From assembly GCA_009392285.1 (NCBI GenBank), contig VFGU01000002.1, positions 1-45,523 on the forward strand: 45,523 bases of DNA, written 5' to 3'. Source of the DNA: SAR202 cluster bacterium (GTDB taxonomy: Bacteria > Chloroflexota > Dehalococcoidia > Lucifugimonadales > Lucifugimonadaceae). Below the pieces are notes generated by a model, which did not search any database, had not been told where the DNA came from, and saw only the letters and a program-made list of their open reading frames with translations. Positions 1 through 45,523 of the stretch are shown piece after piece. Both the position numbers and the translations under genes were made by a program. Every line of letters begins with the position of its first letter. Position 1 is the stretch's first letter.

Positions 1-1
1 A

Positions 2-193
2 GAAGAGAAATGTTTCGTTGAGGATGAAGAGGATTCTAGAGGTCTTTTTGGTAATATTTCAATTGGAACCGAGATAGACTGTGAACCTGGCCAAGGAATG
101 GAAAAAAGGCTTCAAGACCCAACTACATTAGCTATGATTGGTCTTGTTGTAACAGTAGGTGCTACAATGCTTCAAATGTTTAGAGGAAATTGA
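2..193 (+). CDS. Hypothetical membrane-anchored protein, C-terminal fragment
   Basis: The window opens inside this reading frame, which runs without a start codon to a TGA at 191-193, leaving 63 residues. The visible part is acidic and contains two cysteines (a KCFVEDEED stretch, then DCEPGQG), followed by one hydrophobic segment (TLAMIGLVVTVGATMLQMF) and a short basic tail ending RGN. That layout suits a single C-terminal membrane anchor with the rest of the protein on one face of the membrane. I do not recognise the family. The stop codon lies inside a perfect inverted repeat that also ends the convergent gene at 220, which supports this being the true 3' end. Confidence 0.55.
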   Translation, partial: EEKCFVEDEEDSRGLFGNISIGTEIDCEPGQGMEKRLQDPTTLAMIGLVVTVGATMLQMFRGN

Positions 194-212
194 AATAATT
201 TCAATTTCCTCT
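182..212. terminator. Bidirectional intrinsic terminator
   Basis: A perfect 15-bp inverted repeat has arms 182-196 and 198-212 (AGAGGAAATTGAAAT and its complement). T-rich sequence follows on the plus strand and A-rich sequence precedes it. It sits between two convergent genes and overlaps the stop codon of the first, so it probably ends transcription from both sides. Confidence 0.75.
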
Positions 213-219
213 TTATTAA

Positions 220-867
220 TTATCCTTTGATCATTCCTCTGCCAATAATTATTGACCATATAGTGTAAATTATGAAGCATAATCCAGTAACTATATTTAT
301 CGTGTTCGCTTGATCTGGAACAAAAGGAACTATAAATGCAGTTATAAATACTACAGTTGCAGCAAGAGCTGCACCCAGAGATAAAGTTGAATTCAATTCC
401 TCTCTAGTAGATGCTCCTAAAGCAATAAGTATTCCCCCCACCCCAAAAAGTGCAGTGGCTGGGATGTTAATTCCAAAAAACGCCTGTGCCATAACTGGGC
501 TTTCAGAGACTCCAGTAGCAATACTAAGACTGAATCCGGTAGTAATAGTCCAACCGATAACTGAAACAAATGCGAAAGGCAATCCTGTCCTAGCCAAAGC
601 ATAACCATTGCCACCTTGCATAGACTGAACGAAATACATTAAGCCTGAGATTAATGTAATTAAGCCTATAGGAACCAATAAACTAGTGATAATTCCTAAC
701 GTGGAATTACTACTTATAACCTTGATTACTTCTGCTGAATCTGTCGGGTCAGGTGTACCACCAATCCCAAGGACTCCGCCGGGCTGAATAAAATAAGCGA
801 CAAGCGCAATAATAGGGCCGAGCATTAAACAATATCCAGCCATTTTCTTTGCATCTAATGTACCCAT
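220..867 (-). CDS. Multi-pass membrane protein, unknown function
   Basis: This 215-residue protein has about six hydrophobic segments (roughly residues 12-30, 56-80, 95-118, 125-148, 160-180 and 188-208) joined by short loops. I see no catalytic motif or metal-binding cluster. It loosely resembles small DUF4386-type membrane proteins, but I would not assign it. The frame is open upstream to a TTG at 879. I prefer the ATG at 867 because a GGAGG ribosome-binding site (complement of 872-877) lies just upstream of it, and that site would be inside the coding region of the longer version. It converges on the truncated gene at the left edge through a shared terminator, and diverges from the lipoprotein gene at 937. 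Confidence 0.7.
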   Translation of the reverse strand: MGTLDAKKMAGYCLMLGPIIALVAYFIQPGGVLGIGGTPDPTDSAEVIKVISSNSTLGIITSLLVPIGLITLISGLMYFVQSMQGGNGYALARTGLPFAFVSVIGWTITTGFSLSIATGVSESPVMAQAFFGINIPATALFGVGGILIALGASTREELNSTLSLGAALAATVVFITAFIVPFVPDQANTINIVTGLCFIIYTIWSIIIGRGMIKG

Positions 868-907
868 AGATACCTCCAATATAATGTTTGATTATCAATT
901 AATCTTA

Positions 908-913
908 TATAAT
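908..913 (+). promoter_or_regulatory. Candidate -10 box (TATAAT) for the gene at 937
   Basis: A perfect TATAAT lies 23 bp before the ATG at 937, predicting a start near 920 and a leader of about 17 nt with no ribosome-binding site. I see no convincing -35 at 16-18 bp spacing, so the call rests on the -10 alone. Confidence 0.35.
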
Positions 914-936
914 TAATTTTAAACAAACAAATACCT

Positions 937-2088
937 ATGAATACAAAAATATTTATACTAATTTATGTTATTTTCATAATTGGGTGTTCCCCAGAAATAG
1001 CAAAAAACCCAGTAATTATTAATGAAAATATAATTGATAACTATAAGGATTATGAGCTAGACGAATCTCAAATTCTGTTAAAAAAGATAAATCTTAATAA
1101 ATCTTTTGATAACCCGTGGGGGTTTGATCTTATTAATGATGAAGAAATAGTAATCACTGAAAAAAATGGAACACTCTCATTAATTGACCTTGAAAAAGGA
1201 ACTGTTTCAACAATTAAACACCAGATACCTACTGTGCAGCATGGCCAAGGAGGCTTATTAGATGTAATAAAGCACAATGATTATCTTTATGTTTCATTCA
1301 CAATTAAAAATAATAAAAAATACACCACTGCAATTGGAAGGGGTAAATTTATAGCACCTTATAAAAATTTGGATGATTTTGAGATATTGTTTGTAGCCAA
1401 ACCTTTCTATTCAGATGGAAAACATTTTGGCTCTAGGATAGTTATCAAAGACGATCATATTTATGCATCGATTGGAGAAAGAGGTCAAGGAGACGTAGCC
1501 CAAGAATTAAATTCCCATGCTGGCAGCATAATAAGAATTAACTTAGACGGCACAATCCCTGAAAATCCTTATTTGAATAAAGAAGGTGCCCTACCAGAAA
1601 TCTTCATGATAGGTGTAAGAAATCCTCAAGGCATGGCATTATCAAGTGATAATAAAATTTATATCAGCAATCATGGAGCAAAAGGTGGAGATTTTATTGG
1701 CTTAGTTGATGCTGAGAAAAATTATGGGTGGAATAAAATTGGATGGGGAGGAACAAACTATTTGGGATCTCAGATTGGCTCAGGAGATGCTTTTAGCGAA
1801 GAATTCTATAAACCTATTTTATCTTGGGTTCCTTCTATAGCACCAAGCGATATGGTTTTTTATAGAGGTAGCGAATTTTCAGATTGGAGTGGGGATCTAA
1901 TTATCTCGTCTTTAAAATTTAAAATGCTGGTAAAACTTAAATTAAAAGATGGAAAAATCTCAGATAAAGTAATTATCTTAAAAGATAAAATCGGAAGGAT
2001 TAGGGATGTAGATATAAATTCTAAAGGTGAAATATTATTAATATCTGATGAGAAGAATTCAGGAATATGGAAACTAAATTCTCAATAA
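937..2088 (+). CDS. PQQ-dependent sugar dehydrogenase-like lipoprotein
   Basis: This 383-residue protein begins with a lipoprotein signal (hydrophobic 4-16, lipobox IIGC with Cys17), so it should be anchored on the outer face of the membrane. The rest matches the soluble aldose/glucose dehydrogenase (Yli/Asd, GSDH) beta-propeller family. Typical blocks are visible: NPWGFDL near 62, GQGGLLDV near 103, ASIGERG near 177, the HAGSIIRINLDG block near 193, GVRNPQGMAL near 226, and PSIAPSDMVFYRG near 300. Family members oxidise aldose sugars to lactones using PQQ. Length is normal for the family. No PQQ biosynthesis gene is in the window, so the cofactor must come from elsewhere or be scavenged. It is transcribed alone, ending 8 bp before the convergent serine hydrolase. 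The sugar substrate cannot be told from sequence. Confidence 0.82.
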   Translation: MNTKIFILIYVIFIIGCSPEIAKNPVIINENIIDNYKDYELDESQILLKKINLNKSFDNPWGFDLINDEEIVITEKNGTLSLIDLEKGTVSTIKHQIPTVQHGQGGLLDVIKHNDYLYVSFTIKNNKKYTTAIGRGKFIAPYKNLDDFEILFVAKPFYSDGKHFGSRIVIKDDHIYASIGERGQGDVAQELNSHAGSIIRINLDGTIPENPYLNKEGALPEIFMIGVRNPQGMALSSDNKIYISNHGAKGGDFIGLVDAEKNYGWNKIGWGGTNYLGSQIGSGDAFSEEFYKPILSWVPSIAPSDMVFYRGSEFSDWSGDLIISSLKFKMLVKLKLKDGKISDKVIILKDKIGRIRDVDINSKGEILLISDEKNSGIWKLNSQ

Positions 2089-2096
2089 ATTATTCT

Positions 2097-3335
2097 TTAT
2101 ACTAAAGATTCTCTAATAATAGTTCTTATATCCTTGCTTAATCTTCTTGTTTCCTCTGATTCTAATACTTGAGTCATAAAAACTACTGAAAATCCATTAA
2201 TTGGGCTAATAAAAAATAAGGTACTAGCTGCCCCTCCCCAACCAAAATCTCCTTCAAAACTATTATTAGGATTGAGGGCAGGATCAATAACTATTGACCC
2301 TCCTAAACCATAACCAACCCCCTTATAATATTCTTCTCCGGCTAGTGGAAATTTTGAAAGTTGGGTCATATCAAGATTATTGGGAAGGTGATTACTCATC
2401 ATAAGGTCTGCAGTATTTTTAGAAACTAATAAATCGCTTTTACCTAATTTAGAATTTAATAATTCAGATCCAAATTTTTGGTAATCTTCAATTGTTGAAA
2501 GTAAACCTCCTCCGCCTGAAAAGCATGCAGGTTTATTTAAAAAATCAATATCTTTTATTTTTGGATTTTTATTTTTTGCTAATTTTTCGTAAGAATCTTC
2601 TTGAATATTCCATCTATAAATTGGGGCAAACCTATCTATTTTTTCTTTATTCAAATAAAAAGAAGTGTCATTCATGCCAAGTGGATTAAAAATATTATTA
2701 TTTAAGTAATCTTCAAGCGAACTGTCTGATATTCTTTCAATAATAAACCCTAAAATATCTATAGAAAGCGAATAATTATAATTATCTCCAGGAGAAAATT
2801 CTAATGGAATTTCAGATAACAAATTGATTATCTCATTAGAACTAAGTGAACCATTAGGACCCCTAGAATCAACTACATTTTCGATTCCTATTCGTACATA
2901 TTCTTTATCTACAGGAGTTTGTTTCTGAAGGCCGTAGGTTAGCCCTGCAGTATGGGTAAATAGATCGACCATTTGCATATTTCTTTTTGGATTTTCAACT
3001 TGAAAACTACCGTTTGAACCTGACTTATAAACCTTAATATCATTCCATTCAGGAATAAATTTACCAACAGAATCATCTAAATTAAATTTGCCTTTTTCGT
3101 GCAATTGCATTGCCGCAGTAGAAACAATAGGCTTAGTCATTGAGAAAATTCTAAAAATAGAATCTTTAGAAAAAGATCTGCTTTGAACCTTATCTAAATA
3201 TTTAGACTGAAAATAATAACTCTCTTGGCTATCTTCATAAATTGATATAGAAAATCCAGGAAAATATTTTGGAACGTATTCCTTAGAAATAAATTCACCT
3301 AGATCTATTAATTTGTCACAATCAAAATTACTCAA
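2097..3335 (-). CDS. Serine hydrolase, beta-lactamase class C / EstB-like
   Basis: A 412-residue protein of the beta-lactamase-related family, which includes esterases, D-aminopeptidases and transesterases as well as AmpC enzymes. The nucleophile motif SxxK is Ser65-Met-Thr-Lys68. The HTAGL block typical of the family is near 128-132, the second-motif tyrosine lies in NYNYS (185-189), and GGGGLLST and GWGGAAST near the C terminus correspond to the region of the third motif. No signal peptide is seen, so a cytoplasmic esterase or amidase is more likely than a true beta-lactamase. The start is a TTG four bases after the upstream gene's stop; the next methionine is inside the active site, so TTG is the only workable start and translation is probably coupled. 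Substrate unknown. Confidence 0.8.
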   Translation of the reverse strand: MSNFDCDKLIDLGEFISKEYVPKYFPGFSISIYEDSQESYYFQSKYLDKVQSRSFSKDSIFRIFSMTKPIVSTAAMQLHEKGKFNLDDSVGKFIPEWNDIKVYKSGSNGSFQVENPKRNMQMVDLFTHTAGLTYGLQKQTPVDKEYVRIGIENVVDSRGPNGSLSSNEIINLLSEIPLEFSPGDNYNYSLSIDILGFIIERISDSSLEDYLNNNIFNPLGMNDTSFYLNKEKIDRFAPIYRWNIQEDSYEKLAKNKNPKIKDIDFLNKPACFSGGGGLLSTIEDYQKFGSELLNSKLGKSDLLVSKNTADLMMSNHLPNNLDMTQLSKFPLAGEEYYKGVGYGLGGSIVIDPALNPNNSFEGDFGWGGAASTLFFISPINGFSVVFMTQVLESEETRRLSKDIRTIIRESLV

Positions 3336-3339
3336 TTTT

Positions 3340-4173
3340 TTATGAATATGCAGCAGCCTTAGATCTGTAAGCTGTTCTCAAATCTTCTTGTTGGAATTCT
3401 AAAGGCTTTTCTCCTAATGCAAACTCATAAAGTGCAGCTTTATAAATTCCTTCAAGGGTGTAAATTATTGCTACAGAGATTACAGCAAAACCAAAACCAA
3501 TTCCTATCCCAAGTACTTGGCTAAATATTCCAAAAAACCACCCTATAACTACACTTGCAAGTATTGCTAGAATCTGAAAAATGCCAAAACCAAAATTAGC
3601 AATTACTTGATCTCCCCAAGTCTTCTTAAATAAACTCGTTGATCTTTTTATAGCAGAGATTGGACCTAAATTTTCTGAAACAATAATTGGAACCACAAAG
3701 AAAGTCATCATGGCCCAGCCTGCCTGTAGCATGCTTCCTAAAATATTTCTAACTATTCCGTCTCTTCTACTACCTTTAATTGCCGCAATAAGAATAGCAA
3801 CTATAGTTACTATGATAGACCAAAAGAAAATATGATGAATATGCTTTAATGCGTGAGATAACCCTGACCTCACATTAGGGTCTCCTCCTCTTAATCTTTC
3901 AAGGGCAGCAGACACTAAAGCACTATTAAAAAAAACAATTAGAAAGTTAGCAACAAAGATAATTGGTATTAAAGGAGTTGGATCACCTCCTTGTTCAGGA
4001 TCCAGATTATCAAGAGCTCCTGTTGTAGAAATAATTAAAATTAATAAACCTACTGATAGAGCGGCAAAAATTGGGAAAAAAATTAACTCTTTATCTTTTT
4101 TTAATACATCCATACAAGACTTAATCATTTTAAATGTATTAGAAATTCTTCCGAAAAAGCCTCCAGAAACCAT
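3340..4173 (-). CDS. DUF6159-like multi-pass membrane protein
   Basis: A 277-residue protein with about six hydrophobic segments. It has an N-terminal region with FFGRISNTFKMIKSCMDVLKKDKELIFFP, shortened here as FKMIKSCMDVLKKDKELIF, and a membrane domain with the pattern GWAMMTFFVVPIIVSENL followed by AIKRSTSLFKKTWGDQ. These are typical of an uncharacterised bacterial membrane family that I associate with DUF6159. An ATG at 4173 with AAAGGAT upstream is a clear start. It is the first gene of a two-gene unit with the serine hydrolase, four bases apart. Function is unknown; no enzymatic residues are evident. Confidence 0.65.
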   Translation of the reverse strand: MVSGGFFGRISNTFKMIKSCMDVLKKDKELIFFPIFAALSVGLLILIISTTGALDNLDPEQGGDPTPLIPIIFVANFLIVFFNSALVSAALERLRGGDPNVRSGLSHALKHIHHIFFWSIIVTIVAILIAAIKGSRRDGIVRNILGSMLQAGWAMMTFFVVPIIVSENLGPISAIKRSTSLFKKTWGDQVIANFGFGIFQILAILASVVIGWFFGIFSQVLGIGIGFGFAVISVAIIYTLEGIYKAALYEFALGEKPLEFQQEDLRTAYRSKAAAYS

Positions 4174-4240
4174 ATTTATCCTTTACTATAATTTAATGTA
4201 ATTCTAAATTAAATTTCACCTAATTTAAAATTAATTTATA

Positions 4241-4269
4241 TTGACAACTTTTAGTTCGAAACATACTAT
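4241..4269 (+). promoter_or_regulatory. Promoter of the cysteine leader / sulfur operon
   Basis: A consensus -35 TTGACA (4241-4246) and a -10 TACTAT (4264-4269) are separated by 17 bp. The predicted start is near 4275-4279, which puts the leader ATG (4279) at or within about four bases of the RNA 5' end, so the leader mRNA is probably leaderless or nearly so. No ribosome-binding site precedes that ATG, which agrees with this reading. Confidence 0.75.
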
Positions 4270-4278
4270 CTCATTGTT

Positions 4279-4338
4279 ATGAAATTATACTGCGCAAATG
4301 TGTGTTGTTGCTGTACCTGTTTAGGCAGGGGCATCTAG
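4279..4338 (+). CDS. Poly-cysteine leader peptide (attenuator uORF)
   Basis: A 19-codon ORF encodes MKLYCANVCCCCTCLGRGI and ends with TAG. Six of 19 residues are cysteine, with four consecutive Cys codons (TGT TGT TGC TGT, 4303-4314) and another at 4318. It follows a strong promoter almost directly, and is followed by an intrinsic terminator and then a sulfur transporter gene. Amino-acid-biosynthesis leader peptides carry runs of codons for the regulated amino acid, and poly-Cys leaderless uORFs controlling cysteine operons are known in mycobacteria. From these I infer a cysteine-sensing leader peptide whose translation, not its product, matters. Confidence 0.82.
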   Translation: MKLYCANVCCCCTCLGRGI

Positions 4339-4373
4339 TTGCGCAAAATAAGTAGTAACGTGAGGATGGCCCC
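4291..4373 (+). promoter_or_regulatory. Attenuator: protector and antiterminator pairings
   Basis: Two alternative pairings are visible. TGCGCAA (4291-4297) pairs with TTGCGCA (4339-4345) and would enclose the Cys codons. GGGGCATC (4328-4335, the last sense codons of the leader) pairs with GATGGCCCC (4365-4373) over 8 bp with one bulged G, using the 5' arm of the terminator. If ribosomes stall on the Cys codons, GGGGCATC stays free and the antiterminator can form. If they reach the TAG at 4336 they cover it, and the terminator forms. The mechanism is inferred from the pairings. Confidence 0.7.
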
Positions 4374-4392
4374 GAAAAATCGGGGCTTTTTT
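4369..4392 (+). terminator. Intrinsic terminator before tsuA-like gene
   Basis: GCCCCGA (4369-4375) pairs with TCGGGGC (4380-4386) around an AAAA loop, followed by six T (4387-4392). The tsuA-like ATG lies only two bases beyond the T run, so the terminator clearly acts on that operon. The GGGG of the 3' arm (4382-4385) is the only ribosome-binding-site-like sequence before that ATG, so the stem may also limit translation of read-through RNA. Confidence 0.88.
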
Positions 4393-4394
4393 AA

Positions 4395-5615
4395 ATGGAA
4401 ACAATTACAAAAAATCTAGTAAATATAAAACTGTCATCGATAGTTGCTGCTATTTTTATAATTGGATTTGGATTTTACTTAAATACAATTAGCCAGATTA
4501 CTGGGTTAATTTGGATCTTTTCAATTTTAGCAGGCATTACTTTACAAAGAAGTAGGCTTTGTTTTGCATCATCTTTTAGGGACCTTTTTTTATTTGGTAG
4601 CACTAAGACTTTAAAGGCAATACTAATTGGGTTAATGATTTCCTCTCTTGGATTCGTGCTTGTTATGAGGTCTATTATTCTAGATCCAACGATAGGATCA
4701 ATGCCCTCAGATCCATATATTCTTCCTTTTGGGATTTCTACAGTTATTGGAGGATTATTATTTGGTTTTGGAATGGTAATTTCTGGAGGATGTGTTTCTG
4801 GCTCACTCTATAGAATTGGAGAGGGATATGTTGCCTCATTAGTTACAATAATCGGAGTATTAATTGGGCTGGCTATCTTATCTCTAACTTGGAATTGGTG
4901 GTGGGATAATTTGATAAGTAATGAACCGAAACTTTGGCTTCCTCAGATACTTGATATTGGGTATCTAGGTGCTGTTCTTATCACTTTATTGATTGGAGGA
5001 GCAGTATTCATTGGTTTAACTTTTTTTGAACACAAATCAGGATATAAAGAATATAAATTTACTCAAAAAGAAACTCAATTTGAATCTTTGATAGAAAAAT
5101 TAATGTCTCCTCTATATGTGATTTTTAAGTTACCTTGGAATATAACTCTTGGAGCAATAATTATTGGATTTATAAGTATGTTTTTATTATTGATAGCCAA
5201 GCCATTTGGTGTAACAGGAGAACTTTTTGCATCATCTAATAGAATACTTGACTTAATTGGAATTGCACCAGTAAATAAGGGTTTAAATGAGTTAGGGGGC
5301 TGTGTTGCAAACGCTTCTTCAAATTCTTCTTATATTTCAAATTCATTTGCTGCTACATGGGGCATCATTCCAGGATCTTTTTTGGCTTCATCACTTGCAG
5401 GTGAATTTAAAGTAAGAATTCCTAAAGAAAAATTAAGGTTTTTCCAGTCAATTTTTGGAGGGGTATTTATGGGCTATGGAGCAGGGCTTGCAATAGGATG
5501 TACTTTGGGGTCTTTCTTTTCAGCAATTCCTTCTATGAGTCTAAGTGGGTGGCTTTTTGGTCTTTCTTTGGCTGGAGGAGCATTCATAGGCACAAAGGTT
5601 ATAAGGAGATTTTAA
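4395..5615 (+). CDS. tsuA: YeeE/YedE (TsuA-type) thiosulfate/sulfur importer
   Basis: A 406-residue polytopic membrane protein of the YeeE/YedE family, whose characterised member TsuA imports thiosulfate through a line of cysteines. Both repeat halves are present. The family N-terminal block QRSRLCFASSFRDLF is at 51-65. The pore-motif cysteines are visible as GGCVSG (Cys133), GGCVANA (Cys303) and GCTLG (Cys369); Cys56 is also conserved in the family. Length is normal. It is the first structural gene behind the cysteine leader and terminator, and its stop overlaps the start of the next gene (TAATG). Operon context with TusA and a rhodanese strongly supports import of thiosulfate or a related sulfane-sulfur compound for cysteine synthesis. 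The exact substrate is inferred. Confidence 0.87.
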   Translation: METITKNLVNIKLSSIVAAIFIIGFGFYLNTISQITGLIWIFSILAGITLQRSRLCFASSFRDLFLFGSTKTLKAILIGLMISSLGFVLVMRSIILDPTIGSMPSDPYILPFGISTVIGGLLFGFGMVISGGCVSGSLYRIGEGYVASLVTIIGVLIGLAILSLTWNWWWDNLISNEPKLWLPQILDIGYLGAVLITLLIGGAVFIGLTFFEHKSGYKEYKFTQKETQFESLIEKLMSPLYVIFKLPWNITLGAIIIGFISMFLLLIAKPFGVTGELFASSNRILDLIGIAPVNKGLNELGGCVANASSNSSYISNSFAATWGIIPGSFLASSLAGEFKVRIPKEKLRFFQSIFGGVFMGYGAGLAIGCTLGSFFSAIPSMSLSGWLFGLSLAGGAFIGTKVIRRF

Positions 5616-5845
5616 TGAAACAATTAGAAGAAAAATTAATTGATCTTAGAAAAATAAAGTCTTCAGAACAAGTTTCTAAAGTTAAACAAATATTGGAAGA
5701 AGAAATTAACGAAGTAGTAATACTTACTGACTTAGAAGTAATTATAAAAATGATACCAATGCAAATATTAGAAAAAAATCTAACTTGCAAAATGAAAATT
5801 ATTGATGATTATTGGCAAATTAAATTAATAAAAAAGGGGAATTAA
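5615..5845 (+). CDS. Degenerate TusA-like protein lacking the CPxP motif
   Basis: A 76-residue protein, exactly the length of the TusA that follows. I take the ATG at 5615, which overlaps the tsuA stop (TAATG) and has GGAG upstream (5604-5607); the frame is open further upstream but only inside tsuA. It aligns along its whole length with TusA: EKLIDLR against EKILDVR, then NEVVILTDLEVIIKMIPMQI against SFEIILDHPPALSTIPPEAM, and a matching C-terminal strand. Where TusA has its catalytic Cys-Pro-Tyr-Pro, this protein has Lys-Ser-Ser-Glu. It therefore cannot carry a persulfide on the usual cysteine. A structural partner of TusA or of the importer is possible. Family membership is my alignment by eye. 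Confidence 0.7.
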   Translation: MKQLEEKLIDLRKIKSSEQVSKVKQILEEEINEVVILTDLEVIIKMIPMQILEKNLTCKMKIIDDYWQIKLIKKGN

Positions 5846-5847
5846 AA

Positions 5848-6078
5848 ATGATTAAAGCTGAAAAAATTTTAGATGTGAGAGGCGAAATATGTCCTTATCC
5901 TATGATGATTGCAAATAAGGAATTAGATTCTAATCCAGATATAAATTCTTTTGAAATAATACTAGATCACCCCCCTGCTCTTTCAACAATTCCGCCAGAA
6001 GCAATGAAAAGGGGCTTTGATTGTGAAATTGAAGAAAGTAGCCCTGGAGAATGGAAAATATTTTTAACAAAAATTTAG
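5848..6078 (+). CDS. tusA: TusA-family sulfur carrier protein
   Basis: A 76-residue SirA/TusA-fold protein. The signature LDVRGEICPYPMM is at residues 8-20, with the persulfide-carrying cysteine at Cys15 in a CPxP motif. The second family feature, an acidic strand with DHPPALSTIP, is also present. TusA proteins receive sulfane sulfur from a transferase and hand it on to biosynthetic enzymes; YeeE importers are often encoded with one. It lies 2 bp after its degenerate twin, with a GGGG ribosome-binding site (5836-5839) inside the twin's last codons. It probably accepts sulfur entering through the importer. Confidence 0.9.
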   Translation: MIKAEKILDVRGEICPYPMMIANKELDSNPDINSFEIILDHPPALSTIPPEAMKRGFDCEIEESSPGEWKIFLTKI

Positions 6079-6088
6079 GAGATAAAAT

Positions 6089-7006
6089 ATGAAAACATTA
6101 CTAACTTTAATAACATTAACTAGTTTAATATTTATTTCCTGTGCAGAATCAGAAAGAAATTTAACTGAAATTGATGGAAGAGGTTACAGTAATCCTTCAA
6201 GATTAGTTAGCACCGAGTGGCTTGAATCTGAAATAGATAATGAAGAAATAATAATTATTGACGTTAGAAAAAAAGAAGATTATGACAAAGGTCATATTCC
6301 TGGTGCTTTTCATATGACTCCTGGAGAAGTATTTCAGCAAGAAATAAATGGAGTGAAAGGAATGTTGCCCCAATCTAGTCATATTGAGAAAAATTTAAGT
6401 CTTATTGGTGCAAAAACTGATTCTACTATTGTTCTTTATGATGGAAATTCTAATCTCTGGGCTTCAAGAGGACTTTGGGCTCTACAAGTTTATGGACATA
6501 AGAATACTAAACTTTTAGATGGAGCATGGAGTAAATGGGGGAAAGAAGGAAGAGAAGTATCAACCAGTATTCCTAAAGCAAATGTATCGAATTATAAATT
6601 TGAATCATCTTTAGATAGTTCAATAATTGCAGGCTTTGACGAAATCCTTGAGTCAATAGAAGACCCAACAAAAATAGTATGTGATACACGGTCACCAGAA
6701 GAGTATGCAGGAAAAGATGTTAGAGCTGACAGAGGAGGTCATATTCCTAACTCAAAAAATGTAAATTGGGTTATGGGAGTAAATGAAGAAGGAGAATTTA
6801 AATCTGCATCAGAATTAAAACAACTTTATGAAGGGGCAGGGATTACTGATGGAGAAACAATTTATACATTGTGTCAAACTGCTGTAAGAGCTACTCATAC
6901 TTGGTTTATTCTTACTGATTTATTGGGCGAAGAAAGCGTAAAAGTTTACGATGGCTCATGGACTGAATGGGGTAATGACCCCTCACTTCCTATTGAAACA
7001 AGATAA
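6089..7006 (+). CDS. Tandem-rhodanese thiosulfate sulfurtransferase, lipoprotein
   Basis: A 305-residue protein with two rhodanese domains (about 36-155 and 178-303), like thiosulfate or 3-mercaptopyruvate sulfurtransferases. The catalytic loop is CQTAVR with Cys262; the N-terminal domain has DVRKKEDYDKGHIPGA but no active cysteine, as usual for tandem rhodaneses. A lipoprotein signal precedes the domains (lipobox FISC, Cys18), placing the enzyme outside the cytoplasm, next to the importer rather than downstream of it. A GGAG ribosome-binding site (6078-6081) sits just before the ATG. It is the last clear member of the leader-controlled operon. An outside role, such as converting thiosulfate to a transportable persulfide or the reverse, is inferred. 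Confidence 0.88.
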   Translation: MKTLLTLITLTSLIFISCAESERNLTEIDGRGYSNPSRLVSTEWLESEIDNEEIIIIDVRKKEDYDKGHIPGAFHMTPGEVFQQEINGVKGMLPQSSHIEKNLSLIGAKTDSTIVLYDGNSNLWASRGLWALQVYGHKNTKLLDGAWSKWGKEGREVSTSIPKANVSNYKFESSLDSSIIAGFDEILESIEDPTKIVCDTRSPEEYAGKDVRADRGGHIPNSKNVNWVMGVNEEGEFKSASELKQLYEGAGITDGETIYTLCQTAVRATHTWFILTDLLGEESVKVYDGSWTEWGNDPSLPIETR

Positions 7007-7032
7007 TCTAAATGTTATAAATAATTTCAATC

Positions 7033-7647
7033 ATGAAATATTTATTAATAGCATTTTTAATTACCTTGATTAGCTGTTCTTATACTAATCAGCCAAAGGA
7101 AACAACTAAAGTATTTACTCTCGATGAGGTTAAATCATCTGGCTTTAAAAATAGAGGGGAATTTCAAACAGAGTTTAAAGATTCAGAAATTTCCATATGG
7201 GGGTTTTATAAGGGCAGAGAAGTTGCATTCATAATGTACCCATCTGTAGAACTCGCTAAATCAAGCGGTCTTAGCACTGCAAAAGAACAAACTGAAAAGA
7301 TAGAGATAGTAGAAAAAAATATAGGCCATGGACCAAATGTAGAGAAACTTGCTTGCAGAGGCTACAAGCCTGGGGTTGGAGTTGCAGGCAGAGGAGGATT
7401 AAAACTTAATTCATATTCACAATCAGTGTTAGGGCTTAACGGAACATTAATTATTAATAAATCAGATATTTTTTTAACAAATGATGAAATTGAAAATAAT
7501 GCACCTCCTTGTGTAAGAAGAGAGCCACTCTATACTCACTATAAAATCTTTGGAAATCTAGTTATTATGGCAGAACCGCTTACAACTGAAGATGAAAATG
7601 GTACGGCCGATTTTGTAGAGAAAATTTCATCTGCCCTACCCGAATAA
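7033..7647 (+). CDS. Lipoprotein of the AKSSG family (paralogue of 18321 and 18897)
   Basis: A 204-residue predicted lipoprotein (lipobox LISC, Cys15). I do not know the family, but it shares a pattern with two lipoproteins further right: a GF-rich strand, IWGFYKG, then a YPSVELAKSSG segment (YPSNEIAKSSG in the others), an Ala/Glu-rich helix, and a late strand YKIFGNLVIM (YVIFGNVIVL in the others). A central insert (about 95-150) has two cysteines (LACRGY, PPCVRR) and several glycines, and is not shared. It begins 26 bp after the rhodanese gene, so it may be the tail of that sulfur operon. It ends directly against the convergent acyltransferase gene. Confidence 0.6.
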   Translation: MKYLLIAFLITLISCSYTNQPKETTKVFTLDEVKSSGFKNRGEFQTEFKDSEISIWGFYKGREVAFIMYPSVELAKSSGLSTAKEQTEKIEIVEKNIGHGPNVEKLACRGYKPGVGVAGRGGLKLNSYSQSVLGLNGTLIINKSDIFLTNDEIENNAPPCVRREPLYTHYKIFGNLVIMAEPLTTEDENGTADFVEKISSALPE

Positions 7648-8763
7648 TTAGGGTTTAAGCCCAAAAACAACTCTAAATCCTTTAAGTCTTTTTACAATTT
7701 CATAAAGAAGTATGCATATTAAAGTGGTTAGAAAAAATATTAATATTAATTTTAAAGATGGAGCAAGTTTTAGGGGGTAAATATAAACCGCGAGAAATTG
7801 CTGAACGGGCAGGTGAAATATATACATAGGAAATATCGCTGCCGTCATATAAGTTAAGATACGATTTTTTTTGTTTAAAAATGAAGAAGCAAAACCAGTA
7901 AGAGATAGCATCCAACAAACTGCCTCAAAAGCTGTTAGCATATTGCTCACAACTAATGAATATTCTCCAGGATTTCCTCCCCAAACAGGTAATAAATAAA
8001 GAAATAATCTCTGCAAAAATAAAATATTAGCGAGAATTAATGTAATAAATTTTATACTTCTTACTGAATTCCAAAATACATCTTCAGAAGATGCTAAAAG
8101 AAACCCAATTAAAAAGCATACCAACCCCACAAAGAATCCATGAATATTGAAATCCGCGACAGGTAAAAGAGGAAGTCCTGCAAAATTTACAAAGTTCGGA
8201 TAAGATTCTGGGTTAAATATTCCAGCAATTAATATCATTGGGATAGAAAACAAAAATAATATACTGAATTTATTTTTTAATAATCTATTAAAAATATTGA
8301 AAACTTTAGCATTTGTTTTTTTTAAAGAAATTATTGGCAGGGCAAATAAGGAATAATAAAAAATGGAATTTAAAAACCATAAGTAAGCAGGAGCTGGCCA
8401 ATATTGAAAATTAGTTTTATAAAAATTTGCGAAAATAAAAAAATAAATTGGAGTAATAAAAATACTACAGAAAAATAATGGAATGAGTATTCTAACTGAT
8501 CTTTCTTTAATCAATTGTGCGTTATCTCTTCTTTTAGAAGAAAAATAAAAAGCCATTCCTGCAATTAAAAAGAGTATAGGAATTCTCCATATATTTAATG
8601 CTTGAGATAAAATCGTCAATAAACCAACACCTAAATCTAATTTGTCAGGATTCACAATAAAAAATATTCCTTTAGTCTCTGGAATAAATGAAATGATAAT
8701 ATGATAAAAAATTAGCAGTATTAAAGCGATTGATCTTATAGAATCTACTTCATATCTTCTCAT
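7648..8763 (-). CDS. Acyltransferase family 3 membrane protein
   Basis: A 371-residue integral membrane protein of the acyltransferase-3 family (OafA/OpgC-like), which transfers acyl groups onto sugars or other cell-surface molecules. The N terminus shows the family pattern RRYEVDSIRSIALILLIFYHI, shortened as DSIRSIALILLIFYHI, including the conserved arginine and the histidine at the end of the first helix. About ten hydrophobic segments follow. The substrate is not evident. It starts 6 bp after the HMA-MauE gene, so the two probably form an operon. No extra soluble SGNH domain is attached, unlike many OafA proteins. Confidence 0.8.
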   Translation of the reverse strand: MRRYEVDSIRSIALILLIFYHIIISFIPETKGIFFIVNPDKLDLGVGLLTILSQALNIWRIPILFLIAGMAFYFSSKRRDNAQLIKERSVRILIPLFFCSIFITPIYFFIFANFYKTNFQYWPAPAYLWFLNSIFYYSLFALPIISLKKTNAKVFNIFNRLLKNKFSILFLFSIPMILIAGIFNPESYPNFVNFAGLPLLPVADFNIHGFFVGLVCFLIGFLLASSEDVFWNSVRSIKFITLILANILFLQRLFLYLLPVWGGNPGEYSLVVSNMLTAFEAVCWMLSLTGFASSFLNKKNRILTYMTAAIFPMYIFHLPVQQFLAVYIYPLKLAPSLKLILIFFLTTLICILLYEIVKRLKGFRVVFGLKP

Positions 8764-8769
8764 GGCAAA

Positions 8770-9486
8770 TTATACTAATCTAATAATCATGTAAAAAGAC
8801 ATAACTATCATTATAAAATTCTCAAATAATGTTAAATATGAAATCTCTAAATTAATTGACGATCCCATGCAAGCACATCTTATTATTTCTTTTCTTTGGA
8901 GTGATATAAAGACACCAATAAATTGGGATGTCATAAAAATCAAAGTTAATAAATAGGCAATAAATAGAAAAGATTTAGAAAGAAAAGATAATGCCAAAAC
9001 TAATTCCAAGAAAGGATAAATAATTGCAAAACCTGGAATAATTTTTGAAATCATATCATATCTAGAAAAGGTGACGCTAAAACCTTTTATATCGATTAAT
9101 TTAAGAAAAGAAAAAATTAATAAGAATATTCCCATATAAGAAATCATCCAATTATCTAATAAGAAATTTCCTGAAGGAACTTGAATCAATATAGATGAAA
9201 GTAAAACTATTAATAATGCAACCAGCAAAGTCTTCTTAGAAATAATAAATTCGATAAAATTATCAACTAAACTGGAATCGATATTAATTATTTTATAGTT
9301 TCCTAATTCTTTAATTACAGAATTAATTTCACTCAAAGTAATATCTTTGTTCGCCTCTAAAGTTAATTCTGATTTACCAAAGTTAACACTAGAAGTAATA
9401 GTAAACTCTTTGGACAATAATGCATTATTAATACTATCTGCACAACCTTGGCATGTCATACCTATTACTTTATAAATTTTTTTCAA
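8770..9486 (-). CDS. Heavy-metal-associated domain fused to MauE/DoxX-like membrane domain
   Basis: A 238-residue two-part protein. Residues 1-70 form an HMA domain with the metal/thiol motif GMTCQGC (Cys12, Cys15). Residues 80-238 form a four-to-five-helix MauE/DoxX-like domain carrying a conserved CACMGS motif (Cys204, Cys206). Such fusions are known from other bacteria, where they are annotated as redox-associated membrane proteins, and the two dithiols suggest thiol or metal relay across the membrane. The start is a TTG at 9486; a stop codon three codons upstream leaves no alternative, and there is no ribosome-binding site. Only 31 bp separate it from the divergent YceI gene. Function is inferred from domain content. 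Confidence 0.75.
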   Translation of the reverse strand: MKKIYKVIGMTCQGCADSINNALLSKEFTITSSVNFGKSELTLEANKDITLSEINSVIKELGNYKIINIDSSLVDNFIEFIISKKTLLVALLIVLLSSILIQVPSGNFLLDNWMISYMGIFLLIFSFLKLIDIKGFSVTFSRYDMISKIIPGFAIIYPFLELVLALSFLSKSFLFIAYLLTLIFMTSQFIGVFISLQRKEIIRCACMGSSINLEISYLTLFENFIMIVMSFYMIIRLV

Positions 9487-9502
9487 CTTAAGTTATTTTG
9501 TT

Positions 9503-9511
9503 TGTTAATAT
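9503..9511 (+). promoter_or_regulatory. Extended -10 promoter for a leaderless YceI mRNA
   Basis: TGTTAATAT is an extended -10 element (TGnTAATAT). Seven bases after its end the sequence reaches the A of the YceI ATG (9518), so the transcript would begin at the start codon. The same element, TG[C/T]TAATAT, occurs twice between the Rrf2 and bL25 genes. Confidence 0.5.
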
Positions 9512-9517
9512 ATTCTT

Positions 9518-10201
9518 ATGAAATTCAAATTAATAATCTCCTACATCATTTTACTCTTTATATTAGTTTCTTGCTCTTCTCCAGAAACCGAAAATAATAA
9601 TGAGCAAAAACAAATTAATCAAAAAGTTTTAACTAACTCAAATAATGACTCAGGTGTTTATTTAAAAGTGAATTTTTTATCAGAATCTACGGCTAGATAT
9701 TTAGTTAGAGAGCAATTAGCAAATCTTGATTTCCCTATTGATGCAATTGGAGAAACCAATGAAATTAATGGATCAATCTCTCTAGATAAAAATGGAAATG
9801 TTATTAGTGAAAAATCAATTATTATTGTTAATGTTCAGTCTCTTAAAAGTGATAATGGCAGGAGAGATAGATATATTTCAAGAAAAAGCCTTGAAACAAA
9901 TACGTACCCCGAAGCAAAGATTGTTGTTACAAAAATTGAGAACTTGACTTGGCCTGTTCCTAAAAATGGAACGGGCGAAATTATTATTATTGGCGATATG
10001 ACAGCACACGGAGTCACAAATCAAATCTCTTGGAATACAAGCGTAAACTTTAATGACAATAATATAAAAGGATTGGCAAAAACAAATTTTAAATTCGATA
10101 AATTCGACATGGATATTCCTAGAGTTGCGATTGTATTAAGTGTTGATGATAATATTAGATTGGAACTAGATTTCAATGCTGAAATTATATATTTAGAGTA
10201 A
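9518..10201 (+). CDS. YceI-domain lipoprotein
   Basis: A 227-residue protein with a lipoprotein signal (lipobox LVSC, Cys19) and a YceI beta-barrel domain from about residue 50 to the end. YceI features are visible: GSISLDKNGNV, a RDRYISRKSLETNTYPEA block (the family's R-D-x-H-[LM]-x-x-x-x-F-D-x-x-x-[YF]-P pattern), the GDMTAHGVTNQ strand (normally GDLTIHGVTRP) and a C-terminal DNIRLELDF strand. YceI proteins bind isoprenoids or other amphiphiles in the barrel. The following glycosyltransferase ATG begins immediately after this gene's TAA, so the two are co-translated. Ligand unknown. Confidence 0.83.
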   Translation: MKFKLIISYIILLFILVSCSSPETENNNEQKQINQKVLTNSNNDSGVYLKVNFLSESTARYLVREQLANLDFPIDAIGETNEINGSISLDKNGNVISEKSIIIVNVQSLKSDNGRRDRYISRKSLETNTYPEAKIVVTKIENLTWPVPKNGTGEIIIIGDMTAHGVTNQISWNTSVNFNDNNIKGLAKTNFKFDKFDMDIPRVAIVLSVDDNIRLELDFNAEIIYLE

Positions 10202-11230
10202 ATGAAAAAAGTACTCTTAGTCTCAGACACATGGACACCTCAAGTTAATGGCGTAGTGACAACCTGGAAGAACCTTATCAATCATGCTAAAAATGAGAAT
10301 ATAAATTTTGAAATAATACATCCGTTTTTGTTTAAAAATTTTGCTTGGCCATTTTACAAAGAAATAAGATTGCCCATTGTCGGATACAGGACAATTAAGG
10401 AAAGGATAGACAAAATAGATCCAGATTATATTCACGTTGCAACAGAGGGAATTTTGGGTTGGCACACGAGGAAATATTGTAATAAAAATAATATACCATT
10501 CACTACTAGTTATCATACAAAATTTCCAGAATTTCTTTGGACACTATATAAAATTCCGAAATTCATAACTTACAAAATTATTAGAAAGTTCCACGCCTCA
10601 TCATCTAAAATTTTAGTTAACACTCCAACTATGAAGAAAGATCTTAATTCGAGAGGGTTCGCCAATCTAGTTGAATGGACAAGAGGAATAGATAGAAATA
10701 TATTCAAACCGTCTTTTGATAATGCTCTGAGGCAAAAAATTGACCCAGATGGTAATAAAAAAATTATCATCTATGTTGGAAGAGTAAGTAAAGAAAAAAA
10801 TATAGATTCATTTTGTGAACTTAGTAAAAACTCAGATTTATATAAATTTGTAATTGTGGGTGATGGCCCTATAAAAGAAAGATTAAAAAAACATTACCCA
10901 AATATAATATTTCCTGGTTATAAGTTTGGAGAGGAACTCGCCAAATACTATTCTACTGCTGATTGTTCTGTATTCCCAAGTGTTAATGACACCTTTGGGA
11001 ATACAATTATTGAATCTATGGCTTGCGGTACTCCAGTTGCAGCTTTTCCAGTTAACGGTCCCATAGATATAATCAAGAAAGATGAGTCGGGTTTTTATGA
11101 TCAGGATCTTAATTTAGCAATAGGCGAAGCTTTGAAGACCAACAAAGAGGATATTATTGGTAGTATAAAAAAGTATAATTGGGATCTCTGTTTAAAAATA
11201 TTCGTCGATACGATTATTCCAAGAAATTAA
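10202..11230 (+). CDS. GT4-family glycosyltransferase
   Basis: A 342-residue GT-B glycosyltransferase. The N terminus has the acceptor-domain pattern VSDTWTPQVNGVVTTWKNL seen in mannosyl- and sulfoquinovosyl-transferases of this group. The C-terminal nucleotide-sugar domain has YVGRVSKEKN (about 192), VGDGPIKERLKKHYPNI (about 220), and the donor-binding block FGNTIIESMACGTPVAAF with the family Glu pair spacing. It resembles GDP-mannose- or UDP-sugar-dependent lipid glycosyltransferases, so a glycolipid product is plausible. The ATG abuts the YceI stop with no spacer. Its stop overlaps the stop of the small convergent gene at 11227 (TTAA shared). Donor and acceptor are not determined. Confidence 0.83.
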   Translation: MKKVLLVSDTWTPQVNGVVTTWKNLINHAKNENINFEIIHPFLFKNFAWPFYKEIRLPIVGYRTIKERIDKIDPDYIHVATEGILGWHTRKYCNKNNIPFTTSYHTKFPEFLWTLYKIPKFITYKIIRKFHASSSKILVNTPTMKKDLNSRGFANLVEWTRGIDRNIFKPSFDNALRQKIDPDGNKKIIIYVGRVSKEKNIDSFCELSKNSDLYKFVIVGDGPIKERLKKHYPNIIFPGYKFGEELAKYYSTADCSVFPSVNDTFGNTIIESMACGTPVAAFPVNGPIDIIKKDESGFYDQDLNLAIGEALKTNKEDIIGSIKKYNWDLCLKIFVDTIIPRN

Positions 11231-11349
11231 GATCCAGATATAACTAAAGAGTTTATTAAATAAGTTAAACCCACCATAACTATTGTCACTACCAAAATAG
11301 ATAATGTAACTATTACTGCAATTCTTGTTGTAGATGGCGTATATCTCAT
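11227..11349 (-). CDS. Small 40-aa single-helix membrane protein coupled to uxuA
   Basis: A 40-residue ORF with a short basic N terminus (MRYTPSTTR), one long hydrophobic helix (about residues 10-33) and a short tail ending ISGS. Its ATG overlaps the stop codon of the mannonate dehydratase gene as ATGA (11346-11349), and its stop overlaps that of the convergent glycosyltransferase. The fourbase overlap and the clean membrane-segment composition support a real gene that length cutoffs would miss. Function unknown; size and topology resemble small accessory subunits of membrane complexes. Confidence 0.6.
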   Translation of the reverse strand: MRYTPSTTRIAVIVTLSILVVTIVMVGLTYLINSLVISGS

Positions 11350-12383
11350 TTAATTGAATCCAATAATGCTTGAATATATCCTTGTGCGAATATCCTAGAT
11401 CTATATCCACCTAAGTTTCCTGGGAACTCTTCATCATTATAAATATCAGGGCAATGGTCATCCATAAAGCATCCTTGATATCCCGCATCCTTATAGATCT
11501 TCATTGCCTTTACCATGTCTACATATCCCGTATTTATAAACTCTTCATGGAACTTATTAGGTGTAGGATCAGATACATTTCTAAAGTGAACATATAGAAC
11601 TTTGTTTCTAGATGCGAAATATTCAATCATCTCATATATATCCTCATCCATTTCTGAAAATGTTCCTTGGCAAAATTCTATTGCATTATGGTCTGAAGGG
11701 TATATTTCTATAAGCCTTTTAAATGCATCAAAGTTTGTCATTATTCTAGGAACGCCCCCTAACTCATCTACTGGCGGATCATCGGGATGTATACCTAATC
11801 TTATACCTTCCTCTTCAGCTGCAGGAGTAACAGCTTTGATCCAATATTCTAGATTTTCCCATAAAATTTCTTTTGTAAGATGAGAAACATTCTTTATTGG
11901 AAAAGAATCAGTATGTTCGATTTTGATATTATTCTTTCCGGCTAATTCAATATTATTGCTTTTAATATCAAATGCAGTGCCAGAGGCGTCGCCTCTAATC
12001 CGTTTAGGTTCACTTCTTATAGGACCTAAAGGCATCCATGTGTAACCCAATATTGGCACTCCTGCCCTTGCCATATCTCTTATCTGTGAAATCAAGTCTT
12101 CAATTAATTCATCTCTTTTGGGACCACCAGTAACAACATCCCAATAATAAGGATCTATAAAAAATCCGCTTTCTACACCAACTAGATTTAAGCCTTCTGA
12201 TTTTAATTTACTAACAATATTTTTATATGCATCGAAAGTCTCAACAGGTGGGTTGTAATGCTTTTTCATGCCAGGACCACCATAATGGATAATATTTTCA
12301 ACACCTAATTGTTTTGATGTTTTTATAACTTCATCGGTTATTTCTCTAATTGCCCATGCACTTTTCATGTTAATATAATACAT
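11346..12383 (-). CDS. uxuA: Mannonate dehydratase (UxuA family)
   Basis: A 345-residue TIM-barrel enzyme matching UxuA, which dehydrates D-mannonate to 2-keto-3-deoxygluconate in hexuronate breakdown. Diagnostic blocks are present: GIHPDDPP (197-204), GVPRIMTNFDAFKRL (210-224), FCQGTFSEM (237-245), VHFRNV (265-270), FHEEFINTGYVDM (278-290) and the metal/catalytic MDDHCPD (307-313). It may have a related sugar-acid substrate, since this family includes several dehydratases. The start is unsure: ATG at 12383 or the ATG five codons in (12368), neither with a ribosome-binding site. It is divergent from the Ni/Co permease and coupled to a 40-aa membrane peptide. Confidence 0.82.
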   Translation of the reverse strand: MYYINMKSAWAIREITDEVIKTSKQLGVENIIHYGGPGMKKHYNPPVETFDAYKNIVSKLKSEGLNLVGVESGFFIDPYYWDVVTGGPKRDELIEDLISQIRDMARAGVPILGYTWMPLGPIRSEPKRIRGDASGTAFDIKSNNIELAGKNNIKIEHTDSFPIKNVSHLTKEILWENLEYWIKAVTPAAEEEGIRLGIHPDDPPVDELGGVPRIMTNFDAFKRLIEIYPSDHNAIEFCQGTFSEMDEDIYEMIEYFASRNKVLYVHFRNVSDPTPNKFHEEFINTGYVDMVKAMKIYKDAGYQGCFMDDHCPDIYNDEEFPGNLGGYRSRIFAQGYIQALLDSIK

Positions 12384-12396
12384 TATTAATGTTTAA

Positions 12397-12412
12397 TTAG
12401 TTGTACAATTAA
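12397..12412. promoter_or_regulatory. Candidate GntR (FadR-type) operator
   Basis: Between the divergent uxuA and Ni/Co permease genes lies the perfect palindrome TTGTACAA (12401-12408), flanked by nearly symmetrical TTAG and TTAA. It fits the loose FadR-subfamily GntR pattern TNGT-ACNA, and UxuR/ExuR regulators of hexuronate genes belong to that subfamily. No such regulator is in the window, so this is suggestive only. Confidence 0.3.
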
Positions 12413-12433
12413 AACAAAACTATATTAAATTTA

Positions 12434-13204
12434 ATGGATCACGAAATAATACAACTATCAGGAGTTATTTCTGCGTTATTTCTAGGAATAATTCTTGGAT
12501 TCTCTCACTCGACAGACGGAGATCATGTCGTTGCTGTTTCTACTATGGCAAGAGATTATAAAAATGTTTTCAAATCATTATGGATTGGTTTTTCATGGGG
12601 ACTTGGCCATTCAACTCCTTTAATAATATTAGGAACTTTAATTTTAGTTCTTAAAGAAACTTTAATGAATATATACGAATCTGTATCAATTTATTTTGAA
12701 TTTGGGGTAGCGATAATGCTGATTATGTTAGGCCTTCAAGTTTTCTGGAAGATATTTAATGGCTCAATGCATATACATTCTCATGACCATGGAGAAAAAC
12801 ATACACACTTACATGGATCCCATTCTCATGAAGAAAATAATGAAGGTGATCATCACGATAAAAATCATCCATTCCTCACCCTATTCCCATTCTTTAGGCC
12901 AAAATCTTTTATTATTGGATTAATTCACGGAATGGCTGGAAGTGCTGCTGTAATGTTAGCAATTCTTCCTACTAGCCCAAGTATATTAACTGGGTTTATA
13001 TTCTTATTACTTTTTTCAATTGGAACAATGCTGTCTATGTCAATAATGACGTTAGCATTAGCTTTGCCTTTTAGGTTTACTAATTCTAATAGATTTAGCA
13101 ATTATGTGATTGGAATTTTTGGATCCTTAAGTATTCTTTTGGGGCTAGCTCTGGGCTCAGATATAGCATTAGGTACTAACTTTACAGGAATCTTATGGTA
13201 CTAA
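12434..13204 (+). CDS. Nickel/cobalt permease (NiCoT/UreH-like)
   Basis: A 256-residue membrane protein with about six helices and the metal-transporter motif HSTDGDH (25-31), a variant of the NiCoT HX4DH signature, plus a second GLIHGMAGSAAV helix (about 163). The cytoplasmic loop at about 113-147 is very histidine-rich (HIHSHDHGEKHTH and further His), as expected for a metal-binding loop. It likely imports or moves Ni(II) or Co(II). The window also contains a LarA racemase, whose cofactor needs nickel; no urease or hydrogenase is visible. Its stop codon overlaps that of the convergent fasciclin gene (CTAA). Confidence 0.78.
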   Translation: MDHEIIQLSGVISALFLGIILGFSHSTDGDHVVAVSTMARDYKNVFKSLWIGFSWGLGHSTPLIILGTLILVLKETLMNIYESVSIYFEFGVAIMLIMLGLQVFWKIFNGSMHIHSHDHGEKHTHLHGSHSHEENNEGDHHDKNHPFLTLFPFFRPKSFIIGLIHGMAGSAAVMLAILPTSPSILTGFIFLLLFSIGTMLSMSIMTLALALPFRFTNSNRFSNYVIGIFGSLSILLGLALGSDIALGTNFTGILWY

Positions 13205-14352
13205 TTTTCTTTTAATGATAAATAACCTGACGAGGATCTAAAATAGATATTAATGTTATCATCTGAAGAAAAAATCTCGATATCTTCATTTAATAAAAAT
13301 TCCCAAATTTCTTGAGTGTTCATTTCAACATTATCATCTGGAGGAATGCAGAACATCTTTGTTGAGCCCCCTTGGTTAATCTTTAAATATCCTTCTTCAG
13401 ATAAGTTGTAGGTACCAAAAATATTGTTACATAAAAATTTTCCAGAATAATTTCCATCATTATTTAATTGTATTTTTAGAGTAAAATCAGGACTGAAGTT
13501 ATATTCAACATCTCCTCTAACTAAATTATCGACTAATAAATTTTTTTCAATTATTTCAGAGAGAGTAATTAATTTAATATCTTCGGAAGAGTTATTAGAT
13601 TGGCTGCCATAGATATCTTCTTCAGGCATAATAATTGAATCTATTATATGAAAAAATCCATTAGTCACTTCATTATCTGCAGATGTTACATATATTCCCT
13701 CATTAATCACTATCTTTTTATTAATAACCTCTATTTTTAGACTTCCTGTAAATGTGTCCAAATGAGAAAACTTCTTCATATTTTTTTCTTTGAATTCATA
13801 AGGTAAGAGATGAGATTTAATTATTTGAGTTAATAAATCAATATCGGTAATTAAATTATTTAAGTTTGCTTCATTAAATTTTGAAAGAAATACATTATCA
13901 GGAGGCACTAAAATGGTCATCTCTTTTAAAGAAGTAATTTCTTCGTCCATTCCTGTAAGTTCTAGGGCTTTAATAAAAATAGTAAATTTATTTTCAGAGT
14001 TTGAGGTCGCTGTTGCTAATTCATCAATCAAACTTCCAACTTCTTCAACTTCTCCTGTAATCTTAGGATGATTGTATTTCATTTCTCCAGAACTATTTTT
14101 CTTAATCGGTGTTGGTTCTGGTGTTGGTTCTGGCGTATCTATCTGGCACGCCATTTCTGTGCATACAAGATTTCCACTCATACATTCACATGAATTGCAA
14201 AAATTATCTCCTTTGTCATTACCTGACCAACCATCTTCTACTCTCTCACCATTAGATAAGTCACAAAGATTATTTTCATCTAATTTAGTTTCTGCGTTTC
14301 CGCAAGAAAATGTGAGTATTAATAAAATAATAGTAAATAATTTAATTTTCAT
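13201..14352 (-). CDS. Fasciclin-META lipoprotein with a Cys-rich N-terminal module
   Basis: A 383-residue exported lipoprotein (lipobox TFSC, Cys17) with several parts. Residues 28-70 contain a small Cys-rich module (GWSGNDKGDNFCNSCECMSG followed by LVCTEMAC) resembling VWC or pacifastin-type modules. A Pro-Glu-Thr linker (PEPTPEPTP, 74-82) leads to a fasciclin/FAS1 domain (about 103-245; TILVPPDNVF, then NGFFHIIDSIIMP). The last 120 residues look like a META/HslJ domain (LCNNIFGTYNL, TKMFCIPP). FAS1 domains mediate adhesion; META domains occur in heat-shock and secreted proteins. The combination suggests a surface adhesion or stress protein. Domain boundaries are by eye. Confidence 0.75.
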   Translation of the reverse strand: MKIKLFTIILLILTFSCGNAETKLDENNLCDLSNGERVEDGWSGNDKGDNFCNSCECMSGNLVCTEMACQIDTPEPTPEPTPIKKNSSGEMKYNHPKITGEVEEVGSLIDELATATSNSENKFTIFIKALELTGMDEEITSLKEMTILVPPDNVFLSKFNEANLNNLITDIDLLTQIIKSHLLPYEFKEKNMKKFSHLDTFTGSLKIEVINKKIVINEGIYVTSADNEVTNGFFHIIDSIIMPEEDIYGSQSNNSSEDIKLITLSEIIEKNLLVDNLVRGDVEYNFSPDFTLKIQLNNDGNYSGKFLCNNIFGTYNLSEEGYLKINQGGSTKMFCIPPDDNVEMNTQEIWEFLLNEDIEIFSSDDNINIYFRSSSGYLSLKEN

Positions 14353-14404
14353 ACCCTTATTATCCTATAAAAATGCAACAAGCGACATAAATAAATTCAT
14401 TTGA

Positions 14405-14460
14405 CCTGAGAGAACTGATAAGAGGTTATCGAGAGATGAGGGAACACCAGAACTCTCAGG
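14405..14460. ncRNA. Candidate structured RNA or dyad element
   Basis: In the 296-bp gap before the asparagine-synthetase-like gene, CCTGAGAG (14405-14412) and CTCTCAGG (14453-14460) form a perfect 8-bp outer stem around 40 bases. Inside is a GATAA-GAGG-TTATC hairpin (14418-14431) and a purine-rich strand. This stretch is clearly less AT-rich than the rest of the gap. There is no T run, so it is not a terminator. I do not recognise a known riboswitch, and the strand is undetermined. The remainder of the gap (14461-14600) shows nothing beyond AT-rich sequence. Confidence 0.35.
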
Positions 14461-14594
14461 ATACATTTGTAAATATAACCGATTAATATTTCAAAATTTG
14501 TTCATTATATTAATTATTTGTTAAATCTATCATTGTGAACTATTAAAAAATAAACTCATTTTTTTTGGATATAGATATAATAATCAAATTAATT

Positions 14595-14612
14595 ACAGTT
14601 AAACTGTATAAT
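14595..14612 (+). promoter_or_regulatory. Candidate -10 with overlapping dyad for asnB-like gene
   Basis: TATAAT at 14607-14612 is a perfect -10, with a predicted start near 14619 and the ATG at 14649. The small dyad ACAGT-TAA-ACTGT (14595-14607) runs up to it and could be an operator. No good -35 is seen. Confidence 0.4.
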
Positions 14613-14648
14613 AACTTTAAAAACCTTTTAATTAACAAGGATTATTGA

Positions 14649-16415
14649 ATGTGTGGAATTCTGGTAGCCTTTGCTAAAAAGGGAACTTTAGATGAAAATT
14701 CTTGTTCCAGAGCATCAAAAAAAATATTTTCAAGAGGACCTGATTTCAATTTTTCAAGGTTCAAACTTAATGGAAAACTTTTTTTATCTCAAACGGTATT
14801 ATCTATTACCGGGAATCCTCAAAATAATTTAAATTATACTACTTCTCAAAGTGGAAGATATGAAATTCTATTCAATGGTGAAATTTATAACTTCAAAGAA
14901 CTTCAAAAAAATTCATTGGGTAACAGGACCAATATTTCTAAAACAGATACTGAAACATTAGTTAATCTTCATGAAGAGAATGGGCCTGATAAAGTTTTTG
15001 AAAGTTTAAAAGGCATGTTCGCCTATGTTGTGTTCGACTCAAAAAAAAATAATCTTACGATTGCCAGAGACATAGTAGGTGAAAAAGTTTTATATCAATA
15101 TGAAGATGACTCAGTTTTCATTGCCTCTTCTCAAATAGGGCCAATTCTGGAGATAGCCCAAGATATTAGCATAGACAAAGACACTTTGAGGGAATATTTT
15201 TTTACAAGACATTTGATTACAAGAAAAAACACGGCTTATAAAAACCTTAAAACATATTTGCCTGGAAGTTTAAAAACAATAGAATTAAATGAATTTAAAG
15301 TTAAAGTTAATAAAAGATACACGTTCTCAGACTGGTTCAATCCCGACACTTTAAAGAAAAATATGGAAAAACCTCTTGATAAATTATTAGAAAATACAAA
15401 TGATATTTTTTCTGAAAATGCTAAAAATATATCACCTGAAATTGATTATTTCAGTGTTATAAGCGGAGGATTAGATTCATCATTAGTAAGTAAATATGTA
15501 TACGAAAATTCAGATTTAAAGCCTAAATTAATCTGCCTCCAATTTCCTAAAAAAGATTCTATTGCTTCAGAGATTACCAATTTTAATTCATTTTTTAATA
15601 GTCGCATTCATATCAAAATGGTTACAGAAGATTTGTTTGGAGATTTCATAGAAAATTCATATAAGTCCATCTGTATGCCACTTCCAACACATTCATTTAT
15701 TTCTCAAGCGATTCTGGCTAAAGAAGTCAACGATCAGGGCTCTAAAGTTCTATTGACTGGGGATGGGGGTGATGAATTATTCGGGGGATATGAGTTTTAT
15801 AAAACTTTAGATGAATATCATAATTTACCTGAAAGCAACCCTAGTATATATAGCGGTGTAGTAGACATTGGAATTAAGTTTAATAATTGGGACACCAGAA
15901 ATCTAAGTGACGAATCTAAAGATGCATGGAATAGCACTATCAAATTATTTGAAGATTTCAGTCCAAATGAAGCCACAATTCAGTCAATACTAATGCTAGA
16001 TAGCACAATACAACTTGAATCAGTTGGAATACGTGCATCCGATACTATGAGCATGATGTCATCTGTAGAATCAAGAGGATTTTTTCTTTCTCAAGATATT
16101 GTGTCACTTGCATTACATACTCCAGCAATTTATAAGATAAATAATAGGTCTTCAAATAAAGAAGGTGTCACTAGGCCTCTTATAAAAAATTTGTTTAAAA
16201 AGAATTTTAGTCCAGATTTATTAAAACCCAAGCAAGGTTTTTCAGGATTTCCAAATGAGAGTATGAAAAAAATTATATCCGACTTTCAAATCACAGAAGA
16301 TTTTCTAGAAATAACAAATTTATCAGATCTTAATTTAGAAAATAATATAGCATTAGAATGGAAACTTCTTAATACAGAGTACTTTTTAAGAGAGTTCAGT
16401 TCTTATATCAAATAA
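14649..16415 (+). CDS. Asparagine synthetase (glutamine-hydrolysing)-like
   Basis: A 588-residue class II amidotransferase. The N-terminal glutaminase domain begins MCGILVAF with the nucleophile Cys2 and has RGPD (29-32) and FNGEIYNF (75-82). The synthetase domain has the PP-loop SGGLDSS (272-278) and GDGGDELFGGY (371-381). It would form an amide from an acid using glutamine and ATP. AAGGA lies upstream of the ATG. It overlaps the next gene, a GT-B-like protein, by TAATG, which is unusual for a housekeeping asnB and more like amidotransferases that modify surface-glycan uronic acids. True asparagine synthesis and glycan amidation are both possible. Confidence 0.8.
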   Translation: MCGILVAFAKKGTLDENSCSRASKKIFSRGPDFNFSRFKLNGKLFLSQTVLSITGNPQNNLNYTTSQSGRYEILFNGEIYNFKELQKNSLGNRTNISKTDTETLVNLHEENGPDKVFESLKGMFAYVVFDSKKNNLTIARDIVGEKVLYQYEDDSVFIASSQIGPILEIAQDISIDKDTLREYFFTRHLITRKNTAYKNLKTYLPGSLKTIELNEFKVKVNKRYTFSDWFNPDTLKKNMEKPLDKLLENTNDIFSENAKNISPEIDYFSVISGGLDSSLVSKYVYENSDLKPKLICLQFPKKDSIASEITNFNSFFNSRIHIKMVTEDLFGDFIENSYKSICMPLPTHSFISQAILAKEVNDQGSKVLLTGDGGDELFGGYEFYKTLDEYHNLPESNPSIYSGVVDIGIKFNNWDTRNLSDESKDAWNSTIKLFEDFSPNEATIQSILMLDSTIQLESVGIRASDTMSMMSSVESRGFFLSQDIVSLALHTPAIYKINNRSSNKEGVTRPLIKNLFKKNFSPDLLKPKQGFSGFPNESMKKIISDFQITEDFLEITNLSDLNLENNIALEWKLLNTEYFLREFSSYIK

Positions 16416-17803
16416 TGCAAAATATCTTATACATATTGAAATATGCTTCTATCTACAGTTATTCAGAAACTATCATCAATGAACTCATAGCCAAAAATTA
16501 TAGAGTAGATATATGCATCATGAAAGAAAATATTTCTGGGTCAACAAAATATGAAATTGCTGGAAAAGATAACGAGAAAACTTTAATTGCTAAAAATCTT
16601 GAAAACGGCAATGAGCAAATATTAATTAGAGAATCTGAAAAAATAAAAATAAAAAGGGGGGTTAGCAGAAAAGATATTTGGGTAAAGCTATTAATTTTAG
16701 TTAGGGAAACTTTAAACTTGCTTAGTTACATACGAAGAAGAGATGATGGAACATTCTTTGAAGCCCAAAAAAGATGTACACCAAAAATAACCAGGAACCT
16801 ACTGACTAGTCCTATTATTTCCATTATATTCACTAAACTCCCCTTTTTTAGACTAATCCTTAAATTCCTAGAAAGCATAATTCCAAAATCAAGAAATATA
16901 ATTGATTTTATAAAGTCTCAAAATTATTCAACTATTGTAGTAGTTGGAGCAAATTGGTCATCTACTTATAACAATTTCTCTTCAGAAATTGATTACATAA
17001 AAGCAGGGAAAAAATTAGGTATTAAAACTGTTATGCAAGTTGTGAGTTGGGATAATCTCACAGCGAGAGGCTTATATCATGAAGTTCCAGATCTTTTCTT
17101 AGTATGGAACAAGCAGCACTCGATAGAAGCTAAAGAAATCCACAGTATTCCTGCGAATAACATATTTATTACTGGGTCTCCCTTCATGGATAAGTGGTTC
17201 GATGAAAAAAACGAGAGTATTTTAAAAAGTAACCTAAAACTTGATGCTCCTTATGTAACTTATTTAGGGTCATCTCAGAATATTACAAGAGACGAAACAA
17301 TGGTTGTAGAGAATCTCCACAAAGAACTTAAGAAGAATAATATTGATCTTGTCGTTAGGCCTCATGGAGCTAATTACGAACAATTTAGAAAACTAAAAGA
17401 TGACATCAATGTAATACCAAAAAATGGAGATTTACCAGACACGAAAGAATCTAAAGAATTAATGATATCGACCATCAAAAATTCTATCGCTACTATTGGA
17501 ATAAATACGACTGCAATGGTTGATTCTCTGATACTTGGCACGAAATGCTTTGCAATAACTAAACCAGAATTTTATAAAAATCAACTTGCAACATATCATT
17601 TCAAAACAATATTAGACTATGACCTACTCATAACAACTGACTCAGAAATTGATTGTATAAATCAAATAATAAATTTAACAGAAGATGAAGAGTTCTTAAA
17701 AAAGAGAGAGAGGTTCATAATTGATTTTTGCAGACCTTTGGGAATGGATTCAAAAGCAGGAAAGATCTCAGCTAACAAAATAATTGAAATAGATAGTAAT
17801 TAA
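16415..17803 (+). CDS. GT-B-fold-like protein (glycosyl or glycerophosphate transferase-like)
   Basis: A 462-residue protein. The N-terminal half opens with a Rossmann-like strand (ILYILKYASIYSYSETII) and is basic in the middle. The C-terminal half has YVTYLGSSQNIT, VVRPHGANYEQF, and IGINTTAMVDSLILGTKCFA, a pattern seen in CDP-glycerol transferases and GT-B enzymes of capsule synthesis. I cannot name a family. It overlaps the asparagine-synthetase-like stop by one base, and the two probably work together on a surface polymer. No transmembrane segment is clear, apart from a hydrophobic patch near residues 130-155 that could bind the membrane. Confidence 0.55.
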   Translation: MQNILYILKYASIYSYSETIINELIAKNYRVDICIMKENISGSTKYEIAGKDNEKTLIAKNLENGNEQILIRESEKIKIKRGVSRKDIWVKLLILVRETLNLLSYIRRRDDGTFFEAQKRCTPKITRNLLTSPIISIIFTKLPFFRLILKFLESIIPKSRNIIDFIKSQNYSTIVVVGANWSSTYNNFSSEIDYIKAGKKLGIKTVMQVVSWDNLTARGLYHEVPDLFLVWNKQHSIEAKEIHSIPANNIFITGSPFMDKWFDEKNESILKSNLKLDAPYVTYLGSSQNITRDETMVVENLHKELKKNNIDLVVRPHGANYEQFRKLKDDINVIPKNGDLPDTKESKELMISTIKNSIATIGINTTAMVDSLILGTKCFAITKPEFYKNQLATYHFKTILDYDLLITTDSEIDCINQIINLTEDEEFLKKRERFIIDFCRPLGMDSKAGKISANKIIEIDSN

Positions 17804-17860
17804 AAAATTATAAGATTAGAAATTCACTAATCATTAGTTATTTGTTAAATTTTAAATCAG

Positions 17861-18352
17861 ATGGATAAGATTAAAAGAGGAATAGTCGGAAAAGTAATCT
17901 CTGTTAATTCTAGCGATAAGGGCGGAATACCTAAAATACCTCAAGAAGTAGTTGAAATTTATGAGTATGGAGTTAAGGGTGATTACCACTCTGGAAAAAC
18001 AAATTTTCATGCAAAAAAAAATAATCTGGATAGACAAATAACTATAATCGCCCAAGAAACAATTGATTTTCTTAATAAAAATATAGGTGAAAAAGTATTT
18101 CCAGGAAGTCTTGGTGAAAATATTCTAATACATGGATTTGGAGACTTAAGTGATATTACTGACGAGCATATTATGGAAATAGGGTCAGGAGTAATACTCA
18201 AAATAAATGGTCAGAATCAACCTTGCTCAACTCTAAACTCAATAGATGACAGGATTCTAAAACTAATTGTAGGAAAAAGAGGTTTAATATCTACAGTGAA
18301 ATCAACAGGAATAATAAAGAATGGAGATAAAGTTAAAATTTATAAAGGTTAG
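17861..18352 (+). CDS. MOSC-domain protein
   Basis: A 163-residue protein made of a single MOSC domain. Family elements appear in order: GVKGDYHSG (about 43-51), the DRQITIIAQET block, FPGSLGENILIHG (about 84-97), and the conserved cysteine in NQPCSTL, followed by RGLISTVKSTG and GDKVKIYKG. MOSC domains bind the molybdenum cofactor or carry sulfur as a persulfide on the conserved cysteine. There is no beta-barrel partner. In this window it could support the molybdenum hydroxylase at 31548 or sulfur transfer; the sequence does not decide. Its last 32 bases overlap the start of the next gene. Confidence 0.82.
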   Translation: MDKIKRGIVGKVISVNSSDKGGIPKIPQEVVEIYEYGVKGDYHSGKTNFHAKKNNLDRQITIIAQETIDFLNKNIGEKVFPGSLGENILIHGFGDLSDITDEHIMEIGSGVILKINGQNQPCSTLNSIDDRILKLIVGKRGLISTVKSTGIIKNGDKVKIYKG

Positions 18353-18878
18353 ATATCTTTTCATATTCATTCTATTGCTAATTTCTTGCTCAGGAGATAG
18401 TGAAAAAACTGAGATAGATATTTTTGATGGGAGTTATGATTCAAATATTTTTTCAAGCGATTCTTTCAAAAATATAGGATTTAAATTTAGCAAAGAATAT
18501 AATGTAAAAGAATTAAAAGATGCTGAAAGTGCTTACTATGGATTCTGGGCAGAAGATAGTTTTGAAAGACTTTCCTATGAACTCAGATTTTACCCTTCAA
18601 ATGAGATAGCAAAATCTTCTGGAACTTTTTTTGCTGAAGAGGCAACTGGAGAAGATGCGATAATAAAAAAAGCTGACGCAACATGGAAAGAAGGTATAAA
18701 GGACAGGTCTGGTGTTACTTTTTCCGGATCCCCAATGCCCAAATACCTCGACTACGTAATTTTTGGAAATGTTATAGTTTTATGCCCAAGTGAAAAATCA
18801 ACTGCAGTTACAGGAGCATGGGATCCTATTGAAAATTGCAGAAATATGCTATCAAAATTAATTATAGAAAATAAATAA
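18321..18878 (+). CDS. Lipoprotein of the AKSSG family, copy 1 of the tandem pair
   Basis: A 185-residue predicted lipoprotein (lipobox LISC, Cys23). The ATG lies inside the end of the MOSC gene, giving a 32-bp overlap; no later start keeps the signal peptide. After IDIFDGSYDSNIFSSDSF the protein carries the shared family pattern YYGFW, RFYPSNEIAKSSG, a helix with AEEATGEDAIIKKADATW, YLDYVIFGNVIVLCPSE and a C-terminal helix. The downstream gene is a close paralogue, and 116 bp of DNA are identical between them. I do not recognise a function; an extracytoplasmic binding or assembly role is possible. Confidence 0.62.
   Translation: MEIKLKFIKVRYLFIFILLLISCSGDSEKTEIDIFDGSYDSNIFSSDSFKNIGFKFSKEYNVKELKDAESAYYGFWAEDSFERLSYELRFYPSNEIAKSSGTFFAEEATGEDAIIKKADATWKEGIKDRSGVTFSGSPMPKYLDYVIFGNVIVLCPSEKSTAVTGAWDPIENCRNMLSKLIIENK
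18579..18694 (+). repeat. 116-bp identical block, copy A
   Basis: This stretch is identical over 116 bp to 19146-19261, one copy in each tandem lipoprotein gene, while the flanking coding sequence differs strongly. It encodes the ELRFYPSNEIAKSSG segment and the following helix. Confidence 0.9.
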
Positions 18879-18896
18879 AATTAAATTAACAAAAAA

Positions 18897-19445
18897 ATGA
18901 ATATAAAATATTTTTTATTGTCTTTATTAGTTGCTTTTTTATTTTCATGCTCAGAAACATCAAAAGAAGAGAGTCTTGAAATAAATATTTTTGATGGAAG
19001 TTACGACACCCTTAACTTTTCGATAGATGATTTTATAAATATAAGTTTTAAGATAAATAAAGAATATGATATTTCTGAACTTCCAGATGCAATAGAAGCT
19101 TACTATGGATTCTGGGGCTCCAGTGATTACGAAAGACGAGAATTTGAACTCAGATTTTACCCTTCAAATGAGATAGCAAAATCTTCTGGAACTTTTTTTG
19201 CTGAAGAGGCAACTGGAGAAGATGCGATAATAAAAAAAGCTGACGCAACATGGAAAGAAGGCGTTAAGGATAGAAGATTCGTTGGCCCTTTTGGTACAAG
19301 TAAAAATAGGTCTAAATATCTTGATTACGTAATATTTGGGAATGTTATAGTTTTATGCCCCAGCGAAGTATCTGAAAAAGTAATTGGAGCATGGGATCCT
19401 ATCGAAAATTGTAAAAATATGCTATCAAAATTAATTATAAATTAA
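18897..19445 (+). CDS. Lipoprotein of the AKSSG family, copy 2 of the tandem pair
   Basis: A 182-residue predicted lipoprotein (lipobox LFSC, Cys18), 18 bp after its paralogue. The layout is the same: IFDGSYD, a variable segment, YYGFWGSSDYERR, then the identical block, then YLDYVIFGNVIVLCPSE and a closing helix. Differences cluster before residue 80 and around the VKDRRFVGPFGTSKN loop, while the middle is unchanged at the DNA level. That uneven divergence suggests recent gene conversion or strong constraint on the middle. The first cysteine after the lipobox is in LCPSE and is conserved in both, along with a Cys near the C-terminal helix (IENC). Function unknown. Confidence 0.65.
   Translation: MNIKYFLLSLLVAFLFSCSETSKEESLEINIFDGSYDTLNFSIDDFINISFKINKEYDISELPDAIEAYYGFWGSSDYERREFELRFYPSNEIAKSSGTFFAEEATGEDAIIKKADATWKEGVKDRRFVGPFGTSKNRSKYLDYVIFGNVIVLCPSEVSEKVIGAWDPIENCKNMLSKLIIN
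19146..19261 (+). repeat. 116-bp identical block, copy B
   Basis: Second copy of the block at 18579-18694, in the same reading frame and same relative position of the paralogous gene. Spacing between copies is 567 bp. Confidence 0.9.
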
Positions 19446-19454
19446 GTTCATAAA

Positions 19455-20684
19455 TTATTTTTTCTTAAATAGATAATTTTCTCCATGATTTAAGTATTTC
19501 GTTAATAAAAGAAATAATATGGCCAACAAAAATATTCCAATAGTTATTAAATGACCAAGCCTATATGATGAGGTAGAGTCAAAAATCCTTCCCATCATCC
19601 AAGGTGCCAAGAATGTCGCCCATATTCCAAAAAATGATAGAGTTCCCCAAATTGTACTTAATGATTTAAGCCCAAAGCATTCAGTTATATTCAAAGCAAT
19701 CATTGCTCCTAAGCCTGCAAACCCCATACCAAAAATTATAATTCCTAACCATATTCCCATTATGTTTCCCTGAGCCATAAGAATGATTAAAAGAGCTAAT
19801 GATTGTAAAAAGACAGATGCACAGGTTAAGTATAAAGAAGAATATTTTTCGCTAAACCTTCCAAAAATAATTTTTGAAAGAATTCCCATGGCACCTATAT
19901 ATGTCATTGCAAAAGTTGCTGATGCCAACCCTAATCCTTCAGTAGTTAAGTGAGGCACCATTTGGGGCATTATTCCATTATATGTAAAGCAAGCAAATGT
20001 AATTCCAAGGGTTAAAGTTATAAATTGCTTTGTTTTTACAGCTGACATAAATTCAAACCCATCATTATTAGTAACCTCACTATTAACATTCAGGTTACTT
20101 GGTTTATTCTTAACTACTGTCAAAGCAAAAATTCCTAACAGGAATACTAGAATACCAAAAACAAAATATGACACTTTCCAATCAAAATATGAAAGTAATA
20201 TGAAAGTAATAATAGGCATAATCAGTCCGCCAAAATTATGCCCTGCTGTTGCGAGACCCATCATTCTGCCCTTTGTCTCAGGAAACCAAACCTGTATAAG
20301 TATGCCAGCAGGTATCATTAGTGCTCCAGGATATCCTGCAAAAACCATAGAATTTAATATTATCCAGTGAGAAAAATCTGTCATTAAAGGTCTTAGTAAG
20401 AATCCAGCGGAAACTAAGAAAATAGATGAAACCAAAAAGATCTTGCTTCCTTTAATGTCAATTAGTTTTCCAACCAATGGAGCAAATAAACTGCTCACAA
20501 AACTAAGAGAATAACCTAGGCTAATCTGCTCTCTTGTCCAGCCAAACTCTTTTTCTAGCGGCTCAATAAAAAGTCCAAAAGAATAAACATTTATACCAAT
20601 AACAAAACTACCTGAAAAAAAAAGCGTAAAGAAAACTCCCCATCTTCTATTTTCTTCAATAAAACTAAAAATCCTATTAATCAA
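19455..20684 (-). CDS. MFS transporter, monocarboxylate/oxalate-formate-like
   Basis: A 409-residue twelve-helix MFS permease. The first loop has GKLIDIKGSKIFL, a divergent form of the MFS G-x-x-x-D-R-x-G-R motif, and helix 4-5 carries GYPGALMIPAGILIQVWFPETKGRMMGLATAGHNFGG, shortened as WFPETKGRMMGLATAGHNFG, which is characteristic of the oxalate/formate antiporter and monocarboxylate branch. It probably carries a small carboxylate. The start is a TTG with AAAGGAAA five bases upstream; no ATG fits. It is convergent with the lipoprotein pair and separated from aapP by 48 bp. Substrate unknown. Confidence 0.8.
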   Translation of the reverse strand: MINRIFSFIEENRRWGVFFTLFFSGSFVIGINVYSFGLFIEPLEKEFGWTREQISLGYSLSFVSSLFAPLVGKLIDIKGSKIFLVSSIFLVSAGFLLRPLMTDFSHWIILNSMVFAGYPGALMIPAGILIQVWFPETKGRMMGLATAGHNFGGLIMPIITFILLSYFDWKVSYFVFGILVFLLGIFALTVVKNKPSNLNVNSEVTNNDGFEFMSAVKTKQFITLTLGITFACFTYNGIMPQMVPHLTTEGLGLASATFAMTYIGAMGILSKIIFGRFSEKYSSLYLTCASVFLQSLALLIILMAQGNIMGIWLGIIIFGMGFAGLGAMIALNITECFGLKSLSTIWGTLSFFGIWATFLAPWMMGRIFDSTSSYRLGHLITIGIFLLAILFLLLTKYLNHGENYLFKKK

Positions 20685-20732
20685 ATTTCCTTTGAAAACA
20701 ACAAATTAGTAAAACACTCAAATGAGATTACA

Positions 20733-21482
20733 CTATAATATCTGACTTAGGAATAACTTAGTTCTTTCTTCTTTTGGATTCTTAAAGAAATGCTCTGGAG
20801 TCCCCTCTTCAACAATCAAACCTTCATCAAAAAATAGGAATCTATCAGCAACGCTCTTTGCGAATCCCATTTCATGGGTTACACAAATCATTGTCATGCC
20901 TGATTCAGCAAGTTCTGTCATTACTTCTAAAACTTCTTTAATCATTTCAGGATCTAAAGCGGATGTAGGTTCGTCAAATAACATAATTTTTGGCTGCATC
21001 GCCAAAGCTCTAGCTATTGCCACTCTCTGCTGCTGACCTCCAGATAATTGTGATGGAAATTTCTCAGCTTGCTCAGGAATACCTACTCTTTCAAGAAGAG
21101 CCATAGCAACATCATTTGCTTCAGTTCTACTTAAACCTTTAACTTTTTGGGGGGCTAGGGTTACATTTCGCAATACAGAAAGATGAGGAAATAAATTAAA
21201 CTGCTGAAATACCATGCCCACATTAGATCTTACTTTTTGAAGATTCTTAACATCATCATTAATTTCGACACCATCAACAACTATTTTTCCTGAATTATGT
21301 GGCTCAAGCCTGTTTATAGTCCTGATAAAAGTTGATTTTCCAGATCCAGAAGGACCAAGAACAACCACCACCTCTTTTTCAAAAATTTTCGCTGTAACCC
21401 CTTTTAAAGCTTCAAAATCGCCGAATTTCTTTACAACATTCTCAGCAGAAATTATTTCTTTACCTATTTTCTTCTTCTTCAT
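20733..21482 (-). CDS. aapP: Amino-acid ABC transporter ATPase (AapP/GlnQ type)
   Basis: A 249-residue ABC ATPase with Walker [10 protein letters not shown] (about 43-51), Q-loop [10 protein letters not shown], signature LSGGQQQR (about 145-152), Walker [15 protein letters not shown] and switch histidine in CVTHEMGFA. These match polar amino-acid importers. AGGAGAT precedes the ATG. It is the last gene of aapJQMP, 24 bp after the second permease. Energises uptake of a broad set of L-amino acids; the breadth is inferred from the Aap/Bzt type of the permeases. Confidence 0.92.
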
Positions 21483-21506
21483 ATCTATCTCCTAATACTT
21501 TATACC

Positions 21507-22688
21507 TTATCTTGTTCCTATACCAAGATTTTTTTCAATTTTTGAACTTAAGTTAGATAAAACCACTGAAACAACCCAAAATAATGATGCTACAACTAAC
21601 AAAGCTTCGAGTTGTTTTCCAAAAAATTTAGGATCTTGCTCTGGTATGATTCTACCTACCTGCAACAGATCTGTAAGTGCTAATATGAAAACCAAAGAAG
21701 TATCCTTAAATAAGCCAATAAACTGACTTACAATAGCAGGTATAACAACCCTTATTGCCTGAGGAAGCACAATAATCCTCATCCTATCAATGTATCCTAA
21801 ATTCAAAGCATCTGCTGCTTCCAATTGCCCTTTAGATATGGATTGCAGACCACCCCTTATAACTTCTGCAATATAAGCGCTTGCAAAAAATGACAATACA
21901 ATCATTGCTCTAATTACAACGCTAAGATCATTTAGACCAAAAAGGTCAGGTAAAAATTTTGGCAAAACAAACCAAGCTAAAAGGAGCCATCCAACTAAAG
22001 GAGCTCCCCTAACTGTTTCTATGTATACGGTGCATACCGTTTTTATGACAGGCAATTTGGTAGCTCTACCCACTGCCATTAGTATCCCCAGAGGAAATCC
22101 TGCTACAACAGCCACTGATGCTAATAATATATTTAATAAAAATCCTCCCCAAAGATTAGATTGTGGCCCACCTCCAACAATCAAAATAGTAAATGATAAT
22201 GGAATAATCAATATCCAAAGAGATACCAAGGCTTTCTTAAGGATTTCTATATATGAAGTTCTTCTGATAATTTTTGAACTAATATATGCAACTGACCCAA
22301 TTAATACTGTTGCAAATATATGTACGATATATGGCAAAGTAAAAAATATAGCGGCTGGCATTAAGAACGCTAGAAGTAATAGCAGTAATTCTCTTTTCTT
22401 AGGATTACCCCAAGCACCAATAGAAGAACAGAAAATAGAGCAAAACAACCACAAAATAGGCCAAGCTCTCCAAGTATCTTCTTCTGGCAATCGACCCAAG
22501 AGAAGCAATCTTCTATTTGTAGTTACCACTTCCCATTCAGCGGAAGATAAAAAAGATATCATACTTAATACAAAGTAAGTGATAACTAACGCAGAAAATA
22601 AAGTTAATAAAATGCCAAGCTTAGAACCAAAAAAATTATCAATGGTCCAATCTTTTATTTCTTTAAAGTTAATCCTAGGAGTAGTCAT
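21507..22688 (-). CDS. aapM: Amino-acid ABC transporter permease (AapM type)
   Basis: A 393-residue permease, long for the class because it carries the extra N-terminal helices typical of AapM. The binding-protein-dependent transport domain occupies the C-terminal half, with the ATPase-contact EAA loop AYIAEVIRGGLQSISKGQLEAADALNLG at about 273-300, shortened as RGGLQSISKGQLEAADAL. The ATG overlaps the last base of the aapQ stop (TAATG). It forms the channel with AapQ. The order J-Q-M-P is the same as in the proteobacterial aap/bzt operons. Confidence 0.9.
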   Translation of the reverse strand: MTTPRINFKEIKDWTIDNFFGSKLGILLTLFSALVITYFVLSMISFLSSAEWEVVTTNRRLLLLGRLPEEDTWRAWPILWLFCSIFCSSIGAWGNPKKRELLLLLLAFLMPAAIFFTLPYIVHIFATVLIGSVAYISSKIIRRTSYIEILKKALVSLWILIIPLSFTILIVGGGPQSNLWGGFLLNILLASVAVVAGFPLGILMAVGRATKLPVIKTVCTVYIETVRGAPLVGWLLLAWFVLPKFLPDLFGLNDLSVVIRAMIVLSFFASAYIAEVIRGGLQSISKGQLEAADALNLGYIDRMRIIVLPQAIRVVIPAIVSQFIGLFKDTSLVFILALTDLLQVGRIIPEQDPKFFGKQLEALLVVASLFWVVSVVLSNLSSKIEKNLGIGTR

Positions 22689-23878
22689 TACGCACCAATC
22701 CTAGTAACTCTACGATTAATCAAATTCATAACTAATGAAATACAAAGACTTAAGAACAAATAAGTTAATAGTATTAAGAAAAATACAGGCAAAGCATGTC
22801 CTGAGTTATTCATAATAGTCCTAGAAACCATAAACAGATCTGGGTAAGCTATAACCACTGCAAGACTTGAATTTTTAGTTAAATTTAAAAACTGATTTGT
22901 TAATGGAGGGATTATAGATCTTAATGCTTGAGGAAGTATTACCAAAGTCATAGCTTGATACTTACTTAACCCTATTGCTTGGGCAGCTTCTGTTTGACCT
23001 TTTGACAAAGATTGAATACTCCCTCTTACTATTTCAGTGATGAATGTTCCTGTATAAATAACAAGCGCAAAAAGTATGGCTGCAAATTCAGGGCTTAGAT
23101 CAAATCCACCTGACTGCATCCAAGTGCCTTTATTATTTTGAGTGATCTCTGGTATGTCCATGCTGACAGGCCTTCCAAATGCAAAATAGGTCACAATCGT
23201 AACTATCACAAATAAAGAAATCCCTGCCAAGTTACCATTTAATCTGTTGCCAAATATAGAAAAAGATTTTCCCGATACATCTTCTCTTTTATTTAAAAAA
23301 TAACTTAGATACAAGGATCCAGCTGCCACTATACCTAAAAAAATAAACCATACCTGAGCATTTCCGTTATCACTTATCCAAGGAAGCAGTATTCCTCTAT
23401 TCGATATAGCAGTAGTGTCTCCAAAGGTAATGGCTTCTGATATTTGAGGTAATTGGAGAAAAACAATCTGCCAAAATATTATTTGAATTAATAGAGGAGT
23501 ATTTCTTAATACTTCGACATAAGTCCAAGCAATCTTAGAGGTAAGAAAATTCTTCGATAGTCTTGCTACCCCCATAACTGTACCCAATAAAGTAGTTAAA
23601 AAAATTGCTACAAGACATACTCTTATCGTATTTACTACTCCAGTGAAATAAGCTACCCACCTGCTATCATTGCTTGTGTAATCAACTAGAAAGGTGTGAC
23701 TAAGACCAAAGCCTGCCCTGCTACTAAAATGAGATAAACTCAATTCTAGTCCAGATGCTCTAACAAAAAAATAAACTCCTAAAAGAGTCACGAAAAATAA
23801 AAAAACAGCCTGAATTACTATATTACGGTTTCTCTGAAACCTGCTCCACTGAGCTACGCTATCGACAAAACTTTTCAC
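22688..23878 (-). CDS. aapQ: Amino-acid ABC transporter permease (AapQ type)
   Basis: A 396-residue permease with a long N-terminal extension and large central region typical of AapQ. Near the N terminus are the blocks FDFLxx-like GLSHTFLVDYTSNDSRWVAY and WTYVEVLRNTPLLIQIIFWQ; the ATPase-contact loop is ITEIVRGSIQSLSKGQTEAA at about 284-303. The start is GTG at 23878 with AGAAGGT upstream. A strong hairpin lies between it and aapJ. It is transcribed from aapJ. Confidence 0.9.
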   Translation of the reverse strand: MKSFVDSVAQWSRFQRNRNIVIQAVFLFFVTLLGVYFFVRASGLELSLSHFSSRAGFGLSHTFLVDYTSNDSRWVAYFTGVVNTIRVCLVAIFLTTLLGTVMGVARLSKNFLTSKIAWTYVEVLRNTPLLIQIIFWQIVFLQLPQISEAITFGDTTAISNRGILLPWISDNGNAQVWFIFLGIVAAGSLYLSYFLNKREDVSGKSFSIFGNRLNGNLAGISLFVIVTIVTYFAFGRPVSMDIPEITQNNKGTWMQSGGFDLSPEFAAILFALVIYTGTFITEIVRGSIQSLSKGQTEAAQAIGLSKYQAMTLVILPQALRSIIPPLTNQFLNLTKNSSLAVVIAYPDLFMVSRTIMNNSGHALPVFFLILLTYLFLSLCISLVMNLINRRVTRIGA

Positions 23879-23902
23879 TATTTACCTTCTGAATAAACAA
23901 AT

Positions 23903-23938
23903 AGTACACCGGAGAGTTTTTTAACTCTCCGGCATACT
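23903..23938 (-). promoter_or_regulatory. Intercistronic hairpin after aapJ
   Basis: Arms 23903-23918 and 23923-23938 form a 16-bp stem with a 4-base loop in the minus-strand RNA (14 Watson-Crick pairs and two G-U). No T run follows, so it is unlikely to be an efficient terminator. Such hairpins after binding-protein genes protect the upstream message, raising AapJ above the membrane subunits. Confidence 0.7.
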
Positions 23939-23957
23939 ATATGAATTTAAAGTATTC

Positions 23958-25040
23958 CTACCTAAAAGGTGGTGCGTAAATTAGACCGCCTTCAGTCCAC
24001 ATTGCGTTAAGTGAACCTGCACGTTCTAATCCAAGAGGAACTAAGTGTCGATCATATACTTCACCATAGTTACCTACTTGAGATATAACTTTTTGCATGA
24101 AGTCCTTAGGGATTCCAAAACTGAAATCCTGAACTTCTCCGCCTTCAAAAGAAGCTCCAAGCAATCTTGCAACTCCTGGGTTTGGAGGATTAGAAGCTAT
24201 TGAAGAAACATTCGAACTATTAATTCCGCTTTCTTCAGCTTGCATCATTCCAAATACAACCCACTGAACAACATCATAGAATTCACTATCGTTATCTCTA
24301 GTCAAAGGACCAAGAGGTTCTTTAGATAATGTCTCTGGTAGCACTTTAAGAGCTTCAGGTCCACCAGCCGATGCTGGAAAACTAGCCCTCTTAGAAGCTA
24401 GACCAGATTTATCTGTAGTCCAACCATCACATCTTTTTTCCTCAAACGCAGCCTGCAAAGGATCATTTGTTTCAAAAGTTAATGGAGTGTATGACATTCC
24501 AGTACCTGTAAACCTATCATCTAAGTTTAATTCTGTAGTAGTACCTTGAAGAACACATATTGTAGCGCCTTCCATGTCATCAATTGAATTGTAACCACTA
24601 TCTACATAAACCATCATTCCTTGGCCATCGTAGAATGTAGGAGCAGTAAAGTCCTGCTTCAATTCTCTGTCTCTGCTAGCAGTCCAAGTTGTGTTTCTGA
24701 TCAAAAGATCAATCTCACCAGAACCTAAAGCTTCGAATCTATTTGAAGCAGTTGTAGGTGTGTATTCAACCTTACCTGAATCTCCTAATATTGCTGCCGC
24801 TACTGCCTTACAGAAATCTATATCAAAACCACTGAAAGAACCGTCTGCAGCCACAACTCCAAATCCAGCCAAGTTGTCATTAACACCACACTTTAGCATT
24901 CCTCGATCAAGAACTTGTTGCAATGTGTTAGATCCACCGCTGCTAGATGCTTCTGAAGAATCTTCAGATGCACAAGCGAATGAAAAAGCAGTCATTGCAA
25001 AAAGAGCACTGATCAACAATGTATATTTAATTTTTTTCAT
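23958..25040 (-). CDS. aapJ: General L-amino acid ABC transporter binding lipoprotein (AapJ type)
   Basis: A 360-residue binding protein of the AapJ/BztA type. After the signal (MKKIKYTLLISALFAMTAFS, cleavage before Cys23 in FAC) there is a Ser/Glu/Gly linker, then the family domain starting TLQQVLDRGMLKCGVNDNLAGF. Typical blocks include GFDIDFCKAVAAAILGD, IRNTTWTASRDRELKQDF, CVLQGTTTELNLDD and a C-terminal WTEGGLIYAPPFR. AapJ of proteobacteria is a free periplasmic protein; here a lipidated cysteine seems to anchor it, as in monoderm bacteria. A very strong ribosome-binding site (AAGGAGGGG) precedes the ATG, matching high expression. Confidence 0.9.
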   Translation of the reverse strand: MKKIKYTLLISALFAMTAFSFACASEDSSEASSSGGSNTLQQVLDRGMLKCGVNDNLAGFGVVAADGSFSGFDIDFCKAVAAAILGDSGKVEYTPTTASNRFEALGSGEIDLLIRNTTWTASRDRELKQDFTAPTFYDGQGMMVYVDSGYNSIDDMEGATICVLQGTTTELNLDDRFTGTGMSYTPLTFETNDPLQAAFEEKRCDGWTTDKSGLASKRASFPASAGGPEALKVLPETLSKEPLGPLTRDNDSEFYDVVQWVVFGMMQAEESGINSSNVSSIASNPPNPGVARLLGASFEGGEVQDFSFGIPKDFMQKVISQVGNYGEVYDRHLVPLGLERAGSLNAMWTEGGLIYAPPFR

Positions 25041-25131
25041 AATCCCCTCCTTAAAAAATTCGTTGGGATTTTTGGATTTATTTTCGAAAATCGAAGTGAA
25101 AATAATACCAATATATTTAGTTAACCTTTAG

Positions 25132-25137
25132 ATTATA
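25132..25137 (-). promoter_or_regulatory. Candidate -10 box for aapJQMP
   Basis: TATAAT on the minus strand, about 92 bp before the aapJ ATG, in the 160-bp gap shared with the divergent amidohydrolase. The upstream hexamer at 17 bp (TATGAA) is a poor -35. The rest of the gap shows no clear operator. Confidence 0.35.
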
Positions 25138-25200
25138 TCAATCATGAATTATATTTCATAATATTTCGTAAATTATGGATATCTGTTAAAAGTATAAATT

Positions 25201-26517
25201 ATGAACTTGAAGAATATATGCGATAAAAATATTAATTCTAATAAAGATATTCCTAGAGAGGTTTCTCTAGAAATATTAGAATTTGCAGAGTCTGGATACA
25301 AGGAGATTAAGACTGCGGAAAAGGTAATTAAAGCATTCGAGAGGTTGGGCCAAAAAGATATTCAATCAGGAATAGCAATTACTGGCATAAGAACTACCCT
25401 AGACACAGGTAAGCCAGGCCCAAACATAGCTGTTATCGGAGAATTAGATGGACTTCCAGTCCCTGGGCACCCTCATGAAAACCAAGAGAATGGAATGGCT
25501 CACGCTTGTGGTCACCATGCTCAAATAGGAAGCATGCTAACAGTATTAACTGGCCTATCTGATAAAAAGATACTTGATAACATATCTGGAAAAATAACCT
25601 TTTTTGCAGTTCCTGCTGAAGAATTTGTAGAAATACAATGGAGAAACGAACTAAGAAAAAGCGGAGATATTGAATTTCTCGGAGGCAAACAAGAAATGAT
25701 AAAGCTAGGCGCTTTTGATGATGTAGATATAGCAATGATGACCCATACAACTCCTAGAAAAATTAAATTCTCCTATGGGGGCACTGATAACGGACTTGTT
25801 GCAAAATTTATTGAATTCAAAGGTATAGCCTCACATGCAGGAGCAAGCCCCGAAAGTGGAATCAACGCCCTGAACGCTGCAAATATAGCTATATCTGCTA
25901 TTAATTCACAAAGAGAAACTTTTAAAGATGAAGATCATATAAGAGTTCACCCAATAATAACTAAGGGAGGCAACGTGGTTAGTGCCGTGCCAGACCAAGT
26001 AAATATTGAAACATTTATAAGAGGTGCATCAATTGATTCAATCTTAGACGCAAATAAAAAAGTCGATAATTGCCTCAAAGCGGGGGCTCTCGCTACCGGT
26101 GCAGAGGTAAAAATAACAACTATTGCTGGTTATTTGCCTCTTAACAATAACTACGATCTTTTAGAGATATACAAAAAAAATCTGAATGATAATTTTAATG
26201 AAAAAGAATTAATTCTAGATGGCCATTCGGGAGGAAGTACAGATATGGGAGATATATCTAACCTTATCCCATCTATTCATCCATACGTAGGAGGGTGCTC
26301 TGGAAATTCTAATCATTCAGTGGATATGGTCGTAGATAATTATGATCTGGCAATACTAGAGTCTGGCAGGATGATGGCTCACACTATAATAGATTTACTA
26401 AAAAATGATGCCGAAAAATCTAAAAAAATTATAAAAAAATTTACGCCTAAGTTTAATAAAAAAAGATATTTAGAACTCCTAAGAAGTTTAACTAATGAAG
26501 AGGAATATTTAAGTTAA
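25201..26517 (+). CDS. M20-family amidohydrolase (AbgB/M20D-like)
   Basis: A 438-residue zinc hydrolase of the M20 family, close to aminobenzoyl-glutamate and N-acyl-amino-acid hydrolases. Metal ligand motifs are visible: GMAHACGHHA (98-107, with Cys103 of the M20D type), PAEEFVE (138-144), MMTHTTP (179-185) and the late SGNSNHSVDM histidine. The dimerisation domain has GIASHAGASPESGINALNAA (about 204). It cleaves an amide to release an amino acid or amine. It is divergent from the amino-acid importer operon, a sensible pairing for using acylated amino acids or small peptides. No signal peptide, so it acts in the cytoplasm. Confidence 0.83.
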   Translation: MNLKNICDKNINSNKDIPREVSLEILEFAESGYKEIKTAEKVIKAFERLGQKDIQSGIAITGIRTTLDTGKPGPNIAVIGELDGLPVPGHPHENQENGMAHACGHHAQIGSMLTVLTGLSDKKILDNISGKITFFAVPAEEFVEIQWRNELRKSGDIEFLGGKQEMIKLGAFDDVDIAMMTHTTPRKIKFSYGGTDNGLVAKFIEFKGIASHAGASPESGINALNAANIAISAINSQRETFKDEDHIRVHPIITKGGNVVSAVPDQVNIETFIRGASIDSILDANKKVDNCLKAGALATGAEVKITTIAGYLPLNNNYDLLEIYKKNLNDNFNEKELILDGHSGGSTDMGDISNLIPSIHPYVGGCSGNSNHSVDMVVDNYDLAILESGRMMAHTIIDLLKNDAEKSKKIIKKFTPKFNKKRYLELLRSLTNEEEYLS

Positions 26518-26541
26518 ATTTTAATTTTTCTAGTTTAAGTA

Positions 26542-26571
26542 TTGAAATATAAAAAATTAATATGCTATAAT
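26542..26571 (+). promoter_or_regulatory. Promoter of the metY riboswitch RNA
   Basis: TTGAAA (26542-26547) and TATAAT (26566-26571) are separated by 18 bp. The predicted start near 26578 coincides with the first base of the riboswitch P1 stem. Confidence 0.78.
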
Positions 26572-26577
26572 GGATAT

Positions 26578-26649
26578 AAGTGTTGATTTGAAAGTCAGCT
26601 TGCGGACACTTTAAAAACTGCTAAAGAGGCAAAATTGTTAATGTGTCCG
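26578..26649 (+). promoter_or_regulatory. SAM-II/SAM-V-like riboswitch with antiterminator
   Basis: P1 is AAGTGT (26578-26583) with ACACTT (26606-26611). The loop begins TGATTTG (26584-26590) and the 3' strand has GCTAAAGAGG (26620-26629); both are hallmarks of the SAM-II/SAM-V pseudoknot family found upstream of metY in marine bacteria. The P1 3' region CGGACAC (26603-26609) can instead pair with GTGTCCG (26643-26649), an alternative that would break the terminator that follows. SAM binding would hold P1 and allow termination. I did not verify the pseudoknot pairs, and the subclass is uncertain. Confidence 0.75.
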
Positions 26650-26676
26650 TATATCGAAAGATATGCGGATTTTTTT
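26646..26676 (+). terminator. Riboswitch-controlled intrinsic terminator
   Basis: TCCGTATATC (26646-26655) pairs with GATATGCGGA (26660-26669) around a GAAA loop (one G-U pair), followed by seven T (26670-26676). Its first four bases are also used by the antiterminator pairing, so the two structures exclude each other. Confidence 0.88.
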
Positions 26677-26724
26677 GTTGGCACTTCTTAGTTTTATAAA
26701 TATTAAACATAAGGAGGTCATAAA

Positions 26725-28047
26725 ATGGCTAGTAGTATAAATGGCATAGTTAATCAGCCAGAAAAACAAGGTATCGGAACCCTTGCACTACACGCGGGAC
26801 AGGATCCTGACCCGTCAACTAATTCTAGAGCTGTACCAATACATGCAACAACATCGTATGTATTTAATGATACAGATCATGCAGCTAATCTTTTTGCACT
26901 AGGTGAATTTGGAAATATTTACACTAGATTGCAAAACCCTACTACTGATGTTCTAGAACAGAGAATTGCAGCACTTGATGGAGGGGTAACAGGACTTGCT
27001 TTTTCATCAGGTCAAGCAGCAATTAATGCTGCTATTCTAACTATTACTCATAGTGGACAAAATTTTATTTCATCAACAAGTTTGTATGGTGGAACATGGA
27101 CACTATTTACCCAAACATTTAAAAAGTTAGGTATAGAGGTAAGGTTCTTTAACCCAGACAACCCTGAAGAGATAAATGATCTTGTAGATGAGAATACAAG
27201 ATGTGTTTATTTTGAAAGTATAGGAAATCCAAAAAATGATGTCCCTGATTTTTCTGAAATAACAAAAATCAGTCATAAGCATGGATTACCAACGATTTGT
27301 GATAACACTGTTCTTACTCCAGCTCTGTTTAGGCCAATTGAGCATGGCGTAGATATAGTTCTTCATTCAACTACAAAATTTCTAGGAGGGCATGGAGTGC
27401 ATATTGGAGGTGCTATTGTAGATAGTGGAAACTTTAAATGGGCAGATAACCCTGATAAATGGCCAGAGTTTTGTGGGCCATCAGAATCATACCATGGTGC
27501 AGTCCTAGAAGAAGCTTTGAGGCCTGCTGGAAACATTGCTTATAATCTCCACATAAGAGTACATTGGCTCAGAGATACAGGTGGAACAATGAGTCCATTT
27601 GGGGCTTGGGCCACTCTACTAGGCTTAGAAACTTTACATTTAAGGATTCCAAGACATTGTGAAAATGCTCTCAAGGTAGCTGAATACCTTGAAAAACATA
27701 AAGATGTGGAATGGGTAAACTATCCTGGTCTAAAAAGTCATTCTCATTATGAGAATACAAAAAAATACTTACCTGATGGGGCTGGAGCAATTCTAGGCTT
27801 TGGTATTAAAGGCGGCAAAGATGCAGCAATCAAGTTTATAAACAATGTGAAACTTGCAAGTCATCTTGCTAATATAGGTGATGCTAAAACATTGGTTATA
27901 CATCCTGCTTCTACAACTCATAGTCAACTTTCTGAAGATGAGCAAAGAGAAGCTGGTGTTAATCCAGAGTACATTAGGGTTTCAGTTGGGATTGAAGATG
28001 TAGATGACATAATTGATGATTTGGACCAAGCGTTAAAGAAAAGTTAA
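26725..28047 (+). CDS. metY: O-acetylhomoserine sulfhydrylase
   Basis: A 440-residue PLP enzyme of the Cys/Met metabolism family that makes homocysteine from O-acetylhomoserine and sulfide. The N terminus (GIGTLALHAGQDPDPSTNSR), the substrate block EFGNIYTRLQNPTTDVLEQR (61-80) and the PLP lysine in LHSTTKFLGGHG (Lys218) are typical of MetY rather than of cystathionine synthases. AAGGAGGT precedes the ATG. The riboswitch and terminator upstream fit control by SAM. It is followed by metX, the enzyme that supplies its substrate, separated by a hairpin. Confidence 0.93.
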   Translation: MASSINGIVNQPEKQGIGTLALHAGQDPDPSTNSRAVPIHATTSYVFNDTDHAANLFALGEFGNIYTRLQNPTTDVLEQRIAALDGGVTGLAFSSGQAAINAAILTITHSGQNFISSTSLYGGTWTLFTQTFKKLGIEVRFFNPDNPEEINDLVDENTRCVYFESIGNPKNDVPDFSEITKISHKHGLPTICDNTVLTPALFRPIEHGVDIVLHSTTKFLGGHGVHIGGAIVDSGNFKWADNPDKWPEFCGPSESYHGAVLEEALRPAGNIAYNLHIRVHWLRDTGGTMSPFGAWATLLGLETLHLRIPRHCENALKVAEYLEKHKDVEWVNYPGLKSHSHYENTKKYLPDGAGAILGFGIKGGKDAAIKFINNVKLASHLANIGDAKTLVIHPASTTHSQLSEDEQREAGVNPEYIRVSVGIEDVDDIIDDLDQALKKS

Positions 28048-28052
28048 AAAAA

Positions 28053-28081
28053 TAGGGCCAGACAATTATGCTCTGGCCCTA
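28053..28081 (+). promoter_or_regulatory. Hairpin between metY and metXW
   Basis: TAGGGCCAGA (28053-28062) pairs with TCTGGCCCTA (28072-28081), a perfect 10-bp GC-rich stem with a 9-base loop. The sequence after it has no T run, so partial termination or message stabilisation is more likely than full termination. The GTG of the next gene is 15 bp beyond. Confidence 0.7.
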
Positions 28082-28095
28082 AATAAGGTTTATAA

Positions 28096-29895
28096 GTGGT
28101 AAAAGAAAATTATAATTCGGATTTGTATAGAACGGGAGATACATCTAAGTATCTTAAAAATTTTCTATATGAAGGAAAATTTCAACTTCAATCAGGTGAC
28201 ATTCTCGATAAATTAAACATAGCTTATGAAACTTATGGGGATCTAAACGAAGATAGATCAAATGTTGTTCTTGTATGTCATGCAATAAGCGGAGACTCTC
28301 ATGTTGCGAAACACAATGAAGATGATATTCCAGGTTGGTGGGATATCATGGTCGGACCAGATAAACCAATTGATACTAACAATTATTTTGTAATCTGTAG
28401 CAATGTGATAGGTGGATGCAAGGGATCCACAGGCCCTAACTCAATCAATCCAGAAACTGGAAATCAATATGGGCCTGATTTTCCTAATATAACTGTAGAA
28501 GATATGGTAAATGCTCAAAATCTTCTGATAGATCATTTAGGGATAAAATCTATTCTTTGTGTAACTGGCGGATCTATGGGCGGGTTTCAGTCCATTCAAT
28601 GGGCTAGACAATTTCCAAATAAAATTAAAAGCGTAATTGGTTTAGCTACTTCAGCAAGACTTACTAATCAAGCTTTAGCTTTCGATATTGTAGGAAGAAA
28701 TGCAATAAAAAAAGACCCGCGATTTAAAGAAGGTAACTATTATGATGCTGAAGAAAAACCTGAAGATGGTTTAGCTATAGCGAGAATGTTGGCTCACATT
28801 ACATATGTTTCAAAAGATTCGATGAAAAATAAATTTGAAAATACTAGATATGAGCCGAGAGAAATTACTACTGAATTCGAGAAACGATTCTCAGTGGGAA
28901 CTTATCTTGCATATCAAGGAACGAAATTTGTAGATAGATTCGATGCAAATAGTTATATAACTCTGTCTACTGCTGTAGATTATTTTGATTTGGGCGGAAC
29001 AATCAATGAAATAAAAAATAACCTAAAAAAGACAACATGCGAATGGCTATTGGTCAGTTTTTCAAGTGACTGGCTATACCCTCCATTTCAATCAGAAGAG
29101 ATAGTGGATGCACTGGTAAGCCTTGATAAATCTGTATCATATTGTTCAATAGAAAGTGAGGCTGGCCATGATGCATTTCTATTAGAAAATGAGGTAGAAG
29201 ATTATGGATTATTAACTTCTTCGTTCTTAAAAAAACTTTCTGGAAAAGAAAAAAATGATCAGATAAAAAATGCTAGCCCAACTTCAACAAATATATTTTT
29301 TAACGACCGTCTTGATCTAGATTTTATTTGCAGTTTGATAGAAAAAAATGATCGAGTATTAGATCTAGGATGCGAAGATGGAAAATTGTTGAATGAATTA
29401 AAAAAGAAAAAATGTTCCAAATTATTAGGAATTGAGTTGGATTCTAAAAAAGTAATTATGAGTTCAAATAAGGGTTTAGAAGTAATTAATTCTGATATTA
29501 ATACCGGGCTTAATAGGTTTAATGATGATCAATTTGATGTAACGATTCTTTCTCAAACTCTACAGTCCATTAAGAATGTAGAAAAGACAATAGAAGAAAT
29601 ACTTAGGATTTCTAAAAAAGCTATAATATCCTTTCCGAATTTTGCCTTTAAGCCTCTAAGAGAGATGCTATACAAAGAAGGAAAAGCTCCAAAATTAGAG
29701 GGTCTTTATGGTTACAATTGGTATAACACTCCCAATAGAAGATTCCCTACAATTCTTGATTTTCAAGAATATTGTGCCTCTAAGAAAATTATAATCAAAG
29801 AATCTTTCTATATTGACTCTGAGAAAGATGAACTAATAAAAGAAGAACCAAACCTTAATGCGGATACAGCAATATTCGTGCTAAGCAAAAACTAA
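28096..29895 (+). CDS. metX: Homoserine O-acetyltransferase fused to MetW methyltransferase-like domain
   Basis: A 599-residue fusion. Residues 1-385 are MetX, an alpha/beta-hydrolase transferring acetyl from acetyl-CoA to homoserine; the catalytic triad is visible as GGSMGG (Ser160), SSDWLYPP (Asp325) and EAGHDAFL (His358). Residues 404-599 match MetW, a SAM-methyltransferase-like protein: VLDLGCEDGKLL (421-432), a FDVTILSQTLQ strand, and the MetW-specific SFPNFAFKPLRE and NWYNTPNRRFP blocks. MetX and MetW are separate neighbouring genes in many bacteria, and MetW is needed for full MetX activity there. The start is GTG with a weak AAGG upstream. It ends convergently with bL28. Confidence 0.9.
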   Translation: MVKENYNSDLYRTGDTSKYLKNFLYEGKFQLQSGDILDKLNIAYETYGDLNEDRSNVVLVCHAISGDSHVAKHNEDDIPGWWDIMVGPDKPIDTNNYFVICSNVIGGCKGSTGPNSINPETGNQYGPDFPNITVEDMVNAQNLLIDHLGIKSILCVTGGSMGGFQSIQWARQFPNKIKSVIGLATSARLTNQALAFDIVGRNAIKKDPRFKEGNYYDAEEKPEDGLAIARMLAHITYVSKDSMKNKFENTRYEPREITTEFEKRFSVGTYLAYQGTKFVDRFDANSYITLSTAVDYFDLGGTINEIKNNLKKTTCEWLLVSFSSDWLYPPFQSEEIVDALVSLDKSVSYCSIESEAGHDAFLLENEVEDYGLLTSSFLKKLSGKEKNDQIKNASPTSTNIFFNDRLDLDFICSLIEKNDRVLDLGCEDGKLLNELKKKKCSKLLGIELDSKKVIMSSNKGLEVINSDINTGLNRFNDDQFDVTILSQTLQSIKNVEKTIEEILRISKKAIISFPNFAFKPLREMLYKEGKAPKLEGLYGYNWYNTPNRRFPTILDFQEYCASKKIIIKESFYIDSEKDELIKEEPNLNADTAIFVLSKN

Positions 29896-30098
29896 AGTAA
29901 GTTAACACCTTTTTTGTCTAAGGTTCTAATTTCTCTTGTAGTCAACTTAACCTTGTATCTCTTTCCATCTAATACTACTGTTTTATTTTGAATATTAGGT
30001 TTGAATGTTTTCTTAGATGAATTCATTGCATGGCTTCGGCTTTGCCCAAACTGAGGAATAGCCTTTGGAGGTAAACCTAATTTTTCTCTTATGTTCAT
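29892..30098 (-). CDS. rpmB: Ribosomal protein bL28, zinc-free form
   Basis: A 68-residue protein carrying the L28 core GQSRSHAMNSSKKTFKPNIQ, then the VVLDGKRYKVKLTTREIRTL strand pattern and a basic end. The usual N-terminal CxxC zinc ligands are missing, replaced by KAIPQFGQ, so it is a zinc-independent (C-minus) form. I start it at the ATG at 30098; the frame is open to an earlier ATG at 30164, but that would add a non-conserved stretch. It stands alone, away from other ribosomal genes, and its stop overlaps the convergent metXW stop (CTAA). Confidence 0.72.
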   Translation of the reverse strand: MNIREKLGLPPKAIPQFGQSRSHAMNSSKKTFKPNIQNKTVVLDGKRYKVKLTTREIRTLDKKGVNLL

Positions 30099-30186
30099 AA
30101 TTTTTTCTTTTAAAATATATAATAATTGGTTAGAGTCATTTATGTAACCAAAAGAGGATACCAATTAAAACCAATTATGAAAAGTT

Positions 30187-31479
30187 ATGGCAACTAATTT
30201 ACAAAAAAATAACAACCAAATTGTAGAAATTGCTTATGGCAAATCTAGGGTAGGATTAAATGTGCCGTCAAATTTTGATGTGATTGAGCCGAAATTTTTA
30301 AAACAGGTCGATGATCCTAAATTCAGTATAGAAAATGGATTGAAAAATCCTATCAATTCAAAATCCTTGAGAGATATAATTAATAGTGATTCAAAAATAG
30401 CAATATCAGTGTGTGATATAACAAGAGCGCAACCAAGAAAAATAGTGCTGGAAACAATTATTGAACACATTGCAGATATAGTTCCCAAATCAAATATAAA
30501 GATTCTTATAGCCACTGGAACTCACAGAGTTAACACAAAAGAAGAACTTACTTCCATGTTAGGGGAAGAGATAGTGTCCTCGGTTGAAATAATCAATCAT
30601 GATTCAAGAGATGGAAATTCTCTCGTAAAAATGCCTTCATCTATTAGTGACATTGAAGTTTTTCTTAATAGAAACTGGGTGGAGGCCGATGTTAGAATTA
30701 CTACGGGATTTGTAGAACCTCATTTTTTTGCTGGATTTTCAGGGGGATCAAAAATGGTTGCGCCTGGATTAGCAGGCTTAAAAACTATCCTTAAATTGCA
30801 CAACTATAAAAGGTTAAAAAATAAATATTCCACTTGGGCAGAGATAAATAAAAACCCTATACAACAAGATGTAAGGAAAATTGCCGTGGAATCAGGCGTT
30901 AATTTTACATTGGATGTAACTTTGAATAAGAACCAAGAAATAACAGGAGTTTTCTCGGGTGAGATAATTAGCGCTCATGATAAAGCTTGTGCCTTTGCAA
31001 AAGAAACGGCAATGATTGAGGTAGAAGAGCCTTATGATCTAGTAATAACTTCTAATTCTGGATATCCGCTTGATCAAAATTTATATCAGACTGTAAAAGG
31101 AATTTCTGCTGCTGCACAAATAACAAAAAATAATGGAAATATACTTTGCTTTTCTGAATGTTCAGATGGAATTCCAGATCATGGGGAATTCTATAAATTA
31201 TTATCTTCATTTAATGGGCCTATAGAAGTAGAAAGTACATTGAGTGATCCAAATTTCCACTGTCAAGATCAGTGGCAAGTTCAAATGTTGGCCGAAATTA
31301 CACAAAAACATAATGTAAGTCTTTTCACCGAAGGTTTAACTACCGAAGAAATCAATAAAGCTTTCCTGAATCACGAAAAAAACCCAAATGATCTGCTAAC
31401 AAAATTAATTAATAAAAATCCAGCGCTCAAAGGATGTGTGTTGCCGGAAGGTCCTATAACAATACCTTTTTTTAACTAA
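30187..31479 (+). CDS. LarA-family nickel-pincer racemase/epimerase
   Basis: A 430-residue LarA homologue. All catalytic and cofactor residues known from the lactobacillus lactate racemase appear at a constant shift: Asp77 and Arg80 (CDITR), His113 (GTHR), His179 (EPHF), Lys189 (GGSKMVAPG), His205 (LHN), then Gln301 and Lys304 (LYQTVK). It should therefore bind the nickel-pincer nucleotide cofactor and racemise or epimerise an alpha-hydroxy acid. The substrate may be lactate or a sugar acid, since the family is diverse. The larB, larC and larE cofactor genes are not in the window, but a nickel permease is. Divergent from bL28. Confidence 0.87.
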   Translation: MATNLQKNNNQIVEIAYGKSRVGLNVPSNFDVIEPKFLKQVDDPKFSIENGLKNPINSKSLRDIINSDSKIAISVCDITRAQPRKIVLETIIEHIADIVPKSNIKILIATGTHRVNTKEELTSMLGEEIVSSVEIINHDSRDGNSLVKMPSSISDIEVFLNRNWVEADVRITTGFVEPHFFAGFSGGSKMVAPGLAGLKTILKLHNYKRLKNKYSTWAEINKNPIQQDVRKIAVESGVNFTLDVTLNKNQEITGVFSGEIISAHDKACAFAKETAMIEVEEPYDLVITSNSGYPLDQNLYQTVKGISAAAQITKNNGNILCFSECSDGIPDHGEFYKLLSSFNGPIEVESTLSDPNFHCQDQWQVQMLAEITQKHNVSLFTEGLTTEEINKAFLNHEKNPNDLLTKLINKNPALKGCVLPEGPITIPFFN

Positions 31480-31547
31480 TTTGTAATGATTAAATTCAAT
31501 TTTTGATATAAAATAATTGATATTATTTTCTAGATATTGGAGAAAAA

Positions 31548-33815
31548 ATGACACTTAAAGATAGTAAATATAATGTCATAGGAACAAGACCTATAAGACA
31601 TGATGGGATGGAAAAGGTAACTGGAAGAGCCGTGTATGGAGCAGATGTTCAACTGCCCAACATGTCTCATGGTGCTGTTTTAAGAAGCCCTCATGCTCAC
31701 GCAAAAATAATCTCTATAGATACTTCAGAGGCCGAGAAATTAGCAGGAGTTTTTGCTGTTATCACTGGAAATGATTTTGAAACAGGAATTGACAAAGATA
31801 TCGAAATTGGAGAGGGAATAGCCAATTTTAAATACGACAGTATGAACATAATGGCTAGAGATAAAGTTGGGTATATCGGTCACGCAGTTGCAGCCGTAAC
31901 TGCAAGAGATAAAAATACTGCTCTTGAAGCACTGAAGAAAATTAAGGTTGAATATGATGTATTAGAGCCTGTATTAACAGTAGATAGAGCAATTGAGAAG
32001 GATTCCCCTGTCATCCAAGAAGATTTTACTGGTGTAGATATTGATGGTGAAAGATCTTCAAAGAATGTTGCAGATTATTTCCGATTCAATTTTGGAGACA
32101 TTGAAAAAGGCTTCGAATCTTCTGACATAGTTATTGAAAAAGAGTTTACTATGCCAATGGTTCATCAAGGATATATAGAACCGCATGTAGCAGTGGCCCA
32201 GTGGGGGGAAGATGGGAGACTAACTTTATGGACATCTACTCAGGGCGCATTTCCTGTTAGAACGCAGACAGCAGGAATTCTTGGAATGCCTGAATCAAGG
32301 GTTAGGGTAATGCCGGCAGAAATTGGAGGAGGTTTCGGAGGAAAAACTAGAGTATACCTAACTCCATTGGCAGCCGTATTATCAAAAAAATCTAATAAGC
32401 CAGTTAAGATAGTTATGGATAGAATTTCTGTGTTCGATGCATCGGGCCCGGCTCCAGGAGGAAAAATAAAAATTAAATTAGGAGTTAACTCAAATAAGAA
32501 ACTAACTTCTGGATATGCAGATATAAAATTAGAAGGGGGAGCATTTGGGGGCTCAGCAGTTGGGGCTTCAGCAAAATGTGTGTTTGCATGCTACGATATT
32601 GAAAATACAAGAATAGATGGGTATGACTTAGTAGTTAATAAACCAAAATCTGCAGCATACCGTGCTCCTGGATCCCCTCAGGTTTCTTATGCAATTGAAG
32701 TTACTATTGATGAGATATGTAAAAGTCAGGGCTGGGATCCCTTAGAATTCAGAATTTTAAACGCGTCGAAAGAAGGAACAAGGAGAGGTGATGGCCCCAA
32801 ATTTCCAAAAATTGGAAATCTAGATGTTCTTGATGCTGTAAAAAAATCTGAACATTGGAATAGCAAGAAATCTGAATCTAAATCAGGCAAATTAATTGGC
32901 AGAGGAATCGCTAGTGGATACTGGATGAATGGTGGAGGAAAATCTTCAGTAACTTTGTCAATTAATGATGATGGAACTGTAACTTTATTGGAAGGAAGTG
33001 CTGATATAGGAGGGACAAGGCCTAGCATAGCTATGCAAGCAGCAGAAATATTAGGGTTATCTGCGGAAGATATGTTTCCTAGGATCCCCGATACTGATGG
33101 GGTTGGCTATACCGGAATGACTGGAGGGAGCAGAACAACTTTTGCTACTGGTTGGGCCGCAGTAAATGCTGCAAATAATCTAATTGATGAACTTAAAAAA
33201 AGGTTATCTATGATTTGGGAAATAGAGAAAAATGAAATTGACTTTAATAAAGGAATTTTTTCTTCTAAATCCGATTCTGAGTTAAAAATGAAGTTCAAAG
33301 ATCTTGCTAAAAAACTAGATGGAACAGGAGGGCCTGTAAGTTCTGTTGGTTCGGTTGACCTTGACTCTAGCAGTCATGGCTTTGGCACCCACATAGTAGA
33401 TCTTGAAATAGATCCAGAGACAGGTAAAACAGACATTATTAAATATACAGCTGTCCAAGATGTTGGGAAGGCTATTCACCCTTCATATGTAGAAGGGCAA
33501 ATACAGGGAGGTGCCGCACAAGGTATAGGATGGGCACTCAATGAAGAATATTTTATTAATGATGATGGAAAGATGTTAAATTCTAGTTATTTAGATTATA
33601 GAATGCCAACTTCTCTGGACTTGCCTATGATTGACACAATACTTGTTGAAAATGAGAATCCAGAACAACCATTTGGGGTTAGAGGAGTAGGAGAGGTTCC
33701 AATATGTCCTCCCCTTGGGGCCGTAACGAATGCTATTGAAGATGCTATTGGAGTCAGGCTAAATAGTTTGCCTATGAAACCATCTGTTATACTTAAAGCC
33801 TTATCAAATAGATAG
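31548..33815 (+). CDS. Xanthine dehydrogenase-family molybdopterin-binding subunit
   Basis: A 755-residue molybdenum hydroxylase large subunit. Family blocks include the N-terminal RHDGMEKVTGRAVYGADVQL, SPHAHAKI, HQGYIEPHVAVAQW, EIGGGFGGKT (about 261-270), YRAPGSPQ (about 370) and FGVRGVGEVPICPP near the C terminus with the catalytic Glu. The usual partner subunits, an FAD subunit and a 2Fe-2S subunit, are not adjacent, which is unusual. It opens a co-directional cluster with an isomerase, SDR and rhamnonate-dehydratase-like enzyme, so an aldehyde or sugar-derived substrate is likely. GGAG precedes the ATG. Substrate unknown. Confidence 0.85.
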   Translation: MTLKDSKYNVIGTRPIRHDGMEKVTGRAVYGADVQLPNMSHGAVLRSPHAHAKIISIDTSEAEKLAGVFAVITGNDFETGIDKDIEIGEGIANFKYDSMNIMARDKVGYIGHAVAAVTARDKNTALEALKKIKVEYDVLEPVLTVDRAIEKDSPVIQEDFTGVDIDGERSSKNVADYFRFNFGDIEKGFESSDIVIEKEFTMPMVHQGYIEPHVAVAQWGEDGRLTLWTSTQGAFPVRTQTAGILGMPESRVRVMPAEIGGGFGGKTRVYLTPLAAVLSKKSNKPVKIVMDRISVFDASGPAPGGKIKIKLGVNSNKKLTSGYADIKLEGGAFGGSAVGASAKCVFACYDIENTRIDGYDLVVNKPKSAAYRAPGSPQVSYAIEVTIDEICKSQGWDPLEFRILNASKEGTRRGDGPKFPKIGNLDVLDAVKKSEHWNSKKSESKSGKLIGRGIASGYWMNGGGKSSVTLSINDDGTVTLLEGSADIGGTRPSIAMQAAEILGLSAEDMFPRIPDTDGVGYTGMTGGSRTTFATGWAAVNAANNLIDELKKRLSMIWEIEKNEIDFNKGIFSSKSDSELKMKFKDLAKKLDGTGGPVSSVGSVDLDSSSHGFGTHIVDLEIDPETGKTDIIKYTAVQDVGKAIHPSYVEGQIQGGAAQGIGWALNEEYFINDDGKMLNSSYLDYRMPTSLDLPMIDTILVENENPEQPFGVRGVGEVPICPPLGAVTNAIEDAIGVRLNSLPMKPSVILKALSNR

Positions 33816-33823
33816 GAGGTTTT

Positions 33824-34738
33824 ATGCATCTTGGTGCCGCATCTATGTTGGGAGCAACCGGATCCAATGGTTCGGATAATGGAATTCCCAAAGATTTTGA
33901 CGTCTTAACTTTCACTTCTTCAGATCTTAATGAGGTTTCATCAATAGGATTCACAGTTCACAATTTGGTAGTTAATAATCCAAAATCATTTACTGAAGAT
34001 AATATAAAAAAGATAAAAGAAGATTTTCATAATAACTCCCTAATTATAGGCCAGACAAATGGAAGATATGGCGGAGGTTTAGTTAGCCCAGATGAAAAAG
34101 TTAGAGAAGAAGCAATATCATTTGTAAAAAATATGTGCCTAATTACCTCTAAATTAGGAGCACCAAATACATATTTAAGGCCTGGCAGTGTTAATCCAAA
34201 TGGCCCATGGCTACCACACCCTGAAAACCATTCTAATAAAGTTTTTGACAGGCTTGTTGATTCGACGAAAAAGATATGTTCAGTTGCAGAAGATGAAGGT
34301 GTCATGCTTTCTTTGGAAGGTGGATATGTTTCGCCAATATATTCTGCAAGAAGAACCAAAGATTTTATTGATGCTGTTGGATCTAAGAATTTAGGGTTCA
34401 ATCAGGATCCTGTAAATTTTATTTCAAATTTAAATGAAGCCTATAACACAAAAGAATTTTTGGAAGATTTTTTTACCTTATTAGGAGATCATACCCTAGG
34501 GGCACACCTAAAAGATTTTAAGGTTATTGATACTCTTCTATTACGATTTGAAGAAGAGTATTTGGGTTACGGAATGATGGACCAAGTCTACTTTTTAAAA
34601 AGAATGCAGGATATATGCCCTGATGGTCATATTCTCATTGAGCATATTCCAAGAGATAAGTTCAAACCTTCATATGATCATACATTAGAATTTTCTAAAA
34701 AGGCTGGTGTAGAATGGGATAATTATAAGGGGGAATAA
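33824..34738 (+). CDS. Sugar phosphate isomerase/epimerase-like TIM barrel
   Basis: A 304-residue xylose-isomerase-like TIM-barrel protein. The barrel acids are visible in LSLEGGYVSPIYS (about 162), LGFNQDPVNFIS (about 190), HLKDFKVIDT (about 224) and the C-terminal LIEHIPRD (about 274), the usual Glu/Asp/His/Glu set for a divalent metal. A strong AGGAGG site precedes the ATG, 8 bp after the molybdenum-hydroxylase stop. It overlaps the SDR start by one base (TAATG). It probably isomerises or epimerises an intermediate of the same sugar-acid pathway. Confidence 0.75.
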   Translation: MHLGAASMLGATGSNGSDNGIPKDFDVLTFTSSDLNEVSSIGFTVHNLVVNNPKSFTEDNIKKIKEDFHNNSLIIGQTNGRYGGGLVSPDEKVREEAISFVKNMCLITSKLGAPNTYLRPGSVNPNGPWLPHPENHSNKVFDRLVDSTKKICSVAEDEGVMLSLEGGYVSPIYSARRTKDFIDAVGSKNLGFNQDPVNFISNLNEAYNTKEFLEDFFTLLGDHTLGAHLKDFKVIDTLLLRFEEEYLGYGMMDQVYFLKRMQDICPDGHILIEHIPRDKFKPSYDHTLEFSKKAGVEWDNYKGE

Positions 34739-35487
34739 TGAAATTAGATTTATCAAACAAAAATATTTTGATTACTGGTGCGGCGACAGGCATGGGAAGA
34801 GCGTCCGCAATTGAGACGGCAAAGCATGGAGCAAATGTAGCTATCGTCGATATAAACTCGGAAGGTTTAGATGAAGTATCAAAAGAACTCACAAAATTAA
34901 ACGCAAATTACAAGACTTACTTAATTGACGTCACATCAATTGATGAAACTGAAAAAAAGATAGGCGAGATAGAGAAATGGTTTGATGGAGGTATAAATTG
35001 TTTGGTGCATTTTGCAGGTGCTCTTGAAGGCTCTGTTGTGGATATAGATGAACTTTCCCCTGAAACATGGCACAGGATAATAAATATTAATCTTAATGGA
35101 ACATATAACGTAACTAGATCAGTTGCCAAATTCATGAAAAAAAGAAAGAGTGGGGTTATTCTTCTAACCTCTTCTGGGGCAGGTGTTTTAGGTCCAGGAT
35201 CTTCTGCACCTTATAGTTCAAGTAAAGGTGGAACTCATGGGCTAACGCTCCATCTGCAAGAATATCTATCAGAAAATGGGGTCAGAATTCATGATATTCT
35301 TCCTGGAAGCATAAAATCTCCTCTAAAAGAAGGGCAACTAAGTGAAGCTCTAAAAAACACAGGTGATGTTAAAGTTTTTGATAAAAATACTAAGGAACTG
35401 GGTGATCCAGATGGAGTTGCAAAAATTGTGGCATTTATTGTTAGTGATAATGCTGATTATTTACGAGGAAGTATTGTTACAAGATGA
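34738..35487 (+). CDS. Short-chain dehydrogenase/reductase
   Basis: A 249-residue classical SDR. The cofactor motif TGAATGMG (13-20) and Asp38 at the end of strand 2 indicate NAD rather than NADP. The catalytic Ser145/146, Tyr159 and Lys163 (YSSSK) are present, and HFAGALEG is the NAG-like segment. Length is normal. It sits between the isomerase and a 52-aa Cys-rich protein, both joined by start-stop overlaps, in the sugar-acid cluster. A likely role is oxidising a sugar or sugar acid, as L-rhamnose and L-fucose dehydrogenases do, but the substrate is inferred. Confidence 0.85.
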   Translation: MKLDLSNKNILITGAATGMGRASAIETAKHGANVAIVDINSEGLDEVSKELTKLNANYKTYLIDVTSIDETEKKIGEIEKWFDGGINCLVHFAGALEGSVVDIDELSPETWHRIININLNGTYNVTRSVAKFMKKRKSGVILLTSSGAGVLGPGSSAPYSSSKGGTHGLTLHLQEYLSENGVRIHDILPGSIKSPLKEGQLSEALKNTGDVKVFDKNTKELGDPDGVAKIVAFIVSDNADYLRGSIVTR

Positions 35488-35642
35488 AAACTAAACTGTT
35501 AAATATAAAAATTATTCAAGATTCTGAACAGCATCATGAGTGCAATGGTAAATGCACTGGAAAAAACGGGAATGATGGCTATTGTTACCATGAAAATGGA
35601 ACAAGACATAAAGTTGGTTTATGCAAGAGGAAGCATAAATAG
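35484..35642 (+). CDS. Small Cys/His-rich protein (52 aa) inside the sugar-acid operon
   Basis: A 52-residue ORF whose ATG overlaps the SDR stop (ATGA, 35484-35487) and whose TAG overlaps the next gene's GTG by one base (35642). Both junctions argue for translational coupling and a real gene. The protein is basic and rich in Cys and His: HHECNGKC (about 17-24), a YCYH segment (33-36) and GLCKRKHK at the end, with cysteines at 20, 24, 34 and 47. That suggests a small zinc- or iron-binding fold. I do not recognise it. It could be an accessory of the molybdenum hydroxylase or the dehydratase. Confidence 0.65.
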   Translation: MKTKLLNIKIIQDSEQHHECNGKCTGKNGNDGYCYHENGTRHKVGLCKRKHK

Positions 35643-36847
35643 TGAAAATTACCAAAGTTAAAGCTGTAAGAACCGAATATCCTAGAATACCTCAGAAGAC
35701 AAAACCTAGAAAAGCAGACAAGTATGCAGGCAAAATAGCTACAGGAAGTCCAATGTCTACATCATTGGGCGGCAGATATTTTCATACGGAAGGTTGGTGG
35801 GACCACGCTTTAATGAAAGGGGTTGGAGCAGGGATAGAAAGAGATGTTGGATGTATAGTTGAATGTGAAGATGGTAGTTGGGGATTTGGGTTTTCGGATA
35901 GAGGAAGAATAACTGCATCAATAATTGATGATTATATTGCCCCCAATTTAATTGGGAGGAATGTTTTCGAAACCGAAAAGATTTATGACATGATGACCAG
36001 AATTCTCTCCCCTATTGGGTCAAATTCCTTTTCTACGAGAGCTATTAGTGCAGTTGATCTAGCCCTTTGGGATTTAAAAGGAAAATTGCTTGGCAGGCCA
36101 ATATATGAAATTCTAGGCGGATCCATTACAGAAAAAATTCCGTTATATGCTAGCTCTAATAACACTGAGTGGCTAAAAGAGTTAGGGTTTAAAAATTTTA
36201 AAAGGTTTATTTCTTGGGGGCCTAGAGACCAACTATCAGGCATTAATAAAGTCGAGAAAGAAATTGCGGATGCCAGAGATTTAATTGGCTATGAGTCAGA
36301 ATTAATGCTTGACTGCTGGTTAAGTATGGACATAGAGACTACTGTAAGAGTATCTGAACAATTAAAACCTTATAAATTAAAATGGATAGAAGATGCTTTA
36401 TTATCTGAAAGTATCACTCAATACGAGGTTTTAAGAAACAGAATCCCACAACAAACTTTGGCGACAGGAGAGCATTGGTATGGGGTACACCCTTTCTCAC
36501 ATGCAGCATCAAAAGGCATAATAGATATATTGCAACCAGATATAACTTGGGTTGGGGGATTGTCAGCAATAATTAAAATTGTTCATATAGCAGAATCAGC
36601 TGGTATTGATGTTATTTTGCACGGAGGAGGAGGATCTGCTTTCGGGCAACATGCCTCTTATGGCCTTACAGGAATCTCAATGATTGAATGTTCTGGTCCA
36701 GTTATTACACCAATCGGAGTACCTTTAGAAGAAAAAGACAGATTTCCTGGAACTCCAGTACCAAAAGATGGGACAATTATACCGTCAGATGCTCCTGGAT
36801 TTGGATTAGAAATGAAAAAAGAATGGCTGCCAGATTTCTTTAGTTAA
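35642..36847 (+). CDS. Enolase-superfamily dehydratase, L-rhamnonate dehydratase-like
   Basis: A 401-residue MR/MLE protein. The metal ligands appear as LMLDCW (Asp224), KWIED (Glu250) and TGEHWY (Glu277), and the catalytic pair as Asp300 (LQPD) and His327 (ILHGGG). This His-Asp arrangement and the spacing agree with L-rhamnonate dehydratase (RhmD), where the equivalents lie about two or three residues later. It would dehydrate an aldonate to a 2-keto-3-deoxy acid. The start is GTG, with an AGAGGAAG site upstream inside the small Cys-rich gene. Its 3' end overlaps the convergent MscS gene by 8 bp. A relative acting on fuconate or another sugar acid is possible. Confidence 0.82.
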   Translation: MKITKVKAVRTEYPRIPQKTKPRKADKYAGKIATGSPMSTSLGGRYFHTEGWWDHALMKGVGAGIERDVGCIVECEDGSWGFGFSDRGRITASIIDDYIAPNLIGRNVFETEKIYDMMTRILSPIGSNSFSTRAISAVDLALWDLKGKLLGRPIYEILGGSITEKIPLYASSNNTEWLKELGFKNFKRFISWGPRDQLSGINKVEKEIADARDLIGYESELMLDCWLSMDIETTVRVSEQLKPYKLKWIEDALLSESITQYEVLRNRIPQQTLATGEHWYGVHPFSHAASKGIIDILQPDITWVGGLSAIIKIVHIAESAGIDVILHGGGGSAFGQHASYGLTGISMIECSGPVITPIGVPLEEKDRFPGTPVPKDGTIIPSDAPGFGLEMKKEWLPDFFS

Positions 36848-37961
36848 TAACTCTTATTTGATTATAAGGAATCTTTATTCCCTCATCGTCAAAAGCGATT
36901 TTTATCAGCCTTATTACTTGAGTCCTGACTTCCCATTGTTTGCCAGGCTGAGTAACGCCAACAAATTTAAGTCTAACCCCAGAATCAGAGAAGGAAGTTA
37001 TAGTCCAAACCCTCGGCTTTTCTTTTATAAATTTTCCAATGTCTGGGTCACTTTCAACTTTGTCTCCGATATTATTTAATGTCTTGATTGCTTTTTCTAG
37101 ATCTTCTTCATAACTCACATGAATCTCTATATTAACCCTAGACCATTGACTGGTAAGATTGGTAATAATATCAGTTGAACTATTAGGAATAATATGCAGT
37201 GCTCCATCTAAATCTCTAATTAATATTCTTCTTAAATTCAAATCCTCAACTAAACCTGCTCTTCCATGGATTCTTACAATGTCGCCTTTCCTCAATTGGT
37301 TTTCTGCAATAATTAACATACCTTGTATAACATCTTTTACTAGGCTTTGAGAGCCTAAACCAACTGCTATTCCTAATATTGATATACCTGCTACTAATGA
37401 AGTGACAGGGACTCCTAATATCGACAATACGGTCAAGACAGCAATTAAAACGACGAAAATTCTTAGCACACTTCTTATTACAATAGCGAATGTTTCTACT
37501 CTCTTTTCGTTTTCAGAACTATGCTCTCCGGCTCTTGTTCCAGAATTTAAATAAAGTTTAATAAGATTTGGCATTATAGTGCCTGCTATCCTCAAAGAGA
37601 TATATGCAAGTATAATCACTATAAGAATTGGTATTCCATTTGAAACAATTAATTTATAAGATGCTCCTATAGCCCAATCCAAACCAGCGTCACTCTCACC
37701 AATATTTAAAACAGATAATATTCCAAAAAAACTAGGGATTCCTGCCACAACAAAAGCGACTAATATCACAAATATATTTTTAATATTATTGACTAATTTT
37801 TGAGAATTAGGATCTGAAATTCTTTCTGGATCAACACCAAGCAACTTTAAACCTTTAAATATAAGATAAGAAATAAGCCAAACACTGACGATCCCCGCGA
37901 TACCAATTAGTATTAACCAAATTCCCTTATCTAAAAACCATATGTTGAAAGAATTTTGCAT
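36840..37961 (-). CDS. MscS-family mechanosensitive channel
   Basis: A 373-residue membrane protein with about four to five helices before the MscS core. The pore helix and beta domain are recognisable: SILGIAVGLGSQSLVKDVIQG (about 193-213), IIAENQLRKGDIV and GLVEDLNLRRILIRDLDGALHIIPNSS, shortened as LRRILIRDLDGALHIIPNS. The C-terminal alpha-beta domain follows. It would open under membrane tension to release osmolytes. Spacing of 63 bp to the divergent YeiH gene. Larger than E. coli MscS by an N-terminal membrane extension. Confidence 0.85.
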   Translation of the reverse strand: MQNSFNIWFLDKGIWLILIGIAGIVSVWLISYLIFKGLKLLGVDPERISDPNSQKLVNNIKNIFVILVAFVVAGIPSFFGILSVLNIGESDAGLDWAIGASYKLIVSNGIPILIVIILAYISLRIAGTIMPNLIKLYLNSGTRAGEHSSENEKRVETFAIVIRSVLRIFVVLIAVLTVLSILGVPVTSLVAGISILGIAVGLGSQSLVKDVIQGMLIIAENQLRKGDIVRIHGRAGLVEDLNLRRILIRDLDGALHIIPNSSTDIITNLTSQWSRVNIEIHVSYEEDLEKAIKTLNNIGDKVESDPDIGKFIKEKPRVWTITSFSDSGVRLKFVGVTQPGKQWEVRTQVIRLIKIAFDDEGIKIPYNQIRVIN

Positions 37962-38024
37962 AGTCTTTTATTAATATTGTGCTCTTTTCCCAAACTCAAA
38001 ATAAAAAATGTGTAAAATACATTT

Positions 38025-39047
38025 ATGATTTTCTTTCGTGAAAACTTCAAAGGTTTTTTATTATGTATCTCAATCTGTGCTACAAGCTATGTAATCCAAT
38101 TTATTGAAATAAGTATATTTAATCAAAAAATATTCGATGTATTAATAATTGCATTGTTACTTGGAATTATTGTAAAAAATATACCCTTTGAAATACCTCA
38201 AATTTTTTCTAAAGACGATAAAGCACCAAAATTTGCTTCAAAACAATTATTAGAATTTGCAGTTATATTGCTTGGATTTAAAGTTAATTTCTCATTAATT
38301 AAAGAAAGTGGAATTTCTTTAATAATACTTGCTGTAATATCTGTAATTACTTGCATGATACTGGTTTTCATTTTATGTAAATATATATTCAATCTTGAAA
38401 AAAGTGTTTCGATACTGGTTGCTGTAGGAAATTCAATATGCGGTAACTCTGCTGTTGCAGCAATGGCCTCTGTGATTAAATCAACCCCTAATCATATTGC
38501 TATCGCGATAAGTTTTAGTGCTGTTATTGGCCTCGTTCAAGTTTTACTATTACCACTAATATCAGTTTTTACTAATATCACCGATTTTCAATATGGAGTA
38601 ATTGCTGGATTGTCGGTTTACGCAGTTCCTCAAGTAGTAGCTGCTTCTTTTGTGGTAAGCACTGAGGCTGGACTAATTGCAACCCAAGTCAAATTACTAA
38701 GAGTTTTGATGTTGGGTCCTGTAATTATTGCTGTAAATTTTCTTATTAAATCCAACAATAGAGGCAATTCAAAATTTCAGAACTTAAATACTTACATTCC
38801 TTGGTTTATTGTTGGATTTCTACTAGCTTCAATAGTTGGGTCATTGAATTTATTACCTAACACACTTATTGATTATATCGCTACATTCAGCAAAATATTA
38901 TTTGCAATTTCCATGGCAGGAATTGGACTTACTGTAGACATAAAAGACCTTAAAGGGTCTGCATTTAAAGTCTCGTTGGCAGTTATTTTTGCAACTTTAC
39001 TTATGATAACAATTGGGGTTATAGGAATAAATTTATTTAATTTTTAA
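38025..39047 (+). CDS. YeiH/UPF0324 family putative sulfate exporter
   Basis: A 340-residue, roughly ten-helix membrane protein of the YeiH (UPF0324) family. Signature segments are present: [15 protein letters not shown] (about 74-88), [17 protein letters not shown] (about 131-147), and [18 protein letters not shown] (about 193-210). Members linked with sulfonate breakdown are proposed to export sulfate or sulfite, but this role is not proven. Here it could remove oxidised sulfur produced from sulfur compounds taken up at 4395. It ends inside the convergent sucD gene with a 15-bp overlap. No operon partner. Confidence 0.83.
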
Positions 39048-39911
39048 TAACTCTTTAACCTTCTGTCCGATTTCTGTCGGCGAATCTGCTATAACAACTC
39101 CTGCATCTTTTAGTGAATTAATTTTTTCAGATGCTAGTGCAGATTTTCCAGTTATCACAGCGCCTGCATGCCCCATCCTTCTTCCTTCTGGTGCTGTTTG
39201 TCCAACTATACTTGCCACAACTGGCTTTGAAACAGAATTTTTTATTCTTTCAGCAGCCTCTTGCTCTTTTGTGCCTCCTATTTCACCGATCATCACAATA
39301 GCCTCTGTGTTATCATCTTCCTCAAACATATCAATAACATCAACAAATGAAGTGCCATTTATCGGATCTCCTCCTATTCCAACACAAGCACTCTGCCCTA
39401 TTCCTAGTTTGGTTAATTGAACTATTGCCTCATAAGTAAGTGTTCCGCTTCTAGAAACAACTCCCACATTCCCAGGTTTAACTATACTTCCTGGAATGAT
39501 ACCGACTTTTAGTTTTTTCTCAGGAATTAAATACCCAGGGCAATTGGGCCCAATAAGCCTAGTCATCTTGCCTTTAAGATATTCATTGACTTTCACCATA
39601 TCTGCGATGGGTATCCCTTCAGTTACACATACAATTACAGATATATTTGCATCAATCTGTTCTATTATTGCATCAGCCGCAAATGGGGCTGGGACAAAAA
39701 TTAGTCCTATATCAGGAGAAGTTTCACTCACTGCTTCATTTACACTGCCAAAAATAGGAATATCTTGTTTAAATTTTTCGCCAGCCTTAGTTGGATGAAC
39801 ACCAGAAACAATATTTGTCCCAAATTCAATACATCTTTCAGCCTGAAAACTGCCATCTCGGCCTAATCCTTGAATTAATACTTTATTAGAATTTTTATTA
39901 AGAAGGCTCAT
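39033..39911 (-). CDS. sucD: Succinyl-CoA synthetase alpha subunit
   Basis: A 292-residue CoA-ligase alpha subunit. The CoA-binding Rossmann region is [22 protein letters not shown], shortened as [12 protein letters not shown] (11-22); GPNCPG (121-126) and the phosphohistidine loop [10 protein letters not shown] (243-252, His248) are intact. It forms the TCA-cycle enzyme with SucC, making ATP or GTP from succinyl-CoA. Start and stop overlap with sucC (ATGA at 39908-39911). It closes a long minus-strand gene run that begins near moeB. Confidence 0.93.
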
Positions 39912-41074
39912 GATATACCTAACTTATTTCTTATTTCAAGAGCAGCTGAAGGCAAGTCTTCTGCAAAACTTATATCTAGGGCAGATTTTTCTAGCAATAA
40001 TTTTGCATCATTAGAATTTGTGCCTCGTAATACAACCACCATAGGAATAGAATTATTACTTTCTTTAAAACCATTAATTATTCCTTTTGCAGCAACATCA
40101 CACCTCAATATGCCTCCAAATAGATTAACTAAAATGATCTCGACATCTCTATCTGAGGCAATAATTTTATAAGCTTCTTCTATTCTTTCCTCAGAAGCAC
40201 TGCCTCCAACATCTAAAAAATTTGCAGGAGCAGTTCCAGCTTTTATAGTTATATCCATGGTTGCCATAGCCAAACCTGCGCCATTAACCATACACCCAAC
40301 CTTGCCTCCATCAAGTTTTATATAAGCTAGATCGCTACTTAATGCCTTTAATTCAGCCTGATTCATTTGGGTTTTATCAAATAAATCTTCAAGATCTGAA
40401 TGCCTGAAAATTGAATCATCATCAATGGTTATTTTCGCATCCAAAGCTAGCGCTTTTTCCTTCTTAGTAACTGCAAGAGGATTGATCTCAATTAAAGTGC
40501 AATCTAAAGAATTAAATATCTCATATAAATTTTGAATTATTGAAAAAATTTGTTGAGAAACTTTTTTTTCTAATTTTAATAATGACAATAAATTTCTTAT
40601 CTTATAAGGAGATGGCCCAATAAGCGGATTCACATGAATTTTTATTATTTTCTCTGGGGTTTTTTCTGCAACTTCTTCTATATTCATGCCACCTTCAGTA
40701 GAAAAAATTATTACAGGACATTTTTCATCAAAATCCATTGTTACGGCAAGATAAAACTCTCTAGAAATATCAGAAGCCTCTTCCACATAAACTTTATTTA
40801 TAGGAAATTCAGTACCTCCTGATTGAAATGTTTTTAAAGTCGACCCTAGCATCTCTTGAGCAACTTTTTTTGCCTCTTCGGGCCCTTCAGTAACTTTAAT
40901 TCCGCCAGCTTTTCCTCTTCCGCCAGCATGGACTTGTGCTTTTATAACTGATCTTCCATTTATTGATTTAGCTATTTCTTCGCACTCTAAGTCTGACGAT
41001 GCTACTTTACCAAAAGGTATAGGAACATTATGTTCATTTAAAATATTTTTTGCTTGATATTCGTGTAGTTGCAC
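39908..41074 (-). CDS. sucC: Succinyl-CoA synthetase beta subunit
   Basis: A 388-residue ATP-grasp subunit starting with the family [12 protein letters not shown]. Other blocks are [17 protein letters not shown] (45-61), EINPLAVT (about 196) and [25 protein letters not shown] in the C-terminal flavodoxin-like domain. The start is a GTG at 41074 with no obvious ribosome-binding site; the length and N-terminal match leave no better choice. It precedes sucD with a 4-base overlap and follows pgpA by 24 bp. Confidence 0.93.
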
Positions 41075-41098
41075 AGAAGTTTATCTTTCGCCTTCCCC

Positions 41099-41560
41099 TT
41101 AAAAAATAAATTTAATTATATAAATAATTATTAAAGAATATAGCCCTGCAAATACATCATCCAAAATAATGCCGAGGCTTCCATTCAATTTTTCTATTTT
41201 ATGTATGCCCAGTAATTTTGTAATGTCAAAAAATCTAAATAATAAAAAAGATAACAATATTAATAAAGTTGAATTATCTACTATCAGCAGCACTATCCAC
41301 ATACCAATAAATTCATCTATAACAACAAAGTTAGGATCTTTCAATTCAGCATTATCCTTTTCAAATCTAAAATTTGTTGAAATAAAACCAATAGGCAGAA
41401 TAATTAATAAAATAATTAATCGAACAAAAAATTCTATATTCTCGCCAAAAATTAGAATTATTAAGCATGCAAATAAACTGCAAAAAGTTCCTGATCCAAT
41501 TTTGATATAACCTATTCCAAAAACTGAATAAATAGGTCTGAAGAACTTTTCTAGTGCCAT
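41099..41560 (-). CDS. pgpA: Phosphatidylglycerophosphatase A
   Basis: A 153-residue membrane protein of the PgpA family, which removes the phosphate from phosphatidylglycerophosphate in phospholipid synthesis. The N-terminal IGSGTFCSLFA replaces the usual APGTxGSL, and the metal-binding DPNFVVIDEFIGMW (75-89, Asp82/Glu83) is well kept. About four helices. It starts 4 bp after the hydroxypyruvate isomerase gene. Slightly short but complete. Confidence 0.83.
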   Translation of the reverse strand: MALEKFFRPIYSVFGIGYIKIGSGTFCSLFACLIILIFGENIEFFVRLIILLIILPIGFISTNFRFEKDNAELKDPNFVVIDEFIGMWIVLLIVDNSTLLILLSFLLFRFFDITKLLGIHKIEKLNGSLGIILDDVFAGLYSLIIIYIIKFIF

Positions 41561-41564
41561 ATAA

Positions 41565-42341
41565 TTATAAATAAGAAGATGCCCAATTCAATCCAGAAAT
41601 GGTATCTTTCTGAGGAATATATTCACATCCTATCCATCCTTCATATCCCATTGAATCTATCTCACTAAATATTTTTGGATAATTCAATTCTCCAGTTCCT
41701 GGCTCATGTCTTCCTGGATTATCTGCAAGTTGCATATGCCCAATTATTTTTAAATTTTCTTTAATAGTGTTAATTATATTTCCTTCCATAATTTGCATAT
41801 GATAAATATCATATTGAAGTTTAATATTTGAATGATTAACTGAACCTATAATTTCTAAAGCTTTGTTTGTGCTTGAAAGCCAATATCCAGGAATATCAAC
41901 AGTATTTATAGGCTCAACTAGTAACTGAAATCCATGCTCATCCAATTTATGTGCAGCAAAAGTAAGGTTTTTAATTAAAGTATCTTGTGCTTCAGTGTCT
42001 GAGACTCCACTTGGCACTTTTCCAACTAAACAGGTCAAATTTATTGGCTTTATTGAATTTGCAAATTCTATTGCCAATCCAACCCCATCTTCGAATTCAT
42101 TTATTCTATTAGGGTCAGCAGCTAATCCTCTATCACCTGAATCCCAATCACCCGCAGGCAGATCAAAAAGAATTTGATCAAGGTTGCTTTCTTTGAGTTC
42201 ATTCAGAATATTATCTTTTGAAAAATCATATGGAAATAAATATTCGACAGACCTAAAACCTTGATTTGATGCTTCTTTAAATCTATCCATGAAATCTACT
42301 TCATTAAACATCATAGATAAATTTGCAGCTAAATTTACCAT
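41565..42341 (-). CDS. hyi: Hydroxypyruvate isomerase
   Basis: A 258-residue TIM-barrel isomerase converting hydroxypyruvate to tartronate semialdehyde. The N terminus ANLSMMFNEVDFMDRF matches Hyi, and the metal/catalytic residues are seen in LLVEPIN (Glu143), YDIYHMQIMEG (177-187), HMQLADNPGRHEPGTGELNY and GCEY (Glu240). A strong AAGGAGGAG site precedes the ATG. It lies between cysteine synthase and pgpA. No glyoxylate carboligase or tartronate semialdehyde reductase is near, so a related ketose or sugar-acid substrate is possible. Confidence 0.82.
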   Translation of the reverse strand: MVNLAANLSMMFNEVDFMDRFKEASNQGFRSVEYLFPYDFSKDNILNELKESNLDQILFDLPAGDWDSGDRGLAADPNRINEFEDGVGLAIEFANSIKPINLTCLVGKVPSGVSDTEAQDTLIKNLTFAAHKLDEHGFQLLVEPINTVDIPGYWLSSTNKALEIIGSVNHSNIKLQYDIYHMQIMEGNIINTIKENLKIIGHMQLADNPGRHEPGTGELNYPKIFSEIDSMGYEGWIGCEYIPQKDTISGLNWASSYL

Positions 42342-42381
42342 ATTATTCTCCTCCTTATATTGATTTTAACAATAGACTAAA

Positions 42382-43317
42382 TTACCACCAAATTTTTTGT
42401 TCTCCAATTTCTTTGATGTCCTTATAGTCCATCTCCCATAACTTGCTAGATAAATATCTTTCTCCTGAATCAGCTATTATTATGACAATATTTCCTGTCT
42501 TGATTTTTTTTGCTACTTTCAATGCTGCTGCAGTAACAGCGCCACATGAAACCCCAGCAAAAATTCCACAACTTTCCATTAACATTTTTGTCCAATAAAA
42601 AGACTCTTCTTCTCCGACCAGAATTCTAGAATCGAGTTTTTCAAGATCAAGAATCGGAGGAATAAACCCATGCTCAATACTTCTTAGTGCTGGAACAACT
42701 TCTTCAGGATGAGGGGCAGCTGCAACTACTTTAATATTTTTATTATATTCTTTTAAAGCCTTTCCAACGCCCATCAAAGTTCCCCCTGTACCCAAGCCAG
42801 CTACAAATACATCTATATCAGGTAACTGTTCAATTATTTCTGGACCTGTAGTTTCATAATGAGCTCTTGGGTTGGCCTCATTTCCATATTGGTACGGCAT
42901 AAAATAATCAGGGTTTTCTTCAGCAATTTTTTCGGCAAGCCTAATAGCACCATTGGTTCCTTGTTCGCCATCCGAGTAAATAATTTCTGCGCCAAGAGAA
43001 AGTAGAACTGACTTTCTTTCATCACTTACATTATCAGGCATAACAACTTTTAACTTATACCCCTTTACCCTAGATATCATGGCTAATGCTATTCCAGTAT
43101 TTCCACTTGTTGGCTCAATAATTGTAGAGCCATCTATTAACTTACCTTGCTCTTCTGCATCCTGAATCAGGTATTTCGCAACCCTATCCTTTATGCTCCC
43201 TGCAGGATTAAAACTTTCAAGTTTTGCAAAAATTTTTACTCCGTTAGGGCTAATGTTGCTGATATCAACCATTGGAGTATTCCCAATTGTTTCAATAATA
43301 TTTTTATCAATTTTCAT
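42382..43317 (-). CDS. Cysteine synthase (CysK/CysM)
   Basis: A 311-residue PLP enzyme of the cysteine synthase family. The PLP lysine is in NPAGSIKDR (Lys43), the substrate loop is PTSGNTG (69-75), and the phosphate loop is GTGGT (about 176-180). It makes cysteine from O-acetylserine (or phosphoserine) and a sulfur donor, or S-sulfocysteine from thiosulfate if of CysM type. Gene order moeB-cysteine synthase, 6 bp apart, recalls actinobacterial CysM, which takes sulfur from a small carrier protein activated by MoeZ/MoeB. No carrier or JAMM protease gene is in the window. It is behind a cysteine leader-attenuator. Confidence 0.88.
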   Translation of the reverse strand: MKIDKNIIETIGNTPMVDISNISPNGVKIFAKLESFNPAGSIKDRVAKYLIQDAEEQGKLIDGSTIIEPTSGNTGIALAMISRVKGYKLKVVMPDNVSDERKSVLLSLGAEIIYSDGEQGTNGAIRLAEKIAEENPDYFMPYQYGNEANPRAHYETTGPEIIEQLPDIDVFVAGLGTGGTLMGVGKALKEYNKNIKVVAAAPHPEEVVPALRSIEHGFIPPILDLEKLDSRILVGEEESFYWTKMLMESCGIFAGVSCGAVTAAALKVAKKIKTGNIVIIIADSGERYLSSKLWEMDYKDIKEIGEQKIWW

Positions 43318-43323
43318 TTCTTC

Positions 43324-44139
43324 TTAACCTTCAATTGAAGGCATTCCACAAAATAGTTCATAATCAATAAGCTCTTTAACTGAAGGGTTATCACCACAAA
43401 GAACACAATTTTCATTTCTTCTTATTTTTACTGTTCTAAATTCCATGCTTAAAGCATCTATTAGTATCATTCTGCCTTTCAATAAATCTCCAGTACCAAG
43501 AATATACTTTATTGTCTCTATTGCCTGTATACTTCCTATTAATCCAGGTAAAGCCCCAATTACTCCTGCTTCAGCACAACTTGGTACAGATCCTGGAGGA
43601 GGAGGATCAGGGAATATACACCTATAGCAATTGCCACCTGGAACATAAGTAGTTATTTGACCATCAAAAGTTAAGACACTGCCATCTATTAAAGGTTTCT
43701 TTGCAAAAAATGTAGCGTCACAAATTAAATATCTTGTTGGAAAGTTATCCGCTCCATTTATCACAACATCATATTTGTTAATAATTTCTAATGCATTTTT
43801 TGAAGTTATTGGCGCATCATGCATTTCAACATCAACATCAGGATTATACGCCTTAAGAGTTTCCATGGCTGACGTAACTTTGCTCTTTCCAATGTCTTCA
43901 TCTCTATGTAGAACTTGCCTTTGAAGGTTGCTTCTATCAACAACATCAAAATCTGCTATTCCAATCCTGCCCGCTCCAGCTAATGCTAAATATAATGCTG
44001 CTGGAGAACCTAAGCCCCCAGCCCCAATTATTAATACACTTGAATTTAATAATTTTCTTTGTCCTTCAGACCCAACTTGAGGCATTATGATATGCCTGCT
44101 ATACCGATCAACTTGCTCTGGATTTAATTTATTTATCAT
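43324..44139 (-). CDS. moeB: MoeB/ThiF-family sulfur-carrier adenylyltransferase
   Basis: A 271-residue E1-like enzyme. The nucleotide loop is GAGGLGSPAA (39-48), the catalytic cysteine is in SCAEAGVIGALPG (Cys188), and zinc ligands are Cys171/Cys174 (CYRC) and Cys245/Cys248 (CVLC). It activates the C terminus of a ThiS/MoaD/CysO-type carrier by adenylation, ready for sulfur loading. The C-terminal rhodanese domain of MoeZ is absent. AAAGGGT precedes the ATG, directly after the terminator's T run. Position ahead of cysteine synthase suggests carrier-dependent cysteine synthesis, though thiamin or molybdopterin roles cannot be excluded. Confidence 0.87.
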   Translation of the reverse strand: MINKLNPEQVDRYSRHIIMPQVGSEGQRKLLNSSVLIIGAGGLGSPAALYLALAGAGRIGIADFDVVDRSNLQRQVLHRDEDIGKSKVTSAMETLKAYNPDVDVEMHDAPITSKNALEIINKYDVVINGADNFPTRYLICDATFFAKKPLIDGSVLTFDGQITTYVPGGNCYRCIFPDPPPPGSVPSCAEAGVIGALPGLIGSIQAIETIKYILGTGDLLKGRMILIDALSMEFRTVKIRRNENCVLCGDNPSVKELIDYELFCGMPSIEG

Positions 44140-44153
44140 TTTTACCCTTTCAT

Positions 44154-44178
44154 AAAAAAAGCCCCGTATTATCGGGGC
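44154..44178 (-). terminator. Intrinsic terminator before moeB
   Basis: On the minus strand GCCCCG (44178-44173) pairs with CGGGGC (44166-44161) around a 6-base loop, followed by seven T (44160-44154). The moeB ATG is 15 bases beyond. Stem sequence and position copy the terminator ahead of tsuA. Confidence 0.86.
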
Positions 44179-44217
44179 ATTGAAGATTAATTTATCTTAT
44201 CTCTATATCAAATGCCC
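44175..44217 (-). promoter_or_regulatory. Antiterminator pairing of the moeB attenuator
   Basis: GGGCATT, within the final sense codons of the leader ORF (44217-44211), pairs perfectly over 7 bp with AATGCCC (44181-44175), which includes most of the 5' arm of the terminator. A ribosome finishing at the TAG (44203-44205) would cover GGGCATT; one stalled at the Cys codons would leave it free. Confidence 0.68.
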
Positions 44218-44274
44218 TTCATAGGTAGCACTACAACACAAACAAAATTTCTTATTTCTTATTGCAACAAACAT
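44203..44274 (-). CDS. Cysteine-rich leader peptide (attenuator uORF) before moeB
   Basis: A 23-codon ORF begins MFVAIRNKKFCLCC and ends with TAG. Three cysteines (positions 11, 13, 14) lie in a row of TGT TTG TGT TGT codons. Its ATG begins one base after the TAA of the Rrf2 gene (TAATATG), with AAGAAG about 8 bases upstream, so it is likely translated from the Rrf2 transcript. Downstream are the antiterminator, the terminator and moeB-cysM. It has fewer cysteines than the leader at 4279 but the same architecture, so I infer the same cysteine-sensing role. Confidence 0.75.
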   Translation of the reverse strand: MFVAIRNKKFCLCCSATYEGHLI

Positions 44275-44275
44275 A

Positions 44276-44716
44276 TTAATTCTTCTTAATCTTCAAGTCT
44301 TCCACAAATACTTTATCTCTATCGGCAAGATCTTGGACGGAAATGGTTTCTAACTTAGAAACTAAGGTTTTTTCAACATCTGACCACATATCTTGCTGAG
44401 AGCACTGACCTGACACTTCACATAAATCTGGAAATTCAATACAAGAAACAGGCGCCATCGTCTTGTCCAATCCGTGAATAACGTCAGCGATTGATATTTC
44501 AGAAGGGTTTTTTGCTAAAGAGTATCCTCCGTTAGGGCCCCTTACACTTTTTATAAATTTTTTTTTCAACAGATCATTAGATATCTGAAACAAAAATTTC
44601 TCTGGAATATGCCTTGCTTTAGATATTTCAGATCCTTTTGCTATAGAATTTTCTGGAATTGTGGCGAGATGAACCAAAATCCTAACTCCATAATCTATTT
44701 TCATAGGTACTAACAT
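44276..44716 (-). CDS. Rrf2-family regulator with Fe-S-type cysteines
   Basis: A 146-residue Rrf2 winged-helix regulator starting MLVPMKIDYGVRILVHLAT. The wing GPNGGYSLAK is intact. Three cysteines (92, 99 and 105 from this start) in C-x6-C-x5-C correspond closely to the 2Fe-2S ligands of IscR. I choose ATG 44716 because AAAGGA lies just upstream and because the predicted promoter start (about 44732) is downstream of the earlier in-frame ATG at 44740. Its position ahead of a cysteine operon recalls CymR, the Rrf2 repressor of cysteine metabolism in Bacillus, but the cysteines point to IscR-like sensing. It is first in a run with the leader, moeB and cysM. Confidence 0.83.
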   Translation of the reverse strand: MLVPMKIDYGVRILVHLATIPENSIAKGSEISKARHIPEKFLFQISNDLLKKKFIKSVRGPNGGYSLAKNPSEISIADVIHGLDKTMAPVSCIEFPDLCEVSGQCSQQDMWSDVEKTLVSKLETISVQDLADRDKVFVEDLKIKKN

Positions 44717-44738
44717 TAATTTTCCTTTGCTTGAATGC

Positions 44739-44796
44739 ATATTAACACGTATTTAGGTTAATCATCTAGATTAATCATCTGAATATGTGCTAATAT
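44739..44796. promoter_or_regulatory. Mirror-image divergent promoters with operator
   Basis: A 58-bp near-palindrome is centred on 44767.5. Its ends are ATATTAACACGTATT (44739-44753) and AATATGTGCTAATAT (44782-44796), matching as inverted repeats at 13 of 15 positions. Each contains an extended -10, TG[T/C]TAATAT, one per direction. The centre is ATCTAGAT (44764-44771), and TTAATCATCT occurs twice (44758-44767 and 44771-44780). This likely drives the Rrf2 gene leftwards and the bL25 gene rightwards, with a central site for a dimeric regulator, plausibly Rrf2 itself. Confidence 0.65.
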
Positions 44797-44827
44797 ACGT
44801 CAGGCTATAGATAACAACGGAATAAAC

Positions 44828-45511
44828 ATGGACCCAATATCACTAGAAACTAAAACGAGAACCACATTTGGTAAAAAACTAAGATCTTTAAGAAAAGATG
44901 GCACTTTACCTCTGCACGTTTACGGTCCTGGCATGGAATCTATTTCACTTCAATCAGAAACCAATAAGGTAATTAAAGTTTTGCAAGAAGCTGGCAGAAC
45001 TAATCCTGTGAAGATTATAGAAGAATCAGGAACAGAGCACACAACACTTGTTAGAAATGTTGATCAACATCCTGCCACAGGAGAACTACAGCATGTTGAT
45101 TTTATGAGAGTTGATGAGAACAAGGCTATAGAGGTAGAGGTTCCAGTTGTGTTGATCGGAGAAGCCCCAGGAATAAGAGGAGGGGCAGGAACAGTAACTC
45201 AAGCTATATACTCCTTGTCTGTTTTATCAAAACCATTTTCAGTTCCTAGTGAAATTCAAGCAGATGTATCGGTGCTAGTTGATCTTGAGGCATCTATAAG
45301 AAGGGGTGATTTAGAATTACCTGATGGAGTAGAGCTTGTTGGTGATCCAGAAATTTCAGTGGCATGGATTCAGCCTCCAAGGGTTCAAGAAGAAATTACT
45401 CCTGCTGAAGGTGAAGAAGGTGAAGAAGGTGCTGAAGGTGAAGAAGGTGCTGAAGGTGAAGAAGGTGAAGAAGGTGCTGAAGGTGCTGAAGATGCTGAAG
45501 GTGCCAATTAA
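44828..45511 (+). CDS. rplY: Ribosomal protein bL25, CTC form with acidic tail
   Basis: A 227-residue bL25/Ctc protein. The N-terminal 5S-rRNA-binding domain (ETKTRTTFGKKLRSLRKDGTLPLHVYGPG, shortened as GKKLRSLRKDGTLPLHVYG) covers about 1-90, and the TL5/CTC C-terminal domain about 98-190 (VEVPVVLIGEAPGIRGGAGT, then LEASIRRGDLELPDGV). A 35-residue tail of Glu, Gly and Ala follows, from a tandem DNA repeat. It binds 5S rRNA in the large subunit. CGGA lies upstream of the ATG as a weak ribosome-binding site. Often followed by pth in other genomes; the window ends before that. Confidence 0.9.
   Translation: MDPISLETKTRTTFGKKLRSLRKDGTLPLHVYGPGMESISLQSETNKVIKVLQEAGRTNPVKIIEESGTEHTTLVRNVDQHPATGELQHVDFMRVDENKAIEVEVPVVLIGEAPGIRGGAGTVTQAIYSLSVLSKPFSVPSEIQADVSVLVDLEASIRRGDLELPDGVELVGDPEISVAWIQPPRVQEEITPAEGEEGEEGAEGEEGAEGEEGEEGAEGAEDAEGAN
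45405..45504 (+). repeat. In-frame tandem repeat encoding the bL25 acidic tail
   Basis: About 100 bp built from the units GAAGGT, GAAGAAGGT and GCTGAAGGT in changing order, all multiples of three bases, encoding Glu-Gly, Glu-Glu-Gly and Ala-Glu-Gly. Such repeats can change copy number by slippage without breaking the frame. Confidence 0.85.
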
Positions 45512-45523
45512 AGATTAGGTTTC

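Follow-up and report, generated by a model that had tools for sequence, protein, structure and literature searches.

The window, by which is meant the whole 45,523-nt stretch of DNA analyzed, carries two short cysteine-rich open reading frames (ORFs) with an intrinsic terminator behind each, one before moeB-cysM and one before a YeeE/TsuA-type transporter gene (tsuA). The moeB-cysM locus is organized as follows; a Cys-rich ORF at the position of the leader is conserved in nine genomes of the genus.

44276–44740, minus strand: upstream gene for an Rrf2-family regulator (PF02082, E 9.6e-31; TIGR00738, above cut-off)
44203–44274, minus strand: leader ORF of 23 codons with an ATG start, MFVAIRNKKFCLCCSATYEGHLI followed by the stop
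44233–44244, minus strand: putative regulatory codons TGT TTG TGT TGT (Cys-Leu-Cys-Cys; the Cys codons are 11, 13, and 14)
44211–44217, minus strand: putative antiterminator 5′ arm GGGCATT, within the final leader codons
44203–44205, minus strand: TAG stop of the leader
44175–44181, minus strand: putative antiterminator 3′ arm AATGCCC, sharing bases with the 5′ arm of the terminator
44154–44178, minus strand: intrinsic terminator GCCCCG-ATAATA-CGGGGC, a 6-bp all-GC stem (44161–44178) followed by seven T
43324–44139, minus strand: moeB/ThiF-type E1-like adenylyltransferase, the first gene under putative control (PF00899, E 1.2e-81; NF004281, 285 bits, cut-off 266)
42382–43317, minus strand: cysteine synthase (cysK/cysM), the second (TIGR01136, 357 bits, cut-off 344)

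The leader ATG lies directly 3′ of the Rrf2 stop codon, and the ORF reads ATG TTT GTT GCA ATA AGA AAT AAG AAA TTT TGT TTG TGT TGT AGT GCT ACC TAT GAA GGG CAT TTG ATA TAG, with the last Cys codon starting 18 nt ahead of the antiterminator G-run. A spacer of about 25 nt separates the leader stop from the terminator, and moeB starts about 20 nt past the terminator on the same strand. GGGCATT is the exact complement of AATGCCC, which has GCCC in common with the terminator 5′ arm; the antiterminator and terminator stems are therefore mutually exclusive. A preliminary description had proposed a Cys leader-attenuator before moeB-cysM, with a TAG stop, a perfect GGGCATT/AATGCCC pairing, and a GCCCCG/CGGGGC terminator with seven T; all of these elements, including the Cys codons, are present in the sequence. 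The Rrf2 gene is likely the start of the moeB-cysM transcription unit. Its product possesses three closely spaced cysteines (SCIEFPDLCEVSGQC), resembling the Fe-S-binding Rrf2 regulators, and might provide this operon with a second sensor, of sulfur or Fe-S.

The leader before tsuA is laid out on the same plan and is likewise conserved in the genus.

4241–4269, plus strand: promoter-like TTGACA-17-TACTAT
4279–4338, plus strand: leader ORF, MKLYCANVCCCCTCLGRGI followed by the stop
4328–4332, plus strand: putative antiterminator 5′ element GGGGC
4368–4393, plus strand: terminator GGCCCCGA-AAAA-TCGGGGCT with a T tail
4395–5615, plus strand: YeeE/TsuA-type sulfur (thiosulfate) transporter, under putative control of this leader (PF04143, E 5.7e-60)
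6089–7006, plus strand: two-domain rhodanese (3-mercaptopyruvate sulfurtransferase-like), downstream of tsuA on the same strand (PF00581, E 6.6e-37)

Since the -10 hexamer ends 9 nt upstream of the leader ATG, the mRNA is probably leaderless. The preliminary description had rested part of its case on a GGGCAT element and near-identical stems shared by the two leaders. That argument has been dropped, the letters not being the conserved feature: in other species the antiterminator elements are GGGTATT, GGTGC, GGGGTCAT, CGGGGT, or AGGGG, and each element, GGGCATT included, matches its own terminator arm. What the leaders do conserve is this ability to pair and the spacing between the pairing element and the Cys codons.

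Conservation and genomic distribution

The genus set comprised ten genomes, including the home genome (G000; 751 kb, approximately 33% GC); the host is a marine Dehalococcoidia MAG, possibly of a SAR202-type lineage, and the named contigs nearest to it belong to MAGs of marine Dehalococcoidia/Chloroflexi, among them SP248, SP178, NAT172, and bin47o. The moeB gene is present in nine of the ten, and in all nine the Rrf2-moeB gap contains a Cys ORF and a terminator. The same combination precedes tsuA in each of the six genomes in which that gene was found, and all three copies in the genus of an AhpC/TSA peroxiredoxin gene (prx). The moeB leader peptides span MFVAIRNKKFCLCCSATYEGHLI, MSIEMKNRKFCLCCHL, MNFAKLCCINCCIL, MIFDLIQDCCCCQYDNGVSTRI, and MNIYCLCKNNNFCLPCTRCRLSCL, and those before tsuA include MKLYCANVCCCCTCLGRGI, MKNITNSNCCCCTPLNGVI, and MINNQQNCICCCCTSLNRGITARMFIH; both peptides and stems vary widely from copy to copy. 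Every one of the 18 distinct leaders has three to six Cys codons and an intrinsic terminator between the ORF and the first gene, but because the species are related these do not amount to 18 independent events.

The leader at moeB is a genus-level trait, since other genera of the family keep Rrf2-moeB-cysM without it and none of their 18 Rrf2-moeB loci has a Cys ORF in the gap. Within the genus, every member with the gap retains the leader, and the loss of the leader ORF from relatives that keep the gap, named in the preliminary description as speaking against the proposal, is not seen there; the other genera keep the gap and have no leader. The latter observation would fit a hairpin that, as a good intrinsic terminator situated between Rrf2 and moeB, served only to end the Rrf2 transcript, the Cys-rich ORF being a chance reading. 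We regard this explanation as extremely improbable, and largely refuted by conservation: in each of the nine moeB-bearing genomes of the genus a Cys ORF, variable in sequence, lies at the appropriate distance; the same arrangement stands before tsuA and prx, where it does not mark a gene end in the same sense; and moeB begins about 20 nt behind the terminator on the same strand.

Nearly all of the home genome (750 kb) and the most divergent member of the genus (G006; 1.43 Mb) were scanned by listing each short ORF ahead of a pre-gene intrinsic terminator. There were 15 such terminators in G000 and 22 in G006. Each genome gave exactly three ATG-start Cys leaders, located before tsuA, moeB-cysM, and prx. 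In G000 the third leader is MKFYLTQTCCCCCCQDDNGVTSRV, with six consecutive Cys codons, and the gene next after the peroxiredoxin encodes a DUF4395 protein. The putatively controlled genes all concern sulfur or thiols (cysteine synthase, sulfur transporter, rhodanese, and peroxiredoxin).

These data bear out the regulon and the link to sulfur genes suggested earlier, and add the peroxiredoxin-DUF4395 operon as a third target. Because the scans returned only sulfur or thiol targets, the pattern that would have spoken against a regulon, an ATG-start Cys leader and terminator before unrelated genes, was found in neither of these nearly complete scans. The earlier opinion that chance is unlikely is likewise upheld by the conservation at moeB and by the rarity of the terminator pattern: CCCCG..CGGGG-TTTT is found in 19 places in the ten genus genomes, 16 of which are Cys leaders (three of three in G000). 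Three CCCCG terminators in G003 (contigs C3, C10, and C54) are ordinary terminators without leaders.

Three Cys ORFs with TTG starts were rejected. The candidate at G000 C12:137908 has a TTG start only and lies 125 nt before the next gene; that at G006 C6:57997 is inside a gene end; and that before rpoB (G000 C12:659) overlaps a TTGACA promoter-like site. Besides this site, the region upstream of rpoB (G000 C12, approximately 656–845) contains the hairpin TTCGGGGTTTTCCCTGAA as well as AAACCTCGAATTATTTCGGGGTTT, which resembles a terminator and has its 3′ arm sequence repeated upstream; the region is possibly an attenuator of rpoB.

Geometry, pairing, and predicted mechanism

In the classical model of attenuation the A site of the ribosome waits on a codon of the scarce amino acid, and the front edge of the ribosome lies some 12–14 nt further on. 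Each of the 18 distinct leaders has a Cys codon beginning 13–18 nt upstream of the antiterminator G-run, a spacing that would fit the front edge of a ribosome stalled in this way. The antiterminator element itself starts anywhere from 30 nt before to 4 nt after the leader stop codon, and the modeling indicates that a ribosome resting on the stop, or past the element, would keep the antiterminator from pairing.

When the RNA left free ahead of the ribosome was modeled, stalling gave antiterminators with predicted energies between -7.6 and -22.5 kcal/mol; for a ribosome on the stop codon the range was 0 to -2.7 kcal/mol. Part of this contrast comes simply from hiding sequence, and the fixed position of the element is for that reason the stronger evidence. 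Shuffle tests for single leaders were modest (fraction 0 to 0.26). At equilibrium the terminator outcompetes the antiterminator in every modeled state, that with a stalled ribosome included; it forms even without a ribosome, and equilibrium folding does not discriminate between ribosome positions. The switch must therefore act kinetically, the antiterminator forming before the 3′ arm of the terminator has been made. In the trp attenuator of E. coli the terminator is likewise more stable than the antiterminator, and by this analogy the equilibrium preference would be neither a contradiction nor support. Candidate 1:2 stems were seen, by eye, in the tsuA and prx leaders only, and do not establish a conserved pause hairpin.

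The moeB leaders pair as GGGCATT:AATGCCC, GGGTATT:AATGCCC (with a G-U pair), and GGGTATTT:AAGTACCC. The base at 44178 takes part in both alternative stems, and in G001 it covaries with its two partners: there the shared base has become A and both partners U, so that antiterminator and terminator are kept. This is the only covarying position in the tested moeB helix; the column-shuffle controls on seven sequences do not alone prove covariation, and shuffles of the 3′ letters do not distinguish the helix. Pairing amounts to 94% in the original register and to no more than 57% once this is slid by one base. For tsuA, pair counts based on an alignment were left out, because the register of its antiterminator differs by one base from species to species. 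The leaders of G006 follow the same plan with wholly different stems (GGTGC:GCACC, AGGGG:CCCCT, and CGGGGT:ACCTCG).

Among close species, insertions or deletions after the Cys codons change the frame, the end of the peptide, and the stop, and leave the Cys codons, spacing, and pairing intact. Survival of spacing and pairing through such frameshifts points to a codon sensor rather than a functional peptide. A nascent Cys-rich peptide might nonetheless sense copper, zinc, iron-sulfur, or thiol oxidation and cause stalling itself, independently of any shortage of Cys-tRNA; that one target is a peroxiredoxin operon and that the upstream Rrf2 belongs to a family including Fe-S sensors would accord with this. 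It is highly improbable, given that the peptides share no fixed motif (CLCC, CCINCC, CCCC, CLC-NNNFC-PC-RC, and CCCNCC all occur) and end differently after a frameshift, so that the Cys codons, with their constant spacing to the element, are all that is preserved.

Promoter-like hexamers occur at the tsuA leaders, two of the three prx leaders, and the moeB leader of G003. Apart from the G006 tsuA leader, the -10 in these promoter-bearing leaders (most tsuA, two prx, and one moeB) ends 7–10 nt before the ATG, so that the messages would begin no more than a few bases from it and are probably leaderless. No promoter of its own was found at the moeB leader of the window; as this leader also sits directly behind the Rrf2 stop, ribosomes most likely reach it by restarting after Rrf2. 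The distinction drawn previously between a promoter-proximal first leader (promoter at 4241–4269) and a moeB leader coupled to the regulator gene thus stands. Rrf2 would be made regardless of cysteine, with moeB-cysM being gated.

From the ORF, terminator, mutually exclusive pairing, geometry, conservation, and regulon membership observed in the sequences, we infer translation of the leader, ribosome stalling, termination, and a response to cysteine. Most likely, the Rrf2-moeB-cysM operon contains a Cys-tRNA-responsive, ribosome-mediated transcription attenuator, and the same device at YeeE/TsuA and peroxiredoxin-DUF4395 makes up a small regulon (probability roughly 0.88). Antiterminator/terminator exclusion, geometry, and conservation in the genus all support the attenuator reading first proposed in the preliminary description.

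RNA polymerase passing through Rrf2 would transcribe the leader, and ribosomes ending Rrf2 would restart at the leader ATG. With Cys-tRNA plentiful, the ribosome would reach the stop codon and cover GGGCATT; AATGCCCCG would then pair with CGGGGC, the terminator would form, and moeB-cysM would be off. With Cys-tRNA short, the ribosome would stall at TGT TTG TGT TGT with its front edge just before GGGCATT, which, being free, would pair with AATGCCC once that is made, blocking the terminator and allowing the cysteine-making genes to be transcribed. The same device would control the YeeE/TsuA sulfur transporter and the peroxiredoxin-DUF4395 operon.

The moeB leader of G003 matches the prx leaders of G000 and G002 (alignment z 18–19), including the -10 region and a TTGTCA..TGACAA segment, and does not match the other moeB leaders (z -0.5 to 2.8). 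The simplest reading is that a prx-type cassette of promoter, leader, and terminator replaced the moeB leader, or was inserted before moeB, in this species. Such a replacement would show how cysteine regulons can be rewired.

Relation to known systems and the wider family

In the trp, his, leu, and phe leader attenuators, too, a short ORF carries codons for the amino acid that the operon produces, and the position of the ribosome decides between antiterminator and terminator stems that cannot coexist. The leaders described here differ from that class in that the amino acid sensed would be cysteine, the host belongs to the Chloroflexota, and there is no clear 1:2 pause hairpin; in addition, the moeB copy in the window is inside an operon, coupled to the Rrf2 gene, and other copies are probably leaderless. 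The defining features of leader-peptide attenuators that can be judged from sequence are present apart from the 1:2 hairpin, for which there are candidate stems; that the antiterminator excludes the terminator, is free during a stall, and is covered at the stop codon is predicted by modeling only. No Rfam family matches above its gathering threshold at either leader of the window. Phe_leader (RF01859) reached 29.5 and 25.3 bits against a gathering score of 55, and Trp_leader (RF00513) 16.2 and 14.9 bits against 41. No T-box model matched.

T-box elements and the SAM riboswitches of sulfur genes resemble the present leaders in being RNA control by terminator choice, but here the sensor would be a translated ORF. 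Elsewhere in the window (26570–26645, plus strand), a SAM_alpha riboswitch (RF00521, 43.3 bits, above gathering) stands before a gene for a Cys/Met-metabolism PLP enzyme (26725–28047). The SAM_alpha family is named for the Alphaproteobacteria; the host here is a Chloroflexota MAG.

Mycobacterial polycysteine leaderless short ORFs (sORFs) were reportedly treated by Canestrari in 2020. Cys-rich sORFs before sulfur genes, without terminators, are known from mycobacteria, Propionibacterium, and Bifidobacterium (PMC1262725; PMC4633059). Those of mycobacteria, often leaderless and situated before the cysA2 rhodanese gene and others, were proposed to answer cysteine supply (Shell 2015, PMC4633059), and the polycysteine leaderless sORFs have been described as translational attenuators (PMC13236596). 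They are similar to the present leaders in being Cys-rich and located before sulfur genes, and probably in often being leaderless, but act on translation and have no conserved terminators, whereas a terminator and antiterminator are present here in every case.

Translational attenuation of that kind, with stalling making the ribosome-binding site of the next gene accessible rather than preventing termination, has the mycobacterial precedent (PMC13236596) and the probably leaderless state of several leaders here in its favor. We consider it very unlikely, since each leader here is closed by an intrinsic terminator and T run, with the antiterminator arm overlapping the terminator 5′ arm, while the mycobacterial leaders lacked terminators in the analysis of Seliverstov et al. 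(PMC1262725).

A candidate for transcription attenuation by cysteine is uORFC-8-2 before cysS in the Rhodobacterales, which has two tandem Cys codons and an intrinsic terminator and for which ribosome-mediated transcription attenuation was proposed (PMC8632094). It belongs to the Alphaproteobacteria, precedes cysteinyl-tRNA synthetase, and has its two Cys codons inside the first stem, whereas the leaders in the Chloroflexota (Dehalococcoidia) have three to six Cys codons and precede three other operons (moeB, tsuA, and prx). No description of Cys attenuation in Chloroflexota was found in the open-licence literature. The earlier suggestion that the system is undescribed therefore applies to this lineage in that literature and not to cysteine attenuation as such, given the Rhodobacterales cysS candidate and the mycobacterial leaders.

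In a pattern scan of 76 genomes of the family, conserved elements of the form TGTTGTTGT..GGGG..CCCC turned up in two genera: g9, with six genomes (G035 C3:12557, G026 C85:11115, G066 C13:24258, G017 C31:59964, G068 C98:20471, and G069 C138:1836), and g5, with two (G032 C7:15086 and C34:6754, and G013 C18:27074). In the Cys-codon frame the g9 elements read CCC-T-x-R-R-G-G and those of g5 CCC(P/L)xxNFGV. They are likely further Cys leaders, to be taken as leads only; by coordinates, no peroxiredoxin, YeeE, PALP, or rhodanese gene is adjacent to them, and a scan of viral contigs revealed no g9 element. Many AhpC/TSA genes and some rhodanese genes in other genera of the family (for example, in G017, G026, G068, G069, G012, and G020) contain a single in-frame TGA, which suggests that they encode selenoproteins.

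Cys leader attenuators are rare: the literature searched holds one terminator-bearing candidate class, that before cysS in the Rhodobacterales, together with the translational ones of mycobacteria. The prx-like, promoter-bearing moeB leader of G003 and the polycysteine elements of two other genera are the basis for a broader and more tentative proposal, to which we give somewhat less than even odds: cysteine attenuation may be an old and widespread layer of this Dehalococcoidia family, in which movable cassettes of promoter, leader, and terminator swap operons and link cysteine supply to peroxide defense. If the attenuator reading is true, there is a three-operon cysteine attenuation regulon in the marine Chloroflexota, few of which have been cultivated, and comparing the amount of short leader RNA with that of the full message would give a defined read-out of sulfur starvation that can be scored in metatranscriptomes. 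One signal would tie together cysteine production through moeB-cysM, a sulfur importer, and a peroxiredoxin.
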